Positions 1 through 64,000 of a stretch of DNA of 64,000 nucleotides are shown here, piece by piece. The first letter of the stretch is position 1; each line of letters starts with the position of its first letter. Both the position numbers and the translations under genes were made by a program. The notes under the pieces were generated by a model. It was not told where the DNA came from, did no database searches, and worked only from the letters and a program-made list of their open reading frames with translations. This DNA is from Firmicutes bacterium OM04-13BH (GTDB lineage: Bacteria > Bacillota > Clostridia > Lachnospirales > Lachnospiraceae), in contig QULP01000001.1 of NCBI GenBank assembly GCA_003481745.1, forward strand, positions 434,001 to 498,000. Direction: 5' to 3'.

Positions 1-1407
1 TGTATTAATTTCTATGTTATTATAAATTGTCGCTACTGCATCAAGCGGTGTGTTGACACATCCATGGGAACCATTTGTCAGATAGATATCCCCGCCAAAT
101 GCAGTTCTCTTTGTTAAATCATGAATTCCAACACCACCGTTAAATGGCATCCAGTAAGTAACCGGCTCTGCATACTGCTGACTTCCATCTGGATTGTATG
201 CCGTTAATGTAAACGGACTTTTTTTGTCTTTTAATTTCCAGACACCACCTGCCGGTGTTGCATGTCCGGTATTTGGATTTCCGGTTACGACTGGTGTGTC
301 AACAATCAGGCTTCCGTTTTTATAGAACCACATTCTCTGCTCAGAAATGGAAATCTCTACATAAGTTCCGTTAATTTCATTTCCTTCGTGTGTCTGTCCT
401 TTATACAACCAGGTTACTTCTACGGTCTGGCTTTCTCCGCTGTTCATAGCAGTTAAAAGCGACTCTGTCGTCTTATCCTGCCATAAACGGTATCCATAAT
501 CTCCTGTCGTTAAATTTACCGTCTGACCTCCGCTTGTCACAAAACTTCTCGCTTTTCCCTCCGTATTATACTTAGAAGATAAATCAATGACATATTGTTT
601 AACTGCAGTCTCATCAAACGAATAAGTATGATTTGCCTCATCTTCTTTTAACCAGGACTGAAGCTTATTTCTATCGACTGTTTCCTGTCCAGAGCCAAAA
701 TCAAGCACATACTGCGCAGATGTCATCTTATTTAACTGTTCCACTTCTTTTTTCAATGTTTCATCATTCTGACGAACAGCCGGCTCTACATAACAGCCTG
801 CGTCCTCCAGAGAAACTTCTTTTTCACGTTTATCTACTGCTTCTTTAATAGTCTCCAAGGTCTTTGTCTTATCCAGTGTATTTCCTTCTACTTCCGGAAC
901 AATTTCATAAGAACTTCCGTTATCTTTCATATACGCATCCTGTGGAGCTGTCATATTTGCATCCTGCATACATGCCATCTGATTCACATAAGACTCAAGA
1001 CTCGTCTCATCATAAGAGTTTTCCTGACTCACGGTATAATTTTTGTCTTTTCCAATTCGAAAAATCCATTTCCATGCATCCTGCTGCTTCATGATTGTTT
1101 CAATTTCATTATCATCTTTATAAGTAATCTGAATATCTGAAGCATCTATCATATCCTGTGTATCTCCACGTTCTTTAATCGTAAGAGAATAAACTTCCGC
1201 CTCTTTTTTTACAATGTCTTTTATATAAGCTACATTCTGATTACTGCAGTCTGTTCCATTTATTATTGTGCCTTCATAGAACTTATCCTGATAATAATAG
1301 CCAATCGCAATATAAGCGGCCGCCAGACCAAGCAAAATCAGAATCACCAGTCCAATCAGCACTCTTTTTAGTACTTTATGTTTTTTCTTTCCCTGTGTTT
1401 CTTCCAT
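1..1407 (-). CDS. L,D-transpeptidase (YkuD family), C-terminus cut by window edge
   Basis: Cell-wall enzyme predicted to form 3-3 peptidoglycan cross-links or attach proteins outside the membrane. Reading the minus strand from the ATG at 1407 gives 469 codons open to base 1. Residues about 14-38 form one N-terminal membrane anchor after a Lys-rich tail. Residues about 60-300 are an extracellular region like the peptidoglycan-binding PG_binding_4 domains that precede YkuD in clostridial proteins. The YkuD domain follows with the catalytic motif SHGCVN (His about 448, Cys about 450) coded at bases 49-69. A G-rich Shine-Dalgarno precedes the ATG. Only a short C-terminal tail should be missing. 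It is divergent from the radical-SAM gene. The family call is firm; the substrate is inferred. Confidence 0.93.
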   Translation of the reverse strand, partial: MEETQGKKKHKVLKRVLIGLVILILLGLAAAYIAIGYYYQDKFYEGTIINGTDCSNQNVAYIKDIVKKEAEVYSLTIKERGDTQDMIDASDIQITYKDDNEIETIMKQQDAWKWIFRIGKDKNYTVSQENSYDETSLESYVNQMACMQDANMTAPQDAYMKDNGSSYEIVPEVEGNTLDKTKTLETIKEAVDKREKEVSLEDAGCYVEPAVRQNDETLKKEVEQLNKMTSAQYVLDFGSGQETVDRNKLQSWLKEDEANHTYSFDETAVKQYVIDLSSKYNTEGKARSFVTSGGQTVNLTTGDYGYRLWQDKTTESLLTAMNSGESQTVEVTWLYKGQTHEGNEINGTYVEISISEQRMWFYKNGSLIVDTPVVTGNPNTGHATPAGGVWKLKDKKSPFTLTAYNPDGSQQYAEPVTYWMPFNGGVGIHDLTKRTAFGGDIYLTNGSHGCVNTPLDAVATIYNNIEINT

Positions 1408-1506
1408 TTTGTCTCTTTTACCCCTTTTAGTCCTCTCAATTATAATTATAATCGACCCTATTTTACCCCAAAAATTGACAAAAAGAAAGACTTTTTCCAG
1501 CTTCTC

Positions 1507-1535
1507 TTGAAATTTCAGAGAAATTTCATTAATAT
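1507..1535 (+). promoter_or_regulatory. candidate sigma-A promoter of the radical-SAM gene
   Basis: TTGAAA at 1507-1512 and TAATAT at 1530-1535 are separated by 17 bases. The site lies just upstream of the AGGAG ribosome site at 1555-1559. Prediction from consensus only. Confidence 0.4.
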
Positions 1536-1570
1536 TAAGATACCTTAAGTTTACAGGAGAATTTTTGATT

Positions 1571-2473
1571 ATGAATTATTCTAAAATTTATGAAAATTGT
1601 TCACTTTGCCCAAGAAACTGTCACATTGACCGGACTTCGTCTTTTGGATTTTGTCAGTCCTCTTCTCAGATAAAGGCTGCCCGTGCTGCCCTTCATCATT
1701 GGGAAGAACCCTGTATCAGCGGTACAAGAGGCAGTGGGGCAATTTTCTTTTCCGGCTGTACTCTTCGCTGTTGTTTCTGCCAAAATTATAGGATCAGCAG
1801 TGCATCTTACGGCAAAGAAATTTCCGAACAAAAACTTGCACGGATTTTTCTTGAACTTCAAGACCAGGGCGCACATAATATTAACCTGGTTACTGCTACT
1901 CAATATCTTCCATCTATTTTAAATGCTCTTGACCTGGTAAAAAATCAGCTTAAAATTCCCGTTGTCTATAACAGCAGTGGATACGAAAAACCAGAAACTA
2001 TCCGACTTTTAAAAGATTATGTTGATATCTATCTTCCAGATTTGAAATATTTCAGTTCCAAACTTTCACAAAAATATTCTAAAGCAGAAGATTATTTTAA
2101 AGTTGCCTCAAATGCAGTCAGACTTATGATAGAGCAGACAGGAAAACCTGTTTTTGATTCTGATGGAATTTTACAAAAAGGAGTGATTATCCGACATCTT
2201 GTACTTCCAAACTGTCGAAAAGATTCTATCACTCTGCTTCATTGGATAAAAGAAACACTTCCTGACAAAAGCTATCTCATCAGTCTTTTAAGTCAGTATA
2301 CGCCTTTTTATAAAAGTCATGAATATCCGGAATTAAACCGCAGAATTACCACTTATGAATATGAATCTGTTTTAAAAGAAGCAATCTCACTTGGACTTGT
2401 GGAGGGATTTATGCAGGAAAAGAGCAGTGCAAAAGAAGAATACACCCCGCCCTTTAATTTGGAGGGATTATAA
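1571..2473 (+). CDS. radical SAM protein, pyruvate-formate-lyase-activase-like
   Basis: A 300-residue radical S-adenosylmethionine protein. The cluster-binding motif C-x3-C-x2-C (CTLRCCFC) lies at residues 63-70. An N-terminal cysteine-rich segment (Cys10, 13, 17 and 28) precedes it, as in the COG1313 group often labelled PflA-like. Such proteins make glycyl radicals or do other SAM radical chemistry; the partner is unknown and no glycyl-radical enzyme is adjacent. The ATG at 1571 is preferred, 11 bases after AGGAG. An in-frame TTG at 1565 would add two residues. The gene stands alone on the plus strand and ends just before the mobile-element island. Family is certain; reaction is not. Confidence 0.88.
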   Translation: MNYSKIYENCSLCPRNCHIDRTSSFGFCQSSSQIKAARAALHHWEEPCISGTRGSGAIFFSGCTLRCCFCQNYRISSASYGKEISEQKLARIFLELQDQGAHNINLVTATQYLPSILNALDLVKNQLKIPVVYNSSGYEKPETIRLLKDYVDIYLPDLKYFSSKLSQKYSKAEDYFKVASNAVRLMIEQTGKPVFDSDGILQKGVIIRHLVLPNCRKDSITLLHWIKETLPDKSYLISLLSQYTPFYKSHEYPELNRRITTYEYESVLKEAISLGLVEGFMQEKSSAKEEYTPPFNLEGL

Positions 2474-2659
2474 ATTTTCCATGATGTTTTAATTAAGAAA
2501 CAGGTCTACTGATTTTACATTTTGAGATATAATACTTAGCTATTTGAAGAACTTTTTTTTAAATTCCTGAAAAGCTGCAATAAGAATATCTGACATAAAT
2601 ACTTCATCATATTCATAGCAATCTTACAACTCATATTCTTCTGCTTCACAGTGAACACT

Positions 2660-2681
2660 CCCATCAGGTAAACCTAATGGG
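2660..2681. repeat. IS605-type terminal hairpin, tnpB side
   Basis: CCCAT (2660-2664) and ATGGG (2677-2681) form a stem with an inner AGGT/ACCT pairing. It matches the hairpin at 4321-4342. Just inside it, ACGGACGG (2691-2698) pairs with CCGTCCGT (2704-2711). This may be part of the guide-RNA scaffold normally transcribed past the tnpB 3' end. Confidence 0.65.
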
Positions 2682-2769
2682 CTTCTCGTAACGGACGGCA
2701 AAACCGTCCGTTTTCTTCCTTTAGAGAAGAGAGATTTCCTTTCTACAGATACAGGCAAAACTCAGATGC

Positions 2770-3957
2770 TTATGCGCAAGTCGCACATAAGTCCGCATTG
2801 AGCCTAATTAACGTAGATAAGGTGCGCGTTGTTCCCGTACCATACCGAAGATCATTGGCTTCGGCTGGCAACCTTGTCATCACTGACTCGGATTTTAGTA
2901 ATTCTCTGATAAAATATCGTGCTCCGATATTGTAACTCGCGTTTAAGTCGCAATGATAGATCTTTCCGTTTGGGAAGACACAGATGGAATAATTATATTT
3001 TTCTTTTCCGTCCTGCATATACGTGCCACGTTCCACTTTCCCGAAACCATCGAATGCCAGGGCAGACGTTCCCCATGCACAGATTCGACTGACACGAATT
3101 CCACACTTGTGAGCATGATGTTCCACAATACGCTGGATTTCCCGTTTTCTCCAGAGCTGCAGGCGTTGTTTCTTCGAACCTCGTTTTTTGCCGTTGGTAT
3201 CCAAATACTCGAACACAATCACATCCACATTGTACAGAATGGCAAAATCCATGATACCTTTGGCTGTTTTCCGGCTGATGTCCTGGTTAATGTCATTGAC
3301 ACGTTTCCATAAGACCGGTGTTTTGCGATTGCCATGCTGCTGTGCTTTCTTCTGTCTGCCTAATGCTTTGTATAAATGGTCTTTTTCAGTGGCAAAATTA
3401 ATGAATTTTCTTGCCACGACAGTTCCATCACTCTGCATAATGGAGCAGACAGCATTCTGATTGATGCCTAAATCTATTGCACAGATTGTCCTATCCTCAA
3501 TCGCTACATCCTCAAAGGTCACAGCTTTAGCAAATGGAAATACCAAATACCAACACTTGCCACATTTTTTTAGCTTCGGATTCTTCTGTACTGTATTCGG
3601 ATCGGATAAGCAATGTTTCTCAATATACTTCACATCCTGCTTACAAAGTAAAACATCCAACCATACCCAATCCTTGCGGTGATACACCTTGACTCTGGCG
3701 GTATCACTGCCAGTGCGAATGAACATATTCCCTTTGTATAAGGTTGGCATAGCGTTACGTTCATAGGTCAGCTTTGGTTCTTTGCCTTGCTTTCCGTTGT
3801 TGACCCAATTCTCATGATTGGATGCATACGAAGAATACGCTCCAAGGGCTTCCTGAATTGCTGTTCGTCTCAAATAAGCCGGCATCTTATAAGCACACTG
3901 GTTGAAATCATAAGCCGGTTCCGGATTTTTCTTTGTCTGAAGTGTCAAATGTTCCAT
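2770..3957 (-). CDS. tnpB: TnpB-like RNA-guided nuclease of IS605 element, N-terminus missing
   Basis: TnpB proteins are RuvC-fold, RNA-guided nucleases carried by IS200/IS605 elements. The three RuvC segments are visible: IDLGIN (first Asp), FEYLD (Glu) and DLNASYNIGARY (last Asp). The zinc-finger region between the last two has only isolated cysteines (ICAWGTS, ICVFPN, HCDLN) and no CxxC pairs, so this is a finger-less variant. The first residues (EHLTLQTKKN) look like the inside of the family rather than a native N-terminus, and the usual start is absent because the DNA upstream is already tnpA sequence. ATG at 3957 is listed; an in-frame TTG lies at 3984. 395 residues, shorter than usual, probably non-functional. 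Confidence 0.75.
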   Translation of the reverse strand: MEHLTLQTKKNPEPAYDFNQCAYKMPAYLRRTAIQEALGAYSSYASNHENWVNNGKQGKEPKLTYERNAMPTLYKGNMFIRTGSDTARVKVYHRKDWVWLDVLLCKQDVKYIEKHCLSDPNTVQKNPKLKKCGKCWYLVFPFAKAVTFEDVAIEDRTICAIDLGINQNAVCSIMQSDGTVVARKFINFATEKDHLYKALGRQKKAQQHGNRKTPVLWKRVNDINQDISRKTAKGIMDFAILYNVDVIVFEYLDTNGKKRGSKKQRLQLWRKREIQRIVEHHAHKCGIRVSRICAWGTSALAFDGFGKVERGTYMQDGKEKYNYSICVFPNGKIYHCDLNASYNIGARYFIRELLKSESVMTRLPAEANDLRYGTGTTRTLSTLIRLNADLCATCA

Positions 3958-3961
3958 ATAA

Positions 3962-4297
3962 TTGTTGCGTTCTTTTCCAGACAAGACAGAAATATCCGAC
4001 CGGATGAAGGAACTGTCTAGGCAGCTCTGCGAGAAGCATCATGTAACTATACGCTATATGGAGACAGATAAAGATCATATCCATTACATGATTGAAATTC
4101 CGCCAACCATTGCAATTTCTGATTTGGTACGGAATTTGAAAAGCTATACCACCTATCACATCTGGAAATCCTATCCGGATATACTACGGAAACACTTCTG
4201 GAAAGAGCGCACCTTTTGGACAGATGGCTACTTTGCCTGTTCTGTAGGAAATGTATCAGAGCAGATGCTAAAGGAGTACATAGAAAACCAGGGCTAA
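3962..4297 (+). pseudogene. tnpA: TnpA Y1 transposase, 5' truncated
   Basis: About 111 codons of an IS200/IS605 single-strand transposase. The HUH metal-binding motif is present (DHIHYMIEIPP, His-Ile-His), as is the C-terminal nucleophile region (LKEYIENQG, Tyr). The usual N-terminal strand of about 25 residues with the cell-surface-like YHIVW/CPKYRR signature is missing. An in-frame TAA sits immediately upstream at 3959-3961. The first recognisable residues are PDKTEISDRMKEL. It faces away from tnpB and overlaps that gene's possible TTG start, so a deletion appears to have joined the two genes head to head. Confidence 0.75.
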
Positions 4298-4307
4298 ATT
4301 GCCCTGG
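4288..4307 (+). terminator. stem-loop over the tnpA stop codon
   Basis: CCAGGGC (4288-4294) pairs perfectly with GCCCTGG (4301-4307) around TAAATT, which contains the tnpA stop. No long T-run follows, so it may be an element-end structure rather than a strict intrinsic terminator. Confidence 0.4.
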
Positions 4308-4320
4308 TTGGCTGTCTTGA

Positions 4321-4342
4321 CCCATCAGCTAAATCTAATGGG
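4321..4342. repeat. IS605-type terminal hairpin, tnpA side
   Basis: CCCAT (4321-4325) and ATGGG (4338-4342) enclose an inner AG/CT pairing. This is the partner of the hairpin at 2660-2681 and marks the right border of the element in this orientation. Confidence 0.65.
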
Positions 4343-4452
4343 ATTGCGACAGCATTATTTCAAAGAAATAGTCGTCTATCCAATAAATATTCAGTCAGAA
4401 AACTCATTACATAAACATTCTTTTCTGATGCACATCACTTGAATATCATTCA

Positions 4453-6381
4453 TTATTCATCAGCGTCCTTCGTCACTTCATTTGAAAGGTCAATCTGTAA
4501 TCTTGCAGCCTCAACTGCCGCTCTGCAAACTAATGCATAGTTAGAATCACCGTGTGTCTCTGTGACCTTTTCAAGAAATTTATCAATCTTATCAAGAAAA
4601 TAACCACACTTGACTGTAATCTCATTATCTTTATCACGATAGAATGTTGCGAAATCATCCTGACTACCGATAGTACCAATTACTAATACGTGTCTTGTAG
4701 AAAAAACCTCGGCTTTGCCACAAACCTCGGCTTTGCCACAAACCTCGGCATTACCATAAACTTTGGCATTGCCATAAACTTTGGCATTGCTATAAACCTC
4801 GGCATTGCTATAAACCTTGGCGTTAACGTAAACCTTGGCATCCTCCCAAACTTTGGCATTGCCACAAACCTCGGCATTATCATAAACCTTGGCATCATCC
4901 CAAACTTTGGCATTGTCATAAACTTTGGCATTGCCATAAACTTTGGCATTACCGCAAACTATGGCATTACCATAAACTTTGACATTACTGCAAACTATGG
5001 CATCCTCCCAAACTTTGGCATTGTCATAAACTTTGGCATTACTATAAACCTCGGCATTGCTATAAACCTTGGCGTTACCGTAAACCTTGGCATCATACCA
5101 AACTTTGGCATTGCCACAAACCTCGGCATTATCATAAACCTTGGCATCATCCCAAACTTTGGCATTGTCATAAACTTTGGCATTGCCATAAATTTTGGCA
5201 TTACCGTAAACGTTGGCATTACCGTAAACGTTGGCATTACCGTAAACGTTGGCATCATCCCTAATCTCGGCTTTACCCCGAACCTCGGCTTTACCACAAA
5301 CCCCGGCTTTACCGTAAACCTTGGCATCAGCCCGAACTTTGGCATTGCCATAAATTTGGGCATTACCGTAAACGTTGGCATCCTCACAAACTATGGCATT
5401 ATCGTAAACCTTGGCATCATCCCAAATCTCGGCTTTACCCCGAACCCCGGCTTTACCACAAACCTCGGCTTTACCGTAAACCTTGGCATCAGCCCGAACT
5501 TTGGCATTGCCATAAATTTGGGCATTACCGTAAACGTTGGCATCCTCACAAACTATGGCATTATCGTAAACCTTGGCATCATCCCAAATCTCGGCTTTAC
5601 CCCGAACCCCGGCTTTACCACAAACCTCGGCTTTACCGTAAACCTTGGCATCAGCCCGAACTTTGGCATTGCCATAAATTTGGGCATTACCGTAAACCTC
5701 GGCCTTATCATAAACCTCGGCATTATCATAAATTTGGGCATTGCCACAAACCTCGGCATTGCCACAAACCTCGGCATTATCATAAACCTCGGCATCCTCC
5801 CCAACTTTGGCATTACCGTAAACTTTGGCATTGCCACAAACCTCGGCATTGCCATAAACCCCGGCTTTACCGTAAACCTTGGCATCCTCCCCAACTTTGG
5901 CATTACCGTAAACTATGGCATTGCCACAAACCTCGGCTTTATCCCGAACCTCGGCATTACCGTAAACTATGACATTGCCACAAACCTCGGCATTATCATA
6001 AACCTCGGCATCCTCCCCAACTTTGGCATTACCGTAAACTATGGCATTGCCACAAACCTCGGCTTTATCCTGAACCTTGGCATTCTCCCCAACTTTGGCA
6101 TTACCGTAAACTATGGCATTGCCACAAACCTCGGCTTTATCCCGAACCTCGGCATTACCGTAAACTTTGGCATTACCGTAAACTTTGGCATCGCCATAAA
6201 CCCAAGCATTTTCTTCATGTGAAAGGTTTTCTTCTTTCTCAATCCAGCCGCCAAGTTCACCGATTTCGACAAAACCAAATTTTGCTACCGCTCTGATTCT
6301 GTGAAGTGTAGCTGTTCCAAAAAGTAAATTTATTGTCTTGGTTTCTCCTGTAAATTCAAATTTTTTCATAATTTCATACAT
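4453..6381 (-). CDS. giant hexapeptide-repeat protein, YdcK-like left-handed beta-helix
   Basis: 642 residues. Residues 1-56 form a cap with the motif GELGGWIEKEENLS, closely similar to the N-terminus of E. coli YdcK. Residues about 57-560 are some 83 consecutive six-residue units of the form V-Y-G-N-A-K, with variants C/R/W at the second and D/E/K at the third and fourth positions. This fits the left-handed parallel beta-helix rule (aliphatic at i, small residue at i+4). Residues 561-642 are a non-repetitive C-terminal domain (HVLVIGTIG, CGYFLDKIDKF, ALVCRAAVEAA). No signal peptide or membrane segment is seen, so a cytosolic rod is predicted. AAAGG nine bases before ATG 6381 fixes the start. 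No catalytic residues for an acyltransferase were recognised. The function is unknown. Confidence 0.85.
   Translation of the reverse strand: MYEIMKKFEFTGETKTINLLFGTATLHRIRAVAKFGFVEIGELGGWIEKEENLSHEENAWVYGDAKVYGNAKVYGNAEVRDKAEVCGNAIVYGNAKVGENAKVQDKAEVCGNAIVYGNAKVGEDAEVYDNAEVCGNVIVYGNAEVRDKAEVCGNAIVYGNAKVGEDAKVYGKAGVYGNAEVCGNAKVYGNAKVGEDAEVYDNAEVCGNAEVCGNAQIYDNAEVYDKAEVYGNAQIYGNAKVRADAKVYGKAEVCGKAGVRGKAEIWDDAKVYDNAIVCEDANVYGNAQIYGNAKVRADAKVYGKAEVCGKAGVRGKAEIWDDAKVYDNAIVCEDANVYGNAQIYGNAKVRADAKVYGKAGVCGKAEVRGKAEIRDDANVYGNANVYGNANVYGNAKIYGNAKVYDNAKVWDDAKVYDNAEVCGNAKVWYDAKVYGNAKVYSNAEVYSNAKVYDNAKVWEDAIVCSNVKVYGNAIVCGNAKVYGNAKVYDNAKVWDDAKVYDNAEVCGNAKVWEDAKVYVNAKVYSNAEVYSNAKVYGNAKVYGNAEVCGKAEVCGKAEVFSTRHVLVIGTIGSQDDFATFYRDKDNEITVKCGYFLDKIDKFLEKVTETHGDSNYALVCRAAVEAARLQIDLSNEVTKDADE
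4703..6219. repeat. 18-bp tandem repeat tract coding the hexapeptides
   Basis: About 84 degenerate copies of an 18-bp unit whose plus-strand core is GGCATTRCCRTAAACYT, each coding one hexapeptide on the minus strand. The uninterrupted periodicity leaves several other frames free of stops, which explains long open frames on the plus strand with no ribosome site. Confidence 0.9.
5265..5697. repeat. 162-bp higher-order tandem duplication within the 18-bp tract
   Basis: The block beginning GGCATTGCCATAAATTTGGG occurs at 5341, 5503 and 5665, exactly 162 bp (nine hexapeptides) apart. The first two copies are almost identical and the third diverges after about 32 bases. This looks like recent unequal exchange or slippage that lengthened the beta-helix by whole coils. 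Confidence 0.85.
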
Positions 6382-6474
6382 ATTTTTACTGCCTTTCTAA
6401 GTGTTTGTTTATTTTTTATTTTCTTTCGTTGATATTATATTAGCTAAACATCACATATTCATTTTTATAATATA

Positions 6475-6503
6475 AACATACCTTAATATTATATTATAGT
6501 CAA
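6475..6503 (-). promoter_or_regulatory. candidate promoter of the hexapeptide-repeat gene
   Basis: On the minus strand TTGACT (6503-6498) and TATGTT (6480-6475) are 17 bases apart, in an AT-rich intergenic stretch. The -35 lies inside an imperfect inverted repeat (TTTCGTTGA at 6424-6432 against TCAACGAAA at 6500-6508), which could be an operator. Confidence 0.45.
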
Positions 6504-6542
6504 CGAAAAAAATATAAATAAAAGGTAACTATTCAGAGCCCC

Positions 6543-7548
6543 CTATGCAAAGATAAACTCAGGGCATCCTGAAAAAGCTTTTCTTATTGCGTCATATGCG
6601 TTATGCCCCTGCTTATGGGCAGTACCGACATAAGACATGATTTTTAGATAATCTCTGGCTCCGTCTTCACTTCTGAAGCAGCCGGATACCTTCGTTTTGA
6701 CCTTTATCATCCTGATATCACGTTCTGCCTGATTGTTATCGAACGGAACCTTGAAGTTATGGATAAAAAGGCAGACTGGTGCCTTGTATTTTTCAAGGCG
6801 CCCTACCAAGGCAAGAATCGAAATGTCCAAGACCCGATTCGGTAATCTTTTGCTTTATTCTGTTTACCGTTTCTGATACAGCATCTGCGCAGAGTTTTAC
6901 CATGTTGCTTATGGTGCCGGTAGCGATCGGGATATTGAACACACCAGAGAGAATCTCATGGGTTCTTTTTACGCTGACTGCTCCGACTGTATTTAAAGCC
7001 ACAGATAATGCCTGCAGATTTTCGCCATACTGCACAGTCGCCTTCACATTCGTAGGAAATGCCCCTTTTCTGGTATCTTCGTGAAGCATACAGATTGGAA
7101 TTTCAAGCAGCTGATGTTCGGTTACATTCACAGTAACAACAGCATCAATGACATGACGTTTTTCTGCAATACAAGCAGTTCCCTTGCACATTTTGTAATG
7201 AGGGCAGCCTTCACAGGCAGATGGCATGTGTTTCACAATCTCATCCGGATCAGAAATGACAGCCAGATGTGTTCCTTGATGTCCGTCCTGCCCGCCAACC
7301 TTCTTTCCGGAAGATTTGCGTAAACTTTTTGGCGCAGGCTTTTTGAACCCGTCACTTGATGGTGGTTTGGAACTGTTTTTGGAGTTTTTATTGAGTCGTT
7401 CTTTCAGTTCCTGGATGGTCTGATTAAGTTGGGCAATGAGAGCTGTCTGTGCATCAAATGATTGCTGCAGAGAATTTAAAGCCATTGTCAAGGAATTGAG
7501 CTGCATAAGCAGTTGTTTAATCATTTCGTCCTTTGTCAAACAGACCAC
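6543..7548 (-). pseudogene. tnpC: IS66 transposase TnpC, internal deletion plus frame change
   Basis: The 5' part (7548-6793) has a leucine-zipper-like coiled coil, the NSKNSSKPPSSDGF linker and a zinc-binding segment (CEGCPHYKMC), then runs to the first catalytic region HFD. Directly after the codons for HFD the sequence jumps to ILALVGRLEKYK in another frame. It continues through the last catalytic motif, DNNQAERDIR with Glu, to the C-terminal domain (6543). The intact end at 9243-9297 shows the missing junction residues GRKKKGKILALV, so most of the DDE core is gone. The join is at GATTCTTGCC, consistent with short-homology deletion. GTG 7548 or TTG 7539 could be the original start. Confidence 0.85.
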
Positions 7549-7683
7549 CTTCTTTCTCTAAAATCTGATAACACTATTTTAGCGCAAAGTCAGTAAAAAA
7601 GCGAATTGCCCGGATTGAACTATTGGTTAAAATGACTGTGGATAAAGCTGTAATTTCAAGGTGCAGGTGTTGCTAAATCTATT

Positions 7684-7709
7684 CAAAATCCGATAAAAAT
7701 CGGATTTTG
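7684..7709. terminator. perfect hairpin in the IS66 leader
   Basis: CAAAATCCGAT (7684-7694) is the exact complement of ATCGGATTTTG (7699-7709) across a four-base A loop. Position between the IS end and tnpC suggests a block to transcription entering the transposase gene from outside. Confidence 0.5.
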
Positions 7710-7879
7710 AAATACAAAAATGATGAATTAAAATCAATAATCCACAAAGATGGAAATAGCTGCTTCACCATCAGTTAGTTATCCACCGACAGGAAGCAAA
7801 TGAAGTGAAAACAGATTTTTAATTTTCTCTGTTTTTCACAAAAAATCACATGGACTCTATCAGGGATTCTGAATAGTTA

Positions 7880-7903
7880 CCCCGGATTTAGATAACTTCC
7901 CAT
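7880..7903 (-). pseudogene. first codons of a probable AAA-ATPase-like gene cut by IS66
   Basis: A strong CAGGAGGT (7920-7913) sits nine bases before ATG 7903. It is followed by codons for MGSYLNPG and then the IS66 end, whose first bases create TAA. The start M-G-x-Y-L-N-P-G-N is characteristic of the large clostridial AAA-ATPase-like/PD-(D/E)XK family, so IS66 appears to have landed after codon 8. No continuation is found beyond the other IS end at 6525, so the rest of the gene was lost. The identification rests on eight residues. Confidence 0.5.
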
Positions 7904-7955
7904 TATTATTCTACCTCCTGCGATTGTCCTGTTATTACCACTTTTAAAATAAAAA

Positions 7956-8002
7956 ATTTCATAGTATCACTATCTTTATGTACGACAATGATACCATGAA
8001 AT
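7956..8002. repeat. 14-bp inverted repeat upstream of the interrupted gene
   Basis: ATTTCATAGTATCA (7956-7969) and TGATACCATGAAAT (7989-8002) match at 13 of 14 positions around a 19-base spacer. It lies between the Abi-like fragment and the ribosome site at 7913-7920, so it could be a terminator, an operator or a 5'-leader stem. Confidence 0.5.
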
Positions 8003-8006
8003 CATT

Positions 8007-8168
8007 TTAGCGTAAAGGTGGAATAGCAGGCTTCCTGCTATAATACACATCTTTAGATAACATCGTCTTGAAAATCAACACGATTGCAAACAAATCATTT
8101 ATGCCCGCCATATAATTATTTCCTGTATCCTTTGGAATACCAAGCGTAGCGTGAATTACCTGATTTAA
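8007..8168 (-). pseudogene. C-terminal fragment resembling an Abi-type protein
   Basis: 53 codons to a TAA at 8007-8009. The peptide contains HATLGIPKDTGNNYM and INDLFAIVLIFKTMLSK, a pattern like the end of Abi_2-type phage-resistance proteins (a guess from pattern, not a search). It follows the TGA of the 159-residue ORF in the same frame with no start codon of its own nearby, so it is a relic or the product of a stop in a longer gene. TAGCAGG/CCTGCTA (8024-8040) forms a small hairpin inside it. Confidence 0.35.
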
Positions 8169-8648
8169 TCAAAACATCATATTATTGTTTATATGCGCTC
8201 TTACTGTGTCAGCCGGTACCTCTCTCGACACTCCAATGTAGTAGCGAAGCCAGCAGTCACAGAAATAATCATTTTCATAAGTATAAATCGAAAAATCACC
8301 AGCAAACTGCGCCAGTATTTCACTTTCTTTCGAATCGTCAGGAAAAATTTCTTCATTCATATGTTTTATAATAAAGTCTTTGTCCATATATATCTGGAAT
8401 TCTATAAACCAGTCCGTCTCAATACATTCCTGACCCGTATCATACCCTTTTTCCAAACGTCCATATTTTGAAATTTCTGCATATTCCGTCTCCTTTCCGG
8501 ATCGGACAAAAAAGAATTCACATTCTTTAATTGCATTATAAAATTCTGTAATTTTGCGGTTTACTTCCTGCCAGTCTGTCCCTCTCATATACCCCAATAA
8601 CCTCCTCAATCGTTTGATTTCCGTCACCTGCCATCTGTATCTATCCAT
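8169..8648 (-). CDS. hypothetical protein, 159 residues, small and acidic
   Basis: Not recognised. The protein has an amphipathic basic N-terminus (EIKRLRRLLGYMRG), a central acidic region rich in aromatic residues (ETDWFIEFQIYMDKDF) and a C-terminal YENDYFCDCWLRYYIG segment. It has no membrane segment or signal peptide. Size and acidic, aromatic make-up recall single-domain immunity proteins of toxin systems, but no toxin gene remains next to it. Start ATG 8648 has only a weak GAAAAAAGAAA upstream, and the preceding DNA is decapitated tnpB, so the native promoter may be lost. It ends in TGA, followed in frame by the Abi-like fragment. It is the only intact non-IS coding frame inside the IS66-bounded segment. 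Confidence 0.55.
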   Translation of the reverse strand: MDRYRWQVTEIKRLRRLLGYMRGTDWQEVNRKITEFYNAIKECEFFFVRSGKETEYAEISKYGRLEKGYDTGQECIETDWFIEFQIYMDKDFIIKHMNEEIFPDDSKESEILAQFAGDFSIYTYENDYFCDCWLRYYIGVSREVPADTVRAHINNNMMF

Positions 8649-8689
8649 TTTCTTTTTTCAGTTTCTGATTCTTTCTCAGAGGTAAGGAT

Positions 8690-9195
8690 CACACTGGTGA
8701 TCTCTTTCTCCCTGCAATACTCCACAATGTATCTGGTAATCTTATGGAGATAGTCTTTGACTGCCTGTCTTTTCTTTCTGTGAAGCCTGCGGATATGTCC
8801 GGATGTCTTCGGATAACGGATCCCCTGTCCAGTCTGCTGGCTGTACCACTGGGACTGTACCCTTGCGATCTCTTTATGATAATAATGGCACAGGGAGAGA
8901 TATTTTCTTCCAAAAATAAAAGATGCCCCATTTTCCGAATCATAGCAGGTCATCAGATTATGCAGTCCCAGATCAATAGAAAGATAATGTCCATTATCCG
9001 GCTTTAATCCTGCGTCCTCCCTTTCATAAACTACAATAACCTCACAGACACCATTTTGCGGCGGGGCAATACAAATCTGTTTGATATGGTCCATGTTCCT
9101 GAAAATGGCATTTTCAAGATATAAAAAGCGGACATGTATCCCATACTTTCTTCCATATAGATCTTAAGCTGTTTCGGCAGGGACAGACGCATCTC
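8690..9195 (-). pseudogene. tnpB: tnpB fragment of an IS200/IS605-type element
   Basis: Reading leftward from about 9195, the frame with FEMRLSLPKQLKIYMEESMG is continued, after a frame change near 9140, by IHVRFLYLENAIF and IKQICIAPPQNGVCEVIVVYE. Then come the first RuvC motif IDLGLHNLMTCYD and the helical region REIARVQSQWY-like to EYCREKEITSVI. The homology stops near 8695, before the GD-rich Glu motif, the zinc finger and the last Asp. Both ends are therefore lost and a frameshift is present. At the right it abuts IS66 sequence; at the left it runs into the 159-residue ORF. This is a different TnpB lineage from the one at 2770-3957. Confidence 0.75.
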
Positions 9196-9207
9196 AAACA
9201 AGCCAGG

Positions 9208-9543
9208 GAAGGGAATCCTCTTCCGGTTGCCACGGAGAAAAAACGTGGCCGGAAGAAAAAAGGAAAGATTCTTGCCTTGGTAGGGCGCCTTGAAAAATAC
9301 AAGGCACCAGTCTGCCTTTTTATCCATAACTTCAAGGTTCCGTTCGATAACAATCAGGCAGAACGTGATATCAGGATGATAAAGGTCAAAACGAAGGTAT
9401 CCGGCTGCTTCAGAAGTGAAGACGGAGCCAGAGATTATCTAAAAATCATGTCTTATGTCGGTACTGCCCATAAGCAGGGGCATAACGCATATGACGCAAT
9501 AAGAAAAGCTTTTTCAGGATGCCCTGAGTTTATCTTTGCATAG
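9208..9543 (+). pseudogene. tnpC: 3' end of an IS66 transposase gene
   Basis: Begins abruptly at the codons for GNPLP and continues in one frame through KKRGRKKKGKILALV and DNNQAERDIR (last catalytic Glu) to the C-terminal CPEFIFA. From about 9264 it is identical at protein level to the 3' part of the copy at 6543-6813, but on the opposite strand. No start, zinc finger or first catalytic Asp is present. Confidence 0.85.
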
Positions 9544-9561
9544 GGGGTTCTGAATAGTTAC
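9208..9561 (+). mobile_element. IS66 right-end fragment
   Basis: Carries the tnpC 3' end and the IS66 terminal repeat ending in CTGAATAGTTAC at 9561. Together with 6525-6813 it forms a near-perfect inverted repeat of about 290 bp around the island segment 6814-9263. The host flank after 9561 is AAGTGATG. Confidence 0.8.
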
Positions 9562-9603
9562 AAGTGATGAAGTGATAGTTCTAAGTGATGATGGAAACAT
9601 TAT

Positions 9604-9668
9604 AAAACACCGCAAAACATATTTCAATTAATAAAAGTTACTAAAATTAGTATGTTTTGCGGTGTTTT
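9604..9668 (-). terminator. long stem-loop downstream of tpiA
   Basis: AAAACACCGCAAAACATA (9604-9621) is perfectly complementary to 9651-9668 across a 29-base loop. On the minus strand a T-rich tract follows the stem. It ends the gap-pgk-tpiA transcript about 40 bases past the tpiA stop and separates it from the IS graveyard. Confidence 0.75.
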
Positions 9669-9707
9669 AGTGTGTTTTATTTACTTTTTATAATAAAGAC
9701 TATTCTA

Positions 9708-10457
9708 TTATTTGTAGTTTACAATCTGTCCAAAATCTTCTTTTAAAGAAGCTCCGCCTACCAGACCACCATCGATATCAGCCTGTGCAAACAGTTCCGG
9801 TGCTGTTTTTGCATTTACAGAACCGCCGTACTGAATACGGATTGCTTCTGCTGTTGCTTCATCATAGATTTCAGCGATGCATGCACGGATTCCGGCACAA
9901 ACTTCCTGAGCCTGTTCTGTTGTAGCTGTTTTACCTGTTCCGATTGCCCAGATTGGTTCATAAGCGATAACCGCTTCTTTTGCCTGGTCAGCTGTTACAT
10001 TCATAAATCCAACTTTTACCTGCTGACGAATGAAATCCATTGTTACGCCCTGTTCTCTCTGTTCCAGAGTTTCACCACAGCACATAATTGGAGTAATTCC
10101 ATGTTCAAATGCTTTTAACATTTTTTTGTTTACTGTTTCATTTGTTTCAGCAAAGTATTCTCTTCTTTCAGAATGACCTAAAACAACGTATTTTACGCCT
10201 GCATCTGTCAGCATATTTGGAGAAATTTCTCCTGTGTAAGCACCTTTTTCTTCAAAGTACATATTTTCTGCACCAACCTGAATATTTGTGCCTTTTGCTG
10301 CTTCTACAACCGGAATGATATCGATAGCCGGTACACAGAATACTACGTCTACTTCTTCATTCTTTACTAATGGTTTTAAAGTTTCTACTAATTTTACTGC
10401 TTCACTTGGAGTCATGTTCATTTTCCAGTTACCAGCAACAATTTTTTTTCTTGCCAT
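9708..10457 (-). CDS. tpiA: triosephosphate isomerase
   Basis: Interconverts dihydroxyacetone phosphate and glyceraldehyde 3-phosphate in glycolysis. 249 residues, the normal size for this TIM barrel. Visible signatures are GNWKMN near the start (catalytic Lys), GHSERR (catalytic His), [15 protein letters not shown] (catalytic Glu and flexible loop) and a phosphate-binding GGSV near the C-terminus. AAGGAGAT precedes the ATG. It is the last gene of gap-pgk-tpiA; pgk ends 46 bp upstream. A phosphoglycerate mutase gene, common next in related operons, is not here: the IS-rich island begins instead. Confidence 0.98.
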
Positions 10458-10502
10458 TTTTCTTATCTCCTTTTTTCTCTAACAGATATTAATAAAATGT
10501 TA

Positions 10503-11696
10503 TTATTTATCGTTTGCAGCAGCTACGCCCGGAAGTTCTTTTCCTTCAAGGAATTCCAGAGATGCACCACCACCTGTGGAGATATGAGTCATTTTGTCGC
10601 CATAACCTAAAATGTTAACTGCGGCAGCAGAGTCACCGCCACCAATGATTGTTGTAGCATCTGTTTCAGCCAATGCTTTTGCAACAGATTCTGTACCATG
10701 TGCAAAATTTGGCATTTCAAAACATCCCATCGGTCCGTTCCATACAACTGTTTTTGCATCTTTTACTGCTTCAGCAAAAAGTTTTTCTGTTTCCGGTCCG
10801 ATATCCATGCCTTCCCATCCGTCTAAGATTTCTCCACGTTTTACAACTTTGATGTTGCAGTCGTTAGAGAATGCATCACCGATACGGTTATCTACAGGAA
10901 GAAGCAGTTTTACGCCTTTTTCTTCTGCTTTTTTCAGCATGTCAAGTGCATACTGAAGGTAATCATCTTCACAAAGAGAAGTTCCGATGTGTCCGCCTAA
11001 TGCTTTAGAGAAAGTATAAGACATACCACCACCAATGATTAAAGTATCTACTTTATCAAGAAGGTTATTGATTACAGAGATTTTACTGGATACTTTTGCT
11101 CCACCAAGAATTGCAACGAATGGTCTTTCCGGATTGTTTACTGCATTTCCAAGGAATGCAATTTCTTTTTCCATTAAGTATCCAACAACTGCTGTATCTA
11201 CATATTTTGTAACACCTACATTTGAGCAGTGTGCTCTATGAGCTGTTCCGAATGCATCATTTACAAAAACGTCGCACAGGGATGCGAGTTCTTTACTAAA
11301 TTCATCACCATTTTTTGTTTCTTCTGCACGATAACGTGTGTTTTCCAGTAAAATAACATCTCCGTCGTTCATTGCTTCCACTGCTGCTTTCGCATTTGGT
11401 CCAACAACTTCCGGGTCTGCTGCAAATTTTACTTCCTGTCCGAGTAATTCACTTAAACGAACTGCAACTGGTGCAAGAGATAATTCTGGTTTTGGTTCTC
11501 CCTTCGGTTTTCCAAGATGAGAACAAAGAATAATTTTTCCTCCATCTGCAATCAGTTTTTTAATAGTTGGAAGAGCTGCTACCAGACGGTTTTCATCTGT
11601 GATTTTTCCATCCTGCAGCGGTACATTGAAGTCACAGCGTACCAGTACTTTTTTTCCTTTTACGTTGATGTCATCAACTGTTTTCTTATTCAGCAT
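10503..11696 (-). CDS. pgk: phosphoglycerate kinase
   Basis: Transfers phosphate from 1,3-bisphosphoglycerate to ADP, an ATP-yielding step of glycolysis. 397 residues, full length. Motifs seen are RCDFNVPL near residue 20 (substrate loop), [16 protein letters not shown] and the nucleotide-binding GGGDSAAA near the C-terminus. AAGGAGGC sits upstream of the ATG at 11696. It is cotranscribed with tpiA. The terminator at 11826-11857 separates it from gap, so pgk-tpiA either has its own promoter in 11700-11820 or depends on readthrough. Confidence 0.98.
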
Positions 11697-11825
11697 AAAT
11701 GATGCCTCCTTAAATAAATTATTATTTTCTGTCCGTTCTTAAACTGTATTTGTAGTCTGAATTTAACATAAAATATGTCAAATAATGGACAAATTTACAG
11801 GATATTTTCCCCATAAAATGACAAA

Positions 11826-11857
11826 AGGAGTCCGGTCCAACAAAAGACCGGACCCCT
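11826..11857 (-). terminator. intrinsic terminator after gap
   Basis: GTCCGGTC (11830-11837) pairs with GACCGGAC (11846-11853), extended by AAGG/CCTT pairs, with a T-stretch on the minus strand. It lies between gap and pgk and may let gap be expressed above pgk-tpiA. Confidence 0.75.
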
Positions 11858-11896
11858 TGACTGAGTCTTTATTCTTCTTAAATTCAGCGAAATGAA

Positions 11897-12916
11897 TTAT
11901 TCTGCTAATAATTTTCCGAAGTATTTGATTGTTCTTACCATCTGGCTTGTGTAAGAGTTTTCGTTATCATACCATGAAACAACCTGTACCTGTGTTGTTC
12001 CGTTGTCCAGAGGCAGAACCATTGTCTGTGTAGCATCGAACAGAGAACCATATCTCATACCAACGATATCGCTGGAAACGATTTCATCTGTATTGTATCC
12101 GAAGGATTCTGTAGAAGCGTTTTTCATAGCTTCGTTAATCTGGTCAACTGTTACTGTTCCTTCTACTACTGCTGTTAAGATAGTTGTAGAACCTGTTGGG
12201 GTTGGAACACGCTGTGCAGCACCGATTAATTTTCCGTTCAGTTCTGGAATAACCAGACCGATTGCTTTTGCAGCACCTGTGCTGTTTGGTACGATATTAA
12301 CTGCAGCAGCACGGCTTCTTCTTAAGTCGCCTTTTCTCTGCGGTCCATCCAGAGTCATCTGGTCGCCTGTGTAAGCGTGGATTGTACACATAATACCTGT
12401 TTTGATTGGAGCCAGGTCATTTAATGCTTTTGCCATAGGAGCTAAGCAGTTTGTTGTACAAGAAGCTGCGGAGATGATGTTATCATCTTTTGTCAGTGTT
12501 TCATGGTTTACATTGTAAACAATTGTAGGAAGGTCATTTCCTGCAGGAGCAGAGATAACAACTTTCTTAGCACCAGCTTTTAAGTGAGCTTCTGCTTTTT
12601 CTTTAGATGTATAGAATCCTGTACATTCCAGAACTACGTCTACACCGATTTCTCCCCAAGGAAGTTCTGCAGCGTTTGCTTTAGCATAGATTTTGATTTC
12701 TTTTCCGTCAACTGTGATGGAATCTTCTCCTGCTGTAACTGTATCTGCTTTCTCATATTTACCCTGTGTTGAGTCATATTTCAGTAAGTGAGCTAACATT
12801 TTCGGGGATGTTAAATCGTTGATTGCTACAAGTTCAAATCCTTCTGCTCCAAACATCTGTCTGAAAGCAAGACGTCCGATACGTCCAAAACCATTGATTG
12901 CTACTTTTACTGCCAT
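11897..12916 (-). CDS. gap: glyceraldehyde-3-phosphate dehydrogenase, type I
   Basis: NAD-dependent oxidation and phosphorylation of glyceraldehyde 3-phosphate. 339 residues from ATG 12916. A further ATG at 12925 overlaps the AGGAGG site and is rejected. The Rossmann fingerprint [10 protein letters not shown] opens the protein. The catalytic Cys lies in SAASCTTNC near residue 150, and the C-terminus has [14 protein letters not shown]. It is the first gene of the glycolytic cluster, with a near-consensus promoter, and divergent from the PHP phosphatase gene. Confidence 0.98.
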
Positions 12917-12993
12917 GATATTCATTCCTCCTAAAAGTGTTTGTTTAACGTGAAGTTTCTAAAGATTGTTAAAGAAACATCAACCTGTTTCAT

Positions 12994-13022
12994 ATTGTAC
13001 CTAATTTTGGACAAAAATTCAA
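12994..13022 (-). promoter_or_regulatory. sigma-A promoter of gap
   Basis: TTGAAT (13022-13017), a 17-base spacer and TACAAT (12999-12994) on the minus strand, followed by a leader of about 70 bases before the AGGAGG. The spacing and -10 are near consensus, fitting a strongly expressed gene. Confidence 0.75.
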
Positions 13023-13155
13023 GTCCAATTTGAATATTTATTCCAGTTTTCCATCTTTCCTATACTTTTGCCAACCTTTCCTATATAATAGAAGTAAATT
13101 TGTTTTATTTTTTACAAAAATCAAGTTAAAAACTAACCAAAGGAGGGCTTTTTTT

Positions 13156-13956
13156 ATGTATTCGGACTCACATTTACACTCATCTTTCTCCAGTGATAGC
13201 GACACTCCCATGGAAGAAATGATTCAAACAGCCATTTCAAAAGGACTTTCTTCTATGTGTTTTACAGAACATCAAGATTTGGATTTCCCACCTGGAGAGT
13301 TTGATTTTCTCGTAGACATGGACGCTTATCAGCAGACACTTTCTACACTCGCTAAAAAATATCAGGAACAGATTCACATTCGTTTTGGAATTGAACTTGG
13401 ACTTCAGCCTCAACTTGGAAACCAGCTTTCCGATTTTGTAAACTCTTATCCGTTTGATTTTGTCATTGGTTCTGTCCATGTTGTAGACCGGCTCGACCCT
13501 TACGAATCTGTGTTCTATGAAAACCGCAGTGAAAAGGAGGCCTACTTACGATATTTTACCTGTCTTTTAGAAAATGTCAAAAAATATTCCTGCTTTGATG
13601 TTTGCGGACACATAGATTACGTTGTACGCTACGGTCCAAACAAAAATCTTTATTATTCTTATCAGAACTATCAGGAAATCATTGACGAAATTCTCCGTGT
13701 TCTTGTCGATAAAAACATCGGTCTGGAATGTAATACAGGAGGCTTTAAATACGGTCTTGGTCATCCAAATCCGACCGAAGAAATCTTAAAACGCTACCGT
13801 GAACTGGGTGGGGAAATTATCACTCTTGGTTCTGATGCACATGTCCCACAGTATATTGCTTATGAATTTGAACGTGCAGTAGATATTTTAAAGCAATGTG
13901 GCTTTTCCTATTATACGGTTTTTGAAAAACGAAAACCTATATTTTTTCCATTATAA
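13156..13956 (+). CDS. hisK: PHP-family phosphatase, probable histidinol-phosphatase (HisK/HisJ)
   Basis: 266 residues of the polymerase-and-histidinol-phosphatase metal-dependent fold. Metal-ligand motifs are visible in order: DSHLHSSFSSD at the start, FTEHQD, the Glu of GIELG, GSVHVVD, CGHIDYVVR and LGSDAH near the end. The family includes the histidinol-phosphatase of Gram-positive bacteria, which removes phosphate in histidine synthesis, though some members act on other phosphates. AGGAGG at 13141 fixes the ATG at 13156. A longer open frame upstream (from 13030) lacks a ribosome site. No his genes are adjacent, so the pathway assignment is an inference. Confidence 0.85.
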   Translation: MYSDSHLHSSFSSDSDTPMEEMIQTAISKGLSSMCFTEHQDLDFPPGEFDFLVDMDAYQQTLSTLAKKYQEQIHIRFGIELGLQPQLGNQLSDFVNSYPFDFVIGSVHVVDRLDPYESVFYENRSEKEAYLRYFTCLLENVKKYSCFDVCGHIDYVVRYGPNKNLYYSYQNYQEIIDEILRVLVDKNIGLECNTGGFKYGLGHPNPTEEILKRYRELGGEIITLGSDAHVPQYIAYEFERAVDILKQCGFSYYTVFEKRKPIFFPL

Positions 13957-13975
13957 TTGCATAATTATAAATTAA

Positions 13976-14012
13976 AATCGAGCAGAGCCTTTATCAGCCC
14001 TGCCCGATTTTT
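13976..14012. terminator. bidirectional terminator between hisK and mnmA
   Basis: AATCG/CGATT outer stem with CAG/CTG and GC/GC inner pairs, flanked by A-rich and T-rich tracts (TTTTTT at 14007-14012). It serves the converging hisK and mnmA transcripts. Confidence 0.65.
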
Positions 14013-14024
14013 TAGTACGCTGTA

Positions 14025-15122
14025 CTAATTTACTGTATTGTTGATAATTGTTCCGCCTCCGGCTACATAGCCATTTTCATAAAATACAACTGCCTGTCCA
14101 GGGGTAATTGCCCGCTGTGGCTCATCAAAAATTGCTGTAATCTCATCCTCACCGGTTCTTCTGATGGTACACATGGAACCCTGATGATTGTAACGAATTT
14201 TTGCCAGCACTCGTCTTTCTTCTCCTTTAGGCAAATCTTCCATTGCCATAAAGTTAATATTTTGACAGACTAATTCTTTTTTGAATAAATCTTCACTTTC
14301 CCCAATAACGACTTCATTAGTCTTCGGACAAATTCCTGTGACAAATACCGGATGGCCCATCGCAAGATTCAACCCTTTTCTCTGACCAATAGTATAATGC
14401 GTAATTCCTTTGTGTTCTCCGATTACCGTTCCATCTGCCAGCACATAGTTTCCTTTTGGTATCTTCCGATTTGTGCTTCTTTCAATAAAGCCAGCATAGT
14501 CTTTATCCGGCACAAAACAAATTTCCTGACTGTCTTTTTTATGTGCAACCTGAAGTCCGATTTTCTCTGCAATCTGGCGAATTTCATCTTTATTATACGC
14601 ACCTACCGGCATCAGAGTATGAGAAAGCTGATACTGTGTCAGGTTATACAAAGCATAAGTCTGGTCTTTTCCAACAGCATCTGACACTGCAATCGTATAA
14701 CGTCCATTTTCAAGCTGTGCAATTTTCGCATAATGACCGGTTGCAATATAATCTGCACCTATTTCCATACTTCTTTGCAGTAAAGATTCCCATTTTACAT
14801 AGCGGTTACATGCAATACATGGATTTGGAGTTCGTCCCTCTAAATAATCTTTGACAAAATAGTCAATAACACTTTTCTGAAATTCCTTTCTGAAATTCAT
14901 GACATAATACGGAATTTCAAGCATCTGGGCTACTCTTCTTGCATCATCTACCGCACTTAATCCACAACAGCCACCGTTTTCCTGCTGCGTAAACTGGTCT
15001 TCTTCCTGCCAAATCTGCATGGTGACACCAATGACATCATATCCCTGTTCCTTTAAAAGATATGCTGCTACGGAAGAATCTACTCCTCCAGACATACCCA
15101 CGACAACTTTCTTTTTTGCCAT
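14025..15122 (-). CDS. mnmA: tRNA-specific 2-thiouridylase MnmA
   Basis: Inserts sulfur at position 2 of the wobble uridine in tRNA for Lys, Glu and Gln. 365 residues. The N-terminal PP-loop SGGVDSS binds ATP. The catalytic cysteine pair lies in NPCIACN and SQEICF. The C-terminal beta-barrel ends with AGGGTIINN. The ATG overlaps the stop of nifU by one base (TAATG), indicating translational coupling. Sulfur would come from the cysteine desulfurase in the same operon. Confidence 0.97.
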
Positions 15123-15559
15123 TAATAATCTTCCTCTTCTTCACCCTCAGAGATATCTGACTTCGGTTTGTCTAAGCCTTCTATTTTGATATCATGTTTT
15201 TCAGCATAATCCCAAAGTGCAGCATGAATTGCTTCTTCTGCAAGTAAAGAGCAATGTACTTTTACCGGCGGAAGTCCGTCTAATGCCTCCATAACTGCTT
15301 TATTTGTTACCTGAAGTGCTTCCTGAATGCTTTTTCCTTTTACCATTTCAGTTGCCATACTGCTTGTAGCAACTGCTGCACCACAGCCAAATGTTTTAAA
15401 TTTACAATCTTTGATAATTCCGTCATCATCAATATCAAGGTAGATACGCATGATATCTCCACATTTTGCATTTCCTACTGTACCTACTCCGCTGGCGTTT
15501 TCAATTTCACCTACATTTCTTGGATTCTGAAAATGGTCCATTACTTTTTCACTGTACAT
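15122..15559 (-). CDS. nifU: Fe-S cluster scaffold protein, IscU/NifU N-terminal type
   Basis: Scaffold on which iron-sulfur clusters are built. 145 residues. The three ligand cysteines are in [14 protein letters not shown] and [10 protein letters not shown], with the Asp after the first. An acidic C-terminal tail (SEGEEEEDY) extends beyond the core and is common in clostridial forms. It is encoded between the desulfurase and mnmA. A 110-bp gap upstream holds no gene. Confidence 0.95.
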
Positions 15560-15670
15560 ATCGTTTATTCCTCCGTTATATCCTGTCTTTTTCTTTTATC
15601 TTAAATCAAATTTAACTATTACCGTTATCTTAATCTTAAACTTTTCTTATGTCTTTTTTATGTGCCTTTC

Positions 15671-16855
15671 TTATGCCTGATGTTTTCTTACGAAATCTTC
15701 GTAAAGAGGAGACATCTGACGCAGTCTGCTTATAATTTCTTTAATCTGGTCTAAGGTGTAATCCAAATCTTCTTTTGTTGTTTCATCACTGATTGTCATA
15801 CGAAGAGAACCGTGTGCAATTTCATGAGGCAGTCCAATTGCAAGCAATACATGAGATGGGTCTAAAGAACCAGATGTACATGCGGAACCACTGGAAGCTG
15901 CAATTCCTTTCATATCAAGCATAATCAGAAGAGATTCACCCTCTACAAACTGGAAACTTACATTAATGTTATTTGGCAGACGTCTCTTCGGGTCTCCGTT
16001 TAAGCGTACATACGGAATTTCATTTAAAATTCTTCCGATAAAATAGTCCCTTAATTCAATTTCTTTTTTTGTACGTTCTTCCATAGAATCTGCTGCACGT
16101 TTTGCTGCTACACCATATCCTACGATTCCCGGAACGTTCTCTGTTCCTGCTCTTCTCTTTCTTTCCTGTGCACCACCATGTACAAAGGAACGAATTTTCA
16201 CCCCTTTTTTGATGTATAAGAAACCAATTCCTTTTGGTCCATTGATTTTATGACCGCTGGAGCTGAGCATGTCGATATTTAATTCATCTACATTAATCGG
16301 AACCTGTCCAAATGCCTGTACGGCATCTGTGTGGAATAAAATATTGTGCTCTTTTGCAATCATACCGATTTCTTTAATTGGCTGGATTGTTCCAATTTCA
16401 TTGTTTGCAAACATAACAGAAATTAAAATGGTTTCTGGTGTGATTGCTTTCTGAAGCTGGTCTAAATCAACAACACCATTTTCATCTACATCAAGATAAG
16501 TAATTTTTGCACCGCGTTTTTCCAGATATTCGCAGGTATGAAGAATTGCATGATGTTCAATTTTTGTTGTGATGATATGATTTCCTTTATTTTTATAAGC
16601 TTCAAATGTTGCTTTTAATGCCCAGTTATCTGCTTCGCTTCCGCCTGCTGTGAAATAAATTTCTTCACTTTTTGCACCAAGCACTTCTGCAATCTGTTCT
16701 CTTCCTTTTGTGATAGCTTCTTTACTTTTTGTTCCCAAATCATAAATACTAGATGGATTTCCGTAATTTTCTGTAAAATATGGAAGCATTGCATCGACTA
16801 CTTCTTGTGCTGTTTTTGTTGTTGCTGCATTGTCCAAATAGATACTTGTTTTCAT
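15671..16855 (-). CDS. nifS: cysteine desulfurase, IscS/NifS type
   Basis: PLP enzyme that takes sulfur from cysteine for Fe-S clusters and tRNA thiolation. 394 residues. Visible: YLDNAATT at the start, the PLP-lysine motif HKINGPKGIGFLY, GTENVPGIVG, and the sulfur-carrying cysteine loop SSGSACTSGSLDPSH typical of the group with a long active-site loop. It follows the Rrf2 regulator by 22 bp and should be on the same transcript. Its product serves nifU and mnmA next to it. Confidence 0.96.
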   Translation of the reverse strand: MKTSIYLDNAATTKTAQEVVDAMLPYFTENYGNPSSIYDLGTKSKEAITKGREQIAEVLGAKSEEIYFTAGGSEADNWALKATFEAYKNKGNHIITTKIEHHAILHTCEYLEKRGAKITYLDVDENGVVDLDQLQKAITPETILISVMFANNEIGTIQPIKEIGMIAKEHNILFHTDAVQAFGQVPINVDELNIDMLSSSGHKINGPKGIGFLYIKKGVKIRSFVHGGAQERKRRAGTENVPGIVGYGVAAKRAADSMEERTKKEIELRDYFIGRILNEIPYVRLNGDPKRRLPNNINVSFQFVEGESLLIMLDMKGIAASSGSACTSGSLDPSHVLLAIGLPHEIAHGSLRMTISDETTKEDLDYTLDQIKEIISRLRQMSPLYEDFVRKHQA

Positions 16856-16877
16856 AGCTTTATCTCTCCTATAAACT

Positions 16878-17330
16878 TTAATTATCGCATTTTTGTACCT
16901 GAATCTGCCCCTTTTCCCGCATCAGACGGCTTTCTTCTACAAGCTGACTCAGCTTAATTGAATCTACGGTGTCACGGATACTGCTGTTAATCCGTTCCCA
17001 CACAAATTTGGTTACACATAAATCTGCCCCCTGGCAACTATTGTCTTCTCCTCCGCAAGTTACGGCCTCTAAACTTCCCTCGAGTGCCCTTAAGACATCT
17101 CCCACAGAAATTTCGTTTGCCGGTCTCGCCAGTTTATAACCACCCTGCGCACCTCTGACGCTGACAATCAGTCCTGCACTTCGTAACTTTCGCATCAACT
17201 GTTCCAGATAACTGTCAGAAATGTTTTGTCTTCTGGCAATACTCTGTATGGAAACAGTCTCATTTTCACTATATAATGCCAGGTCTATCAAGGCTCTTAA
17301 TCCGTATCTTCCTTTGGTTGATAATTTCAA
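16878..17330 (-). CDS. iscR: Rrf2-family transcriptional regulator, IscR-like
   Basis: 150-residue winged-helix regulator. The N-terminus MKLSTKGRYGLRALIDLA and the recognition helix region are typical. Three cysteines in C-x6-C-x5-C (CGGEDNSCQGADLC) are the predicted 2Fe-2S ligands, so it probably senses Fe-S status. The first codon is TTG at 17330, ten bases after AAGGA. It heads iscR-nifS-nifU-mnmA, and a palindrome between promoter and gene suggests autorepression. Confidence 0.93.
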   Translation of the reverse strand: MKLSTKGRYGLRALIDLALYSENETVSIQSIARRQNISDSYLEQLMRKLRSAGLIVSVRGAQGGYKLARPANEISVGDVLRALEGSLEAVTCGGEDNSCQGADLCVTKFVWERINSSIRDTVDSIKLSQLVEESRLMREKGQIQVQKCDN

Positions 17331-17347
17331 ACAACCACCATCCTTTT

Positions 17348-17408
17348 AAATTCCGACTATTCCACTCGGATTTAAAAGTAGAATATCATTCTTATCTTGT
17401 TCTGTCAA
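17348..17408 (-). promoter_or_regulatory. promoter and probable Rrf2 operator of the Fe-S operon
   Basis: On the minus strand TTGACA (17408-17403) and TATTCT (17385-17380) are 17 bases apart. Just downstream, 17348-17373 is an imperfect palindrome: AAATTCCGA on one side and TCGGATTT on the other around ten bases. Its position over the start of transcription fits a repressor site for the adjacent IscR-like protein. Confidence 0.7.
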
Positions 17409-17455
17409 GATGGTTTTTTGAATATATTTGAGAAAAAGGTTTTTGGAAATCTGCC

Positions 17456-18784
17456 ATGAATCATACTCGTACTATGCTCAAAGGGACTCTGATTTTAACG
17501 CTCTCCGGCTTCCTTACAAAAATAATCGGTTTCTTGTATAGAATATTCCTCTCTCAGACAATCGGTTCTGCCGGAATGGGAATTTATCAGTTGATTTTTC
17601 CAATTCATGCTCTTTGTTTTGCTCTGACCGTCGGTGGCATCCAGACTGCAATTTCACGCCTTGTTGCTGCCAAATTTGCCAAAAAAGAGGACTCCGATGC
17701 AAGAGCCGTCTTTTTAATCGCCACATCTTTTTCTACCTTACTTTCTATTCTCGTCACTTTTTTTCTTTTTCATTATGCTGACTGGTTTGCTATACATATT
17801 TTATTTGAACCACAATGTACTTCTCTTTTAAAAGTATCCTCCCTCTCCATTCCGATGGGAACGTTTCACTCCTGCGTAAACGGTTATTATTTTGCCCGAA
17901 AAAAAACACTTTTACCGGCTCTCTCTCAGTTAATCGAACAGACTGCCCGTGTTGCCGCCTCCTATCTGCTCTGGCTTGTCTGGAGTCAGGAAGGACACGC
18001 AATCACTCCTATGCTTGCTGTCTTTGGTCTTTTTTTTGGGGAATTTATTTCCATGCTGTTCGCCTTATTTATTACCATCATGGATTTTCACTCCTCCACT
18101 CAGCCTGTTCGCAAGATAATCAGACCTTTTCGGCAGTTAAAAGAAATTCTGGCTTTTTCTACACCTCTTACCTGTAACCGCCTTCTGGTCAATCTTCTGC
18201 ACAGTATTGAATCCATTTTAATTCCGGGACATCTGCGCTTGTTTGGAATGACTCAGCAGACTGCCCTGTCTGTATATGGTGTCTTAAATGGAATGGCGCT
18301 GCCCTTAATTCTATTTCCCTGTGCAATTACAAATGCAGTCTCGGTCATGTTGCTGCCTTCCGTTGCAGAACACCAGGCACTTGGAAATTATGATAATATT
18401 CGGCTTTGTATTCAAAAAACAATTCGTTACTGTCTGATTCTTGGTTTTCTCTTCACATTCAGCTTCTTTTTTCTGGCAGATTTTCTCGGACTGTTTTTAT
18501 TCAAAAATGAACTTGCTTCCACTTTTATCCGCACCTTATCATTTATCTGTCCCTGTCTCTATCTTTCAAGTACCTTAAGTGGAATTTTAAATGGACTTGG
18601 TCAGACCGGTCCTTACTTTTTTCAAAATATGACAGGTCTTTCTATCCGGCTTTTATTTGTTTTTTTCGTAATTCCGACCCACGGAATCATCGGTTACCTC
18701 TGGGGACTGCTTTTAAGTGAACTTATTACTACATTTTTAACGCTTTTTTTTCTTCATCTTTTTCTGAAAGGGAAATGCTTGTGA
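17456..18784 (+). CDS. spoVB: SpoVB-like lipid/oligosaccharide flippase (MOP superfamily)
   Basis: 442-residue polytopic membrane protein with about 12 to 14 hydrophobic segments. The N-terminus KGTLILTLSGFLTKIIGFLYRI and the early motif MGIYQLIFPI are characteristic of SpoVB/MurJ-type flippases, which move lipid-linked precursors across the membrane; SpoVB acts in spore cortex synthesis. It is at the short end of the family. The gene is divergent from iscR. The ATG has only a weak GGAAAT upstream. Several paralogues normally exist, so the exact spoVB label is an inference. Confidence 0.82.
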   Translation: MNHTRTMLKGTLILTLSGFLTKIIGFLYRIFLSQTIGSAGMGIYQLIFPIHALCFALTVGGIQTAISRLVAAKFAKKEDSDARAVFLIATSFSTLLSILVTFFLFHYADWFAIHILFEPQCTSLLKVSSLSIPMGTFHSCVNGYYFARKKTLLPALSQLIEQTARVAASYLLWLVWSQEGHAITPMLAVFGLFFGEFISMLFALFITIMDFHSSTQPVRKIIRPFRQLKEILAFSTPLTCNRLLVNLLHSIESILIPGHLRLFGMTQQTALSVYGVLNGMALPLILFPCAITNAVSVMLLPSVAEHQALGNYDNIRLCIQKTIRYCLILGFLFTFSFFFLADFLGLFLFKNELASTFIRTLSFICPCLYLSSTLSGILNGLGQTGPYFFQNMTGLSIRLLFVFFVIPTHGIIGYLWGLLLSELITTFLTLFFLHLFLKGKCL

Positions 18785-18869
18785 ACTACTCTGCAACTAA
18801 GTTACCAGAGCATCTGAAAGGAAAGCAATATTTCTTTTTAACTTTAAAGCATAAAATCGTCAAAAACAG

Positions 18870-18898
18870 TCGACAAGCCTTTTTTTCTGTATTATAAT
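18870..18898 (+). promoter_or_regulatory. promoter of the DAHP synthase gene
   Basis: TCGACA (18870-18875), a 17-base spacer and a consensus TATAAT (18893-18898), followed by a 69-base leader ending in AAAGGAG. No T-box or other leader structure was recognised. Confidence 0.65.
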
Positions 18899-18967
18899 CA
18901 AACATTGATAGGATACTTTCTGTACAATATCCACAGAAAATGAACAGAGATAAAGGAGAAAGTTAAG

Positions 18968-19999
18968 ATGAGTTTTAAATTTGTGAAACAACTTCCATCT
19001 CCGGAAGAAATCAAAGAAATGTCTCCGGTAACCGAAGAAATGAAAAAAGTGAAAGAAACAAGAGACCGTCTGATTCAGGATGTCATTACAGGCAATTCTG
19101 ATAAATTTCTGGTTATTGTAGGTCCTTGCTCTGCTGATAATGAAGAAGCAGTCTGCGATTACACCAACCGTCTTGCAAAAGTTCAGGAAAAAGTTGCCGA
19201 CCGTCTTGTATTAGTTCCAAGAATCTATACCAACAAACCTCGTACAACAGGAGAAGGATATAAAGGAATGCTTCATCAGCCTGACCCGGAAGCAAAACCA
19301 GACGTACTTGCCGGTATCCTTGCAATCCGTCACATGCATATCCGTTCCATTAAAGAAACCGGATTAACTTCTGCAGATGAAATGCTTTATCCGGATAACT
19401 GGCATTATCTCTCTGACTTGCTTTCTTATGTTGCAATTGGCGCTCGTTCTGTTGAAAATCAGGAACATCGTCTGATGGTCAGCGGTCTGGACATTCCGGT
19501 TGGTATGAAAAATCCGACCAGTGGTGACTTTTCTGTTATGCTTAATTCCGTTGTTGCTGCACAGCATGGTCATGATTTTATTTCCAGAGGCTGGGAAGTC
19601 AGCACTGAAGGAAATCCTCTGACTCACACCATCTTAAGAGGTGCTGTCAACAAACACGGAAATACCATTCCAAACTATCACTACGAAGACTTACAGCTTC
19701 TGCTTGAAATGTATGGAGAACGTGACCTGGCAAATCCAGCTGTTATCATTGATGCCAACCATTCAAACTCCGGTAAAAAATATGAACAGCAGATCCGTAT
19801 CGTCAAAGAGGTCCTTCACAGCCGTCTTGTTTCTAAAGACATCCGCCAGTTAGTAAAAGGCGTTATGGTTGAAAGTTATATTGAACCGGGAAATCAGAAA
19901 ATCGGCCCAAACCATGTCTATGGAAAATCTATTACAGACCCATGCCTTGGATGGGATGAAACTGAAAAACTGCTTTATACAATCGCAGAGCTCTGCTAA
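18968..19999 (+). CDS. aroF: 3-deoxy-7-phosphoheptulonate synthase (DAHP synthase, class I)
   Basis: Condenses phosphoenolpyruvate and erythrose 4-phosphate, the first step of aromatic amino-acid synthesis. 343 residues, similar to the E. coli AroF/G/H type. Motifs: GPCSADN (metal and PEP site), KPRTTGEGYKG, PVGMKNPTSGD, and DANHSNSGKK with metal ligands near the C-terminus. AAAGGAG sits before the ATG. Monocistronic, with a strong terminator downstream. The symbol within the AroF/G/H group is arbitrary. Confidence 0.95.
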   Translation: MSFKFVKQLPSPEEIKEMSPVTEEMKKVKETRDRLIQDVITGNSDKFLVIVGPCSADNEEAVCDYTNRLAKVQEKVADRLVLVPRIYTNKPRTTGEGYKGMLHQPDPEAKPDVLAGILAIRHMHIRSIKETGLTSADEMLYPDNWHYLSDLLSYVAIGARSVENQEHRLMVSGLDIPVGMKNPTSGDFSVMLNSVVAAQHGHDFISRGWEVSTEGNPLTHTILRGAVNKHGNTIPNYHYEDLQLLLEMYGERDLANPAVIIDANHSNSGKKYEQQIRIVKEVLHSRLVSKDIRQLVKGVMVESYIEPGNQKIGPNHVYGKSITDPCLGWDETEKLLYTIAELC

Positions 20000-20000
20000 T

Positions 20001-20047
20001 AAAAAAGGCCGTAGTCTTCCACTGAAAAGAAGACTACGGTCTTTTTT
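20001..20047 (+). terminator. intrinsic terminator of DAHP synthase
   Basis: GGCCGTAGTCTTC (20007-20019) pairs with GAAGACTACGGTC (20029-20041), with one G-T pair, followed by TTTTTT. An A-run in front makes it usable for xerD from the other side. Confidence 0.9.
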
Positions 20048-20061
20048 GGTACATCACTTTT

Positions 20062-20946
20062 TTAGCTTCTTGGATGCGCTTTTTTATAGACATTCCTGAT
20101 TCGATTTGTATTCAAACTTAAATAAATCTGAGTAGTAGAAATATCTGAATGCCCCAGCATTTCCTGCACACTTCTTAAATCTGCACCATTCTGCAATAAA
20201 TGCACCGCAAAAGAATGACGCAGAGTATGCGGTGTAATTTCTTTTTCAATTCCTGCAAGTTTTGCATAATACTTTAAAATTTTCCAAAATCCCTGACGGC
20301 TCATTGCCGTTCCATTGCAGTTGATAAACAAATTGGGACTGTCATTTTCTTTTAAAAGTACATCTCTTGCCTGTTCCATATAAGTCTCCACTGCCTTTTT
20401 TGCTGTATTTCCAAATGGAACCGCACGGCTCTTTTCCATTGAACTACAGCTGATATAATTTAATTTCAGGTTCACATCCCTGACGGATAAATGAATCAGT
20501 TCACTGACACGTATCCCCGTTGCATACAGCAGTTCAAGCATTGCCTTGTCCCGTATTCCTTTTATTGTTTTTTCATCTGGCTGGGCAAGCAGCAAATCCA
20601 CTTCTTCTACAGAAAGAATCTCCGGTATCTTTTTTTCTACTTTTGGAGCTTTTAAAGTATCTGCCGGATTTTTGGGAATAAGTCCCTGATTAAAAAAATA
20701 TTGAAAAAATGCACGAATTGAAGCAATACTTCTGGAAATAGAAGAAGCCGCAAACTCCTCCCGTTCCAAATAAGTAACATAACTGTTTAATTCTGCCTCT
20801 GTCACTTGCCTTATTCTGCGTATCCCTTTGTCCTTCAAAAACTGCTCCAATTTGCGCAAGTCCCGCTCGTAAGAAATTTCTGTATTGAAAGAAGTGCCTC
20901 TTGTGTTATGTAAATACCCAATAAACTCTTCTATCTCACACTTCAT
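20062..20946 (-). CDS. xerD: site-specific tyrosine recombinase XerD
   Basis: Resolves chromosome dimers at dif together with XerC. 294 residues with an N-terminal SAM-like core-binding domain and a catalytic domain. The tetrad is visible: Arg in TGIRVSEL, HTLRHSF (His and Arg), LGHSD and the nucleophile Tyr in TQIYLSL. A beta-hairpin Lys region lies at MEKSRAVPFG. It is downstream of spoIIM, an arrangement also seen in Bacillus. It carries no integron or phage features, so the housekeeping role is favoured. Confidence 0.92.
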   Translation of the reverse strand: MKCEIEEFIGYLHNTRGTSFNTEISYERDLRKLEQFLKDKGIRRIRQVTEAELNSYVTYLEREEFAASSISRSIASIRAFFQYFFNQGLIPKNPADTLKAPKVEKKIPEILSVEEVDLLLAQPDEKTIKGIRDKAMLELLYATGIRVSELIHLSVRDVNLKLNYISCSSMEKSRAVPFGNTAKKAVETYMEQARDVLLKENDSPNLFINCNGTAMSRQGFWKILKYYAKLAGIEKEITPHTLRHSFAVHLLQNGADLRSVQEMLGHSDISTTQIYLSLNTNRIRNVYKKAHPRS

Positions 20947-21199
20947 GATACAATCCTTTATCTCTAATCTTTATAGACACTCTCAAAGTCTTTCTGCAAC
21001 GTCAAAACCACAAAAACTTCAAGAATATATTTGCTATAAATGGATTATATATCACTTTTGGATTAAAAATCAAACCCCTTTTTAAGGTTCCTTTTCCTGT
21101 TTTCCATTATGTTTTTTTATTTATACAAGATATCGGCAGCCACTATTTTTCATCCACCATATATGGTAAATTTTAAATTGTTAACTTTTTATGAATTTT

Positions 21200-21760
21200 T
21201 TAATGAAATAATACTCTTAATAAATTGGGACTCACATAACTTTCCAAAAAAATCCCAAGCAAAAATATAAGTGCCGCACTGGTCATAAAAAAAACGTACC
21301 CCTTATAGCCCTCTTTTCTCCGATAACTTTTCCTCCAGAATTTAAGACTCATCTCACTGCATAAAAAAAACAGAGCTAAAACAGAGGGAAGATAAAAGAA
21401 AATCTGAGGAATCCCACATCCTATACAGAAAAAAATTCCAATGACCCCATACTCCATCAAAAATAAAGTAACCAGACAGCCTGCTAAAAGTCCGAGCCAC
21501 AGACAGCCTGCCAATACCATTACAATTCCTGCAGGCGTCATTCCGCCTATAAAATAAAACAGAAACCATTTCCCCCTCAGTTTTAATAAGTGACCAAATA
21601 CCTGAACATTTAAAACAGATTCTGTATTTTGATTTTTCAGATAGATACCAAGTAAAGCTGTATTCTCCTGTGTCACCTTTTTCAACAGACTCGTACAAAG
21701 AATTCCAATTGTAAAGCCTACAAAATATAGAATCAAAAAAATGGAAAGCCTTTTTTTCAT
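21200..21760 (-). CDS. spoIIM: stage II sporulation protein M
   Basis: 186-residue integral membrane protein with about five hydrophobic spans. SpoIIM works with SpoIID and SpoIIP in peptidoglycan remodelling during engulfment. Its family signature is seen in the central GGMTPAGIVMVLAGCLWLG region and the C-terminal GIFLESYVSPNLL. It lies upstream of xerD, as in other spore formers. Transcription is probably sigma-E dependent, but I see no confident sigma-E promoter. Confidence 0.9.
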   Translation of the reverse strand: MKKRLSIFLILYFVGFTIGILCTSLLKKVTQENTALLGIYLKNQNTESVLNVQVFGHLLKLRGKWFLFYFIGGMTPAGIVMVLAGCLWLGLLAGCLVTLFLMEYGVIGIFFCIGCGIPQIFFYLPSVLALFFLCSEMSLKFWRKSYRRKEGYKGYVFFMTSAALIFLLGIFLESYVSPNLLRVLFH

Positions 21761-21840
21761 TTTTTCCCCCTATACAAGGTATGCCTTATTTATTATACTT
21801 AACACAAAAAATTTTTTACAGAAAAGCAATTTCCTGCAAA

Positions 21841-21993
21841 GTCAAGTGGATATTCGCAATCCGCTTCGCTACTTGCTCATAACCAAATAGCTGCTACGCA
21901 GCTTATCAGAAGGGGCTTGCCCCCTCCTGATACAAGCAAGTCCCCTGCTTATTGCTTTTCGCAATTGAAGCAGGGGACTTACTTGATTTGGTT
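21841..21993. repeat. interspersed hairpin repeat, long form
   Basis: Starts GTCAAGTGGATATTCGCAAT and ends ACTTGATTTGGTT. The same ends occur at 58708-58755 in a shorter form. Inside are nested stems: TATCAG/CTGATA enclosing GGGGC/GCCCC (about 21903-21932), and AAGTCCCCTGCTT against AAGCAGGGGACTT (21938-21980). No coding frame. It looks like a REP/MITE-type repeat between spoIIM and rny. Confidence 0.75.
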
Positions 21994-22029
21994 AAAAAAC
22001 AGAGCCAAAGAATTTTTTCTTTGACTCTG
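21994..22029 (-). terminator. intrinsic terminator of rny
   Basis: CAGAGCCAAAG (22000-22010) pairs with CTTTGACTCTG (22019-22029). On the minus strand the stem is followed by six T (complement of 21994-21999). Confidence 0.88.
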
Positions 22030-22039
22030 CATCAGTTTC

Positions 22040-23599
22040 TTATTTTGCGTAATCGACTACGCGGCTTTCACGAATTACACTAACTTTAATCTGTCCTGGA
22101 TATTCCAGTTCAGCTTCAATTTGTTTGGAAATATCTCGTGCTAACAATACCATATCCGTATCACTTACATGTTCCGGAAGTACCATTACACGGATTTCTC
22201 TACCTGCCTGAATAGCAAAAGATTTTTCTACTCCCTTGAAGGAGTTTGTTATGTCTTCTAATTGTTTTAACCTGTTGGTATATGTTTCTACAGTTTCTCT
22301 TCTTGCACCTGGTCTTGCAGCTGAAATCGCATCTGCCGCCTGTACAAGACAAGCCACCAGAGAATTCGGCTCTACGTCACCGTGGTGGGACTCAACCGCA
22401 TTAATTACAATCTGGGACTCTTTATATTTTCTACATAAGTCAGCACCGATCTGAATATGGGAACCTTCCACTTCATGGTCGATGGATTTTCCGATGTCAT
22501 GTAATAAACCAGCACGTTTTGCCATCCGGATATCGGTTCCGACTTCTCCGGCTAATAATCCAGCAATCTGTGCTACTTCAATTGAATGTTTTAAAGCATT
22601 CTGTCCGTAGCTGGAACGGAATTTCATACGTCCTAACAAACGGATTAATTCCGGATGAATACCATGCACTCCAACTTCAAGTGCAGCAGATTCTCCTTCC
22701 TCTCTCATCATGGTTTCAACTTCTTTTTGTGCCTTTTCCACCATCTCTTCAATTCTGGCTGGATGAATTCTTCCATCCACAATCAGTCTTTCCAATGCAA
22801 TACGTGCCACCTCACGTCTGATTGGGTCAAATCCGGACAGGACTACCGCTTCCGGGGTATCATCGATAATCAAATCTACCCCTGTTAAGGTTTCAAGTGT
22901 TCTGATGTTACGTCCCTCTCTACCAATGATACGTCCTTTCATTTCATCACTTGGAAGCTGCACGACTGAAATTGTAGCTTCCGCTACATGGTCTGCTGCA
23001 CATTTCTGAATTGCAGTTACCACATATTCTTTTGCTTTTTTACCAGCTTCTTCTTTTGCCTTACTCTCTAATTCCTTATAAAGCTTGGCAGTGTCAGTTT
23101 TTACTTCGTCTTCAACAGTTTTTAAAAGATAATCTTTTGCTTGTTCGGAGGTAAGACCGGAAATTCTCTCCAGTTCCTGTACTCTCTGGTCATGTAATTC
23201 GTCGATTTTCTTTTCTTTTTTCTTTAACTCTGCTTCTTTTGCTGAATAATCTGCTTCTCGCTTTTCGATGGCATCTGCTTTTTTATCCAAAGCTTCTTCT
23301 CTGGAGACAACACGCTTCTCATATTTCTGAAGTTCTGCACGTCTCTCTTTTGTCTCTTTTTCCAATTCATTCTTGGTGCGAAGGTTTTCTTCTTTCGCCT
23401 CTAAAAGAGCTTCACGCTTTTTCGTTTCCGCAGTTTTCAATGCTTCATCTATAATGCCTCTTGCTTTTACTTCAGCAGTTCCAATTGTTTCCGCATCTTT
23501 TTCTGTCTTTTTCTTTACAGAAAGATTTGCAGTAACCGGCACTGAAACAGCTAAGGTAACTATAACAGCAATAATCGCAGTTATCACAATGATTCCCAC
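22040..23599 (-). CDS. rny: ribonuclease Y
   Basis: Membrane-anchored endoribonuclease that starts mRNA decay in Firmicutes. 519 residues. One N-terminal transmembrane segment ([16 protein letters not shown]) is followed by a long charged coiled coil (about 30-190), a KH RNA-binding domain with [12 protein letters not shown], then an HD domain with [12 protein letters not shown] and the downstream ESHHGD. Start is GTG at 23599 behind AAGGAGG. It sits downstream of recA-recX as in many Clostridia. Confidence 0.97.
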
Positions 23600-23731
23600 A
23601 GGAGCACCTCCTTATATTTAATTTTCATTGTACAAATACAACAGTATAATTTTATACTGTTTTCAATAAAAAGTCAACTAAAAAGCATTTTAAAAATTAC
23701 CTCTCTCTGTATAATTTGTCGAACTTTTTTA

Positions 23732-24355
23732 TTAAAATTCTATATTATTCCGCCATTCTTCCTCACGCATAACAGCCAGAATATCCGACGAAGAAAATCC
23801 CTTTCTCATTAAAAATCCATAAAGTCTCTGCTTCTCTTTTTCATTCATGGGAATATCTGTCTTTCGCTTCTTTAAGATAATCTGACGAATCATTTCTCTC
23901 GTTTCTCCAAAATCTGTCGATTCTAATACCTCTTCAATGATTTCTCTGGAAATTCCCTTCTGGACAAGTTCCATTTTCAGTCTCGCTTTTCCTTTTCCCT
24001 GCTTTTTCCACTCAATATAATGTTCGGCATATCGTCTGTCATCTAAATATCCATAAGATGTTACATAAGCAATCGCAGATTCCACTGCTTCTTTTGGATA
24101 CTCACTTTCTTCCAGTTTTCTTCTAAGCTGTGCTTCTGTTTTATCCGTACGCTCCAAAATATGCATAGCACGCAAAGTTGCACGTTTTTTGAGTACCCTG
24201 TTGACTAATTCTTCATAAACTTCAGGAGGAAGCACTGCTCCCTCCTCTAAATGATAACGGGAAAGTTCGCCTTTATAAACCGCAAAGGCAGATTCCCCAT
24301 CTAAAAATATTCTATACTTCTGCTTTGTCAAAGCCTGTATTTTCGTTATCTCCAT
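23732..24355 (-). CDS. recX: RecX, regulator of RecA
   Basis: 207 residues built of three-helix RecX repeats; motifs include ERTDKTEAQLRRKLEE and GYLDDRRYAEHYIEWKKQGKGKARLKMEL. RecX binds RecA filaments and limits their activity. The ATG overlaps the recA stop by one base, so both are made from one SOS-controlled message. Confidence 0.95.
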   Translation of the reverse strand: MEITKIQALTKQKYRIFLDGESAFAVYKGELSRYHLEEGAVLPPEVYEELVNRVLKKRATLRAMHILERTDKTEAQLRRKLEESEYPKEAVESAIAYVTSYGYLDDRRYAEHYIEWKKQGKGKARLKMELVQKGISREIIEEVLESTDFGETREMIRQIILKKRKTDIPMNEKEKQRLYGFLMRKGFSSSDILAVMREEEWRNNIEF

Positions 24356-25401
24356 TATTCACCTTTTTTACTCTCGGATTTTGCAGACTCTGTTTGCTTC
24401 TTCTCAGTTGGAAGTCCGTAATGCTCACGAACCTGTGTTTCCACTTCTTCAAGAATCTCCGGATTGTCTCTCAAATACTGCTTTGCATTTTCACGTCCCT
24501 GACCAATCTTTGCATCCTTATAGGCATACCATGCACCACTTTTTACAATAATTCCAAGTCCGGCAGCCAAATCAAGCACGTCACCCTCTTTTGAAATTCC
24601 TTTTCCAAACATAATATCAAACTCTGCCTCTTTAAACGGCGGTGCAACTTTATTTTTTACAACTTTAATTCTGGTTCTGTTACCGATAATCTCTCCTGCC
24701 TGTTTTAATGCTTCAATCCTTCTGACATCCATACGCACGGAAGAATAGAACTTTAAGGCACGTCCACCTGTTGTTGTTTCCGGATTTCCAAACATCACTC
24801 CAATTTTTTCACGAAGCTGGTTAATAAAAATTACCACACAGTTTGATTTACTGATAACCGCTGTCAGTTTTCTAAGTGCCTGAGACATCAGCCTTGCCTG
24901 AAGTCCAACGTGGGAATCTCCCATATCACCTTCAATTTCCGCCTTCGGAACAAGTGCTGCAACAGAGTCTACAATTACAATGTCCACTGCACCGGAACGC
25001 ACCATGGTTTCTGTAATTTCCATCGCCTGTTCTCCGTTGTCCGGCTGGGAAATATAAAGATTATCAATATCAACACCAATGTTTTTTGCATAAACAGGGT
25101 CTAACGCATGTTCTGCATCGATAAAGCCTGCAATTCCTCCTCTTTTCTGTACTTCTGCAACCATGTGGAGGGCTACTGTTGTCTTACCACTTGATTCTGG
25201 TCCGTAAATCTCAATAATTCTCCCTTTTGGGACTCCTCCAAGACCTAATGCAATATCAAGGCTTAAAGAGCCAGTCGGAACAGCTTCTACATTCATATTT
25301 ACGCTGGAATCACCTAATTTCATAACAGAACCTTTTCCAAACTGTTTTTCAATCTGTCCAAGCGCTACATCAAGTGCTTTTAATTTATCTTCTTTGACCA
25401 T
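24355..25401 (-). CDS. recA: recombinase RecA
   Basis: DNA-dependent ATPase that pairs strands in recombination and triggers LexA self-cleavage. 348 residues. Walker [14 protein letters not shown] is near residues 65-78, the Walker B region is [12 protein letters not shown], the L2 loop has [19 protein letters not shown], and a charged Lys/Ser-rich tail ends the protein. AAAGGAG precedes ATG 25401. A LexA box lies between promoter and gene. Confidence 0.98.
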
Positions 25402-25435
25402 CTTTTTACTCCTTTATTTTATTTTTTATATGCAG

Positions 25436-25492
25436 CGAACTTATGTTCGTATCTATAGTTGATATAATAGTATACTTTCTCTTAATTGTCAA
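25436..25492 (-). promoter_or_regulatory. recA promoter with LexA (SOS) box
   Basis: Minus strand: TTGACA (25492-25487), 17 bases, TATTAT (25469-25464). About 14 bases downstream is CGAACTTATGTTCG (25436-25449), a perfect CGAAC-N4-GTTCG palindrome matching the Gram-positive LexA consensus. Confidence 0.88.
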
Positions 25493-25499
25493 TGAGTTT

Positions 25500-25811
25500 T
25501 CTTTTTCTGCTTACAGCTTTATAGATTATTTGGAGATTATTTTCAGCGAACGCTAAGGATAAAAAATTTAAGAATCTTAAGATTTATCTTTGATTTATTG
25601 CTTTTTATTATCCTCGATTTTTTACAAAAAGTCAAGAAAAGTTGATTTTTTAATTATTTTTTTGTCATTTTTTACGTTTTAGATAAATTAATTTGATGTC
25701 TTTTAGACGAATTAACCGTATAATGTACCTATAAATATTATTTTTTTATATCTTGTGTGATTTTTTTATTATTTACAGAAAATTACATCACACAAGTAAG
25801 AAAGGAGACTT
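25500..25811. other. AT-rich intergenic region between recA and hppA
   Basis: No gene seen. It contains a TATAAT at about 25720 that may be the hppA -10, without a clear -35, and a perfect 10-bp inverted repeat directly before the hppA ribosome site (separate entry). Confidence 0.5.
25752..25796 (+). promoter_or_regulatory. leader stem-loop of the pyrophosphatase gene
   Basis: CTTGTGTGAT (25752-25761) and ATCACACAAG (25787-25796) are perfect complements around a 25-base AT-rich loop. The stem ends four bases before the AGAAAGGAG ribosome site, so it could modulate translation or message stability. Confidence 0.5.
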
Positions 25812-27776
25812 ATGGAAACCATGATCTATCTCGCACCAATCGTTGGTGTCCTTGCCCTGCTTTTTGCTTTTACACTCTCAAACAACATCAAAAAGCAGGA
25901 TGCAGGAAATCAGAGAATGCAGGAAATCGCTTCTTACATTCATGAAGGCGCACAGGCCTTTTTAATGGCAGAGTACCGTATTCTCATTATCTTCGTTGCA
26001 CTTTTATTCTTTATTTTAGGCTTTGCTTTAAAAAGCTGGAGTACTGCCTGCGCCTTTCTTTTAGGTGCACTGTTCTCTTCTGCTGCCGGTTATTTCGGCA
26101 TGCAGGTTGCCACAAAAGCAAATGTCCGCACTGCCGGAGCTGCAAAAGAATCCGGTATGCCTAAAGCATTATCCATCGCATTTTCCGGTGGTTCTGTTAT
26201 GGGAATGTGCGTGACCGGACTTGGTCTGATTGGTGTCAGCATTGTCTACTTAATTACAAAAGATACCGGCGTCATTTCCGGATTTGGGCTTGGTGCTTCT
26301 TCCATCGCTTTATTTGCCCGTGTAGGTGGAGGAATTTACACCAAAGCTGCCGATGTTGGAGCTGACCTTGTTGGTAAAGTAGAAGCCGGTATTCCGGAAG
26401 ATGACCCTCGTAACCCTGCTGTTATCGCTGATAATGTTGGTGATAACGTCGGTGACGTTGCCGGTATGGGGGCTGACCTTTTTGAATCTTATGTCGGCTC
26501 TCTTGTATCTGCAATTACTCTTGGTGTCATCTACTTCAAAGAACCGGGTGCCGTATTCCCTCTTGCACTTGCTGCATTTGGAATCCTTGCATCGATCGCC
26601 GGTACTTTCTTTGTAAAAGCCAGCAAAAATGCAGACCCAGGAAAAGCATTAAAAGCCGGAACTTATGGTTCCAGTGCCGTTGTATTAGTTCTTTCACTTG
26701 TACTAAGTAAGGTATTCTTTGGTGATATGAAAGCAGCACTCGCTATCATCAGTGGTCTGATTGTCGGACTGTTAATCGGTATTATGACAGAATATTATAC
26801 TTCCGGCGATTATAAACCGGTTCAGAGAATTGCAGCCCAGTCAGAAACCGGTTCTGCTACCACAATCATCAGTGGTCTTTCTGTTGGTATGCGTTCCACT
26901 ATGCTTCCACTGTTTTTTATCGCAATTGGTATTTTATGTTCCTATCATTTCTGTGGACTGTATGGAATTGCTCTTTCCGCAGTCGGTATGCTTTCCACAG
27001 CCGGAATCACAATCGCAATTGACGCTTATGGTCCAATCGCTGATAATGCCGGTGGTATCGCAGAAATGTCCGGATTAGAAGATTCCGTTCGTAATATTAC
27101 AGACAAACTTGACTCTGTCGGAAATACAACCGCAGCTATGGGAAAAGGATTCGCTATCGGCTCTGCTGCCCTGACTGCCCTTGCCTTATTCGTTTCTTAT
27201 TCAGAGGCTGTCGGACTGGAATCCATTGATATCTTAAATCCACAGGTTATCATCGGACTCTTCCTTGGAGGTATGCTTCCATTTTTATTCTCTGCTATGA
27301 CTATGGATTCTGTTTCCAAAGCAGCAAACAAAATGATTGAAGAAGTTCGTCGTCAGTTTAAAACCATTCCTGGTATCATGGAAGGAAAAGGCAAACCGGA
27401 TTATTCTTCCTGTGTGGAAATTTCTACTCAGGCTGCCTTAAAAGAAATGATGCTTCCAGGTCTGATGGCAGTTGCTGCTCCTCTTTTATGTGGAATCATT
27501 CTTGGTTCTTCTGCACTTGGCGGACTGCTTGCCGGTGCTCTTGTAACCGGTGTTTTAATGGCAATCTTCATGGCAAACTCCGGTGGCGCATGGGATAATG
27601 CAAAAAAATACATCGAAGATGGACACCATGGCGGAAAAGGAAGTCCGGCTCATAAAGCAGCTGTTGTTGGCGATACTGTCGGCGACCCATTTAAGGATAC
27701 TTCAGGACCGTCTATCAACATCCTGATTAAACTTATGACAATTGTTGCTGTTGTATTTACTCCATTATTCTTATAA
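25812..27776 (+). CDS. hppA: membrane-bound ion-pumping pyrophosphatase
   Basis: Couples hydrolysis of pyrophosphate to pumping of H+ or Na+ across the membrane. 654 residues with about 15-16 membrane spans. The pyrophosphate site is explicit: [23 protein letters not shown] (written in parts: [20 protein letters not shown]), with the later [10 protein letters not shown] and [15 protein letters not shown] motifs. At [11 protein letters not shown] the residue distinguishing classes is Ala, which predicts the potassium-dependent type; the ion pumped is not decided here. AAGGAG precedes the ATG. Monocistronic, with a bidirectional terminator. Confidence 0.95.
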
Positions 27777-27794
27777 TCTGATGTAAATTTATAT

Positions 27795-27836
27795 TAAAAA
27801 AGGATATCCCAAGATGACAAGGGATATCCTTTTTTC
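27795..27836. terminator. bidirectional terminator between hppA and glgA
   Basis: AGGATATCCC (27801-27810) and GGGATATCCT (27821-27830) with an A-run before and T-run after, so it works for both converging genes. Confidence 0.88.
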
Positions 27837-27854
27837 TATTAATTGATTTATTTA

Positions 27855-29297
27855 TTAACCGATTAACCAATTATACATTTCTTCATACTGTTTTGCAGAA
27901 TTTCCCCAGGAGAAATCTTTTGCCATTGCACGATCGATCAGCTTGTTCCATTCGCGTTTTCTGTCATAGTAAACAGCTTCTGCATAACGAACGGTCGCTA
28001 GCATTTCATGTGCATTATAGTTTGTGAAGCTGAATCCGGTTCCGGTACTTTCATATTCATTGTATGGTTCTACGGTATCTTTTAATCCACCCGTTTCTCT
28101 TACAATCGGAATCGTTCCATATCTAAGGCTCATTAACTGACTTAAACCACATGGCTCAAACAGAGACGGCATTAAGAATGCATCGCAGGAAGCATAAATT
28201 TTATGGGACATTGCATTATCATAGAAAATGTTTGCAGATACTTTTCCCTGATACTTCCATGCAAAGTGACGGAACATATTTTCATACTGTTCTTCCCCTG
28301 TACCAAGTACCACTAACTGAATATTATCCTGACACAATTCATCCATCACATAAGCAATCAGGTCAAAACCTTTCTGGTCAGTCAGACGAGATACAATACC
28401 AATCATCATGGCTTTCGGGTCTTGATTTAAACCAAGTTCTCTTTGCAATTCTATTTTATTTTTTACTTTTTCCTTACGAAATGTTTTCGCATTGTAATTC
28501 TTTGCAATCAACTGATCTGTCTCTGGATTCCATTCACCATAATCAATTCCGTTTACGATTCCACGCAGGTCATTTGCACGTGCTCTCATCAGCCCATCCA
28601 GTTTTTCACCATAAAATTCTGTCTTAATCTCTTCGGCATAAGTATTACTTACGGTTGTGATTGCATCAGCATAAACCAGACCGCCTTTTAAAAGGTTTCC
28701 ATCTTTATAAGATTCCAGTTTATCCGGAGTAAAGTAATATGCCGGAAGTCCGGTTAAATCACGGATTGTCTTAATATCCCAGGTTCCCTGGAATTTTAAG
28801 TTATGTATGGTCATAACAGTTTTGATTCCCTGATAGAACGGACCATCCTGAAAACGGTCTTTTAAGAATACAGGCACTAATCCGGTCTGCCAATCATGAC
28901 AGTGAATCAAGTCCGGTCTGAAGTCAATAACCGGAAGAATGGATAAGGCTGCTTTTGAAAAATAAGAAAATTTCTCAATATCAAATCGAATATCTCCGTA
29001 AGGCTGATATCCTGAGAAATAATATTCATTATCGATAAAGTAATACTGGATTCCCTCATATACCATCTGCATGATTCCAACATACTCTCTGCGGTAACCA
29101 ATATCCATATAAAAATGTGTTACATACTGAAGCTGATTCTTATATTCTTCTTTCATACACATGTATTTCGGAATAATCACCCGCACATCATATTCGTTCT
29201 TGTCAAAACACTTTGGCAATGCCCCTACAACATCTGCCAGTCCTCCTGTTTTTATAAAAGGCACTGCTTCTGATGCCACAAATAAAATCTTTTTCAC
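27855..29297 (-). CDS. glgA: glycogen synthase (ADP-glucose type, GT5)
   Basis: Extends alpha-1,4-glucan from ADP-glucose for storage polysaccharide. 480 residues with two Rossmann domains. The substrate-binding KTGGLADVVGALP is near residue 15, and the acid/base-linked SLFEPCGLSQLMSLRYGTIP is in the C-terminal half. AAGGAGG is nine bases before GTG 29297; TTG 29300 is the other candidate. No other glycogen genes are adjacent. It lies downstream of spo0A in the same direction. Confidence 0.95.
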   Translation of the reverse strand: MKKILFVASEAVPFIKTGGLADVVGALPKCFDKNEYDVRVIIPKYMCMKEEYKNQLQYVTHFYMDIGYRREYVGIMQMVYEGIQYYFIDNEYYFSGYQPYGDIRFDIEKFSYFSKAALSILPVIDFRPDLIHCHDWQTGLVPVFLKDRFQDGPFYQGIKTVMTIHNLKFQGTWDIKTIRDLTGLPAYYFTPDKLESYKDGNLLKGGLVYADAITTVSNTYAEEIKTEFYGEKLDGLMRARANDLRGIVNGIDYGEWNPETDQLIAKNYNAKTFRKEKVKNKIELQRELGLNQDPKAMMIGIVSRLTDQKGFDLIAYVMDELCQDNIQLVVLGTGEEQYENMFRHFAWKYQGKVSANIFYDNAMSHKIYASCDAFLMPSLFEPCGLSQLMSLRYGTIPIVRETGGLKDTVEPYNEYESTGTGFSFTNYNAHEMLATVRYAEAVYYDRKREWNKLIDRAMAKDFSWGNSAKQYEEMYNWLIG

Positions 29298-29365
29298 CAA
29301 AAAATTCCTCCTTGCTTCGATGTCTATTTAAGATGATTATACTCCTTTTTGTCTGGCATTGAAAG

Positions 29366-30157
29366 TTATTTTTTATATTCTAACCGGATTTTATCTGCAA
29401 TTAAAGCAATAAACTCCGAATTTGTCGGCTTACCCTTTCCTGTACTGACTGTATATCCAAATAATTCATCGATGGTGTCCATTTTTCCTCTGCTCCATGC
29501 AACTTCAATTGCATGACGAATCGCTCTTTCTACACGACTTGGAGTAGTCTGATGTTTCTTTGCAATCGTCGGATATAAAATTTTCGTGATAGAGTTCAGC
29601 ATTTCCATATCATTGACAGAAAGAATAATGGCATCTCTTAAATACTGATATCCTTTGATGTGTGCCGGAACTCCGATTTCATGAATGATATTTGTTACAT
29701 CGGTCTCAAGATTGCGTTCAAAATAAGTGTTCTTATCTTCATAAGCATTAATTCTTCTTAAATCTTTTCTTCCGTCTCTCAACTGACGAATATGTTTGAT
29801 TCTTGAAATCAGCATATCATTATCGAATGGTTTTAACACATAATAATTTGCGCCAAGATTAAAAGCATCTTCCGTAATCTGTTCCTGTCCGACTGCGGAT
29901 ACTACAATAAATGCCGGATGTTTCTTAATTGTGCAATCTTTTCCAACCCGCTCCATCACGGTCAGCCCGTCTACTTTTGGCATAATGATATCTAAAAGTA
30001 CAACATCCGGTTCTTTCTCTTTAATAATATCATAAATATCAGCACCATTATTTGCGTGTCCGACTAATTCCAATTCATTATCTTCTTTGATGAGCGTCTC
30101 CAATAAGTCTATCATTTTTTCATTATCATCTGCAATTGCGACATTTAATTTTTCCAT
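29366..30157 (-). CDS. spo0A: sporulation master regulator Spo0A
   Basis: Response regulator that commits the cell to sporulation. 263 residues from ATG 30157, seven bases after GGAGG; an upstream in-frame extension has no ribosome site. Receiver: [11 protein letters not shown] (acidic pocket), phospho-acceptor Asp in [12 protein letters not shown], conserved Lys in [10 protein letters not shown]-terminal DNA-binding domain: [20 protein letters not shown] and [20 protein letters not shown], diagnostic for Spo0A. It follows spoIVB as in Bacillus. A 0A-box-like site upstream suggests autoregulation. Confidence 0.98.
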
Positions 30158-30241
30158 TTCTAATCCTCCATCACTTATTGCTGCTTTCCTCAGTAAACGA
30201 CGGGCGCCCTGTTGAATTGCCATTTTCTAAGGATTACTTGT

Positions 30242-30316
30242 ATTATATTCTCTGTCTGTCAGTTAATCAAGAAAATTGTTTCTACAATAAGTGTTCTTTT
30301 CTGTTATTTTTCGACA
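30242..30316 (-). promoter_or_regulatory. spo0A promoter with a 0A box
   Basis: Minus strand: TTGATT (30270-30265), 17 bases, TATAAT (30247-30242). Upstream, TTCGACA on the plus strand at 30310-30316 reads TGTCGAA on the minus strand, the exact 0A-box core bound by Spo0A. Confidence 0.65.
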
Positions 30317-30340
30317 TTTTGACAAATTACAACTTTTTAT

Positions 30341-31540
30341 TTATTCCAGCATTTTTTCAGCAAAAATCCCATACCCTTTTGTTGAATCCTGAACAAATAC
30401 ATGTGTCACAGCCCCTATCAGCTTTCCGTTCTGTATCACGGGACTTCCACTCATTCCCTGCACGATTCCACCTGTGATGCCAAGCAGTGTTTCATCTGTC
30501 ACCTCGATAGAAAACGCTTTATTTGAATCTGCGTGTTCCGGAAAAATTTCTGTAATCTGTGCACGGTATGCTTTTACCTCTCCCTCTACGTTTGTTAAAA
30601 TTTCAGCCTCTCCGGTACAAACTTCCTGCTTATAACCAATACTCATCTGACAAAGGGGCAGTTTTCCTTGTTCCTGTATTCCAATCATTCCATATACACC
30701 ATTTTCTTGATTTTTTTCAATTGTTCCAAGTTTTTTTCCCTCACTATAATCAATATAACCCGATAACTCACCTGGTGTTCCTCTGCCTCCCTTTACTACA
30801 GAGACAACCTGAGCCTCATAAAGTTCTCCCTGTGAAATCTTAAGCAGAGCTCCTGTATCTGTATCACTGATTCCATGCCCCAGTGCACCATAAGTCCCCT
30901 CTTTGGTTAAGAATGTCAACGTTCCGATTCCCTGCGTATTATCCCTGACCCAGATTCCAAGCTTATACTTTAAATCCTGGGCTTTTACCGGTTGAATACA
31001 GATTGGAATTTCTTCCTCATCCCGTTCTACTAAAAGTGTTACTTCTTTTCCCTCTGAATTTTGTATTTTATCAATCAGCTCCTTTTTCGTCTGAATTGTC
31101 TCCCCATTTACTTTAAGAATGTAATCCCCTGATTTTGCAATATTTTTTGCTGGTGTACAGGTCATTCCATCCGCTTGTACAATTTCTCCTGTATCAATTA
31201 TTAATACTCCCTTCGTCTCCATGTAAAGTCCTACCGGCTGCCCGCAAACCGAAACTTTATCTTCCTCTACTGTCTGAATTTTTATTTTTTTTACCGGAAT
31301 CGTATCAAACAGTTTACAGGAAATCCAGTATGCATTCCCCTTCGAAGTTTGAATTGTATCTTCATAAGTCACAAATGGCAGATTTCGTAATTCAGAAATT
31401 CCTTTTTCTTCTTTCTTGGACAGATACACCGTATCCGGAATTGCCTGTTCGGTGATTTTCCATCCAAAAAATCCTGCGCAGATAATATCTGCTAATAATA
31501 ATACGAATAAAAGACGACGAAAATTACACTTTTTTTTCAA
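30341..31540 (-). CDS. spoIVB: SpoIVB peptidase (S55 family)
   Basis: Forespore serine peptidase that crosses to the intermembrane space and triggers pro-sigma-K processing. 399 residues from TTG 31540, chosen because AAAGGATG lies directly before it; the frame is open further upstream without a better site. One N-terminal membrane anchor (LLFVLLLADIICAGFFG) is followed by a PDZ domain (about 120-200). Catalytic residues are in GALGHGISD (His), DTDTG and MSGSPVIQNGK (Ser), ending VTHVFVQDSTKGYGIFAE. It sits between recN and spo0A as in Bacillus. Confidence 0.95.
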   Translation of the reverse strand: MKKKCNFRRLLFVLLLADIICAGFFGWKITEQAIPDTVYLSKKEEKGISELRNLPFVTYEDTIQTSKGNAYWISCKLFDTIPVKKIKIQTVEEDKVSVCGQPVGLYMETKGVLIIDTGEIVQADGMTCTPAKNIAKSGDYILKVNGETIQTKKELIDKIQNSEGKEVTLLVERDEEEIPICIQPVKAQDLKYKLGIWVRDNTQGIGTLTFLTKEGTYGALGHGISDTDTGALLKISQGELYEAQVVSVVKGGRGTPGELSGYIDYSEGKKLGTIEKNQENGVYGMIGIQEQGKLPLCQMSIGYKQEVCTGEAEILTNVEGEVKAYRAQITEIFPEHADSNKAFSIEVTDETLLGITGGIVQGMSGSPVIQNGKLIGAVTHVFVQDSTKGYGIFAEKMLE

Positions 31541-31624
31541 AAAATCACATCCTTTTGTTATTTTTTTCAAATAAATTCTTTTTTCATTCTAAATGCAAAC
31601 TTTTATTTTGCAGTTTTCACATAC

Positions 31625-31658
31625 AAAAAAGGATACACGTTAATTGTGTACCCTTTTT
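31625..31658 (-). terminator. intrinsic terminator of the recN transcript
   Basis: GGATACAC (31631-31638) pairs with GTGTACCC (31646-31653), one mismatch. On the minus strand six T follow. An outer CACATAC/GTATGTG pairing extends the stem. It isolates spoIVB from the housekeeping operon upstream. Confidence 0.8.
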
Positions 31659-31675
31659 AGTATGTGAAAATTCTA

Positions 31676-33361
31676 TTATTTCACTCTTGTATTTTTTTGT
31701 TGTTGTGCCATTTCTTTCATCTCACGCGCATTTGAAAGTACCGTCTCAGTAATACTTTCTCCACCAAGCATTCTTGCCAGTTCTTCCACCGATTTTTCTT
31801 CATCAAGACGCCAGATTTTTGTCTGAGTTTCCAGCTCTTTTACACTTTTTTCAATTAAAAAATGAGAATCTGCCTGCGCTGCAATCTGAGGGAGATGTGT
31901 AATACAAAGTACCTGATGAGACTTTGCAATCACTGCCATTTTTTCTGAAACTTTCCATGCCGTCTTTCCACTAATTCCTGTGTCAATCTCATCAAAAATA
32001 AGTGTTTCTTTTTCGTCTTTATCCGCCAGAATCGTTTTAATCGCAAGCATAATTCGGGAAAGCTCTCCACCGGAAACTACTTTTTGAAGTTCTCTTTTCG
32101 GTTCTCCAGGATTGGTCGAAATAAAAAAGCAGATGCTGTCTTTTCCATTTGAAGAAAACTCTGCTTTTTCCTCAAACACAATCTCAAATGCAACATCCAG
32201 GAAATTTAGTTCCTGCAGTCCTTCGATAATCTCTTTTTCCAGACTTTTTGCCCATTTTTTTCGACTTTTTGTTAAACATTCACACTGTTTTTGTAATACC
32301 GTTTCCTGCTCTTCTATTTTTCTTTTTAATTCCGCCTGATTCTGTTCAAAATGTTCCAGTGCTTCGTATTCTTCTTCTTTTTCCTGTTTATATTCCAGTA
32401 CTGCCTCAATACTTGCTCCATATTTTGATTTTAGATGATTCAGAAGATTTAAACGTTCTTCTGTCTCCAAAAACTCTTCCTGTGAAAATTGGAAACCAGA
32501 AAGATAAGAAGAAAGCTCTCTGTTAAAGTCACTTAAAAGAGCATCTATATCGTTCAGGGTTTCATAAATTCCTTTTAAGTCATCATCCAGTTCCGATACC
32601 TGCGATAACTGCCGGACGGCTCTGCCAATCTGTTCTGAACTTCCTTCTCTTTCATACCCTGTCAGTTCATATACTTCTGAAAGGCTTTCCGTAATCCGCT
32701 TTGCATTTATCATTTTGCGATACTGTGCCTCTAACTCTTCATCTTCGCCCACTTTTAATTTTGCATCTTCAATTTCTGAAATTTCAAATGCCAGAAAATC
32801 CATCTGCCGTTTTTTTTGTTCTTCGTCTATCTCATACTGTTCAAGTTCTTTTCTTAATGCCTTATAAGTTTCATAATCTTTCTGAACCTGCTCTCGTTTC
32901 TCTTGAATCTCTTCTTTTCCATAAGCATCCAGAATTTCCATCTGCTTTTCCGGATATAATAAAGACTGGTGTTCATGCTGTCCATGAATATCAAGCAAAT
33001 AAAACGCTGCCTGTTTTACCATAGAAACCGTACAGGTTTCTCCATTTATTTTACAGATACTTCTGTTTCCTGTCAGTTTCCTGCTGATAATAACCTGTCC
33101 GTCATCCGGGAAAATATCCATCTGTTTCAATTTTTCGGCAGTCCGCTCTCCTGCTTCAAATACCAGTTCCACAAACGCATACTCCGCATGCTCCCTTATC
33201 ATGCTTTTTGAAGCTTTCTGACCAAGTGCCAGATTAATCGAACCAATTAAAATTGACTTTCCGGCACCGGTCTCTCCAGTCAGAATATTAAGCCCCTCTG
33301 TAAAATCTACTTCTGCTTCATCAATCAGTGCCAGATTTTTTACATGCAAATGCAACAACAT
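31676..33361 (-). CDS. recN: DNA repair protein RecN
   Basis: SMC-like ATPase of double-strand-break repair. 561 residues. Walker A GETGAGKSILIG near residue 30 is followed by long coiled coils (about 150-350), then the ABC signature VVSGGELSRIMLAIK and Walker B LIFDEIDTGISGK. It begins six bases after the argR stop in the usual Firmicutes argR-recN order, with nadK and tlyA upstream. Confidence 0.97.
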   Translation of the reverse strand: MLLHLHVKNLALIDEAEVDFTEGLNILTGETGAGKSILIGSINLALGQKASKSMIREHAEYAFVELVFEAGERTAEKLKQMDIFPDDGQVIISRKLTGNRSICKINGETCTVSMVKQAAFYLLDIHGQHEHQSLLYPEKQMEILDAYGKEEIQEKREQVQKDYETYKALRKELEQYEIDEEQKKRQMDFLAFEISEIEDAKLKVGEDEELEAQYRKMINAKRITESLSEVYELTGYEREGSSEQIGRAVRQLSQVSELDDDLKGIYETLNDIDALLSDFNRELSSYLSGFQFSQEEFLETEERLNLLNHLKSKYGASIEAVLEYKQEKEEEYEALEHFEQNQAELKRKIEEQETVLQKQCECLTKSRKKWAKSLEKEIIEGLQELNFLDVAFEIVFEEKAEFSSNGKDSICFFISTNPGEPKRELQKVVSGGELSRIMLAIKTILADKDEKETLIFDEIDTGISGKTAWKVSEKMAVIAKSHQVLCITHLPQIAAQADSHFLIEKSVKELETQTKIWRLDEEKSVEELARMLGGESITETVLSNAREMKEMAQQQKNTRVK

Positions 33362-33366
33362 ATTTT

Positions 33367-33837
33367 TTACCTTGTACTCTCTTCGCCTGTGTTAATAATT
33401 TTTTTAATTTTTTCCATTAAGATAATCGTATCGTCTACTGTACGGTTAATGCAGGCTATCGTATCGTCCCCGGCAATACAGCCCACAATCTCATTCATCT
33501 TCATGTTATCAAGCGCTGCTCCGGCAGCATTTGCCATTCCGGCAACTGTTTTTATAACCAGAATATTCTGCGCTATTTCCATGGATAACAGTGCATCCCG
33601 CAAAACCCTTTTATATTTTTCGCTGTCCTGATTCGTCCGCTGCTCTAAAACTGTGTATTTAGAACCCCCATCCGGTTTTGCGATTTTCATCAATTTCAAC
33701 TCTCTGATATCTCTTGAAACTGTCGCCTGAGTCACTGCAAATCCGGCTTCCTGCAGTTTAGCTGCCAGTTCTTCCTGGGTTTCAATATCATATTGGTTAA
33801 TCAGGTCAATGATTTTTGAATGTCTGGCAATTTTCAT
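33367..33837 (-). CDS. argR: arginine repressor ArgR
   Basis: Arginine-sensing regulator of arginine synthesis and breakdown. 156 residues. N-terminal winged helix with QATVSRDIRELKLMK; C-terminal hexamer and arginine-binding domain with VGCIAGDDTIACINR, whose Asp pair contacts arginine. AAGGAGAC precedes the ATG. It is part of nadK-argR-recN. Confidence 0.95.
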   Translation of the reverse strand: MKIARHSKIIDLINQYDIETQEELAAKLQEAGFAVTQATVSRDIRELKLMKIAKPDGGSKYTVLEQRTNQDSEKYKRVLRDALLSMEIAQNILVIKTVAGMANAAGAALDNMKMNEIVGCIAGDDTIACINRTVDDTIILMEKIKKIINTGEESTR

Positions 33838-33852
33838 AATCTGTCCGTCTCC

Positions 33853-34713
33853 TTAGTTTTTCATTTTCCGTCTTAATACTTCAAGAAAACTAATATTACT
33901 TATCTTTATAATCTGGGTGTCTTTCACGGAACGTCGTATCGCAACTCTGTCTGCCGTACGCATCGGAACATTGGTATCTCCATCAAAGCTTACTACTGCC
34001 TTTGCCTCACAGCCCTGACTTCCCTCTCCGATTTCTACCGTAATCTCATCTTCTGCCGGAAAAATCACACTTCTGGTATTTAAGGTATGCGGTGCTACCG
34101 GTGTCATAATCAGGATGTTTGTTTCAGGAGATACAATCGGTCCTCCTGCTGACAGGCTGTATCCGGTCGAGCCAGTTGCAGTTGCTATAATGATTCCATC
34201 TGCGGTATAGCTGTTTAAGAATTCACCATTTACATAGTTATGAAATCTCGTTACGTGCAAAGGACCATCTCTACCAATCACGATATCATTTAATGCAACA
34301 TCTTCTGCAATCAGTTCTTCTTTATGATAAACTTTTCCGTTTAACATCATTCGTTTCTCTATTGTATATTCATCTAACATCAGATGATTTAATGCTCCAT
34401 CAATAGAAGAACGGTCAATTTCAGCAAGATATCCAAGCGTACCCATATTAATTCCCAAAAGCGGAATCTGACGATTTACCACATCTCTTGCAGCCTGCAA
34501 AAGTGTTCCATCTCCGCCAATCACAATAATACACTCCACATCCTTTGGGATTTTTTCCACATCCGTATAATGATTGCTTCTGGCTTTTTGTTCCGATGTT
34601 TCTTCTCTTAAAATGCAAGATTTTCCTTTGGAATTTAAATACGCTTCGACTTTTCTTGCCGTCTTTAATTCTTTATCTTTTTGTCTGTTTGCAATAATAA
34701 AAAATTTATCCAT
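33853..34713 (-). CDS. nadK: NAD kinase
   Basis: Phosphorylates NAD to NADP. 286 residues. The family hallmarks VIGGDGTLLQAAR and TATGSTGYSLSAGGP are both present. The ATG overlaps the tlyA stop by one base. Confidence 0.96.
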   Translation of the reverse strand: MDKFFIIANRQKDKELKTARKVEAYLNSKGKSCILREETSEQKARSNHYTDVEKIPKDVECIIVIGGDGTLLQAARDVVNRQIPLLGINMGTLGYLAEIDRSSIDGALNHLMLDEYTIEKRMMLNGKVYHKEELIAEDVALNDIVIGRDGPLHVTRFHNYVNGEFLNSYTADGIIIATATGSTGYSLSAGGPIVSPETNILIMTPVAPHTLNTRSVIFPAEDEITVEIGEGSQGCEAKAVVSFDGDTNVPMRTADRVAIRRSVKDTQIIKISNISFLEVLRRKMKN

Positions 34714-35522
34714 TATTTATCCAACTCCGCATGAGCCAGAGCAACGACATTCTGAATTGAAAGCTCCTGCTCTTTTACCGGATTTTCGGTATCTGTCTTT
34801 ACAATGTGAAGCAGATACTCAATATTTCCTTCCGGTCCTTTTATCGGTGAAAATTCAAGGTGCTGAGGTGCAAATCCAATACTTTTTGCATACTCCATTA
34901 CTTTCTCAATGACTTCTTGATGTACTTTCGCATCTCTGACTACGCCTTTTTTCCCAACTTTTTCTCTCCCTGCTTCAAACTGCGGTTTAATCAGGCATAC
35001 CACTTCTCCACCTGATTTTAACAGATGATAAACCGGAAGCAGTACTTTTGTTAAAGAAATAAAAGAAACATCAATCGAAGAAAAATCCGCCGGCTCCTGC
35101 AAATCATCCGGTGTCACATATCGGATATTGGTTCTTTCCATACAGACAACCCGCTCGTCATTTCTTAATTTCCAGTCTAACTGACCATGTCCTACATCAA
35201 TTGCATAAACTTTTACTGCTCCATTTTGAAGCATACAATCTGTAAAACCACCGGTAGAAGAACCTACATCCATGCAGATTTTATCCTGAAGGGTTACTCC
35301 GAAGTTATTCATCGCTTTTTCCAGTTTTAATCCACCACGACTTACATACTTTAAAGTATTGCCACGCACTTCAATGTTTGCTGTATCTGCAAACATCGAA
35401 CCTGCCTTATCCTCTTTCTGATTCTCTACATAAACACAGCCTGACATAATGACTGCTTTCGCCTTTTCTCTTGATACTGCCAGTCCTCTTTTTACTAACA
35501 GTACATCCAGACGTTCTTTCAT
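34713..35522 (-). CDS. tlyA: TlyA-family rRNA methyltransferase
   Basis: 269 residues: an N-terminal S4 RNA-binding domain (RLDVLLVKRGLAVSREKAK) and a SAM-dependent FtsJ-like domain with CMDVGSSTGGFTDCML. TlyA proteins 2'-O-methylate cytidines of 16S and 23S rRNA. The start overlaps the dxs stop (ATGA). The position between dxs and nadK is the standard clostridial one. Confidence 0.94.
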   Translation of the reverse strand: MKERLDVLLVKRGLAVSREKAKAVIMSGCVYVENQKEDKAGSMFADTANIEVRGNTLKYVSRGGLKLEKAMNNFGVTLQDKICMDVGSSTGGFTDCMLQNGAVKVYAIDVGHGQLDWKLRNDERVVCMERTNIRYVTPDDLQEPADFSSIDVSFISLTKVLLPVYHLLKSGGEVVCLIKPQFEAGREKVGKKGVVRDAKVHQEVIEKVMEYAKSIGFAPQHLEFSPIKGPEGNIEYLLHIVKTDTENPVKEQELSIQNVVALAHAELDK

Positions 35523-37381
35523 CTCTTCTCTGCCTCCTTGATTGCCCCATAAATAGAATCTGCATCGATTCCGGCTTTTGCTTTTAACAATTTTGGATTT
35601 CCATGTGTAATAAATGCATCCGGAAGAGCGATAATCTGCACTTTTACCTCTGGATGATATTCCTGCATATACTCGGAAACCGCCATTCCAAATCCACCAT
35701 TTTTCACATTCTCTTCCATTGTCACAATTTTTTTATGCTTCAATGCAAGCCGGTCAAGGATTTTGGTATCCAGTGGTTTTATAAATCTTGCATTGACCAA
35801 AGTTGCATTGATTTTGTCTGCTTTTAATTTCTCCCTTACTTCTACTGCCGTCTCTACCATACTGCCTACTGACAACAATGCCGTTTCTTCGCCCTCAAAA
35901 ATCAACTCACTCTTTCCATAAACCATAGGCTCACGATATTCTTCTAAACCATCATAAGCCTCTCCTCTTGGATAGCGAATTGCAATTGGACCTTGATAAC
36001 GCACTGCAAATTTCAACATATCTGAAAGCTCCCATTTGTTCTTTGGTGCTAACACCGTCATATTCGGTATCATCGACAGATACGATAAATCAAAACATCC
36101 CTGATGGGTTTCTCCATCACTTCCTACAAGCCCTGCACGGTCTATTGCAAAAATCACATGCAGGTTCTGCAGACAAACATCTTCGATTATCTGATCCACT
36201 GCCCTTTGAAGAAATGAAGAATAAATTGCCACAACCGGTATCATGCCTCCAAGTGCCATTCCTGCTGCACAGGTTACCGCATGTTCCTCCGCAATTCCCA
36301 CATCAAAAAAGCGCTGTGGAAAGCGGTTTCGAAACCGTTTTAAACCGGTACCGTCCGGCATTGCCGCTGTCAAAGCAACAAGATTTGGTATTCTGTCTGC
36401 CAACTTTAGCATAACTGTCGAAAAGATATCTGTATAATTTGCCTTTCCCCCGGTTTTTAATGGAATCCCATGCTCCAGATTAAATGCAGATGTTCCATGA
36501 AATCTTGCCGGGTGTTTTCTTGCCGGTTCATATCCTCGTCCTTTTTCGGTCTGAACATGCACCAGCACCGGTCCGTTTACTTTTTTTGCTTCCTGAAAAA
36601 TCTGAATCATTCTTCCACAGTCATGTCCATTTACCGGTCCCAAATATTTAATTCCCATATCCTCAAAAAACATTCCTGGAATCATAAGCTGTTTAATACT
36701 GTCTTTTGTCTTATGAATTCTTTGTACCATGACCGGTCCGATTCCCGGTACTTTATTTAATGTCTTTTTGACTTCGCTCTTTAAATCCGTATAAGATTCT
36801 GCTGTTCTTAGATTACTTAAATAGCTTGAAATTCCGCCCACATTTTCCGATATCGACATCTTATTATCATTTAATACGATAACAAAATTTTTATTTAAGC
36901 TCGCTGCATTATTTAAAGCTTCATAGGCCATTCCGCCGGTCAGCGCACCATCTCCGATTACCGATACCACATGATACTCTTCTCCACTTACTTTGCTTGC
37001 ACAGACATAGCCGACTCCTGCTGAGATGGAAGTTGAACTGTGTCCGGTATCGTAAGCATCACAAGGGCTTTCCTCCCTTTTGGGAAATCCACTCAACCCT
37101 CCATATTGACGCAGATTTTTAAATCCATCCTTTCTTCCGGTCAGAATCTTATGTGTATAAGACTGATGACCGACATCCCAGATAATTTTGTCTTTTGGAA
37201 GTGAAAACACATAATGCAGTGCCATGGTAAGTTCAACCGCCCCAAGGTTAGAAGCCAGATGCCCTCCGGTCTTACTTAAGGACTCTAATAAAAAATCTCT
37301 GATTTCCTGTGCCAGCACAGGCATCTGTTCTAACGGTATTTTCTTTATATCGTTTTCTTTTTCAATTGTTTCTAACAGCAT
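35519..37381 (-). CDS. dxs: 1-deoxy-D-xylulose-5-phosphate synthase
   Basis: Thiamine-diphosphate enzyme joining pyruvate and glyceraldehyde 3-phosphate, the first step of the MEP isoprenoid route. 620 residues. TPP motif GDGALTGG...NDNKMSIS, the transketolase-like EEHAVTCAAGMALGG with catalytic Glu, and a C-terminal transketolase domain. It is encoded next to ispA, so both precursor entry and chain building are in one operon. Confidence 0.97.
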   Translation of the reverse strand: MLLETIEKENDIKKIPLEQMPVLAQEIRDFLLESLSKTGGHLASNLGAVELTMALHYVFSLPKDKIIWDVGHQSYTHKILTGRKDGFKNLRQYGGLSGFPKREESPCDAYDTGHSSTSISAGVGYVCASKVSGEEYHVVSVIGDGALTGGMAYEALNNAASLNKNFVIVLNDNKMSISENVGGISSYLSNLRTAESYTDLKSEVKKTLNKVPGIGPVMVQRIHKTKDSIKQLMIPGMFFEDMGIKYLGPVNGHDCGRMIQIFQEAKKVNGPVLVHVQTEKGRGYEPARKHPARFHGTSAFNLEHGIPLKTGGKANYTDIFSTVMLKLADRIPNLVALTAAMPDGTGLKRFRNRFPQRFFDVGIAEEHAVTCAAGMALGGMIPVVAIYSSFLQRAVDQIIEDVCLQNLHVIFAIDRAGLVGSDGETHQGCFDLSYLSMIPNMTVLAPKNKWELSDMLKFAVRYQGPIAIRYPRGEAYDGLEEYREPMVYGKSELIFEGEETALLSVGSMVETAVEVREKLKADKINATLVNARFIKPLDTKILDRLALKHKKIVTMEENVKNGGFGMAVSEYMQEYHPEVKVQIIALPDAFITHGNPKLLKAKAGIDADSIYGAIKEAEKR

Positions 37382-37394
37382 CTCTTTTGCACCT

Positions 37395-38303
37395 CTATTT
37401 TCTGCGGGTACAAAGTGAAAGAAGCAGTTCTCTTAAAAATTCCTGTTCACCCGGAAGTTCCATAAGCAGATTCAATGCCTCCTTGGTCAGCTCTTTCACA
37501 TCTTCTCCCGCCTTTTTGATTCCTTCCAGAGTCACATAAGTTGTTTTATGGTTCTTTTCATCGCTCCCTACTGCTTTTCCCAGTTCCTCCATTGTACCTG
37601 TGACATCCAAAATATCATCTTGAATCTGAAAGGCAATTCCTATTTTTCCTGCAAGAGTTTCTATCTTCTGTATCTCTTCTTCTCTCGCTCCTGCAAGAGT
37701 TGCTCCGATTGTCATTGCACATTCAATTAATGCAGATGTTTTATTTTCATAAATATAATCCAGCATTTCCCTGTCCAGTTCCTGCTCTTTTTTGTCATTT
37801 TCTACATCTACGCTTTGTCCGCCAAGCATGCCGTCAATTCCGGTTTTCTTTCCAAGAATTGATAAGGCTTTTGCCACACGCTTCCATTCTTCCATATCTG
37901 ACTCATCTAATAAGTCAAATGCACGAAATGCCGTCTCATAAGCATAATTTAAAAGTGCATCTCCTGCAAGAATTGCCGCTGGCTCTCCATAAACAGCATG
38001 GGTGGTTTTTCTTCCTCTTCGGTACTCATCATTGTCAAGTGCCGGAAGGTCATCATGAATCAGCGAATGGGTATGAATCATCTCCATTGCCGCCATAAAA
38101 GGCTCTATCACTTTCCCTGTTCCGCCAAACATACTGTAAACTTCTCTCATAAATACCGGTCGAAGTCTTTTTCCACCGGAAAGCATGCTGTAATTCATTG
38201 CCTCTGCCATATTTTTGGCAAAGCCCTCTTCTTTTGGCAGATAGCTTTTGATAATTTCTTCCGCTTCTCTGGTTCTTTGTTCTAATTCTTCTTTAAAATT
38301 CAC
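37395..38303 (-). CDS. ispA: polyprenyl (farnesyl/geranylgeranyl) diphosphate synthase
   Basis: Head-to-tail prenyltransferase. 302 residues. First aspartate-rich motif HDDLPALDND and second FQIQDDILD are intact. The start is GTG 38303, overlapping the xseB stop by 11 bases. Product chain length (C15 most likely) is inferred from the position upstream of dxs. Confidence 0.94.
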   Translation of the reverse strand: MNFKEELEQRTREAEEIIKSYLPKEEGFAKNMAEAMNYSMLSGGKRLRPVFMREVYSMFGGTGKVIEPFMAAMEMIHTHSLIHDDLPALDNDEYRRGRKTTHAVYGEPAAILAGDALLNYAYETAFRAFDLLDESDMEEWKRVAKALSILGKKTGIDGMLGGQSVDVENDKKEQELDREMLDYIYENKTSALIECAMTIGATLAGAREEEIQKIETLAGKIGIAFQIQDDILDVTGTMEELGKAVGSDEKNHKTTYVTLEGIKKAGEDVKELTKEALNLLMELPGEQEFLRELLLSLCTRRK

Positions 38304-38517
38304 TCAGCCCACCATCTTCATTCATCATTAACATTCTTTTTTCAACGGTATCTATCTTCTCACTACATTCTTTAAGCAGTTTCATGCCAGTCTGATAAAT
38401 CAAAAATAACTCCTCAAGCGAAACATCTGCACGTTCCAACTGCTCCACAATTCCATCCAGTTCTTCAAAAGCTTCTTCAATCGTCTGTGTTTCTTTTTGT
38501 TTCAAATCCGGTGTCAT
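38293..38517 (-). CDS. xseB: exodeoxyribonuclease VII small subunit
   Basis: 74 residues from ATG 38517, eight bases after AGAGG. Typical helical small subunit: IEEAFEELDGIVEQLERADVSLEE and LFLIYQTGMKLLKECSEKID. It overlaps the end of xseA by 41 bases and the start of ispA, showing tight coupling. Confidence 0.95.
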   Translation of the reverse strand: MTPDLKQKETQTIEEAFEELDGIVEQLERADVSLEELFLIYQTGMKLLKECSEKIDTVEKRMLMMNEDGGLSEF

Positions 38518-39730
38518 CAAACACACCTCTTTCTACTTGTTTTATTCCGATACTCCTGGCTTCTATTGTTCCATCACTTACCTGAATCAGAAGCGTCTCA
38601 CCTGATTTTACCTGTGAAATACTCGTCACCGCCTTATGCGCTTCATTTTCTACATAAGAAAATCCCTGATTTAATTTATCCAACGGAGACAGACCTTTCA
38701 TCCGCTCAATATAAAGCCTCAATTCCTGTCTGGAAGTTAAAATCCTGGTTTTCATTGCAGATTCCAGCCGTATCTGAATACTTTCATAATGCTGTTTTTT
38801 CTCTTCTATCTGACTTTTTGGATTCAAGTAACTTAATTTATTTTCATACAGTTTTAAGCCTTGTCGCTTTTGAGCAATCTGCTGTTGCAGTTCACGGTTT
38901 AATTTTGCATGATACTCTTCCAATCTTCCCAATAAATCCTGTATCTCAAATACAGCAAGCTCAGCCGCCGCAGACGGAGTCGGTGCACGCAAATCGGCCG
39001 CATAATCTGCAATCGTCGTATCTGTTTCATGCCCAACCGCAGAAATAATCGGTGTTCGACATTCAAAAATTGCCCTTGCAACCTCTTCTTCATTAAACGC
39101 CCATAATTCTTCAATGCTTCCACCACCACGACCGACAATAATCGTATCTACGCCATAAGCATCGAGCATTTCAATTCCTTTTACAATACTTTCTTTTGCT
39201 CCGATTCCCTGTACCTGTGCCGGATAAAGAATCAGCTGAACATACGGATTTCGCCTTCCCGCAACATTTTGAATATCACGCACCGCTGCACCGGTTGCAG
39301 CAGTTACGATTCCAAGTTTCTGAATGTATTTTGGAATCGGCTGTTTATATTCCGGTGCAAACATTCCCATGTCTTCTAATTCTTCTTTTAACGCCAGATA
39401 TTTTTCATATAATGCTCCGGCACCTTCTAACTTAATTTCTCTGGCATAAAGCTGATACGTTCCATCCCGCTCATATACTTCCACTTTGCCTTTGACTACC
39501 ACGTTGTCTCCATTTTTCATGGAAAAAGCAAGACCCTTTCTCGCACCGGCAAACATGACACAGGATATCGTTCCCGCAGCATCTTTCAGCGAAAAATAAA
39601 TGTGCCCCGAAGTATGATATTTGCAATTTGAAACTTCTCCCTTTACAGAGATTTTATTCAACAGAAAATCCTGCGTAAACATATTTTGAATATAACGGTT
39701 AATCTGTCCAACCGAATAGGTCCGATTCAT
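38477..39730 (-). CDS. xseA: exodeoxyribonuclease VII large subunit
   Basis: Single-strand nuclease subunit, 417 residues from ATG 39730 (MNRTYSVGQINRYI). N-terminal OB fold (ISVKGEVSNCKYHTSGHIYFSLKD in sequence order), then the nuclease core with GRGGGSIEELWAFNEEEVARAI and SAVGHETDTTIADYAADLRAPTPSAAAE, each a conserved block. A coiled-coil tail follows. An upstream in-frame TTG at 39754 lies inside nusB and lacks a ribosome site. Confidence 0.95.
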   Translation of the reverse strand: MNRTYSVGQINRYIQNMFTQDFLLNKISVKGEVSNCKYHTSGHIYFSLKDAAGTISCVMFAGARKGLAFSMKNGDNVVVKGKVEVYERDGTYQLYAREIKLEGAGALYEKYLALKEELEDMGMFAPEYKQPIPKYIQKLGIVTAATGAAVRDIQNVAGRRNPYVQLILYPAQVQGIGAKESIVKGIEMLDAYGVDTIIVGRGGGSIEELWAFNEEEVARAIFECRTPIISAVGHETDTTIADYAADLRAPTPSAAAELAVFEIQDLLGRLEEYHAKLNRELQQQIAQKRQGLKLYENKLSYLNPKSQIEEKKQHYESIQIRLESAMKTRILTSRQELRLYIERMKGLSPLDKLNQGFSYVENEAHKAVTSISQVKSGETLLIQVSDGTIEARSIGIKQVERGVFDDTGFETKRNTDD

Positions 39731-39737
39731 ATTCCTT

Positions 39738-40142
39738 TTACTGCTCCTTGGCAATCTTTCCTAAAATACCATTTACGAAAGAAGAAGATTCGTCTCCTCC
39801 GAATTTTTTACTTAATTCAACTGCCTCATTGATTGCAACTTTAAACGGTACATCTTCATCGTATTTCATTTCATAAACAGCAAGTCTTAAGATATTTAAG
39901 TCTACTTTGCTCATACGGTTTACTTTCCATCCGGAAGATACCTTGTTTAATAACTCATCAATTTCTTCTACGTGTTCTAATACTTTTTCATATTTTCCAC
40001 GCATATATTCTTCTTCCTGTGGAGAAAGTTCTTCTAATGTTTCAAAATACAGACTGCTCTGTTCCGGCATTTCTTCTACTGTATTGAATTCTCCCATAAA
40101 CAATAACTTAAATATATGTTCTCTCATTTCTCTTCTTTTCAT
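39738..40142 (-). CDS. nusB: transcription antitermination factor NusB
   Basis: All-helical partner of NusE in rRNA antitermination. 134 residues starting MKRREMREHIFKLLF. GGAGG five bases before ATG 40142 decides this start over the ATG at 40154. The C-terminal VNGILGKIAKEQ is typical. A terminator separates it from the Asp23 gene upstream. Confidence 0.95.
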   Translation of the reverse strand: MKRREMREHIFKLLFMGEFNTVEEMPEQSSLYFETLEELSPQEEEYMRGKYEKVLEHVEEIDELLNKVSSGWKVNRMSKVDLNILRLAVYEMKYDEDVPFKVAINEAVELSKKFGGDESSSFVNGILGKIAKEQ

Positions 40143-40157
40143 CTTATCCTCCATTTA

Positions 40158-40190
40158 TAAAAAAAGGTGTCCTTTTGCGAGACACCTTTT
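40158..40190 (-). terminator. intrinsic terminator of the Asp23 gene
   Basis: GGTGTC and GACACC (about 40166-40186) form a stem with a seven-T run on the minus strand, just before nusB. Some readthrough into nusB is likely because no clear nusB promoter is visible. Confidence 0.75.
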
Positions 40191-40226
40191 CATTTTTACT
40201 CTATCTGTGTTTCATTTTTCAAAGAA

Positions 40227-40613
40227 CTATTTTGTCTTTTCTTTTTCCATCTCTACACTTGCAATACGCACGTTTACATCAGAGACTACAAGACCTGTCA
40301 TATTTTCGATTGCTGCTTTTACTTTTTCCTGTACGGTTTTACTTGTCTCTAAAATATTGTATCCATACTCGATATTTAAAGCCAAATCCACGCAGACAAT
40401 GTTTTCTAAAATATCTACCTTTACCCCTTTTGAAAGGTTTTTCATTCCCAGTTTTCCAACCAGTTCATTTGTGATATTTCCTGCCATAGAACCGACACCT
40501 TCTACTTCTGTTGCTGCCAGTCCCGCAATAATAGCAACCACTTCATCGGCAATCTGAACCTCGCCCAATGAGCCATTATCATGTATCTTATAGATATTTC
40601 TATCTTCCGCCAT
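40227..40613 (-). CDS. Asp23/Gls24 family envelope stress protein
   Basis: 128 residues from ATG 40613, seven bases after AGGAGG. Typical features: IADEVVAIIAGLAATEVEGVGSM near the N-terminus and the VVSDVNVRIASVEM end. In Firmicutes these proteins gather at the membrane, and a member commonly precedes nusB (YqhY-type in Bacillus, tied to acetyl-CoA carboxylase control). The specific role here is unknown. Confidence 0.92.
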   Translation of the reverse strand: MAEDRNIYKIHDNGSLGEVQIADEVVAIIAGLAATEVEGVGSMAGNITNELVGKLGMKNLSKGVKVDILENIVCVDLALNIEYGYNILETSKTVQEKVKAAIENMTGLVVSDVNVRIASVEMEKEKTK

Positions 40614-40702
40614 AACCAAACCTCCTATTTTTTAAAAGGATAATCTCCTACCTGACATTATATCAAAATATAATTGTGGTGTCAAAACTTCTATAGAAAA
40701 TA

Positions 40703-40752
40703 TAAAAAAGAATCTCCGCCTCCTGTCTTTTAAACAGAAAACGGAGTCCTTC
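40703..40752 (-). terminator. terminator of prfC
   Basis: CTCCG (40714-40718) pairs with CGGAG (40742-40746), with CTGT/ACAG inside and a T-run on the minus strand (complement of 40705-40710). Confidence 0.65.
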
Positions 40753-42345
40753 TTAGTTTCTGCTGAACTCAGCCAGTCTTAATCCTTCATTTCTATCTAA
40801 GGTCATGCCAACACTCCAGCTGTTTACAAACAATAACAGAGGATTGCCTTTCATATCCATAACCTTCTTCATGTCAGAAGTTCCGGTCAGTTTCTTAACG
40901 TCTACTTCATCTTTATTTTCAATCCAGCGAATGTGTTCATAAGGCAGTGTCTCAAGACGGATATCCACATTGTATTCATTTTCCAGACGGTATTTTAAGA
41001 CATCAAACTGAAGCACACCGACAACTCCGACAATAATTTCTTCCATTCCGCCCATGATTTCCTGGAAAATCTGAATCGCACCTTCCTGTGCGATCTGGTT
41101 GATCCCTTTTACAAACTGCTTTCTCTTCATGCTGTCAAGCAGACGTACTCTTGCAAAGTGTTCCGGTGCGAACGTTGGGATTCCTTCATACTGGAATTTT
41201 TTTCCCGGTGCACATACCGTATCACCGATTGAAAAGATACCTGGGTCAAATACACCGATAATATCTCCGGCATACGCTTCTTCCACCACATGACGGTCCT
41301 GCGCCATCATCTGCTGTGGCTGGGAGAGACGCATTTTTTTCTCGCCCTGTACGTGATACACCTCTTTGGATGCCTCAAATTTACCGGAACAGATTCTCAT
41401 AAATGCAACTCGGTCACGGTGGTTCTTATTCATATTTGCCTGAATTTTAAATACAAAGGCAGAGAAATCTTCTTTCATCGGGTCAATCTCTCCGATATCT
41501 GCCTTTCTTGGAAGCGGGGAAGAAGTCATTTTTAAGAAATGTTTCAAAAATGTCTCCACACCAAAGTTTGTAAGCGCAGAACCGAAAAATACCGGTGAAA
41601 GCTTTCCTTCGTTGACTAAGTCCTGGTCAAATTCCGCACTTGCGCCATCGAGCAGTTCAATTTCTTCTAATAACTGCTCTTTCTGTTCTGCATCCACTAC
41701 ATCATCCAAGTGTGCTTCATCAATTCCGATTTCTTCTTCGATTCCCTCTTTTGTCCCCTTCATGGTATCTGAGAATGTCAGCACTTTTTCTGTATTTCTG
41801 TCATAAACACCACGGAATTTTTTACCGGAACCAATTGGCCAGTTAATCGGACAGGTTGGAATTCCAAGCTCTTTTTCGATATCATCCAGTAAATCAAAGG
41901 TATCATTTGCATCTCTGTCCATTTTGTTAATAAACGTAAAAATTGGAATATGGCGCATCGCACAAACTTTAAACAGTTTTCTGGTCTGAGCCTCCACTCC
42001 TTTTGAAGCATCAATGACCATAACTGCAGAATCTGCTGCCATTAAAGTACGATATGTGTCCTCCGAGAAATCCTGATGTCCAGGAGTATCCAATATGTTA
42101 ATGCAATAACCGTCATAATTAAACTGAAGTACGGAAGATGTAACGGAAATACCTCTTTCTTTTTCAATTTCCATCCAGTCTGAAACCGCATGACGAGCTG
42201 TTGCCTTTCCTTTTACACTTCCTGCAAGGTTGATTGCTCCTCCGTAAAGAAGAAATTTCTCAGTCAGAGTTGTCTTACCTGCATCCGGATGGGAAATAAT
42301 TGCAAAAGTTCTTCTTTTTGTAATTTCTTTTGTATAGTCAGCCAC
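40753..42345 (-). CDS. prfC: peptide chain release factor 3
   Basis: Translational GTPase that recycles RF1 and RF2. 530 residues. G1 SHPDAGKTTLTEK, G2 region with RGISVTSS, G3 DTPGHQDFSEDTY, G4 NKMDRD. The length and the early KGKATARHAVSDWM segment separate it from EF-G. GTG start eight bases after AGGAGG. A single gene downstream of the spoIIIA operon. Confidence 0.96.
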   Translation of the reverse strand: MADYTKEITKRRTFAIISHPDAGKTTLTEKFLLYGGAINLAGSVKGKATARHAVSDWMEIEKERGISVTSSVLQFNYDGYCINILDTPGHQDFSEDTYRTLMAADSAVMVIDASKGVEAQTRKLFKVCAMRHIPIFTFINKMDRDANDTFDLLDDIEKELGIPTCPINWPIGSGKKFRGVYDRNTEKVLTFSDTMKGTKEGIEEEIGIDEAHLDDVVDAEQKEQLLEEIELLDGASAEFDQDLVNEGKLSPVFFGSALTNFGVETFLKHFLKMTSSPLPRKADIGEIDPMKEDFSAFVFKIQANMNKNHRDRVAFMRICSGKFEASKEVYHVQGEKKMRLSQPQQMMAQDRHVVEEAYAGDIIGVFDPGIFSIGDTVCAPGKKFQYEGIPTFAPEHFARVRLLDSMKRKQFVKGINQIAQEGAIQIFQEIMGGMEEIIVGVVGVLQFDVLKYRLENEYNVDIRLETLPYEHIRWIENKDEVDVKKLTGTSDMKKVMDMKGNPLLLFVNSWSVGMTLDRNEGLRLAEFSRN

Positions 42346-42452
42346 TGAAATGACCTCCTTCTCTTTTTTTATCTCAAATTAAAATTTTCATAAGTAAACA
42401 CTTAGCATATTTTAGTATACCGTACAAACAGTGTCAAGGATTTTAAAAAGAT

Positions 42453-43145
42453 TTATTCGCCATCCGAGCTTTCCGCTTCAAGCGGAGTAATCACAATATT
42501 CTCTATCGGAACCGATGTTTTCCGTTTTACAATATCTTCAATCTGAGCCCGCTTGTCATCTGCCATATACTCCTGCGGTACAATAATGTCAGCCGATTCA
42601 TTGGTCAGATTCACCACTACATTTGCAAATCCCTTTGCTTCCAGTAAAAGTTCTGCGGCTTCTTCCTGTTCTGCAAGGTCTGTCATTTCTACCATTGAAG
42701 CAATTGCCTCCTGTTTTTTATCCTCTCCTATATTTTCGTTGTTGATAATTCCCATCAGTGTTTCTTTATTGGCAGAACGTACCTGCTCCCGATTCAGTTT
42801 TGCCTGTGCAGCAAAAGTGGATGCGCCTGTTAATACTGCTTCTCCAGGTGTCTCGGCAGATGCACTCGCTTCTCCTGCCTGATTGTTCCCTGCTGCCTGA
42901 TTTTCTTCTAACAGGGCACTTTCATCTGTCAAATCATAATCCAGACTGTCAATCTCTTCTACAATTCCATCTGTTCCTGCGGTTTCCTGCGCCTCCGTAT
43001 CTGAGGTATCCGAAACAGCACCTGTTTTCTGTAGTACCTTATCCATTCCCAGATGTGTGTCTGAGTAATTAATGTAGCCGGCAACCGCAATCATAATTGC
43101 CAAAGCAGTAATAATCACCTGATTTTTCTTAAAAATCTTTTTCAC
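42453..43145 (-). CDS. spoIIIAH: stage III sporulation protein AH
   Basis: 230 residues: one N-terminal membrane segment (VIITALAIMIAVAGYINY), an acidic Ser/Glu-rich linker (about 40-115), then a YscJ/FliF-like domain. SpoIIIAH in the mother cell binds forespore SpoIIQ and forms the ring of the feeding-tube channel. GTG start behind AAAGGAG. Last gene of the operon. Confidence 0.92.
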   Translation of the reverse strand: MKKIFKKNQVIITALAIMIAVAGYINYSDTHLGMDKVLQKTGAVSDTSDTEAQETAGTDGIVEEIDSLDYDLTDESALLEENQAAGNNQAGEASASAETPGEAVLTGASTFAAQAKLNREQVRSANKETLMGIINNENIGEDKKQEAIASMVEMTDLAEQEEAAELLLEAKGFANVVVNLTNESADIIVPQEYMADDKRAQIEDIVKRKTSVPIENIVITPLEAESSDGE

Positions 43146-43158
43146 CCACGCTTCTCCT

Positions 43159-43635
43159 TTAATTCATTTTCATTACTTTTATTCTATGGGCTTCCACCTG
43201 AAATAATGCCTGCACTGCCTCCTGAATATTCTGTACCACTACCGGATTATCTGCTCCCTTTGCAAGAATCAAAACTCCGCTGATTTTCGGATACTTCTGC
43301 ATTTTTACATAAGGAGTCTGATTTCCTGTTGCATCTTTTTGAAACACCGTCTGGTTTTCATCCTTTTCTACTACATTTTCCCAACTGTTTTCAAAGGTTA
43401 AAAATACTTTCGTCTCTCCTGCCCCCTCCGATTCATTGAGCATGTTTTGAAGCCTTGCCTGAATCTGCTCCTGCCATGCCCCTTCTTTTAAATCTTCACT
43501 TTTCTCTTCTATCGCTGTATTTGTCTCATTTATCGTCTCTTTTTTCACCGGAATTGCAAGTATCAGACACAAAATTCCAACTAACAGAGCAACCGCCAGA
43601 TATTCTTTTTTTAATTTGTCCGGAAATCCTCTCAT
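43159..43635 (-). CDS. spoIIIAG: stage III sporulation protein AG
   Basis: 158 residues from ATG 43635, which overlaps the SpoIIIAF stop. One membrane segment (YLAVALLVGILCLILAI) and an extracellular ring-forming domain with VFLTFENSWENVVEKD and YPKISGVLILAKGADNPVV. It is a ring component of the channel between mother cell and forespore. Confidence 0.92.
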   Translation of the reverse strand: MRGFPDKLKKEYLAVALLVGILCLILAIPVKKETINETNTAIEEKSEDLKEGAWQEQIQARLQNMLNESEGAGETKVFLTFENSWENVVEKDENQTVFQKDATGNQTPYVKMQKYPKISGVLILAKGADNPVVVQNIQEAVQALFQVEAHRIKVMKMN

Positions 43636-43937
43636 GGCTTGTCCACCTCTTCTTCCCGTTCCTGCCAATAGCGGTTTTCTGCATCATAAGCCTTCTGCTC
43701 CCATTCCTTTTGACTCTCTGTCTCTTCTTGAAGCTCCATATCCGGCATCTCAAACATGGTTTCCTCTGCTCCTAAAAGCTTCCCTCCTGTTACAATCAAA
43801 ACCCAGATAAATAAAAGTCCCATGTAAAACTGAATGTATTTTTTATAACTTCCCTCTGGCAGAAAATGCAGAAGTGCAGACTGAAAGATAAAATAACAGG
43901 CAACACTCTGCATCCATAGACAAACTCTCTCCGGCAT
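43632..43937 (-). CDS. spoIIIAF: stage III sporulation protein AF
   Basis: 101 residues from ATG 43937 behind GGAGGGG; two hydrophobic segments (SVACYFIFQSALLHFL, YIQFYMGLLFIWVLIV) then a short Glu-rich tail. It is shorter than Bacillus SpoIIIAF because the C-terminal domain is reduced. Identification relies on position between AE and AG and on topology. Confidence 0.82.
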   Translation of the reverse strand: MPERVCLWMQSVACYFIFQSALLHFLPEGSYKKYIQFYMGLLFIWVLIVTGGKLLGAEETMFEMPDMELQEETESQKEWEQKAYDAENRYWQEREEEVDKP

Positions 43938-43974
43938 CGACTCCCCTCCCATATTGACTTGCCTGATTTTTATC

Positions 43975-45135
43975 CTATTTTCCGATAAATGAAATACTTA
44001 GAATTGCAATCGTGATAAAAATCAAAAGTTCCATACAAAGCAGTACCTTTAAAAATAAAACATAGCCATTACCAATTGTGCTAAGTGCTCCTGTCATCCG
44101 CTTGTCCGATACCGGCTGTACTACCGCTGCCAACAGTTTATATAAAAATGCAAGCAGCGCCAGACGAATCACCGGCCGGATTCCGATACAGACTAAAATA
44201 ATAATTCCCACTACACCGATTCCATTTCGGATAATCACGGCTGTCCCAAGGGCAACTTCTGTCACTCCATTAATGGCATTTCCGATTCCGGGAATCGAAG
44301 CCGCTGTCTTTCCAATGATGTCCCGCTTTAGAGAATCCATTGCCGGTCCAATCATATTTTGAATCAACTGCATGCCAAGCACCACCGCCATACAGCTTTT
44401 TAAACTCCATTCAATCAAAGTCTGCAACAGCTCTGCCATTTTGGATAAGAAATCTTCGCTGTGAAGATAATTGACCAGTTCTACAAGTGCCAAAACATAA
44501 ATGGCCGGAACAATGCCTTTTAAAAAGACAACCTGAATCACATAAATTAAAAACAGCACTGCTTCATAAAAAATCATTGCCGTCGCACTTCCTGAGGAAG
44601 CCGTAACCGCAAGAAAATAAGACGGCATTAAAGCTTTTAAAAATAAAATAAAATTTTCCAGAAGTTCTTTTAACTCCACTCCCATACTTCCAAACGATTT
44701 TATCAATAATGCAAGCAAAAGCATGTAAGTAATATAAAAGCTGGTTTCTCCGGTTTTTCCATCTCCAAATACTGCTGTAAAATTAGAAAACACAGCTGCA
44801 AGAAGTACCAAAAGTACAACTTGAAACATTGCCTTTTGTTCTCTTTGAAGCTGTGCTTTTACTATATTTTTAAACCACTTACTCATTGTCTCTTTTTGAA
44901 ACAAAGACTCTCCTTTTAAAATCTGATTTAAGATTTCTTCTATGGAAAAGCTGTCCTCTTTTAAAATCTGATTGACTGCATCCTGCATTTGCCCAAGTTC
45001 CATATCTTCCATCAGCTTCTGTCTTGTTTCTTCTTCCTGCTGTTCTCTCTGTTTTTGCCCTGCCTGTACAAAAGTTGCTCCAAATTCCAGACAGATCAAA
45101 AAGACTGCCAGTATGAATCGAATTCTTCTTTTCAT
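43975..45135 (-). CDS. spoIIIAE: stage III sporulation protein AE
   Basis: 386-residue polytopic membrane protein with a signal peptide (RFILAVFLICLEFGATFVQA) and about eight spans. Contains the conserved GIGNAINGVTEVALGTAVIIRNGIG and a C-terminal ALSTIGNGYVLF. Essential channel component in Bacillus. The ATG overlaps the AD stop (ATGA) and has no ribosome site of its own. Confidence 0.93.
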   Translation of the reverse strand: MKRRIRFILAVFLICLEFGATFVQAGQKQREQQEEETRQKLMEDMELGQMQDAVNQILKEDSFSIEEILNQILKGESLFQKETMSKWFKNIVKAQLQREQKAMFQVVLLVLLAAVFSNFTAVFGDGKTGETSFYITYMLLLALLIKSFGSMGVELKELLENFILFLKALMPSYFLAVTASSGSATAMIFYEAVLFLIYVIQVVFLKGIVPAIYVLALVELVNYLHSEDFLSKMAELLQTLIEWSLKSCMAVVLGMQLIQNMIGPAMDSLKRDIIGKTAASIPGIGNAINGVTEVALGTAVIIRNGIGVVGIIILVCIGIRPVIRLALLAFLYKLLAAVVQPVSDKRMTGALSTIGNGYVLFLKVLLCMELLIFITIAILSISFIGK

Positions 45136-45518
45136 AATAAAAAATTATGAATGGTCTCAACCAGTGCCAGTAACACCGGTAAAGATAATACCATAAGATA
45201 AAGTTTCACAAATAACTCAATCTGTCCTGCAATTGCTGCATATCCGGCATCTTTGCAGATACTTGATGAAAACTGTCCAATATAGGTTGCTCCTGTCATT
45301 TTAAGCAGAACAAGCACATACTTTTCATCTACCGGAAGAAATTCCTGTATTTTTTTGATACTCTCAAACAGATAGGATAATTTTTCCACTGCATATCCTA
45401 AAATACAGATTCCAACGGCAAAGCTCAGATAAACAGAATACTCTGGCTTACTTTCTTTTAAAAAGAGTGCCAAAAGAACTCCCGTAATTCCAATCATCAC
45501 AATTTTAACAACTTCCAT
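45132..45518 (-). CDS. spoIIIAD: stage III sporulation protein AD
   Basis: 128 residues, about four hydrophobic helices, with TGATYIGQFSSSICKDAG typical of SpoIIIAC/AD proteins. It lies between AC and AE in the invariant operon order. Confidence 0.93.
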   Translation of the reverse strand: MEVVKIVMIGITGVLLALFLKESKPEYSVYLSFAVGICILGYAVEKLSYLFESIKKIQEFLPVDEKYVLVLLKMTGATYIGQFSSSICKDAGYAAIAGQIELFVKLYLMVLSLPVLLALVETIHNFLL

Positions 45519-45526
45519 CCTGCCCC

Positions 45527-45721
45527 CTACAAAGAAAACAAATCTTCAATCGTCTGAAAGAGTTCGTAAATATAAGGAAGCACCCAGAACAGTACGACTA
45601 AAAGCCCTGCAAGACTGGTGAGAAAAGCAAGTTCTTCTCTCTGGCTGTGTTTTAAAATCTGACAAAGTACCGAAACAAGAATTCCGACTGCTCCAATTTT
45701 AAATAAAATCGTAACTTCCAA
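45527..45721 (-). CDS. spoIIIAC: stage III sporulation protein AC
   Basis: 64 residues with two membrane helices (IGAVGILVSVLCQIL and FLTSLAGLLVVLFWVLPYI). Normal size for this small member. 40 bases separate it from AB. Confidence 0.92.
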   Translation of the reverse strand: MEVTILFKIGAVGILVSVLCQILKHSQREELAFLTSLAGLLVVLFWVLPYIYELFQTIEDLFSL

Positions 45722-45761
45722 GTACTTCCCTCCCCTGCAATTTCAGCTTTTTTTCGCTTTT

Positions 45762-46283
45762 TTACTGCCAGAGCAAAATCAAAAGAAAGATTCCCCCCAT
45801 GACCCCCAGACTTTGATACAATTTTCTTTTTTGTGGAATTTCTTTTTGCAGATATTCAATTTTTTGTTCGAGTTCTTTTAAATAAAGCTTCATTGCATTT
45901 TTCTGCATTTCCACATCCAGATATCCAAGCGATTCTCCAAAACGGGCAAATTCCTCTTTATCTTCTTTTGTAAGTGCTGTACCTTTTAACTGCTCTTTTA
46001 TTTCTGTCTCAAACAAATCAGAAAAACGGACTCCATCAAAGGCATCTGCCCTTCCTGCTGTCTGTCTTAAAAAAGAATCAAACGGTACTTTTACTTTTCC
46101 GGCACTGCTTCTTAAGGCTTCCGGAAGTGCTGCGTTCTTATAAAGAATCTCTCCTTGAATCAACAGCACAATCCGTTGTAATTCCTGAAGCTGTTCGATT
46201 CTTTTTGTAAACTGCCTGCTTTTTTGTACACCCAGCAAAGAGGACGCACTTAATATCAGACATGCACCTGCCACTCTTAACAT
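45762..46283 (-). CDS. spoIIIAB: stage III sporulation protein AB
   Basis: 173 residues with hydrophobic ends (ACLILSASSLLGV; VMGGIFLLILLW) and a helical middle. The family resembles type II secretion GspF-like proteins. It overlaps spoIIIAA by seven bases. Confidence 0.92.
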   Translation of the reverse strand: MLRVAGACLILSASSLLGVQKSRQFTKRIEQLQELQRIVLLIQGEILYKNAALPEALRSSAGKVKVPFDSFLRQTAGRADAFDGVRFSDLFETEIKEQLKGTALTKEDKEEFARFGESLGYLDVEMQKNAMKLYLKELEQKIEYLQKEIPQKRKLYQSLGVMGGIFLLILLWQ

Positions 46284-47257
46284 AAAATTCCCTTTTTTCG
46301 GTTTTGGTCATACAGACACGTTCCTCTTTCATCAAAAATTGCCTTGACCTGTCCTGCCCTGTCCTTATTTTGCAAAATAATATAACGTTCAAACACTTTT
46401 TCCTGCATGAGTCTCTGCATCAACGGTTTTCGCTTCATATCATCAATGGAACTACCATGAACGGTTGCAAATAGCTTACAGCCACAGTGAATGACTGACT
46501 CAATCGCATGAATGTCTTCATAATCGCCAAGCTCATCCACTGCAACCACTTCCGGAGACATCGAACGAATCAGCATCATCATGCCCTCCGCTTTTGGACA
46601 ACAGTCCAAAATATCCGTACGGATTCCCAAATCATTTTGCGGAATTCCCTGATAAGAGCCTGCAATCTCAGAACGTTCATCCACCACTCCCACCGTTTTC
46701 CCCTCAAGATAACGATTCCCATCACTGACCTGGCGGATTAAATCCCGAAGCAGTGTTGTTTTTCCACACATCGGCGGAGAAATAATCAAGGTATGACACA
46801 CATTATTTTTTTTCATAATATAAGGGAGAATTGGGGTCGCACACCCCTTTATCTGATGTGATAATCTCAGATTGATATAAGATATGTATTTTAGACTTTT
46901 TATTTTATCCCCATCTAAGACGGTTTTTCCGGCTATTCCGACCCGATGCCCGCCTTGAATTGTAATAAATCCCTTTCGGATTTCCTCTTCGAATGCATAC
47001 ATGGAATAATTACTGACATATTCCATTGTTTCCCGCAAATCTTCTGCCTCAATCATGCAGACATTCTGCATATTTTTGGTCAGCCTTCCATCTTTCGCAA
47101 CAAAGTATTCTTTCCCACCGTAGATTACAATCATCGGAGCATTAACCCGAAGCCTGATTTCATAAAGCTCTTCCAAATTAAATCCGGTCTTTTCGAGTAT
47201 TTCCCGTATTTTAGCAGGAAAGAGATATGTAATTCCCTTTTCTTTCATCTTGTTCAC
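46277..47257 (-). CDS. spoIIIAA: stage III sporulation protein AA, secretion-type ATPase
   Basis: 326-residue AAA+ ATPase that powers the SpoIIIA-SpoIIQ system. Walker A SPPMCGKTTLLRDLIR; Walker B PEVVAVDELGDYED; an N-terminal helical domain before them. AAGAGGTG precedes ATG 47257. A CATATATT on the minus strand (47275-47268) may be a sigma-E -10, without a convincing -35. Confidence 0.95.
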   Translation of the reverse strand: MNKMKEKGITYLFPAKIREILEKTGFNLEELYEIRLRVNAPMIVIYGGKEYFVAKDGRLTKNMQNVCMIEAEDLRETMEYVSNYSMYAFEEEIRKGFITIQGGHRVGIAGKTVLDGDKIKSLKYISYINLRLSHQIKGCATPILPYIMKKNNVCHTLIISPPMCGKTTLLRDLIRQVSDGNRYLEGKTVGVVDERSEIAGSYQGIPQNDLGIRTDILDCCPKAEGMMMLIRSMSPEVVAVDELGDYEDIHAIESVIHCGCKLFATVHGSSIDDMKRKPLMQRLMQEKVFERYIILQNKDRAGQVKAIFDERGTCLYDQNRKKGILC

Positions 47258-47332
47258 CTCTTAAAATAATATATGAGGACAATCTTTATTTAATACAGGA
47301 ATTTCTTTCTTGCCGTTTTCCTTTATCTTTTT

Positions 47333-47899
47333 TTATTCTGATTCTTTTATGCACTCAATTTCACACGCAGACTGTGCTGTTACACAGACCCAGTAATCCT
47401 CGATTGAAAAACTTTCCTGCCATGCATTTTTTTCTAAAGTGTCAAGTTCTCTCGTAATTCCCTGACCACTCCACTTTACATAGCTTTCCTTTTGGCTCCA
47501 GAGACTGCAAAAGAAAGATTCTTTTTCCTCTGACTGTTCAAGCTGTAACAGCTCCTGTTTCGTTAAGATCCGTCTTAAAAGCCTTGGACTGTAAGATTGT
47601 ATTTTTTGGATATCAATTCCGATTTCACAAGTTGCCACTGCACAGACTGCATAGTCTCCGGAATGGCTGATATTAAAAAAAGGAAAGCGGGTTTTGTCTT
47701 TAAAATACGGTTTTCCATGTGCTCCGATTTCAATAGACTGTTCTAGTTCTTCCAGATTTTGAATGGTTTGGATGTTGCTTTTCTTTATTGCATTTAACAA
47801 CAGTAGTCTTCCGGCTGTTCGTTCCCGCTTTTGTTTTGAACTTTCTTCTTTTACCAGATTTTCTATTTTTCCATAGTAAATCCATATCTGATTTGTCAT
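47333..47899 (-). CDS. 4'-phosphopantetheinyl transferase, Sfp type
   Basis: Attaches phosphopantetheine from CoA to carrier proteins. 188 residues. Conserved blocks: GKPYF, FNISHSGDYAVCAV, magnesium motif GIDIQKI and WSQKESYVKWSGQG. It overlaps the helicase stop by four bases. The target is unknown: Sfp types usually serve secondary-metabolite carriers, but it may also act on the AcpP coded at 59785-60018 if no AcpS exists. Confidence 0.92.
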   Translation of the reverse strand: MTNQIWIYYGKIENLVKEESSKQKRERTAGRLLLLNAIKKSNIQTIQNLEELEQSIEIGAHGKPYFKDKTRFPFFNISHSGDYAVCAVATCEIGIDIQKIQSYSPRLLRRILTKQELLQLEQSEEKESFFCSLWSQKESYVKWSGQGITRELDTLEKNAWQESFSIEDYWVCVTAQSACEIECIKESE

Positions 47900-49767
47900 T
47901 TTTTCTTATCCTTCTCTTCTTTTAATACCAGACCGCTTTCCGTTAAAAATCTGGAGACTTCCAATTCTTTGTCATGCCGATTCTTTGCATATAAAATCCA
48001 TAAAAATTTCCGTGCCCTTGTAATTCCCACATAAAACAGACGTCGTTCTTCTTCTATACTGCTCTCTGTCACTGCCTTATGATAGGGAAGGGAACCCTCG
48101 TTAACATCCATTAAAAAGACTGCATCAAACTCAAGTCCTTTGATACTGTGCAGAGTAGATATCGTAATTCCTTTTTTCTCTGAAACCTGTTTTTTTGCCT
48201 GTTCTTTTAACTGCTGTGTATACTCTTCTATATGGACAAACCATTCCGAAAATGACTTAAAGTTTTTTGCACTTGAAGCCAGTTCTTCCATCACTTCAAA
48301 CAATTCTTCTGACTTAATTTTCCGATACCCTGCGTACTCTTTTAAGTATTCTTCATAGCCGATTCCATAACGGATATAATTAATCGCGCCATAGGGTGTC
48401 ATACGTTTTAATGTATTCAAATCTTCTTCGAGTTTATCAATCCGGTCACACATCCAGTCTTTTTCCTCATAGAACCAACGCAGTCCCTCAAAAGAAACCT
48501 GTGCCTCATCCAAAGCGTCCCTTGAAAAATAGCGGTTGGGACGATTCATAATCCGTAAAAACTCTCTTCGGCTTCTCTCACCCATTGCAATATGGATATA
48601 AGAAATCACATCCTGCGCAATCCAGTGTTCATAAAGATTTGGAAGCGTATCCCGCATACAAAATGGAATCTGGTACCGCATCAGGGTTTCCACAAGAAAA
48701 CGTGCTCCGGAATTGGTGCGGTACAAAACTGCCATCTCTTCATAAGGAATCCCTTCTTTTAACAGCTTCTGCACCTGATTTTTTACATATAATTCTTCCT
48801 GTTTTCCATCTTCAAACGCCTGTATTGTTACAGGATTTCCACCCATTCTATCTGCAAATAATTCTTTCTTATAACGTCTTGAGTTTTCTGAAATCACTTT
48901 CTGGGAAAGTTCTACAATGGTAGAAGCGGAACGGTAATTGCAAGCTAAGAGTTCTGTCTTTGCATCCGGATAATCCTCTGGAAAATGCAGCATAATCTCC
49001 GGCTTTGCACCTCGAAATGCATAAATTGACTGATCATCATCTCCTACGATAAATAAATTATCTTCCGGCTTTGCAAGCAGTTTTACCACATCATACTGCA
49101 GTTGATTAATATCCTGAAATTCATCTACTAAAATATAGGAAAAACGCTTCTGCCAGCCTCTTAAAATATCATTTCGGTTTGTCAAAAGTTCATAAGTATA
49201 TAATAAAATATCATCAAAATCAAGCAGTTTTGAAGCTTTGCATCGCTTCACATAAGCCTGATAAATCGCACGGAATGTATCATCCGGACAATTGGCTGAA
49301 TAATAATGTTCGAGTGGAATCCGTCCGTTTTTTACCATGGAAATTTCCTGTACCAGTCCCTGAAAAAATTCTTTTTCATCTTCTATCGTAAGCTTCTGGC
49401 GATATACAATTTCTTTTAAGATATCATATTTACGCTCTTCACTTAAAATATTCTGCGCATTTAAGTGATAAGCATATTTTAAAATAGTGTAATAAACACC
49501 ATGGAACGTACCAAAGGTAACCTGTTCATAAGGCGCATTCACATTTTTTTCTTTACACAGGCGTAAAAAACGCTCCTTCATCTCTCTGGCAGCAGCCTTT
49601 GTAAAGGTCACCACCAGAATAGAAGAAGGAGTCACTTTTTTTTCTTGTATTAAATTCACCACTCGCTTTGTAATCGTCGTTGTTTTCCCTGAACCAGGAC
49701 CGGCAAGAAGCATCATCGGTCCTTTATCATGGGAAATCGCACGGTTTTGTGCTGAATTTTCTTTCAT
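47896..49767 (-). CDS. UvrD/PcrA-like superfamily I DNA helicase
   Basis: 623-residue 3'-5' helicase. Motif I LAGPGSGKTTTITKRV, Ia VTFTKAAAREMKER, II VDEFQDINQLQYD, III GDDDQSIYAFRGAKP, IV-VI including STLHSIKGLEFDAVFL and RRLFYVGITRARKFLW. It lacks the long C-terminal region of PcrA (usually about 720-750 residues), so it is a shorter paralogue rather than PcrA itself. It overlaps the transferase gene downstream. Confidence 0.93.
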   Translation of the reverse strand: MKENSAQNRAISHDKGPMMLLAGPGSGKTTTITKRVVNLIQEKKVTPSSILVVTFTKAAAREMKERFLRLCKEKNVNAPYEQVTFGTFHGVYYTILKYAYHLNAQNILSEERKYDILKEIVYRQKLTIEDEKEFFQGLVQEISMVKNGRIPLEHYYSANCPDDTFRAIYQAYVKRCKASKLLDFDDILLYTYELLTNRNDILRGWQKRFSYILVDEFQDINQLQYDVVKLLAKPEDNLFIVGDDDQSIYAFRGAKPEIMLHFPEDYPDAKTELLACNYRSASTIVELSQKVISENSRRYKKELFADRMGGNPVTIQAFEDGKQEELYVKNQVQKLLKEGIPYEEMAVLYRTNSGARFLVETLMRYQIPFCMRDTLPNLYEHWIAQDVISYIHIAMGERSRREFLRIMNRPNRYFSRDALDEAQVSFEGLRWFYEEKDWMCDRIDKLEEDLNTLKRMTPYGAINYIRYGIGYEEYLKEYAGYRKIKSEELFEVMEELASSAKNFKSFSEWFVHIEEYTQQLKEQAKKQVSEKKGITISTLHSIKGLEFDAVFLMDVNEGSLPYHKAVTESSIEEERRLFYVGITRARKFLWILYAKNRHDKELEVSRFLTESGLVLKEEKDKKK

Positions 49768-49789
49768 TTACTTTTCTCCAGTTCAAATT

Positions 49790-49965
49790 GTTTCAACCCA
49801 CAGTCGGTAATTTCACAGAGTCTGACATGTCAGCAAAACGCTGACTGTGGTTTACCTCATGTCAGTGGGGGATACCGATTTCTCTCCGCCCATCACTGCC
49901 GTTAACCTTTCTGTTTGCAATTTCTCTCACCACCTATAGAGGTGGGAGAATCCTTGCTATATTTG
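49790..49965 (+). other. hairpin-rich relic, possibly an IS200/IS605 3' end
   Basis: No intact gene. Ends with CCACCT (49930-49935) and AGGTGG (49940-49945) around ATAG, like right-end hairpins of IS605-type elements. Upstream, plus-strand codons read NADCGLPHVSGGYRFLSAHHCR before a stop, similar in style to degenerate TnpB tails. CCACAGTC at 49799-49806 pairs with GACTGTGG at 49842-49849. The identity is tentative. Confidence 0.35.
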
Positions 49966-49970
49966 TTGAA

Positions 49971-51425
49971 TTAAGAAAGTTTTTCTACTGCTGCTTTTAA
50001 ACGTATAATGGATTCGTCTTTTCCAAGTACTTCAAGGATTTCTGTTGCACCGGCAGGTGTCATCTGTTTTCCTGAAAGTGCGGTACGAATCGGCCATAAA
50101 ATCTGTCCGTTTTTGTATCCGTTTTCTTTTGCAAATCCACACAGTAATTCGTATAATGCATCGTTTGTGTAATCTTCGTGTGCTTCTAATACCGGAATGA
50201 TTTTATTTAATACTTCTAAAGAAATTTCCGGATTTGTTTTCATTTTCTTATGAGTATACATTGCAACATCGTATTCTGGAACTGCTTCAAAGAAGTCAAT
50301 TAAATCCGGAATGTCCGGGAATACTTCGATTCTGGTTTTTACCATCTGTGCAATTTTCTTTAAATCTAAGTCTTTTTTAATTACACTCTGAATGTATGGA
50401 AGTGCCATTTCATAGAATTTATCAAAATCCATTGCTTTAATGTATTCGCCATTCATCCATTTTAATTTTGTCATGTCAAACACAGCCGGAGATTTGCTCA
50501 TGTGATGGTAATCAAATTCTTTTACCAGTTCTTCAAGGCTGAAAATCTCACGATTGTCCTGTGGACACCATCCAAGCAGTGCAACGTAGTTTACGATTGC
50601 TTCTGTTAAGAATCCCTGCTCTAATAAATCTTCATAAGAAGAATGTCCGGAACGTTTGCTTAATTTTTTATGTTCTTCGTTTGTGATTAACGGACAGTGT
50701 ACATAAGTCGGGATTTCCCATCCAAATGCTTCATAAATACGATTGTATTTCGGTGAAGAAGAAAGATATTCATTTCCTCTTACTACATGTGTGATGTTCA
50801 TCAGATGGTCATCGATTACGTTTGCAAAGTTGTAAGTCGGATATCCATCGGATTTAATCAGAATTAAATCATCTAATTCATCATTCTGTACGGTGATATC
50901 TCCATAAATATCATCATGGAAGGTTGTTGTACCTTCTGTCGGCATGTTAAAACGAATAACATGCGGTTCTCCTGCTGCCAGTTTTGCTTCAACTTCTTCT
51001 TTGCTTAAATACAGGCAGTGTTTATCATAAACAGAGATTTCTTTTCCATCTTCTCCAACGTTGGATTTTAAAGATTCCAGACGTTCTTTGGTACAGAAAC
51101 AGTAATAAGCATCTCCCTGCTCAATTAACTGTTTTGCATATTTTAAATAAATTCCCTGTGCATTTCTTTCACTCTGAACATAAGGACCATATCCGCCATC
51201 TTTATCCGGACCTTCATCATGAACCAGACCTGTTTTTGCCAGTGTACGATAAATAATATCCAGTGCTCCGTCTACGAAACGTTCCTGGTCGGTATCTTCA
51301 ATACGAAGCATAAAACTTCCGTTTTCATGTTTTGCAATTAAATAAGCATATAATGCAGTTCTTAAATTTCCGACATGCATTCTTCCTGTCGGGCTTGGTG
51401 CGAATCTTGTTCTTACTGTACTCAT
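49971..51425 (-). CDS. gltX: glutamyl-tRNA synthetase
   Basis: Charges tRNA-Glu (and perhaps tRNA-Gln in this group). 484 residues, class I fold: [18 protein letters not shown] (HIGH-type) at the start and KLSKRSG (KMSKS-type) near residue 250. AAGGAGAT precedes the ATG. It has its own promoter and no T-box leader was seen. A possible IS relic follows directly downstream. Confidence 0.97.
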
Positions 51426-51488
51426 TTTCTATCTCCTTAAAAATCGTCTTTTTCAGACTTTTTTCTCGACTCCATCGATACGACTAAA

Positions 51489-51517
51489 ATTATACCTTAT
51501 GAATTTTGACTTTTCAA
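51489..51517 (-). promoter_or_regulatory. sigma-A promoter of gltX
   Basis: Minus strand TTGAAA (51517-51512), 17 bases, TATAAT (51494-51489). Confidence 0.75.
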
Positions 51518-51548
51518 GTGTTAACTATTCTTGAAATACCTGATAAAC

Positions 51549-51579
51549 AAAAAAGAATCCTGATTTCAGGACTCTTTTT
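51549..51579 (-). terminator. terminator of the fatty-acid operon
   Basis: TCCTG/CAGGA stem extended by AAAAAGA/TCTTTTT on either side of ATTT. It lies ten bases past the fabK-like stop and before the gltX promoter. Confidence 0.85.
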
Positions 51580-51588
51580 GTTATCGGT

Positions 51589-52638
51589 TTATCGAAACTC
51601 TTCCATAATCTCTGCTACTGTTTCTATCTTATCTGCACGATATGCATTTTCTCCGCAAAACAGCAGACCTTCATCTACTCTGCCCTCTGCTGCATTAACC
51701 AGCGCTTCTGTAATGCAGTATGGAATCGTCTTTTTATCGCAGGTCACAATACACTGATAGCAGTGTTTGATTTTGCATTTTTCTGTTTTTACTTTTTCCA
51801 GAAATGGATTTAGAATCGCACGTCCCGGCATCCCAACCGGACTTTGTACAATCTTTATATCTTCTTTTTTTGCCTTGATGTAGCTTTGCTTGTAGGCTTC
51901 GTCGGCATCACATTCTTTCGTTGTCACAAATCTTGTTCCCATCTGAACTCCATCTGCGCCAAGTTTCATAACGTGTTCCATATCTTTTCGCTCATAAATT
52001 CCGCCGGCAACTACTACTGGAATCTTTTTTGAGAATTTTTCACTATACTCTTTTACTTTTTCAATAATCGAGACAATCACGTCATCGTAAGCCTCATCTG
52101 TAACAGTTTCTAATTCTTCTCTTGAAAATCCAAGATGTCCACCTGCTTTTGGTCCTTCAATCACAACCAAATCCGGTGCTGTCTGATATTTTCGCTCCCA
52201 CATCCTGCAGATAACCGTCAAAGATTTCAAAGAAGAGACAATCGGTGCAATCTTTGTTTTGCTTCCCTCTACATATTTGGGAAGGTCAATCGGCAGTCCG
52301 GCTCCGGAAATAACAATGTCAATTCCGGCTTTTACGGCTGATTTTACATACTCTTCATAACGCTGTGTTGCCACCATGATATTCACTCCAAGCACTCCGC
52401 CTTTTGCCAGTTCTCTTGCCTTTTTAATTTCTTTTTCAATTGCACGGAAATTTGCCTCAAATGGTTTTTCATAAAAATCCGGTTCTCTCCAGCCTATCTG
52501 AGCGGTTGAAATCACACCAAGCCCGCCACAGGCAGAGACATTTCCTGCAAGTCCTGAAAGACTGATTCCAACGCCCATTCCGCCCTGCACAACCGGAATT
52601 TTCACTTCCAAATCTCCTATTTTTAATGATTTGCTCAT
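51589..52638 (-). CDS. fabK: FabK-like FMN enoyl-ACP reductase / nitronate monooxygenase family
   Basis: 349-residue TIM-barrel flavoprotein: VVQGGMGVGISLSGLAGNVSACGGLGVIS near the start, VIEGPKAGGHLGF, VVAGGIYERKDM and LGADGVQMGTRF. As the last gene of the fab operon, and with no fabI or fabL present, it is the best candidate for the enoyl-ACP reductase. Sequence alone cannot exclude nitronate monooxygenase. A C-terminal extension carries five cysteines (KCKIKHCYQCIVTCDKKTIPYC region), unusual for classical FabK. Confidence 0.8.
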   Translation of the reverse strand: MSKSLKIGDLEVKIPVVQGGMGVGISLSGLAGNVSACGGLGVISTAQIGWREPDFYEKPFEANFRAIEKEIKKARELAKGGVLGVNIMVATQRYEEYVKSAVKAGIDIVISGAGLPIDLPKYVEGSKTKIAPIVSSLKSLTVICRMWERKYQTAPDLVVIEGPKAGGHLGFSREELETVTDEAYDDVIVSIIEKVKEYSEKFSKKIPVVVAGGIYERKDMEHVMKLGADGVQMGTRFVTTKECDADEAYKQSYIKAKKEDIKIVQSPVGMPGRAILNPFLEKVKTEKCKIKHCYQCIVTCDKKTIPYCITEALVNAAEGRVDEGLLFCGENAYRADKIETVAEIMEEFR

Positions 52639-52676
52639 ATTTTTTCCTGCCTATTTCTTCTTATCTTCCTAAGTTC

Positions 52677-54410
52677 TTACATCTTGCGGAAACGTTCATA
52701 ACGGTCTTCTGCCAGTTCTTCTTTTGTTTTTTTATCCATTCTCTGAAGAAATTCTCGCATCTTCGTTTTCATATTCTCAGAAATTTCTTCTAAGTTTTCT
52801 TCACATGCCGGATATGGTTCTTCAATCACCTGTTCAATAATTCCAAGTGCTTTTAAATCCTTTGCCGTAATTTTCATAATTTCCGCAGCTTCTTTTGCTT
52901 TTTTGCTGTCTTTCCATAAGATAGAGGCAAATCCTTCCGGCGATAAAATCGAATAAGTGGCATTTTCCAGCATCCAGACTTCATTTCCAACACCAATGGC
53001 AAGTGCACCACCACTTCCGCCTTCTCCGATTACAATACTTAAAACCGGAACTTTTAAATCCGACATTTCCATTAAGTTTCTGGCAATCGCTTCTCCCTGT
53101 CCGCGTTCTTCTGCTTCAATTCCACAAAATGCTCCGGGAGTATCAATAAAATTGATAATCGGACGATTAAATTTTTCTGCCTGTTTCATCAGTCGAAGTG
53201 CTTTTCGATACCCTTCCGGAGACGGCATCCCAAAATTTCTCGTAATATTATCTTTTGTATTACGACCCTTTTGTACTCCAATAACCGTAACCGGTTGTCC
53301 GTCCAATAATGCAAGTCCACCAATCATTGCCCCATCATCTCGAAAGGCACGGTCTCCATGCAGTTCCATAAAGGTATCAAATATCTTTCCAATATAATCC
53401 AAACTGGTTGGTCTTTTAGAATCACGAGCTATTTCTACCCGCTCCCATGCAGTCATTTCTTTTTTTCTGGTTCTTCGCTTCTTTGTTTCGATTTTCTGTT
53501 TCTGTTCACCCTGAAAACAAATTTTATTAAACTGACTATAACTTGCATTTCGCTCATGCAGTTTTACAAGACCGGACAAGGTTCTTCGTAAATCATTTCG
53601 TTTTACAATTCCATCAATAATTCCATGTTCTACTAAAAATTCCGAACGCTGGAATCCTTCCGGAAGTTTTTGTCCAATTGTCTGTGCAATCACCCTTGGA
53701 CCGGCAAATCCAATCAGTGCTCCAGGCTCTGCCAGAATAATATCTCCAAGCATTGCAAAACTTGCGGTCACTCCTCCTGTTGTCGGGTCTGTCAGAACCG
53801 GAATGTAGAGCAGTCCTGCTTTGCTGTGTGCTTTAATTGCCGCAGAGGTTTTCGCCATCTGCATTAAAGAAACCATTCCCTCCTGCATCCTTGCTCCGCC
53901 CGAACAGCAGAATAAAATAACCGGAAGCTTTTCTTTTGTCGCACATTCAAATGCTCTGGTAATTTTCTCTCCTACCACATATCCCATGCTTCCCATTAAA
54001 AAACGGGCATCACAGACTCCAAGCACGACTCTTGTCTTATCAATCTGGGCTTCTCCGATTTTGATTGCTTCTTCTAAGTGAGTCTTTTCCTGCACTTCGG
54101 CAATTTTCTCTTCATAATTCGGATAATTCAAAAAGTTCTTTGTCTTAATATCCGTACTCCACTCTTTAAAACTTCCCTTATCTGCAATCATGCGGATTCT
54201 CGTCTTTGCCTTCATTCTAAAATATCCCTGACATTTTGGGCAGACATAACTGTTTTTTACTACATCTTCTTTATAAAGCAGTTCTCCGCATTTTGGACAT
54301 TTTACCCACAGACCTTCTGGTACAGACGGACCAAACTGGGCTTCATTTATTTCTTCTGTTTTGGCTGATTCATTTGTCGATTTTTTAAATAAATCCTTCA
54401 ATCTGGACAT
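52677..54410 (-). CDS. accDA: acetyl-CoA carboxylase carboxyltransferase, fused beta-alpha (AccDA)
   Basis: 577 residues. Residues about 1-285 are AccD: zinc finger CPKCG and CPKCQG, then [22 protein letters not shown] and [17 protein letters not shown] Lys/Arg-rich linker (about 295-325, [16 protein letters not shown]) leads to Acc[48 protein letters not shown] and [15 protein letters not shown]. The enzyme moves carboxylate from biotin to acetyl-CoA, giving malonyl-CoA. The reading frame is continuous across the join. The AccA part is shorter than E. coli AccA. Confidence 0.95.
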
Positions 54411-54425
54411 TTCGCCTGCTCCTTA

Positions 54426-55766
54426 CTACTCATAATGTTCTTCAATAAAATGTGTGGTTACGTTTCCTTCTAAAAAATCTTTCTGATTTAAAATATCATA
54501 CTGAAAATCCAGATTTGTCTGAACCCCTTCAATGACGACTTCCCCAAGCGTACTTCGCATCTTTGCGATTGCAGACTCCCTGTCTTTGTCATATACGATC
54601 ACTTTCATAATCATTGAATCATAATTGGGCGGAATCTGATAACCACTGTAAACTGCGGTATCAATTCTTACTCCGTTTCCTCCCGGAAGATACAGATTTT
54701 CAATCTTTCCCGGACACGGCATGAAATTTTTCTTCGGATTTTCTGCATTGATTCGACATTCAATTGCATGACCCTTAACCTGAATTTCCTCCTGCTTAAC
54801 AGAAATCGGAAGTCCTGCCGAAATACGAATCTGTTCTTTAATCAAATCCACACCTGAGACAAATTCCGTCACCGGATGTTCTACCTGAATTCGGGTATTC
54901 ATTTCCATAAAGAAAAATTCTCCGGTTTCTGAAAGTAAGAATTCAATCGTTCCGGCACTTTCATATCCGACTGCCTTTGCCGCACGAACTGCAGTTTCAC
55001 CCATTTTTTTTCTGATTTCTTTAGTAATTGCACAACATGGAGATTCTTCTATCATCTTCTGATGACGTCTCTGAATCGAACAGTCACGTTCTCCAAGCTG
55101 AACGGCTGTTCCGAATTTATCTCCTAAAATCTGTACTTCTACATGACGAGGACGTCCCACATAGCGTTCCAGATACATCGTATCATCTGCAAAGGAATTA
55201 ATAGATTCTCTTTGTGCGGTATTAAAATTTTCTTCAAAATCTGCCTCACTTTCAGAAACTCTCATTCCTTTTCCTCCACCACCGGAGGATGCTTTAATCA
55301 TAATCGGAAATCCGATTTTTTTTGCTTCTTCTAAAGCTTCTTTTGCAGTATAAACCGGCTCTTTTGTGCCTGGAACGACTGGTACTCCGGCTTCCTGCAT
55401 GGTCTTTCTCGCCTGCGATTTATTTCCCATTTTGTCAATTACATCTGCAGACGGTCCGATAAATACCACATTGCATTTTTCACACATTCGGACAAATTTA
55501 CTGTTCTCAGAGAGAAAGCCAAATCCCGGATGAATCGCTTCTGCCTTTGTTGCCACCGTCGCACTTAAAATTCGTTCCATATTTAAATAACTTTCTGAAG
55601 CCGGAGCCGGTCCAATACAGACTGCTTCATCTGCAAGCTGGGCATGAAGCGCATCTTTATCTGCTTCCGAATAAACCGCAACCGTCTTAATTCCCATTTC
55701 ACGACACGCTCTGATAATACGGACCGCAATTTCTCCGCGATTTGCAATTAATATTTTATGAAACAT
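54426..55766 (-). CDS. accC: biotin carboxylase AccC
   Basis: ATP-dependent carboxylation of biotin on AccB. 446 residues. Start FHKILIANRGEIAVRIIRACREMG, ATP-grasp loop KASSGGGGKGMR, QRRHQKMIEESP and MEMNTRIQVEHPVTE are all present. It follows fabZ by 12 bases and precedes accDA by 15. Confidence 0.97.
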   Translation of the reverse strand: MFHKILIANRGEIAVRIIRACREMGIKTVAVYSEADKDALHAQLADEAVCIGPAPASESYLNMERILSATVATKAEAIHPGFGFLSENSKFVRMCEKCNVVFIGPSADVIDKMGNKSQARKTMQEAGVPVVPGTKEPVYTAKEALEEAKKIGFPIMIKASSGGGGKGMRVSESEADFEENFNTAQRESINSFADDTMYLERYVGRPRHVEVQILGDKFGTAVQLGERDCSIQRRHQKMIEESPCCAITKEIRKKMGETAVRAAKAVGYESAGTIEFLLSETGEFFFMEMNTRIQVEHPVTEFVSGVDLIKEQIRISAGLPISVKQEEIQVKGHAIECRINAENPKKNFMPCPGKIENLYLPGGNGVRIDTAVYSGYQIPPNYDSMIMKVIVYDKDRESAIAKMRSTLGEVVIEGVQTNLDFQYDILNQKDFLEGNVTTHFIEEHYE

Positions 55767-55778
55767 TTTTCCACACTC

Positions 55779-56207
55779 CTATCCGATTGCAAATGTCAGT
55801 TCTGCTGAGACTGTAATCTTGCCCTCCTGATTTTTGGCAACCGCTTTTCCTACTCCAATCGGTCCTTTTTCTTTTATAATTTCAAGCTCTAACGTTAACA
55901 CATCACCCGGAACGACTTTTGTCTTAAATTTCGCATTGTTAATTGCACCAAAATAAGCAGTTTTTCCTTTATTTTCCGGCTTGCTTAAAATTGCAACAGC
56001 GCCGACCTGCGCAAGTGCCTCAATCTGTAAAACACCTGGCATCACTGGCTCCTGTGGAAAATGTCCTGCAAAATATGGCTCGTTGTAGCTGACACATTTT
56101 CTTCCGACTGCACGTACACCCGGCTCTAATTCTTCAATCGTGTCAATTAATAAAAATGGCTGTCTATGAGGAATAATCTCCATAATTTCTTTTGTTGTAA
56201 GCTTCAT
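55779..56207 (-). CDS. fabZ: 3-hydroxyacyl-ACP dehydratase FabZ
   Basis: Dehydrates 3-hydroxyacyl-ACP. 142 residues from ATG 56207, seven bases after AGGAG; a longer in-frame start would overlap accB without a ribosome site. IPHRQPFLLID and the catalytic AGHFPQEPVMPGVLQIEALAQ (His, with Glu in the helix) are intact. Confidence 0.96.
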   Translation of the reverse strand: MKLTTKEIMEIIPHRQPFLLIDTIEELEPGVRAVGRKCVSYNEPYFAGHFPQEPVMPGVLQIEALAQVGAVAILSKPENKGKTAYFGAINNAKFKTKVVPGDVLTLELEIIKEKGPIGVGKAVAKNQEGKITVSAELTFAIG

Positions 56208-56217
56208 CTGATTTCTC

Positions 56218-56667
56218 CTAACCAATGACAAATAATGGCTGTCCATATTCTACAACCTGTTCATTTTCAATCTGAATTTCTTTTACGACTCCGTCAAATT
56301 CGGACTCGATTTCATTCATAAGTTTCATCGCTTCTACAATACCAAGTACCTGACCTTTTTTTACGGTATCTCCTACTTTTACAAATGGGGCAGAATCCGG
56401 TGAAGAGGCACTGTAAAATGTTCCAACTAATGGAGATTTCACAACATTTCCCTCTGCTTTTTTGATTTCTTTTTGTTCTGCCGGTTTAATCTCATCCATC
56501 GCAACACTTTGAATTTCTTTTGGTACGCTTTCCTGCTTCTGAACTACTACTTTGGACTGTTTATCTGTTTTCATGGAAAGCTTAAAGCCGTCTTCTTCTA
56601 TCTGGAACTGTGTCAGATTAGAATCACTGACGGTCTTGATTAATTCAATCATTTTTTCAAATTCCAT
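56218..56667 (-). CDS. accB: biotin carboxyl carrier protein AccB
   Basis: 149 residues. An N-terminal helical part and charged linker are followed by a biotinyl domain (about 75-149) with the lysine acceptor in VEAMKLMNEI. AGGAGGTAG precedes ATG 56667. Confidence 0.97.
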   Translation of the reverse strand: MEFEKMIELIKTVSDSNLTQFQIEEDGFKLSMKTDKQSKVVVQKQESVPKEIQSVAMDEIKPAEQKEIKKAEGNVVKSPLVGTFYSASSPDSAPFVKVGDTVKKGQVLGIVEAMKLMNEIESEFDGVVKEIQIENEQVVEYGQPLFVIG

Positions 56668-56680
56668 TTTAAGCTACCTC

Positions 56681-57916
56681 CTAGTCATTCCATTTCTTAA
56701 GCAACAGACTGGCATTATGTCCACCAAACCCCAGAGAATTTGTCAGTGCATACGGAATTTCCATTCCTACTCCGCTTCCCGCTACATAATCCAAGTCACA
56801 TTCTTCATCTTTTACCTGATATCCTGCTGTTGTATGTACATAATTGTTTTCCATCTGTTTTACACAGGCAATCACTTCCACTGCTCCCGCTGCTCCTAAA
56901 AGATGTCCAATCATGGATTTTGTAGAATTGATTTTCATCTTATAGGCATGTTCCCCAAACAATTTTTTAATTGCTCTTGTCTCAAATAAGTCATTGTGAT
57001 GGGTACTTGTTCCATGTGCGTTGATATAAGTAACCTCTTCTGGCTGAATTTTTGCTTCCTTGATGGCATTTGCCATTGCATTTGCAGCACCTTCTCCATC
57101 TTCTGCCGGAGAAGTGATATGATAGGCATCGCTGGTTGCTCCATATCCCACGACTTCTGCTAAAATCTTTGCACCACGTTTTTTCGCATGTTCCAATTCT
57201 TCCAATACGACAATTCCAGCGCCCTCTCCCATTACAAATCCATCCCGCTCTTTATCAAACGGAATCGAACAACGGTCTGGATTTGTGGATTTTGAAAGTG
57301 CAGTCAATGCAGCAAATCCGCCAATTCCAATCGGACTGATTGCGGCTTCTGTTCCACCTGCTACCATGACATCTGCATCACCAAACTGAATACTGCGATA
57401 AGCTTCACCGATACAGTTTGTTCCTGTTGCACAGGCAGTTACGACATTTAAGCTCTTTCCTTTTAATCCAAATTGAATCGATACATTTCCCGCTGCCATG
57501 TTGGAAATCATCATTGGTACTAATAAAGGATTGATTCTGTTTGGTCCTTTTTCTAATAATCTGGTGTGTTCACGCTCCATTGCCTGAAGGCTTCCGATTC
57601 CTGAACCAACCGAACAGCCCACACGGTAAGCATCTTCTTTCTCCATGTCAAGACCTGCCTCTTCGATGGCTTCTTTTGTGGCTGCGACCGCATACTGGCA
57701 GAACAGTTCCATTCTCTTTGCTGCCTTTGCATCCATAAATTCTTTTCCGACAAATCCTTTTACTTCACCGGCAAGATGTGCTTTATATTCAGAGGCATCA
57801 AAACGGGTAATTTCTCCAAATCCATGTCTGCCTTCTTTTAATCCGTTCCAGAACTCTTCTACATTTAATCCAAGCGGAGTGATTGCTCCCATTCCTGTTA
57901 TTACTACTCGTCTCAT
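56681..57916 (-). CDS. fabF: 3-oxoacyl-ACP synthase II
   Basis: Chain-elongating condensing enzyme, 411 residues. Catalytic triad Cys-His-His: VTACATGTNC, NAHGTSTHHND and SMIGHLLGAAGAVE. VITGMGAITPLG opens the protein. GGAGGACGTT precedes the ATG. fabH, needed for initiation, is not in the window. Confidence 0.97.
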   Translation of the reverse strand: MRRVVITGMGAITPLGLNVEEFWNGLKEGRHGFGEITRFDASEYKAHLAGEVKGFVGKEFMDAKAAKRMELFCQYAVAATKEAIEEAGLDMEKEDAYRVGCSVGSGIGSLQAMEREHTRLLEKGPNRINPLLVPMMISNMAAGNVSIQFGLKGKSLNVVTACATGTNCIGEAYRSIQFGDADVMVAGGTEAAISPIGIGGFAALTALSKSTNPDRCSIPFDKERDGFVMGEGAGIVVLEELEHAKKRGAKILAEVVGYGATSDAYHITSPAEDGEGAANAMANAIKEAKIQPEEVTYINAHGTSTHHNDLFETRAIKKLFGEHAYKMKINSTKSMIGHLLGAAGAVEVIACVKQMENNYVHTTAGYQVKDEECDLDYVAGSGVGMEIPYALTNSLGFGGHNASLLLKKWND

Positions 57917-57925
57917 AACGTCCTC

Positions 57926-58666
57926 CTACATGCTCATTCCGCCATCGACACTGATGACCTGACCTGTGATATAATCTGCTTCTTCTGATGCTAAAAATGC
58001 AACTGCATTTGCAATTTCTTCTGGTTTTCCAAATCTTCCAAGCGGAATCTGTTTACAGGAAGTTTCTTTCACAGCCTCCGGTAACACCTCTGTCATATCC
58101 GTTTCCACAAATCCCGGTGCAACCGCATTGACGGTAATTCCACGGCTTGCAAGTTCTCTTGCCATTGTTTTCGTCAGACCAATCACACCAGCCTTGCTTG
58201 CTGCATAATTTGCCTGTCCCGCATTTCCAAGGATTCCGGACACTGAAGAAATATTGATGATTTTTCCGCCTTTTTGTTTTAACATCCATCTCGTTGTGTG
58301 ACGAATTGTATTAAATGTTCCTTTTAAATTTGTCTCAATGACAGCATCAAAATCTTCTTCTTTCATTTTCATAATCAGTCCATCTCTTGTAATTCCGGCA
58401 TTATTTACCAAAATATCAAGATGTCCATACTGTGCAATCACATCTTTTATCATTTTTTCGCAGGCTTCAAAATCACTGACACTGCACTGATATGCAGATG
58501 CAGTTCCTCCATTTTCCAAAATGGTTTTTACGACTTCTTCGGCTCTTTCTTTCGAGCCGTTATAATTTACCACTACCACTGCACCCTGCCCTGCAAGTTT
58601 TAAGGCAACTGCTCTTCCGATTCCTCTTCCTGCGCCGGTTACTAATGCGATTTTTCCTTCTAACAT
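57926..58666 (-). CDS. fabG: 3-oxoacyl-ACP reductase FabG
   Basis: NADPH-dependent short-chain dehydrogenase, 246 residues from ATG 58666 ([17 protein letters not shown]), nine bases after AAAGG. Catalytic Ser in INISSVSG and Tyr-Lys in NYAASKAGV; ends [15 protein letters not shown]. Confidence 0.97.
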
Positions 58667-58707
58667 GATTCTGCCTTTCTTAATTTCAAATTTCAAATCC
58701 GTTTATT

Positions 58708-58755
58708 GTCAAGCGGATATTCGCAATCCGCTTTCGCTACTTGCTTGATTTGGTT
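58708..58755. repeat. interspersed hairpin repeat, short form
   Basis: Begins GTCAAGCGGATATTCGCAAT and ends TTGCTTGATTTGGTT, the same ends as the element at 21841-21993. Nested stems GCGGAT/ATCCGC and TCAAGC/GCTTGA. It lies in the gap between fabD and fabG inside the operon. Confidence 0.75.
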
Positions 58756-58758
58756 AAA

Positions 58759-59679
58759 TCATTTCAAACAATTTACTACCGTTTCAAACTCTTCTTTATT
58801 CTGAATATTCATAACGGTCACATTCCGGTTAATTTTTCTCATAAATCCACTTAAGGTTTTTCCAGGTCCGATTTCCACAAAGGTATCTACCCCATCTTCA
58901 ATCATCGCTTCTACACACTGCTGCCATTTTACAGAAGAGGAAACCTGTTTAACAAGCAGTGGTTTGACTTCTTCTGCCTTGGTCACATATTGTGCTGTCA
59001 CATTTGTCACATAAGGAATTTCCGGTTTCTTTACCTCTATTGCATCCAATACTTCTCCAAGTGCTTCTCCAGCCTGCTCAAGCATTGCAGAATGAAATGG
59101 ACCAGATACCTTTAAAGGAACAATCCTTCTTGCTCCAGCTTCTTTTAATGCCTCGGATGCTCTTTCTACAGCCTCTTTTTCTCCGGTAATGACAATCTGC
59201 CCCGGGCAGTTATAATTGGCAATCGATACAATTCCTTCCGTCTTTTCACAGATTTCTTCAATCAAATCGGCACCTGTTCCCATTACTGCCGCCATTGCAC
59301 CGCCACTCGGAACTGCCTCCTGCATTAAAATTCCTCTTTTTCTGACCAGTAAAAAAGCATCTTTTTCTAAAAGAGTTCCTGCACAGACACAGGCAGCGTA
59401 TTCACCCAGACTTAAGCCGGCAGTCACATCTGCTTTCACTCCCTGTGCTTCCAATGCCTTTAAAATGGCAACTTCCACACTAAGCATTGCAATCTGTGTA
59501 TATTCTGTAATATTTAACTCTTCGTTTTCTTCAAATAACAGTGCCGGCATATTAAGACCAGTAACTTCTCCTGCTAAATCAATCATTTCCCTGCACACAG
59601 GAATTTCTTCGTAAAAATCTTTTCCCATGCCGGTATATTGTGCTCCCTGTCCCGGAAAAATAAAAGCTGTCTTGCTCAT
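58759..59679 (-). CDS. fabD: malonyl-CoA:ACP transacylase
   Basis: Loads malonyl groups on AcpP. 306 residues. FPGQGAQYTGMGKDFY near the start, the nucleophile Ser in AGLSLGEYAA, the catalytic His in SGPFHSAML and VEIGPGKTLSGFMRK. It is preceded by the acpP terminator-like stem, so its expression may be below acpP. Confidence 0.96.
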   Translation of the reverse strand: MSKTAFIFPGQGAQYTGMGKDFYEEIPVCREMIDLAGEVTGLNMPALLFEENEELNITEYTQIAMLSVEVAILKALEAQGVKADVTAGLSLGEYAACVCAGTLLEKDAFLLVRKRGILMQEAVPSGGAMAAVMGTGADLIEEICEKTEGIVSIANYNCPGQIVITGEKEAVERASEALKEAGARRIVPLKVSGPFHSAMLEQAGEALGEVLDAIEVKKPEIPYVTNVTAQYVTKAEEVKPLLVKQVSSSVKWQQCVEAMIEDGVDTFVEIGPGKTLSGFMRKINRNVTVMNIQNKEEFETVVNCLK

Positions 59680-59734
59680 ATAAAACTCCTTTGAAACTAG
59701 AATATTTTGTATTTCAAACTATTTACCTAAAAAG

Positions 59735-59774
59735 AATCTGCCGCAAGAGTTATTTCTTACCATTGCGGCAGATT
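59735..59774 (-). terminator. stem-loop between acpP and fabD
   Basis: AATCTGCCGC (59735-59744) and GCGGCAGATT (59765-59774) are perfect complements; TTCTTTTT follows on the minus strand. Probably a partial terminator giving excess acpP message. Confidence 0.75.
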
Positions 59775-59784
59775 CCAGTCTTTC

Positions 59785-60018
59785 TTATTCTTCTACGCCT
59801 TTATTTTTTAAATAGTCAATAACAGCACCAACTGTTGTTAATTCCTGAAGTTCTTCTGCCGGAATTTCTACAGAATATTCATCTTCTAAAGCCATAACTA
59901 ATTCAAATAAATCTAAGGAATCCGCTCCTAAGTCATCTTTAAAAGAAGTATCTACGTTGATTTCTCCTTCGTCACAATTCAACTGTTCTGCAATAATTTC
60001 TCTCATTTTTTCTAACAT
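59785..60018 (-). CDS. acpP: acyl carrier protein
   Basis: Carries growing acyl chains. 77 residues from ATG 60018, with AAGGAG ten bases upstream; the longer frame upstream lacks a site. Phosphopantetheine attachment Ser in DDLGADSLDLFELVMALE. First gene of the fab-acc operon. Confidence 0.97.
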   Translation of the reverse strand: MLEKMREIIAEQLNCDEGEINVDTSFKDDLGADSLDLFELVMALEDEYSVEIPAEELQELTTVGAVIDYLKNKGVEE

Positions 60019-60080
60019 AATCTTTAATCTCCTTATAAAATATATCTCATTTTTTATTTTTTTCAATTAGGCTCAAAATT

Positions 60081-60123
60081 ACTTTGATGCTCAAAGTATA
60101 TCTTCTTTGCCACTATTTGTCAA
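60081..60123 (-). promoter_or_regulatory. fab operon promoter with FabT-type operator
   Basis: Minus strand TTGACA (60123-60118), 17 bases, TATACT (60100-60095). Overlapping the -10 and the start is ACTTTGATGCTCAAAGT (60081-60097), a perfect 7-bp palindrome with a 3-bp centre. The TTTGA-N3-TCAAA core matches sites of FabT, the MarR-family repressor of fatty-acid genes. fabT itself is not in the window. Confidence 0.72.
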
Positions 60124-60133
60124 CAGTTTTTTC

Positions 60134-61954
60134 TCACATCTTAAATGCATAGCGCATTAAATCCCAAAAGTCAGTCTGCATATCACTTTCCTGGTTTTTA
60201 ACTTTTCTCACTAAAACCGGATTATCCGTGATAATATTATCCACGCCCACATCCAGCATCCGCTTAATATCTCCACGATAATTCACCGTCCAGGCATGTA
60301 CTTCTTTACCAAGAGAATGTGCTTCCCTCACAAACGCCTCATCCACATAAGTATATTTCACACTGAAAAAGTCTGCTGCTTCTATCCGTGAAATGGTTCC
60401 ATAAGTCATCGTCATGATATATCCGGTACGGATGTCAGGATTTGCCTTTTTCACTTGCTTCAAAAACGAATAATTCATCGAAGTAACCACACAATGATCC
60501 TCGAAATGGTTCTGTTCTATTATACGCACAACTTTCTTTACAATTCCTTTATTTTGCCCATTGTATTTAATTTCAATATTCAAATCCAGTTTTCCCCTGC
60601 AGAATTTCAATACTTCATCTAATGTTGGAATCTTTTCCCCACGAAATTTTTTATTAAAACTTGAACCTGCATCAAGCTGTGCAATCTCTGCATAAGTCAT
60701 TTCCCATACATTCTTCTTTACACCCGCCGTTCGTTTTAGAGAATTATCATGCAGGAGAACCAATTCCCCATCGGCTGTTTCCTGCACGTCAATCTCTGCG
60801 TAATCTGCTCCACATTTTATAGTATAATCCAGAGAACTAATTGTATTTTCCGGTGCCATAAGAGCCCCTCCCCTGTGTGCAGTGACTCCGGTTGTACTCA
60901 TCAGACTGTTTACGGCACTGCTATGGTCAGAAGCCAGTACAACCAGATAAGAACCTTCCATGACGAGTAAAATCGCAGTAAAGATGGCCGCTGCTCTTCT
61001 TTGACCGATTTTCTGATACCATAATTTCTGTCTGAAAATAGCAGCAATTCCCGCTTCACTTTTTTTCTGGATATGGTAACGCGCATAAATAAAATAAACA
61101 AAGGCAAGGCTCAGCATCAGCTGGAGTGCTCCTGCAAAGATACCGATTCCCATACGAATCCAGTCATTATAGACAAGCACTGCGCTTACAACTGCTGACT
61201 TTGGTTTGCTTAAAATTGCATAACCGGAAGCTGTGGCATTTGCCAGAAAATAAACACCCATGATAACTGCAAGCATCACGATATGGAGTGCCACAAAACC
61301 TAAAATAATTCGCTTCCAGTGCCATTTTAAAAGAATCCATCCTGATTTTAATCCTCTGCTGCTTTTTCTTTCCTCCAGCAAACAATAGGGAAGCGAAAAT
61401 ACCGCCAGAAAAGAAATCACCAAAATAACTCCAACCGCCAGATATAAAATCCAGTGTGGCTTCACCCATTTATAGATCTGCATCACACTGTACTGAAGCA
61501 CTCCAAAATAAGAGATTTCCATAATTAAAAAATAGACCGACAAAAACGGAGCTGCCATCAAAATACATATAATCCAGGAGCTCTGACTGTGTTTTAAAAA
61601 ATGCAACGTCCGTCGGATTCCTTCAATCAACATATCACTGGTATAGATTTTTCGTTTTTGATAGGAATGGGAAAAACATGATAAAACCGCTGAAATTTCT
61701 ATTAAAAAGAAAAATAAAATCAGCAATAAAATTCCAAAAAGAAAAATCAGGGAAGTTGGATTTTGTAAAAATTTGTGGAAATTTTCTGCTGTCAGATAAC
61801 TGAAATTGCGCTTTTTTAAAGAGTAATTAACTGCTGTTGAAGTCAAATTTGTAATAATTAAAAAAGTAGCAACCCGATATCCTGCTTCAAACAAAAGCAG
61901 ACTTATCATATTATATTTTATCATCTTCCACATACTTTTAATTCTTAGTATCAT
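60134..61954 (-). CDS. membrane glycerophosphodiester phosphodiesterase
   Basis: 606 residues. Residues 1-340 contain about eight membrane spans of the GPDPase_memb type. Residues about 350-590 are a GDPD TIM barrel with AHRGGALMAPENT (catalytic His-Arg), YAEIDVQETADGELVLLHD (Glu, Asp, His), LNIEIKYN and a C-terminal AWTVNYRGDIKRMLDVGVDNIITDNP. It hydrolyses glycerophosphodiesters to glycerol 3-phosphate and an alcohol. It may act on lipid or teichoic-acid head groups; the substrate is unknown. Its stop lies ten bases above the -35 of the fab promoter. Confidence 0.93.
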   Translation of the reverse strand: MILRIKSMWKMIKYNMISLLLFEAGYRVATFLIITNLTSTAVNYSLKKRNFSYLTAENFHKFLQNPTSLIFLFGILLLILFFFLIEISAVLSCFSHSYQKRKIYTSDMLIEGIRRTLHFLKHSQSSWIICILMAAPFLSVYFLIMEISYFGVLQYSVMQIYKWVKPHWILYLAVGVILVISFLAVFSLPYCLLEERKSSRGLKSGWILLKWHWKRIILGFVALHIVMLAVIMGVYFLANATASGYAILSKPKSAVVSAVLVYNDWIRMGIGIFAGALQLMLSLAFVYFIYARYHIQKKSEAGIAAIFRQKLWYQKIGQRRAAAIFTAILLVMEGSYLVVLASDHSSAVNSLMSTTGVTAHRGGALMAPENTISSLDYTIKCGADYAEIDVQETADGELVLLHDNSLKRTAGVKKNVWEMTYAEIAQLDAGSSFNKKFRGEKIPTLDEVLKFCRGKLDLNIEIKYNGQNKGIVKKVVRIIEQNHFEDHCVVTSMNYSFLKQVKKANPDIRTGYIMTMTYGTISRIEAADFFSVKYTYVDEAFVREAHSLGKEVHAWTVNYRGDIKRMLDVGVDNIITDNPVLVRKVKNQESDMQTDFWDLMRYAFKM

Positions 61955-62074
61955 CTTTTTTTCCTGTTCTTTGCTTTTTTAACTTATTGTTTTTATTTTA
62001 CCAAATCTACCACCTTACATACAAGACCTATCTTTGGGTTTTTTCATTTTAGACTTTTTTCATGAAAAGTTTAC

Positions 62075-62103
62075 TTGTTCGAATTTATGAATTATGTTAA
62101 GAT
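62075..62103 (+). promoter_or_regulatory. candidate promoter of the ClpX-like gene
   Basis: TTGTTC (62075-62080), 17 bases, TAAGAT (62098-62103). Moderate match. Confidence 0.45.
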
Positions 62104-62170
62104 ACCCACAGACATATAAGCTTATACAGAGAACAAAAATCATATAGATAGATGGAAAGCAGGGGAAACT

Positions 62171-63592
62171 ATGGCAGAAGATAAGGATTATTTAGAACAG
62201 GAAGAAGAAAACAAAGAAGATTATGAAAATGTCTGCTTTATCTGCAGACGTCCGGAAAGCAAAGCCGGAAAAATGATCGATATTCCGGGCGGAATTCACG
62301 TCTGCATGGACTGTATGCAGAAGAGTTTTAATTCTATGAACAATATGCCGATGGATTACAGTGAATTAATGAAAAACATGCCCAACATCAGCATGGTTGA
62401 TTTAAATTCATTACAAAATGAAATTCCAAAAAAACAGAGAATTAAAAAGAAAAAAGCTCAGCCTGAAAAAGAAGCAAATGAAAAAATCGCCAAAAAGGTA
62501 TTTGATATCCGCAGTATACCGGCACCTCATAAAATCAAAGAAAGCCTGGATTCTTATGTAATTGGACAGGAATATGCAAAAAAAGTAATGTCTGTGGCCG
62601 TTTACAATCATTATAAACGAGTATTTGCAGACAATGCCGATGAAATTGAAATCGAAAAATCCAATATGCTTATGATTGGACCAACCGGAAGTGGAAAAAC
62701 CTATCTGGTCAAGACACTGGCAAGACTGCTTGATGTACCGCTTGCAATCACAGATGCTACTTCTCTTACCGAAGCCGGCTATATCGGGGATGACATCGAA
62801 AGCGTTGTAAGCAAACTGCTTGCAGCCGCTGATAATGACGTGGAAAAGGCAGAACACGGAATTATTTTTATCGATGAAATTGATAAAATCGCCAAAAAGA
62901 AAAATACCAATCAAAGAGATGTCAGCGGGGAAGCTGTACAGCAGGGAATGTTAAAACTTTTAGAAGGCAGCGAGGTTGAAGTTCCGGTAGGTGCCAACAG
63001 CAAAAATGCAATGGTTCCACTTGCAACTGTAGATACCAAAAATATTTTATTTATCTGTGGCGGAGCATTTCCCGACCTTGAATCCATTATCAAAGAACGT
63101 TTAAATAAACAGGCTTCTATTGGATTCATGGCAGACTTAAAAGATAAATATGACAATGACAGCAAGCTTTTAAATAAAGTAACTGTTGATGACTTAAAGA
63201 AATTTGGTATGATTCCGGAATTTTTAGGACGTCTTCCGATTATCTTTACACTGGACGGTCTATCTGAAGAAATGCTTGTTCAGATTTTAAAAGAACCAAA
63301 AAATGCAATTTTAAAACAATATCAGAAATTACTGGCACTGGATGAAGTAAAACTTGAATTTGAAGAAGGAGCACTTCATGCGATTGCAAAAATGGCATTG
63401 GAAAAACATACTGGAGCCCGTGCGCTTCGTGCAATCTTAGAAGAATACATGCTGGATATCATGTATGAAATCCCAAAAGATGATAATATCGGAGAAGTTA
63501 TCCTTACAAAAGAATATATTGAACACTCTGGCGGGCCAAGAATTATTCCAAGAGGTCAGGCCGTATTACAGCTTGAAACAAGAGAGTTATAA
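62171..63592 (+). CDS. ClpX-type AAA+ unfoldase, divergent paralogue
   Basis: 473 residues. Zinc domain with Cys22, Cys25, Cys45 and Cys48, then a long charged linker (about 60-110) absent from ordinary ClpX of about 420 residues. Walker A GPTGSGKT at 170-177, pore loop GYIG at 203-206, Walker B IIFIDEIDK, sensor region FLGRLPIIF, and the ClpP-docking IGF in QASIGFMAD. The RKH pore loop that follows the LLEG segment in canonical ClpX is replaced by GANSKNAM. No clpP or tig neighbours. AGGGG precedes the ATG. Probably a second ClpX with different substrates; it could be named clpX in error. Confidence 0.88.
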   Translation: MAEDKDYLEQEEENKEDYENVCFICRRPESKAGKMIDIPGGIHVCMDCMQKSFNSMNNMPMDYSELMKNMPNISMVDLNSLQNEIPKKQRIKKKKAQPEKEANEKIAKKVFDIRSIPAPHKIKESLDSYVIGQEYAKKVMSVAVYNHYKRVFADNADEIEIEKSNMLMIGPTGSGKTYLVKTLARLLDVPLAITDATSLTEAGYIGDDIESVVSKLLAAADNDVEKAEHGIIFIDEIDKIAKKKNTNQRDVSGEAVQQGMLKLLEGSEVEVPVGANSKNAMVPLATVDTKNILFICGGAFPDLESIIKERLNKQASIGFMADLKDKYDNDSKLLNKVTVDDLKKFGMIPEFLGRLPIIFTLDGLSEEMLVQILKEPKNAILKQYQKLLALDEVKLEFEEGALHAIAKMALEKHTGARALRAILEEYMLDIMYEIPKDDNIGEVILTKEYIEHSGGPRIIPRGQAVLQLETREL

Positions 63593-63606
63593 AGCTTAAG
63601 TCGAAT

Positions 63607-63642
63607 GAGAAGAATCCTAATGCAGGATTCTTCTCTTATTTT
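63607..63642 (+). terminator. intrinsic terminator of the ClpX-like gene
   Basis: GAGAAGAATCCT (63607-63618) and AGGATTCTTCTC (63624-63635) form a perfect 12-bp stem with loop AATGC, then TTATTTTAT. Confidence 0.9.
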
Positions 63643-63674
63643 ATAAAAAGTGTTCGCTTGTCGATTTTTGTCAA

Positions 63675-63698
63675 ATTATACGAATTTTATCGTATAAT
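63675..63698. promoter_or_regulatory. perfect 9-bp palindrome, possible operator
   Basis: ATTATACGA (63675-63683) and TCGTATAAT (63690-63698) around ATTTTA. The right arm contains TATAAT, so it may overlap a promoter upstream of the leader RNA. Confidence 0.4.
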
Positions 63699-63733
63699 GT
63701 CGTTTTTTTTGGAAGATATCGACAATTTTCTTG

Positions 63734-63911
63734 ACAAAGCTAGTAAAGTTCGATATAGTAATTTTAGAGTCTTTTCTTATGAGGTCGGTCCCGTTCGGGA
63801 GAAGTTTTCCCTTGATAAAAAAAGATATTCTAACTGCATCTCTTCCGCTGCTCTTGTGGATATTACAGGATTTTACCGGGACCGTTCTGGAAAAGGTAGA
63901 ATCCATTTTTT
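63734..63911 (+). ncRNA. structured leader with attenuator, possible ribosomal-protein leader
   Basis: TTGACA (63734-63739), 17 bases and TATAGT give a promoter. The leader contains CCCG/CGGG (63790-63799) and CGGTCCCG (63786-63793), which can also pair with CGGGACCG (63877-63884). The latter overlaps the terminator hairpin GGATTTTACC (63868-63877) / GGTAGAATCC (63895-63904), followed by TTTTTT. These mutually exclusive pairings are an attenuator layout. The ligand is unknown; an L20-type leader ahead of infC is one guess. A short open frame through here (63658-63927) is not considered a gene. Confidence 0.55.
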
Positions 63912-63982
63912 CATTTATAAAGATTAAAAGATCTTATAACTTCTATAACCAACACAAAATTATTAAAGAAAGAAAAACAATC

Positions 63983-64000
63983 ATGATAGAAAAACAAATC
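63983..64000 (+). CDS. possible start of the leader-controlled gene, cut by window edge
   Basis: ATG at 63983 followed by codons for IEKQI to the window end; AAAGAAAG upstream is a weak ribosome site. Only six codons are visible, so the product cannot be named. infC is conceivable if the leader is of L20 type. Confidence 0.25.

Follow-up and report, generated by a model that had tools for sequence, protein, structure and literature searches.

An 84-hexapeptide YdcK-like solenoid gene, probably a prophage remnant, carries a C-terminal domain common to phage proteins with different repeat arrays

The window, a stretch of 64,000 nucleotides from the Lachnospiraceae genome Firmicutes bacterium OM04-13BH (contig QULP01000001.1, positions 434,001 to 498,000), contains a gene for a YdcK-like β-solenoid protein with an N-terminal cap (N-cap), a long hexapeptide array and a non-repeat C-terminal domain (C-domain; Table 1). 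Met5 is probably the start codon of the family. The gene lies in the island rich in insertion sequences (IS) described by the first-pass annotation, with IS pieces on both sides: an IS200/IS605-type element (2770..4297) beyond the stop codon, and IS66 and IS605 OrfB pieces beyond the start. The 404-amino acid open reading frame (ORF) of the former element has no Pfam match and is presumably TnpB-like. The promoter that the same annotation assigned to the gene is not borne out, as the best upstream match is only 9/12; the scanned stretch holds 20 promoter-like matches (7.1 in shuffles), 13 of them inside the repeats.

Table 1. Features of the solenoid gene and its flanks (positions in the window)
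Feature	Position	Strand	Basis
YdcK-like β-solenoid protein gene, 642 aa	4453..6381	-	ORF; stop codon 4453-4455
N-cap, residues 1-58, with GELGGWIEKEENLS at 41-54	6208..6381	-	relatives
84 hexapeptides without interruption, 28 coils, residues 59-562	4696..6207	-	TRF and sequence
C-domain, non-repeat, 80 residues (563-642)	4456..4695	-	AF2, PHROG 20532
Tyr594 in place of relatives' Cys (GC[FWC]; GYF in the window)	4600..4602	-	C-domain comparison
Candidate ribosome-binding site AGAAAGGCAG	6389..6398	-	read off sequence
Remnant of SNF2-helicase gene start (stub), downstream of stop	4433..4452	-	17/20 nt vs L103
Y1 transposase of IS200/IS605-type element	3962-4297	+	PF01797
404-aa ORF of IS200/IS605-type element	2770-3984	-	ORF
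Broken IS66 transposase	6543-7548	-	PF03050 and DUF6444
IS605 OrfB piece	8624-9094		
IS66 piece	9277-9543		

The array was estimated at about 83 hexapeptides in the first-pass annotation, and 84 consecutive units are found. They proceed without insertion or deletion and with their phase kept, making 28 exact turns of 18 residues, and their commonest form is A-x-V-x-G-N. At the DNA level, TRF finds an 18-bp unit repeated 83.3 times (73% matches, 0% indels), together with a super-period of 162 bp (three coils; 8.6 copies), and an exact block of 232 bp is present twice with a shift of nine units. This periodicity is far from chance. Alanine is retained at 82/84 of its positions in the array and its codon is GCC in 81/84 hexapeptides, while the codon of the third position is GTT in 76/84 and ATT (Ile) in 8/84. 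A plus-strand ORF of 510 amino acids runs through the same array, and is a by-product because the 18-bp unit is stop-free and leaves one frame per strand wholly open. The 504 residues of the array include no histidine by composition and the period is unbroken, in line with the earlier remark that no catalytic histidine loop is visible. Although the repeats are matched by Hexapep and by models for LpxD/LpxA (those of NCBIfam all below their cut-offs), the missing histidine, the lack of an inserted loop and the perfect periodicity leave a negligible probability that the protein is a hexapeptide acyltransferase.

The protein belongs to a known kind, the YdcK-like β-solenoids, which are common in phages. 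It matches the Pfam model for YdcK solenoid repeats (PF18836; 2.4e-29, 99.1 bits against a cut-off of 30) and Hexapep (1.7e-21), as well as PHROG 7964 (E 1.2e-295) and PHROG 5070 (E 5e-196), both of which cover the cap and the coils. The best solved relative is YdcK (PDB 2f9c/2pig; phmmer E 1e-16 over residues 25-307); aligned with 2f9c, the protein matches from residue 25 onwards, which takes in the GGW motif of the N-cap, the two glycines of which are invariant in 37 aligned rows. These results uphold the initial recognition of a distinct, YdcK-like cap. The NCBIfam equivalog model for YdcK (NF040481) scores 190.9 bits where its cut-off is 350, and the protein is therefore not a YdcK equivalog. 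It has the N-cap and hexapeptide solenoid in common with Salmonella YdcK, but its array is far longer and perfectly regular, and it carries in addition the separate C-domain noted at the outset. No Pfam model covers the C-domain, which matches PHROG 20532 (1.8e-10). Both end domains are conserved in relatives. The possible role had been called undescribed, which holds in part: the databases list the family (PF18836, PHROG 7964/5070), though without a function. Annotated phage relatives, likened by sequence and not by PHROG membership, include Sfi19 orf229, with cap and coils, and phiRM10 gp34, with cap, coils and C-domain. An 18-bp/hexapeptide array that numbers 18 or 22 hexapeptides depending on the strain also features at CLIBASIA_05650, a prophage locus of Ca. 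Liberibacter asiaticus, in a published study on prophage and repeat loci (PMC3296602); this likeness rests on the array as described there, and not on sequence comparison.

Structure prediction with AF2 gave a model of modest confidence (pLDDT 71.7, pTM 0.50) with a solenoid over most of the array; at an assumed 4.8 Å per coil, 28 coils would make a rod of ~134 Å. Residues 581-630 of the C-domain are predicted with a mean pLDDT of 91-94 as four strands and two helices. The first-pass annotation had proposed a left-handed β-helix. The solenoid is upheld by the model, whereas left-handedness derives from homology to YdcK, and the AF2 model of one relative (L071) fits bactofilin better: bactofilin 2n3d superposes at 2.4 Å over 103 residues and antigen 43 at ~2.4 Å, while YdcK and LpxA-like chains fit only at ~10-12 Å. 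Bactofilin is a triangular β-helix, which we take to be right-handed, as we likewise presume the handedness of the compared PDB chains; to our knowledge it has neither a strict hexapeptide code nor such end domains. In one published study, YdcK is called LpxA-like and serves as a template for left-handed models of a bactofilin (PMC4372379). A bactofilin-like polymer, filament or scaffold built end to end could be proposed from the L071 superposition and from the Bactofilin Pfam model (PF04519), which the window protein matches above cut-off (53.7 bits vs 27.9). However, the Hexapep and YdcK models score higher and folded caps at both ends would hinder stacking, making this a very unlikely mode of action.

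Relatives are spread sporadically, as expected of a mobile gene. At E 1e-3, the N-cap matches 65/50,697 phage records and 12/72,556 plasmids, and N-cap loci number 65 in viral contigs and 37 in genome contigs. In a sample of 397 genomes from the family to which the Lachnospiraceae bacterium G004, the carrier of the relative L069, belongs, 19 are matched by a probe of the joined end domains (E 1e-3) and seven by the C-domain profile (E 1e-4). A cap-region search of a large protein database, which needs shared five-residue words and covers a restricted length range, returned at least eight proteins, between 354 and 678 residues in length; of the longest two, one (538 aa) is a duplicated module and the other (678 aa) is fused to other domains.

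Twelve annotated loci (11 phages and one plasmid) were read out of 77 cap-matching records. In 9/12, the annotation places a replication or recombination gene no more than ~6 kb from the relative, namely in eight of the 11 phages and on the plasmid (phiRM10, Sfi19, Pd_22F, 587AP2, Boilgate, CP1, pBT01, phiST1 and LfeInf), while none is annotated at BF10P2, Vibrio 1.034.O or IW-1. A terminase or tail gene occurs in the stretch at three of the 12 (Pd_22F, IW-1 and CP1). The phage connection raised in the first-pass annotation is supported by these loci and by the PHROG matches, but the structural or adhesive role suggested alongside it is not, given the proximity of most annotated loci to replication and recombination genes. 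A virion or surface fiber, or an adhesin, would accord with the rod shape, with Foldseek similarities to tailspikes and autotransporters that are weak and never reach E <= 0.001, and with the three loci that have terminase or tail genes. Nevertheless, as relatives lie mostly beside replication and recombination genes and no signal peptide or anchor is seen by eye in residues 1-58, such a function is highly improbable.

The closest kin of the window gene, L001 and L103, lie on separate contigs of the same genome. L001 breaks off inside the array and has an N-cap 88% identical in amino acids to that of the window (145/156 nucleotides identical); L103 begins inside an array and continues into a C-domain with 27/204 nucleotide differences. 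They may be the two sides of a single gene split by assembly. An integrase and an HTH_3 regulator lie near the gene on the L001 contig, and L103 is directly followed by an SNF2 helicase and then by proteins that match HD and AAA models below Pfam cut-offs. The window appears to retain a short trace of this arrangement: 17/20 nucleotides right after the stop codon agree with the start of the L103 helicase gene (binomial p ~5e-7 at 0.30 per base), although local alignment over 150 nucleotides scores 28 and thus hardly exceeds the shuffles, the best of which (of 200) reaches 26. On the upstream side, the window shows no similarity to L001 or L002. Given the integrase, regulator and helicase beside its closest kin, the remaining helicase start and the IS pieces on both sides, the gene is probably a prophage remnant.

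The C-domain also occurs on rods of quite different repeats. A scan of viral contigs with a C-domain alignment (A7) found 148 relatives, the best 80 of which were analyzed; as the scan patterns are hexapeptide-derived, the class proportions that follow are biased towards hexapeptide proteins. A script assigned 57 of the 80 to hexapeptide proteins (41 with a recognizable cap), seven to pentapeptide proteins and 16 to neither. By eye, the last group comprises 10 cysteine arrays, four short or contig-cut hexapeptide proteins, one contig-cut pentapeptide protein and one protein without repeats. Five pentapeptide proteins (L171, L172, L200, L213 and gp3 of EBPR siphovirus 1) are of phage origin and combine the same C-domain with a pentapeptide rod and another N-terminus; PF00805 is present in all four that were scanned (L171, L200, L213 and EBPR gp3), and L172 was assigned by reading. 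The cysteine arrays have a Cys at every third residue or consist of CSxLxD units, and the Cys-x-x tripeptide phage proteins among them (PHROG 15341; L207, L214 and L217) join up to 52 units to the same C-domain and, again, to another N-terminus. N-termini differ according to rod type. No Pfam family was found for the cysteine arrays (6/10 scanned) and no NCBIfam match (three scanned), whereas PHROGs 15341 and 20532 both match (four scanned).

Searches were also made with single C-domains. That of L087 matches gp3 of EBPR siphovirus 1 at E 1e-5 and, along 59% of its length, Listeria phage LWP01 at E 8e-3. That of L040, which is of a second type, matches Caulobacter phage Jess A (E 7e-16; 46% over 68 aa) as well as phages of Rheinheimera and Acinetobacter (139 records, 111 of them Rheinheimera). 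Pfam confirms pentapeptide repeats in all five proteins read (EBPR gp3, LWP01, Jess A, Barba8S gp045 and Acba_23). The GCF type and the second, Gram-negative GCQ type of C-domain align with an hhalign probability of only 20.9% (E 0.0011), which does not establish them as one family.

A hidden Markov model (HMM) built from 62 hexapeptide-type C-domains alone gives all 21 non-hexapeptide C-domains 54-93 bits, against 9.8 bits for the best of 1050 shuffles; since the 21 had been chosen by tblastn similarity, these scores measure the strength of the likeness and are not an independent find. The 21 comprise 10 pentapeptide proteins, 10 cysteine arrays and the protein without repeats; 19 come from the A7 scan and two from the searches with single C-domains, and the set includes near-copies (L171/L173, L207/L208 and L217/L218/L229). 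A tree of 70 C-domains (only 75 columns, near-copies included) has five changes to or from pentapeptide rods and two involving cysteine rods, of which the well-supported branches force at least three and at least two, respectively. On the evidence of sequence likeness, the C-domain is shown to be common to hexapeptide, pentapeptide and Cys-repeat phage proteins. The cap and coils also live without it: a simple test for the motif assigns a GC-type C-domain to only 49/111 distinct capped proteins, and the remainder either carry different tails or stop shortly after the array.

Arm length, in turn, varies between relatives in whole hexapeptides. In the series P0012-P0019 the C-domain is identical and the cap nearly so, but lengths are 150, 156 (four times), 162, 174 and 192. 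The 143 complete ORFs among 145 cap-query loci have a median of 19 hexapeptides and a maximum of 70 by a lenient count, which gives the window protein 87 (84 by the strict rule). In 119 proteins with a cap and a GCF-type C-domain by pattern, one of them the window protein, the other 118 have 4-32 hexapeptides; its array is the longest among those compared. The spacing from cap to C-domain clusters modulo 6 (72, 36 and 11 of 119), and the largest class (n=72) is uniform modulo 18 (26/24/22, p 0.85; the proteins are not independent), which argues that the two ends are not kept at a fixed angle in that class. Codon uniformity at the Ala and Val positions has medians of 0.93 and 0.95 over 73 arrays of at least 15 units, the window array included, a pattern that continual rebuilding of arrays from a few units would produce. 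In phiST1 (L114) and L148, the arrays are open in more than one frame, and the cap is in a different frame from the C-domain.

The window copy may itself be decaying under relaxed constraint. A Cys stands at the position of Tyr594 in 8/8 of the nearest C-domains and in 80/80 loci (the best 80 of 148), although these loci are not an unbiased sample because one of the two search patterns contains that Cys. All 643 codons form an intact frame. Compared with L103, the C-domain has a dN/dS of ~0.14 (0.072/0.508), and the N-cap, compared with L001, one of ~0.30 (0.051/0.168); simple decay is disfavored by the intact frame and the low ratios at both ends. Much of the constraint on the end domains may lie on the other branch of each comparison. 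Relaxed constraint is plausible because the Cys is replaced, the operon is cut by IS elements and the array is the longest compared, and it could have allowed the array to exceed the lengths found among its relatives. An extreme form of this idea, in which a neutral minisatellite expands in a decaying gene and the 28-coil rod serves no function under selection, would fit the outlying length, the near-uniform Ala and Val codons, the lost Cys and the orphan position among IS pieces. However, the frame has stayed open and 82/84 alanines are kept, and uniform codons are usual in the family and so no mark of this gene. This explanation is considered unlikely, though it retains an appreciable probability.

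The interpretation tentatively preferred, at a likelihood just short of even, sees the gene as what remains of the early cassette of a temperate phage, with the C-domain as its dock or working part and the solenoid as an exchangeable, length-tolerant arm. The product would consist of a YdcK-type N-cap, a 28-coil solenoid arm and a small α/β C-domain that docks on a putative partner in the phage replication and recombination zone, or on a host factor there, while the solenoid would be an arm or scaffold, drifting in length through slippage or unequal exchange of 18-bp units. We infer that the C-domain is the dock, and the rod an arm or scaffold, from the constancy of the C-domain, where present, over different rods, caps and phages. 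Neighborhood is weak evidence of function, which counts against this interpretation.

The rod itself might instead act by mimicking DNA or another polymer, thereby protecting phage DNA or blocking a host enzyme. The pentapeptide proteins MfpA and Qnr mimic DNA towards gyrase, and this alternative draws on the pentapeptide relatives with the same C-domain, on the early-region position of relatives and on several that lie near DNA methyltransferase or restriction-modification genes. On the other hand, length varies freely, the cysteine arrays are unlike mimics of the same object, and the charge of the repeats is near neutral and variable with no uniform signal: net charge per 100 residues is -4.3 +/- 5.4 in hexapeptide arrays (57 arrays), -3.3 +/- 4.7 in pentapeptide arrays (seven) and -0.9 +/- 2.2 in cysteine arrays (10), and -1.8 in the window. 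Mimicry by the rod is accordingly judged decidedly unlikely.

For the family at large, the corresponding proposal is that a phage docking domain has repeatedly been joined to left-handed-type hexapeptide, right-handed pentapeptide and Cys-x-x arms, so that the domain rather than the rod would define function and the 84-hexapeptide gene would be an extreme orphan; this is possible, with the balance of probability somewhat against it. The sharing of the C-domain with other kinds of repeat array was not visible from the window alone and is new relative to the first-pass annotation, though PHROG 20532 already catches the domain without function or name. Tandem-repeat phage proteins are usually named after their repeat, as 'pentapeptide', 'putative acyltransferase' or 'polymer-forming cytoskeletal protein', and because naming follows the repeat, one family is scattered over several names. 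The change of repeat number by whole hexapeptides in a near-identical protein provides a useful case of solenoid growth. If the shared end domain matters, these proteins would form one functional class that could be tested with a single domain, and the natural swaps of rod type would then be ready-made experiments on the role of the rod.

The 510-aa ORF opposite the solenoid gene is an artefact, because the 18-bp unit of the array is stop-free. In two relatives, phage phiST1 (L114) and locus L148, the array has more than one open frame, and the cap is encoded in a different frame from the C-domain. Five CRISPR spacers are annotated on the hexapeptide array within a coding gene of Vibrio phage 1.034.O (L109), and this call looks like an annotation artefact arising from the tandem repeat. 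Two near-identical, oppositely oriented IS66 transposase fragments are also present in the window's IS-rich stretch.

Coordinates of features in the window and at loci of relatives
Sequence	Feature	Position	Strand
Window	510-aa ORF	4690-6222	+
Window	IS66 transposase fragment	6543-6830	-
Window	IS66 transposase fragment	9277-9543	+
L114	Array open in more than one frame	5093-6203	
L109	Array with annotated CRISPR spacers	4318-4638	
L214	Cys-x-x tripeptide protein	2392-3189	
L153	DUF7666 protein	1889-2866	

Several single elements carry multiple cap-bearing solenoid genes of unequal lengths close together (L045, L026, plasmid pBT01 at L113 and phage LfeInf at L115). In the genomes of the family searched, one cap-bearing subfamily (L127-L129, L131-L133 and L144) repeatedly adjoins two genes, one for an N6/N4 DNA methyltransferase and one for a conserved but uncharacterised protein; the C-domain was absent from those members read.

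The C-domain of the window's hexapeptide protein also terminates phage proteins built of Cys-x-x tripeptides (L214, also L207, L208, L215, L217, L218 and L229), in which Cys recurs at every third residue over up to 52 units; those scanned against Pfam gave no match. In proteins P0001 and P0002, a phage protein of ~300 aa is fused to the final hexapeptides and C-domain, as if by deletion between neighbouring genes. This ~300-aa protein is the upstream neighbour of the solenoid gene at L219, and its homologue at L004 had no Pfam match. MORN-like repeats are fused to a YdcK-type cap and coils in P0011 and L094; PF18819, which we take to be a MuF-type label, is also listed for P0011. DUF7666 (PF24703) occurs on both a hexapeptide solenoid and an NTG-type pentapeptide protein (P0008 and L153); it is, after the C-domain, a second end domain common to different rod types.
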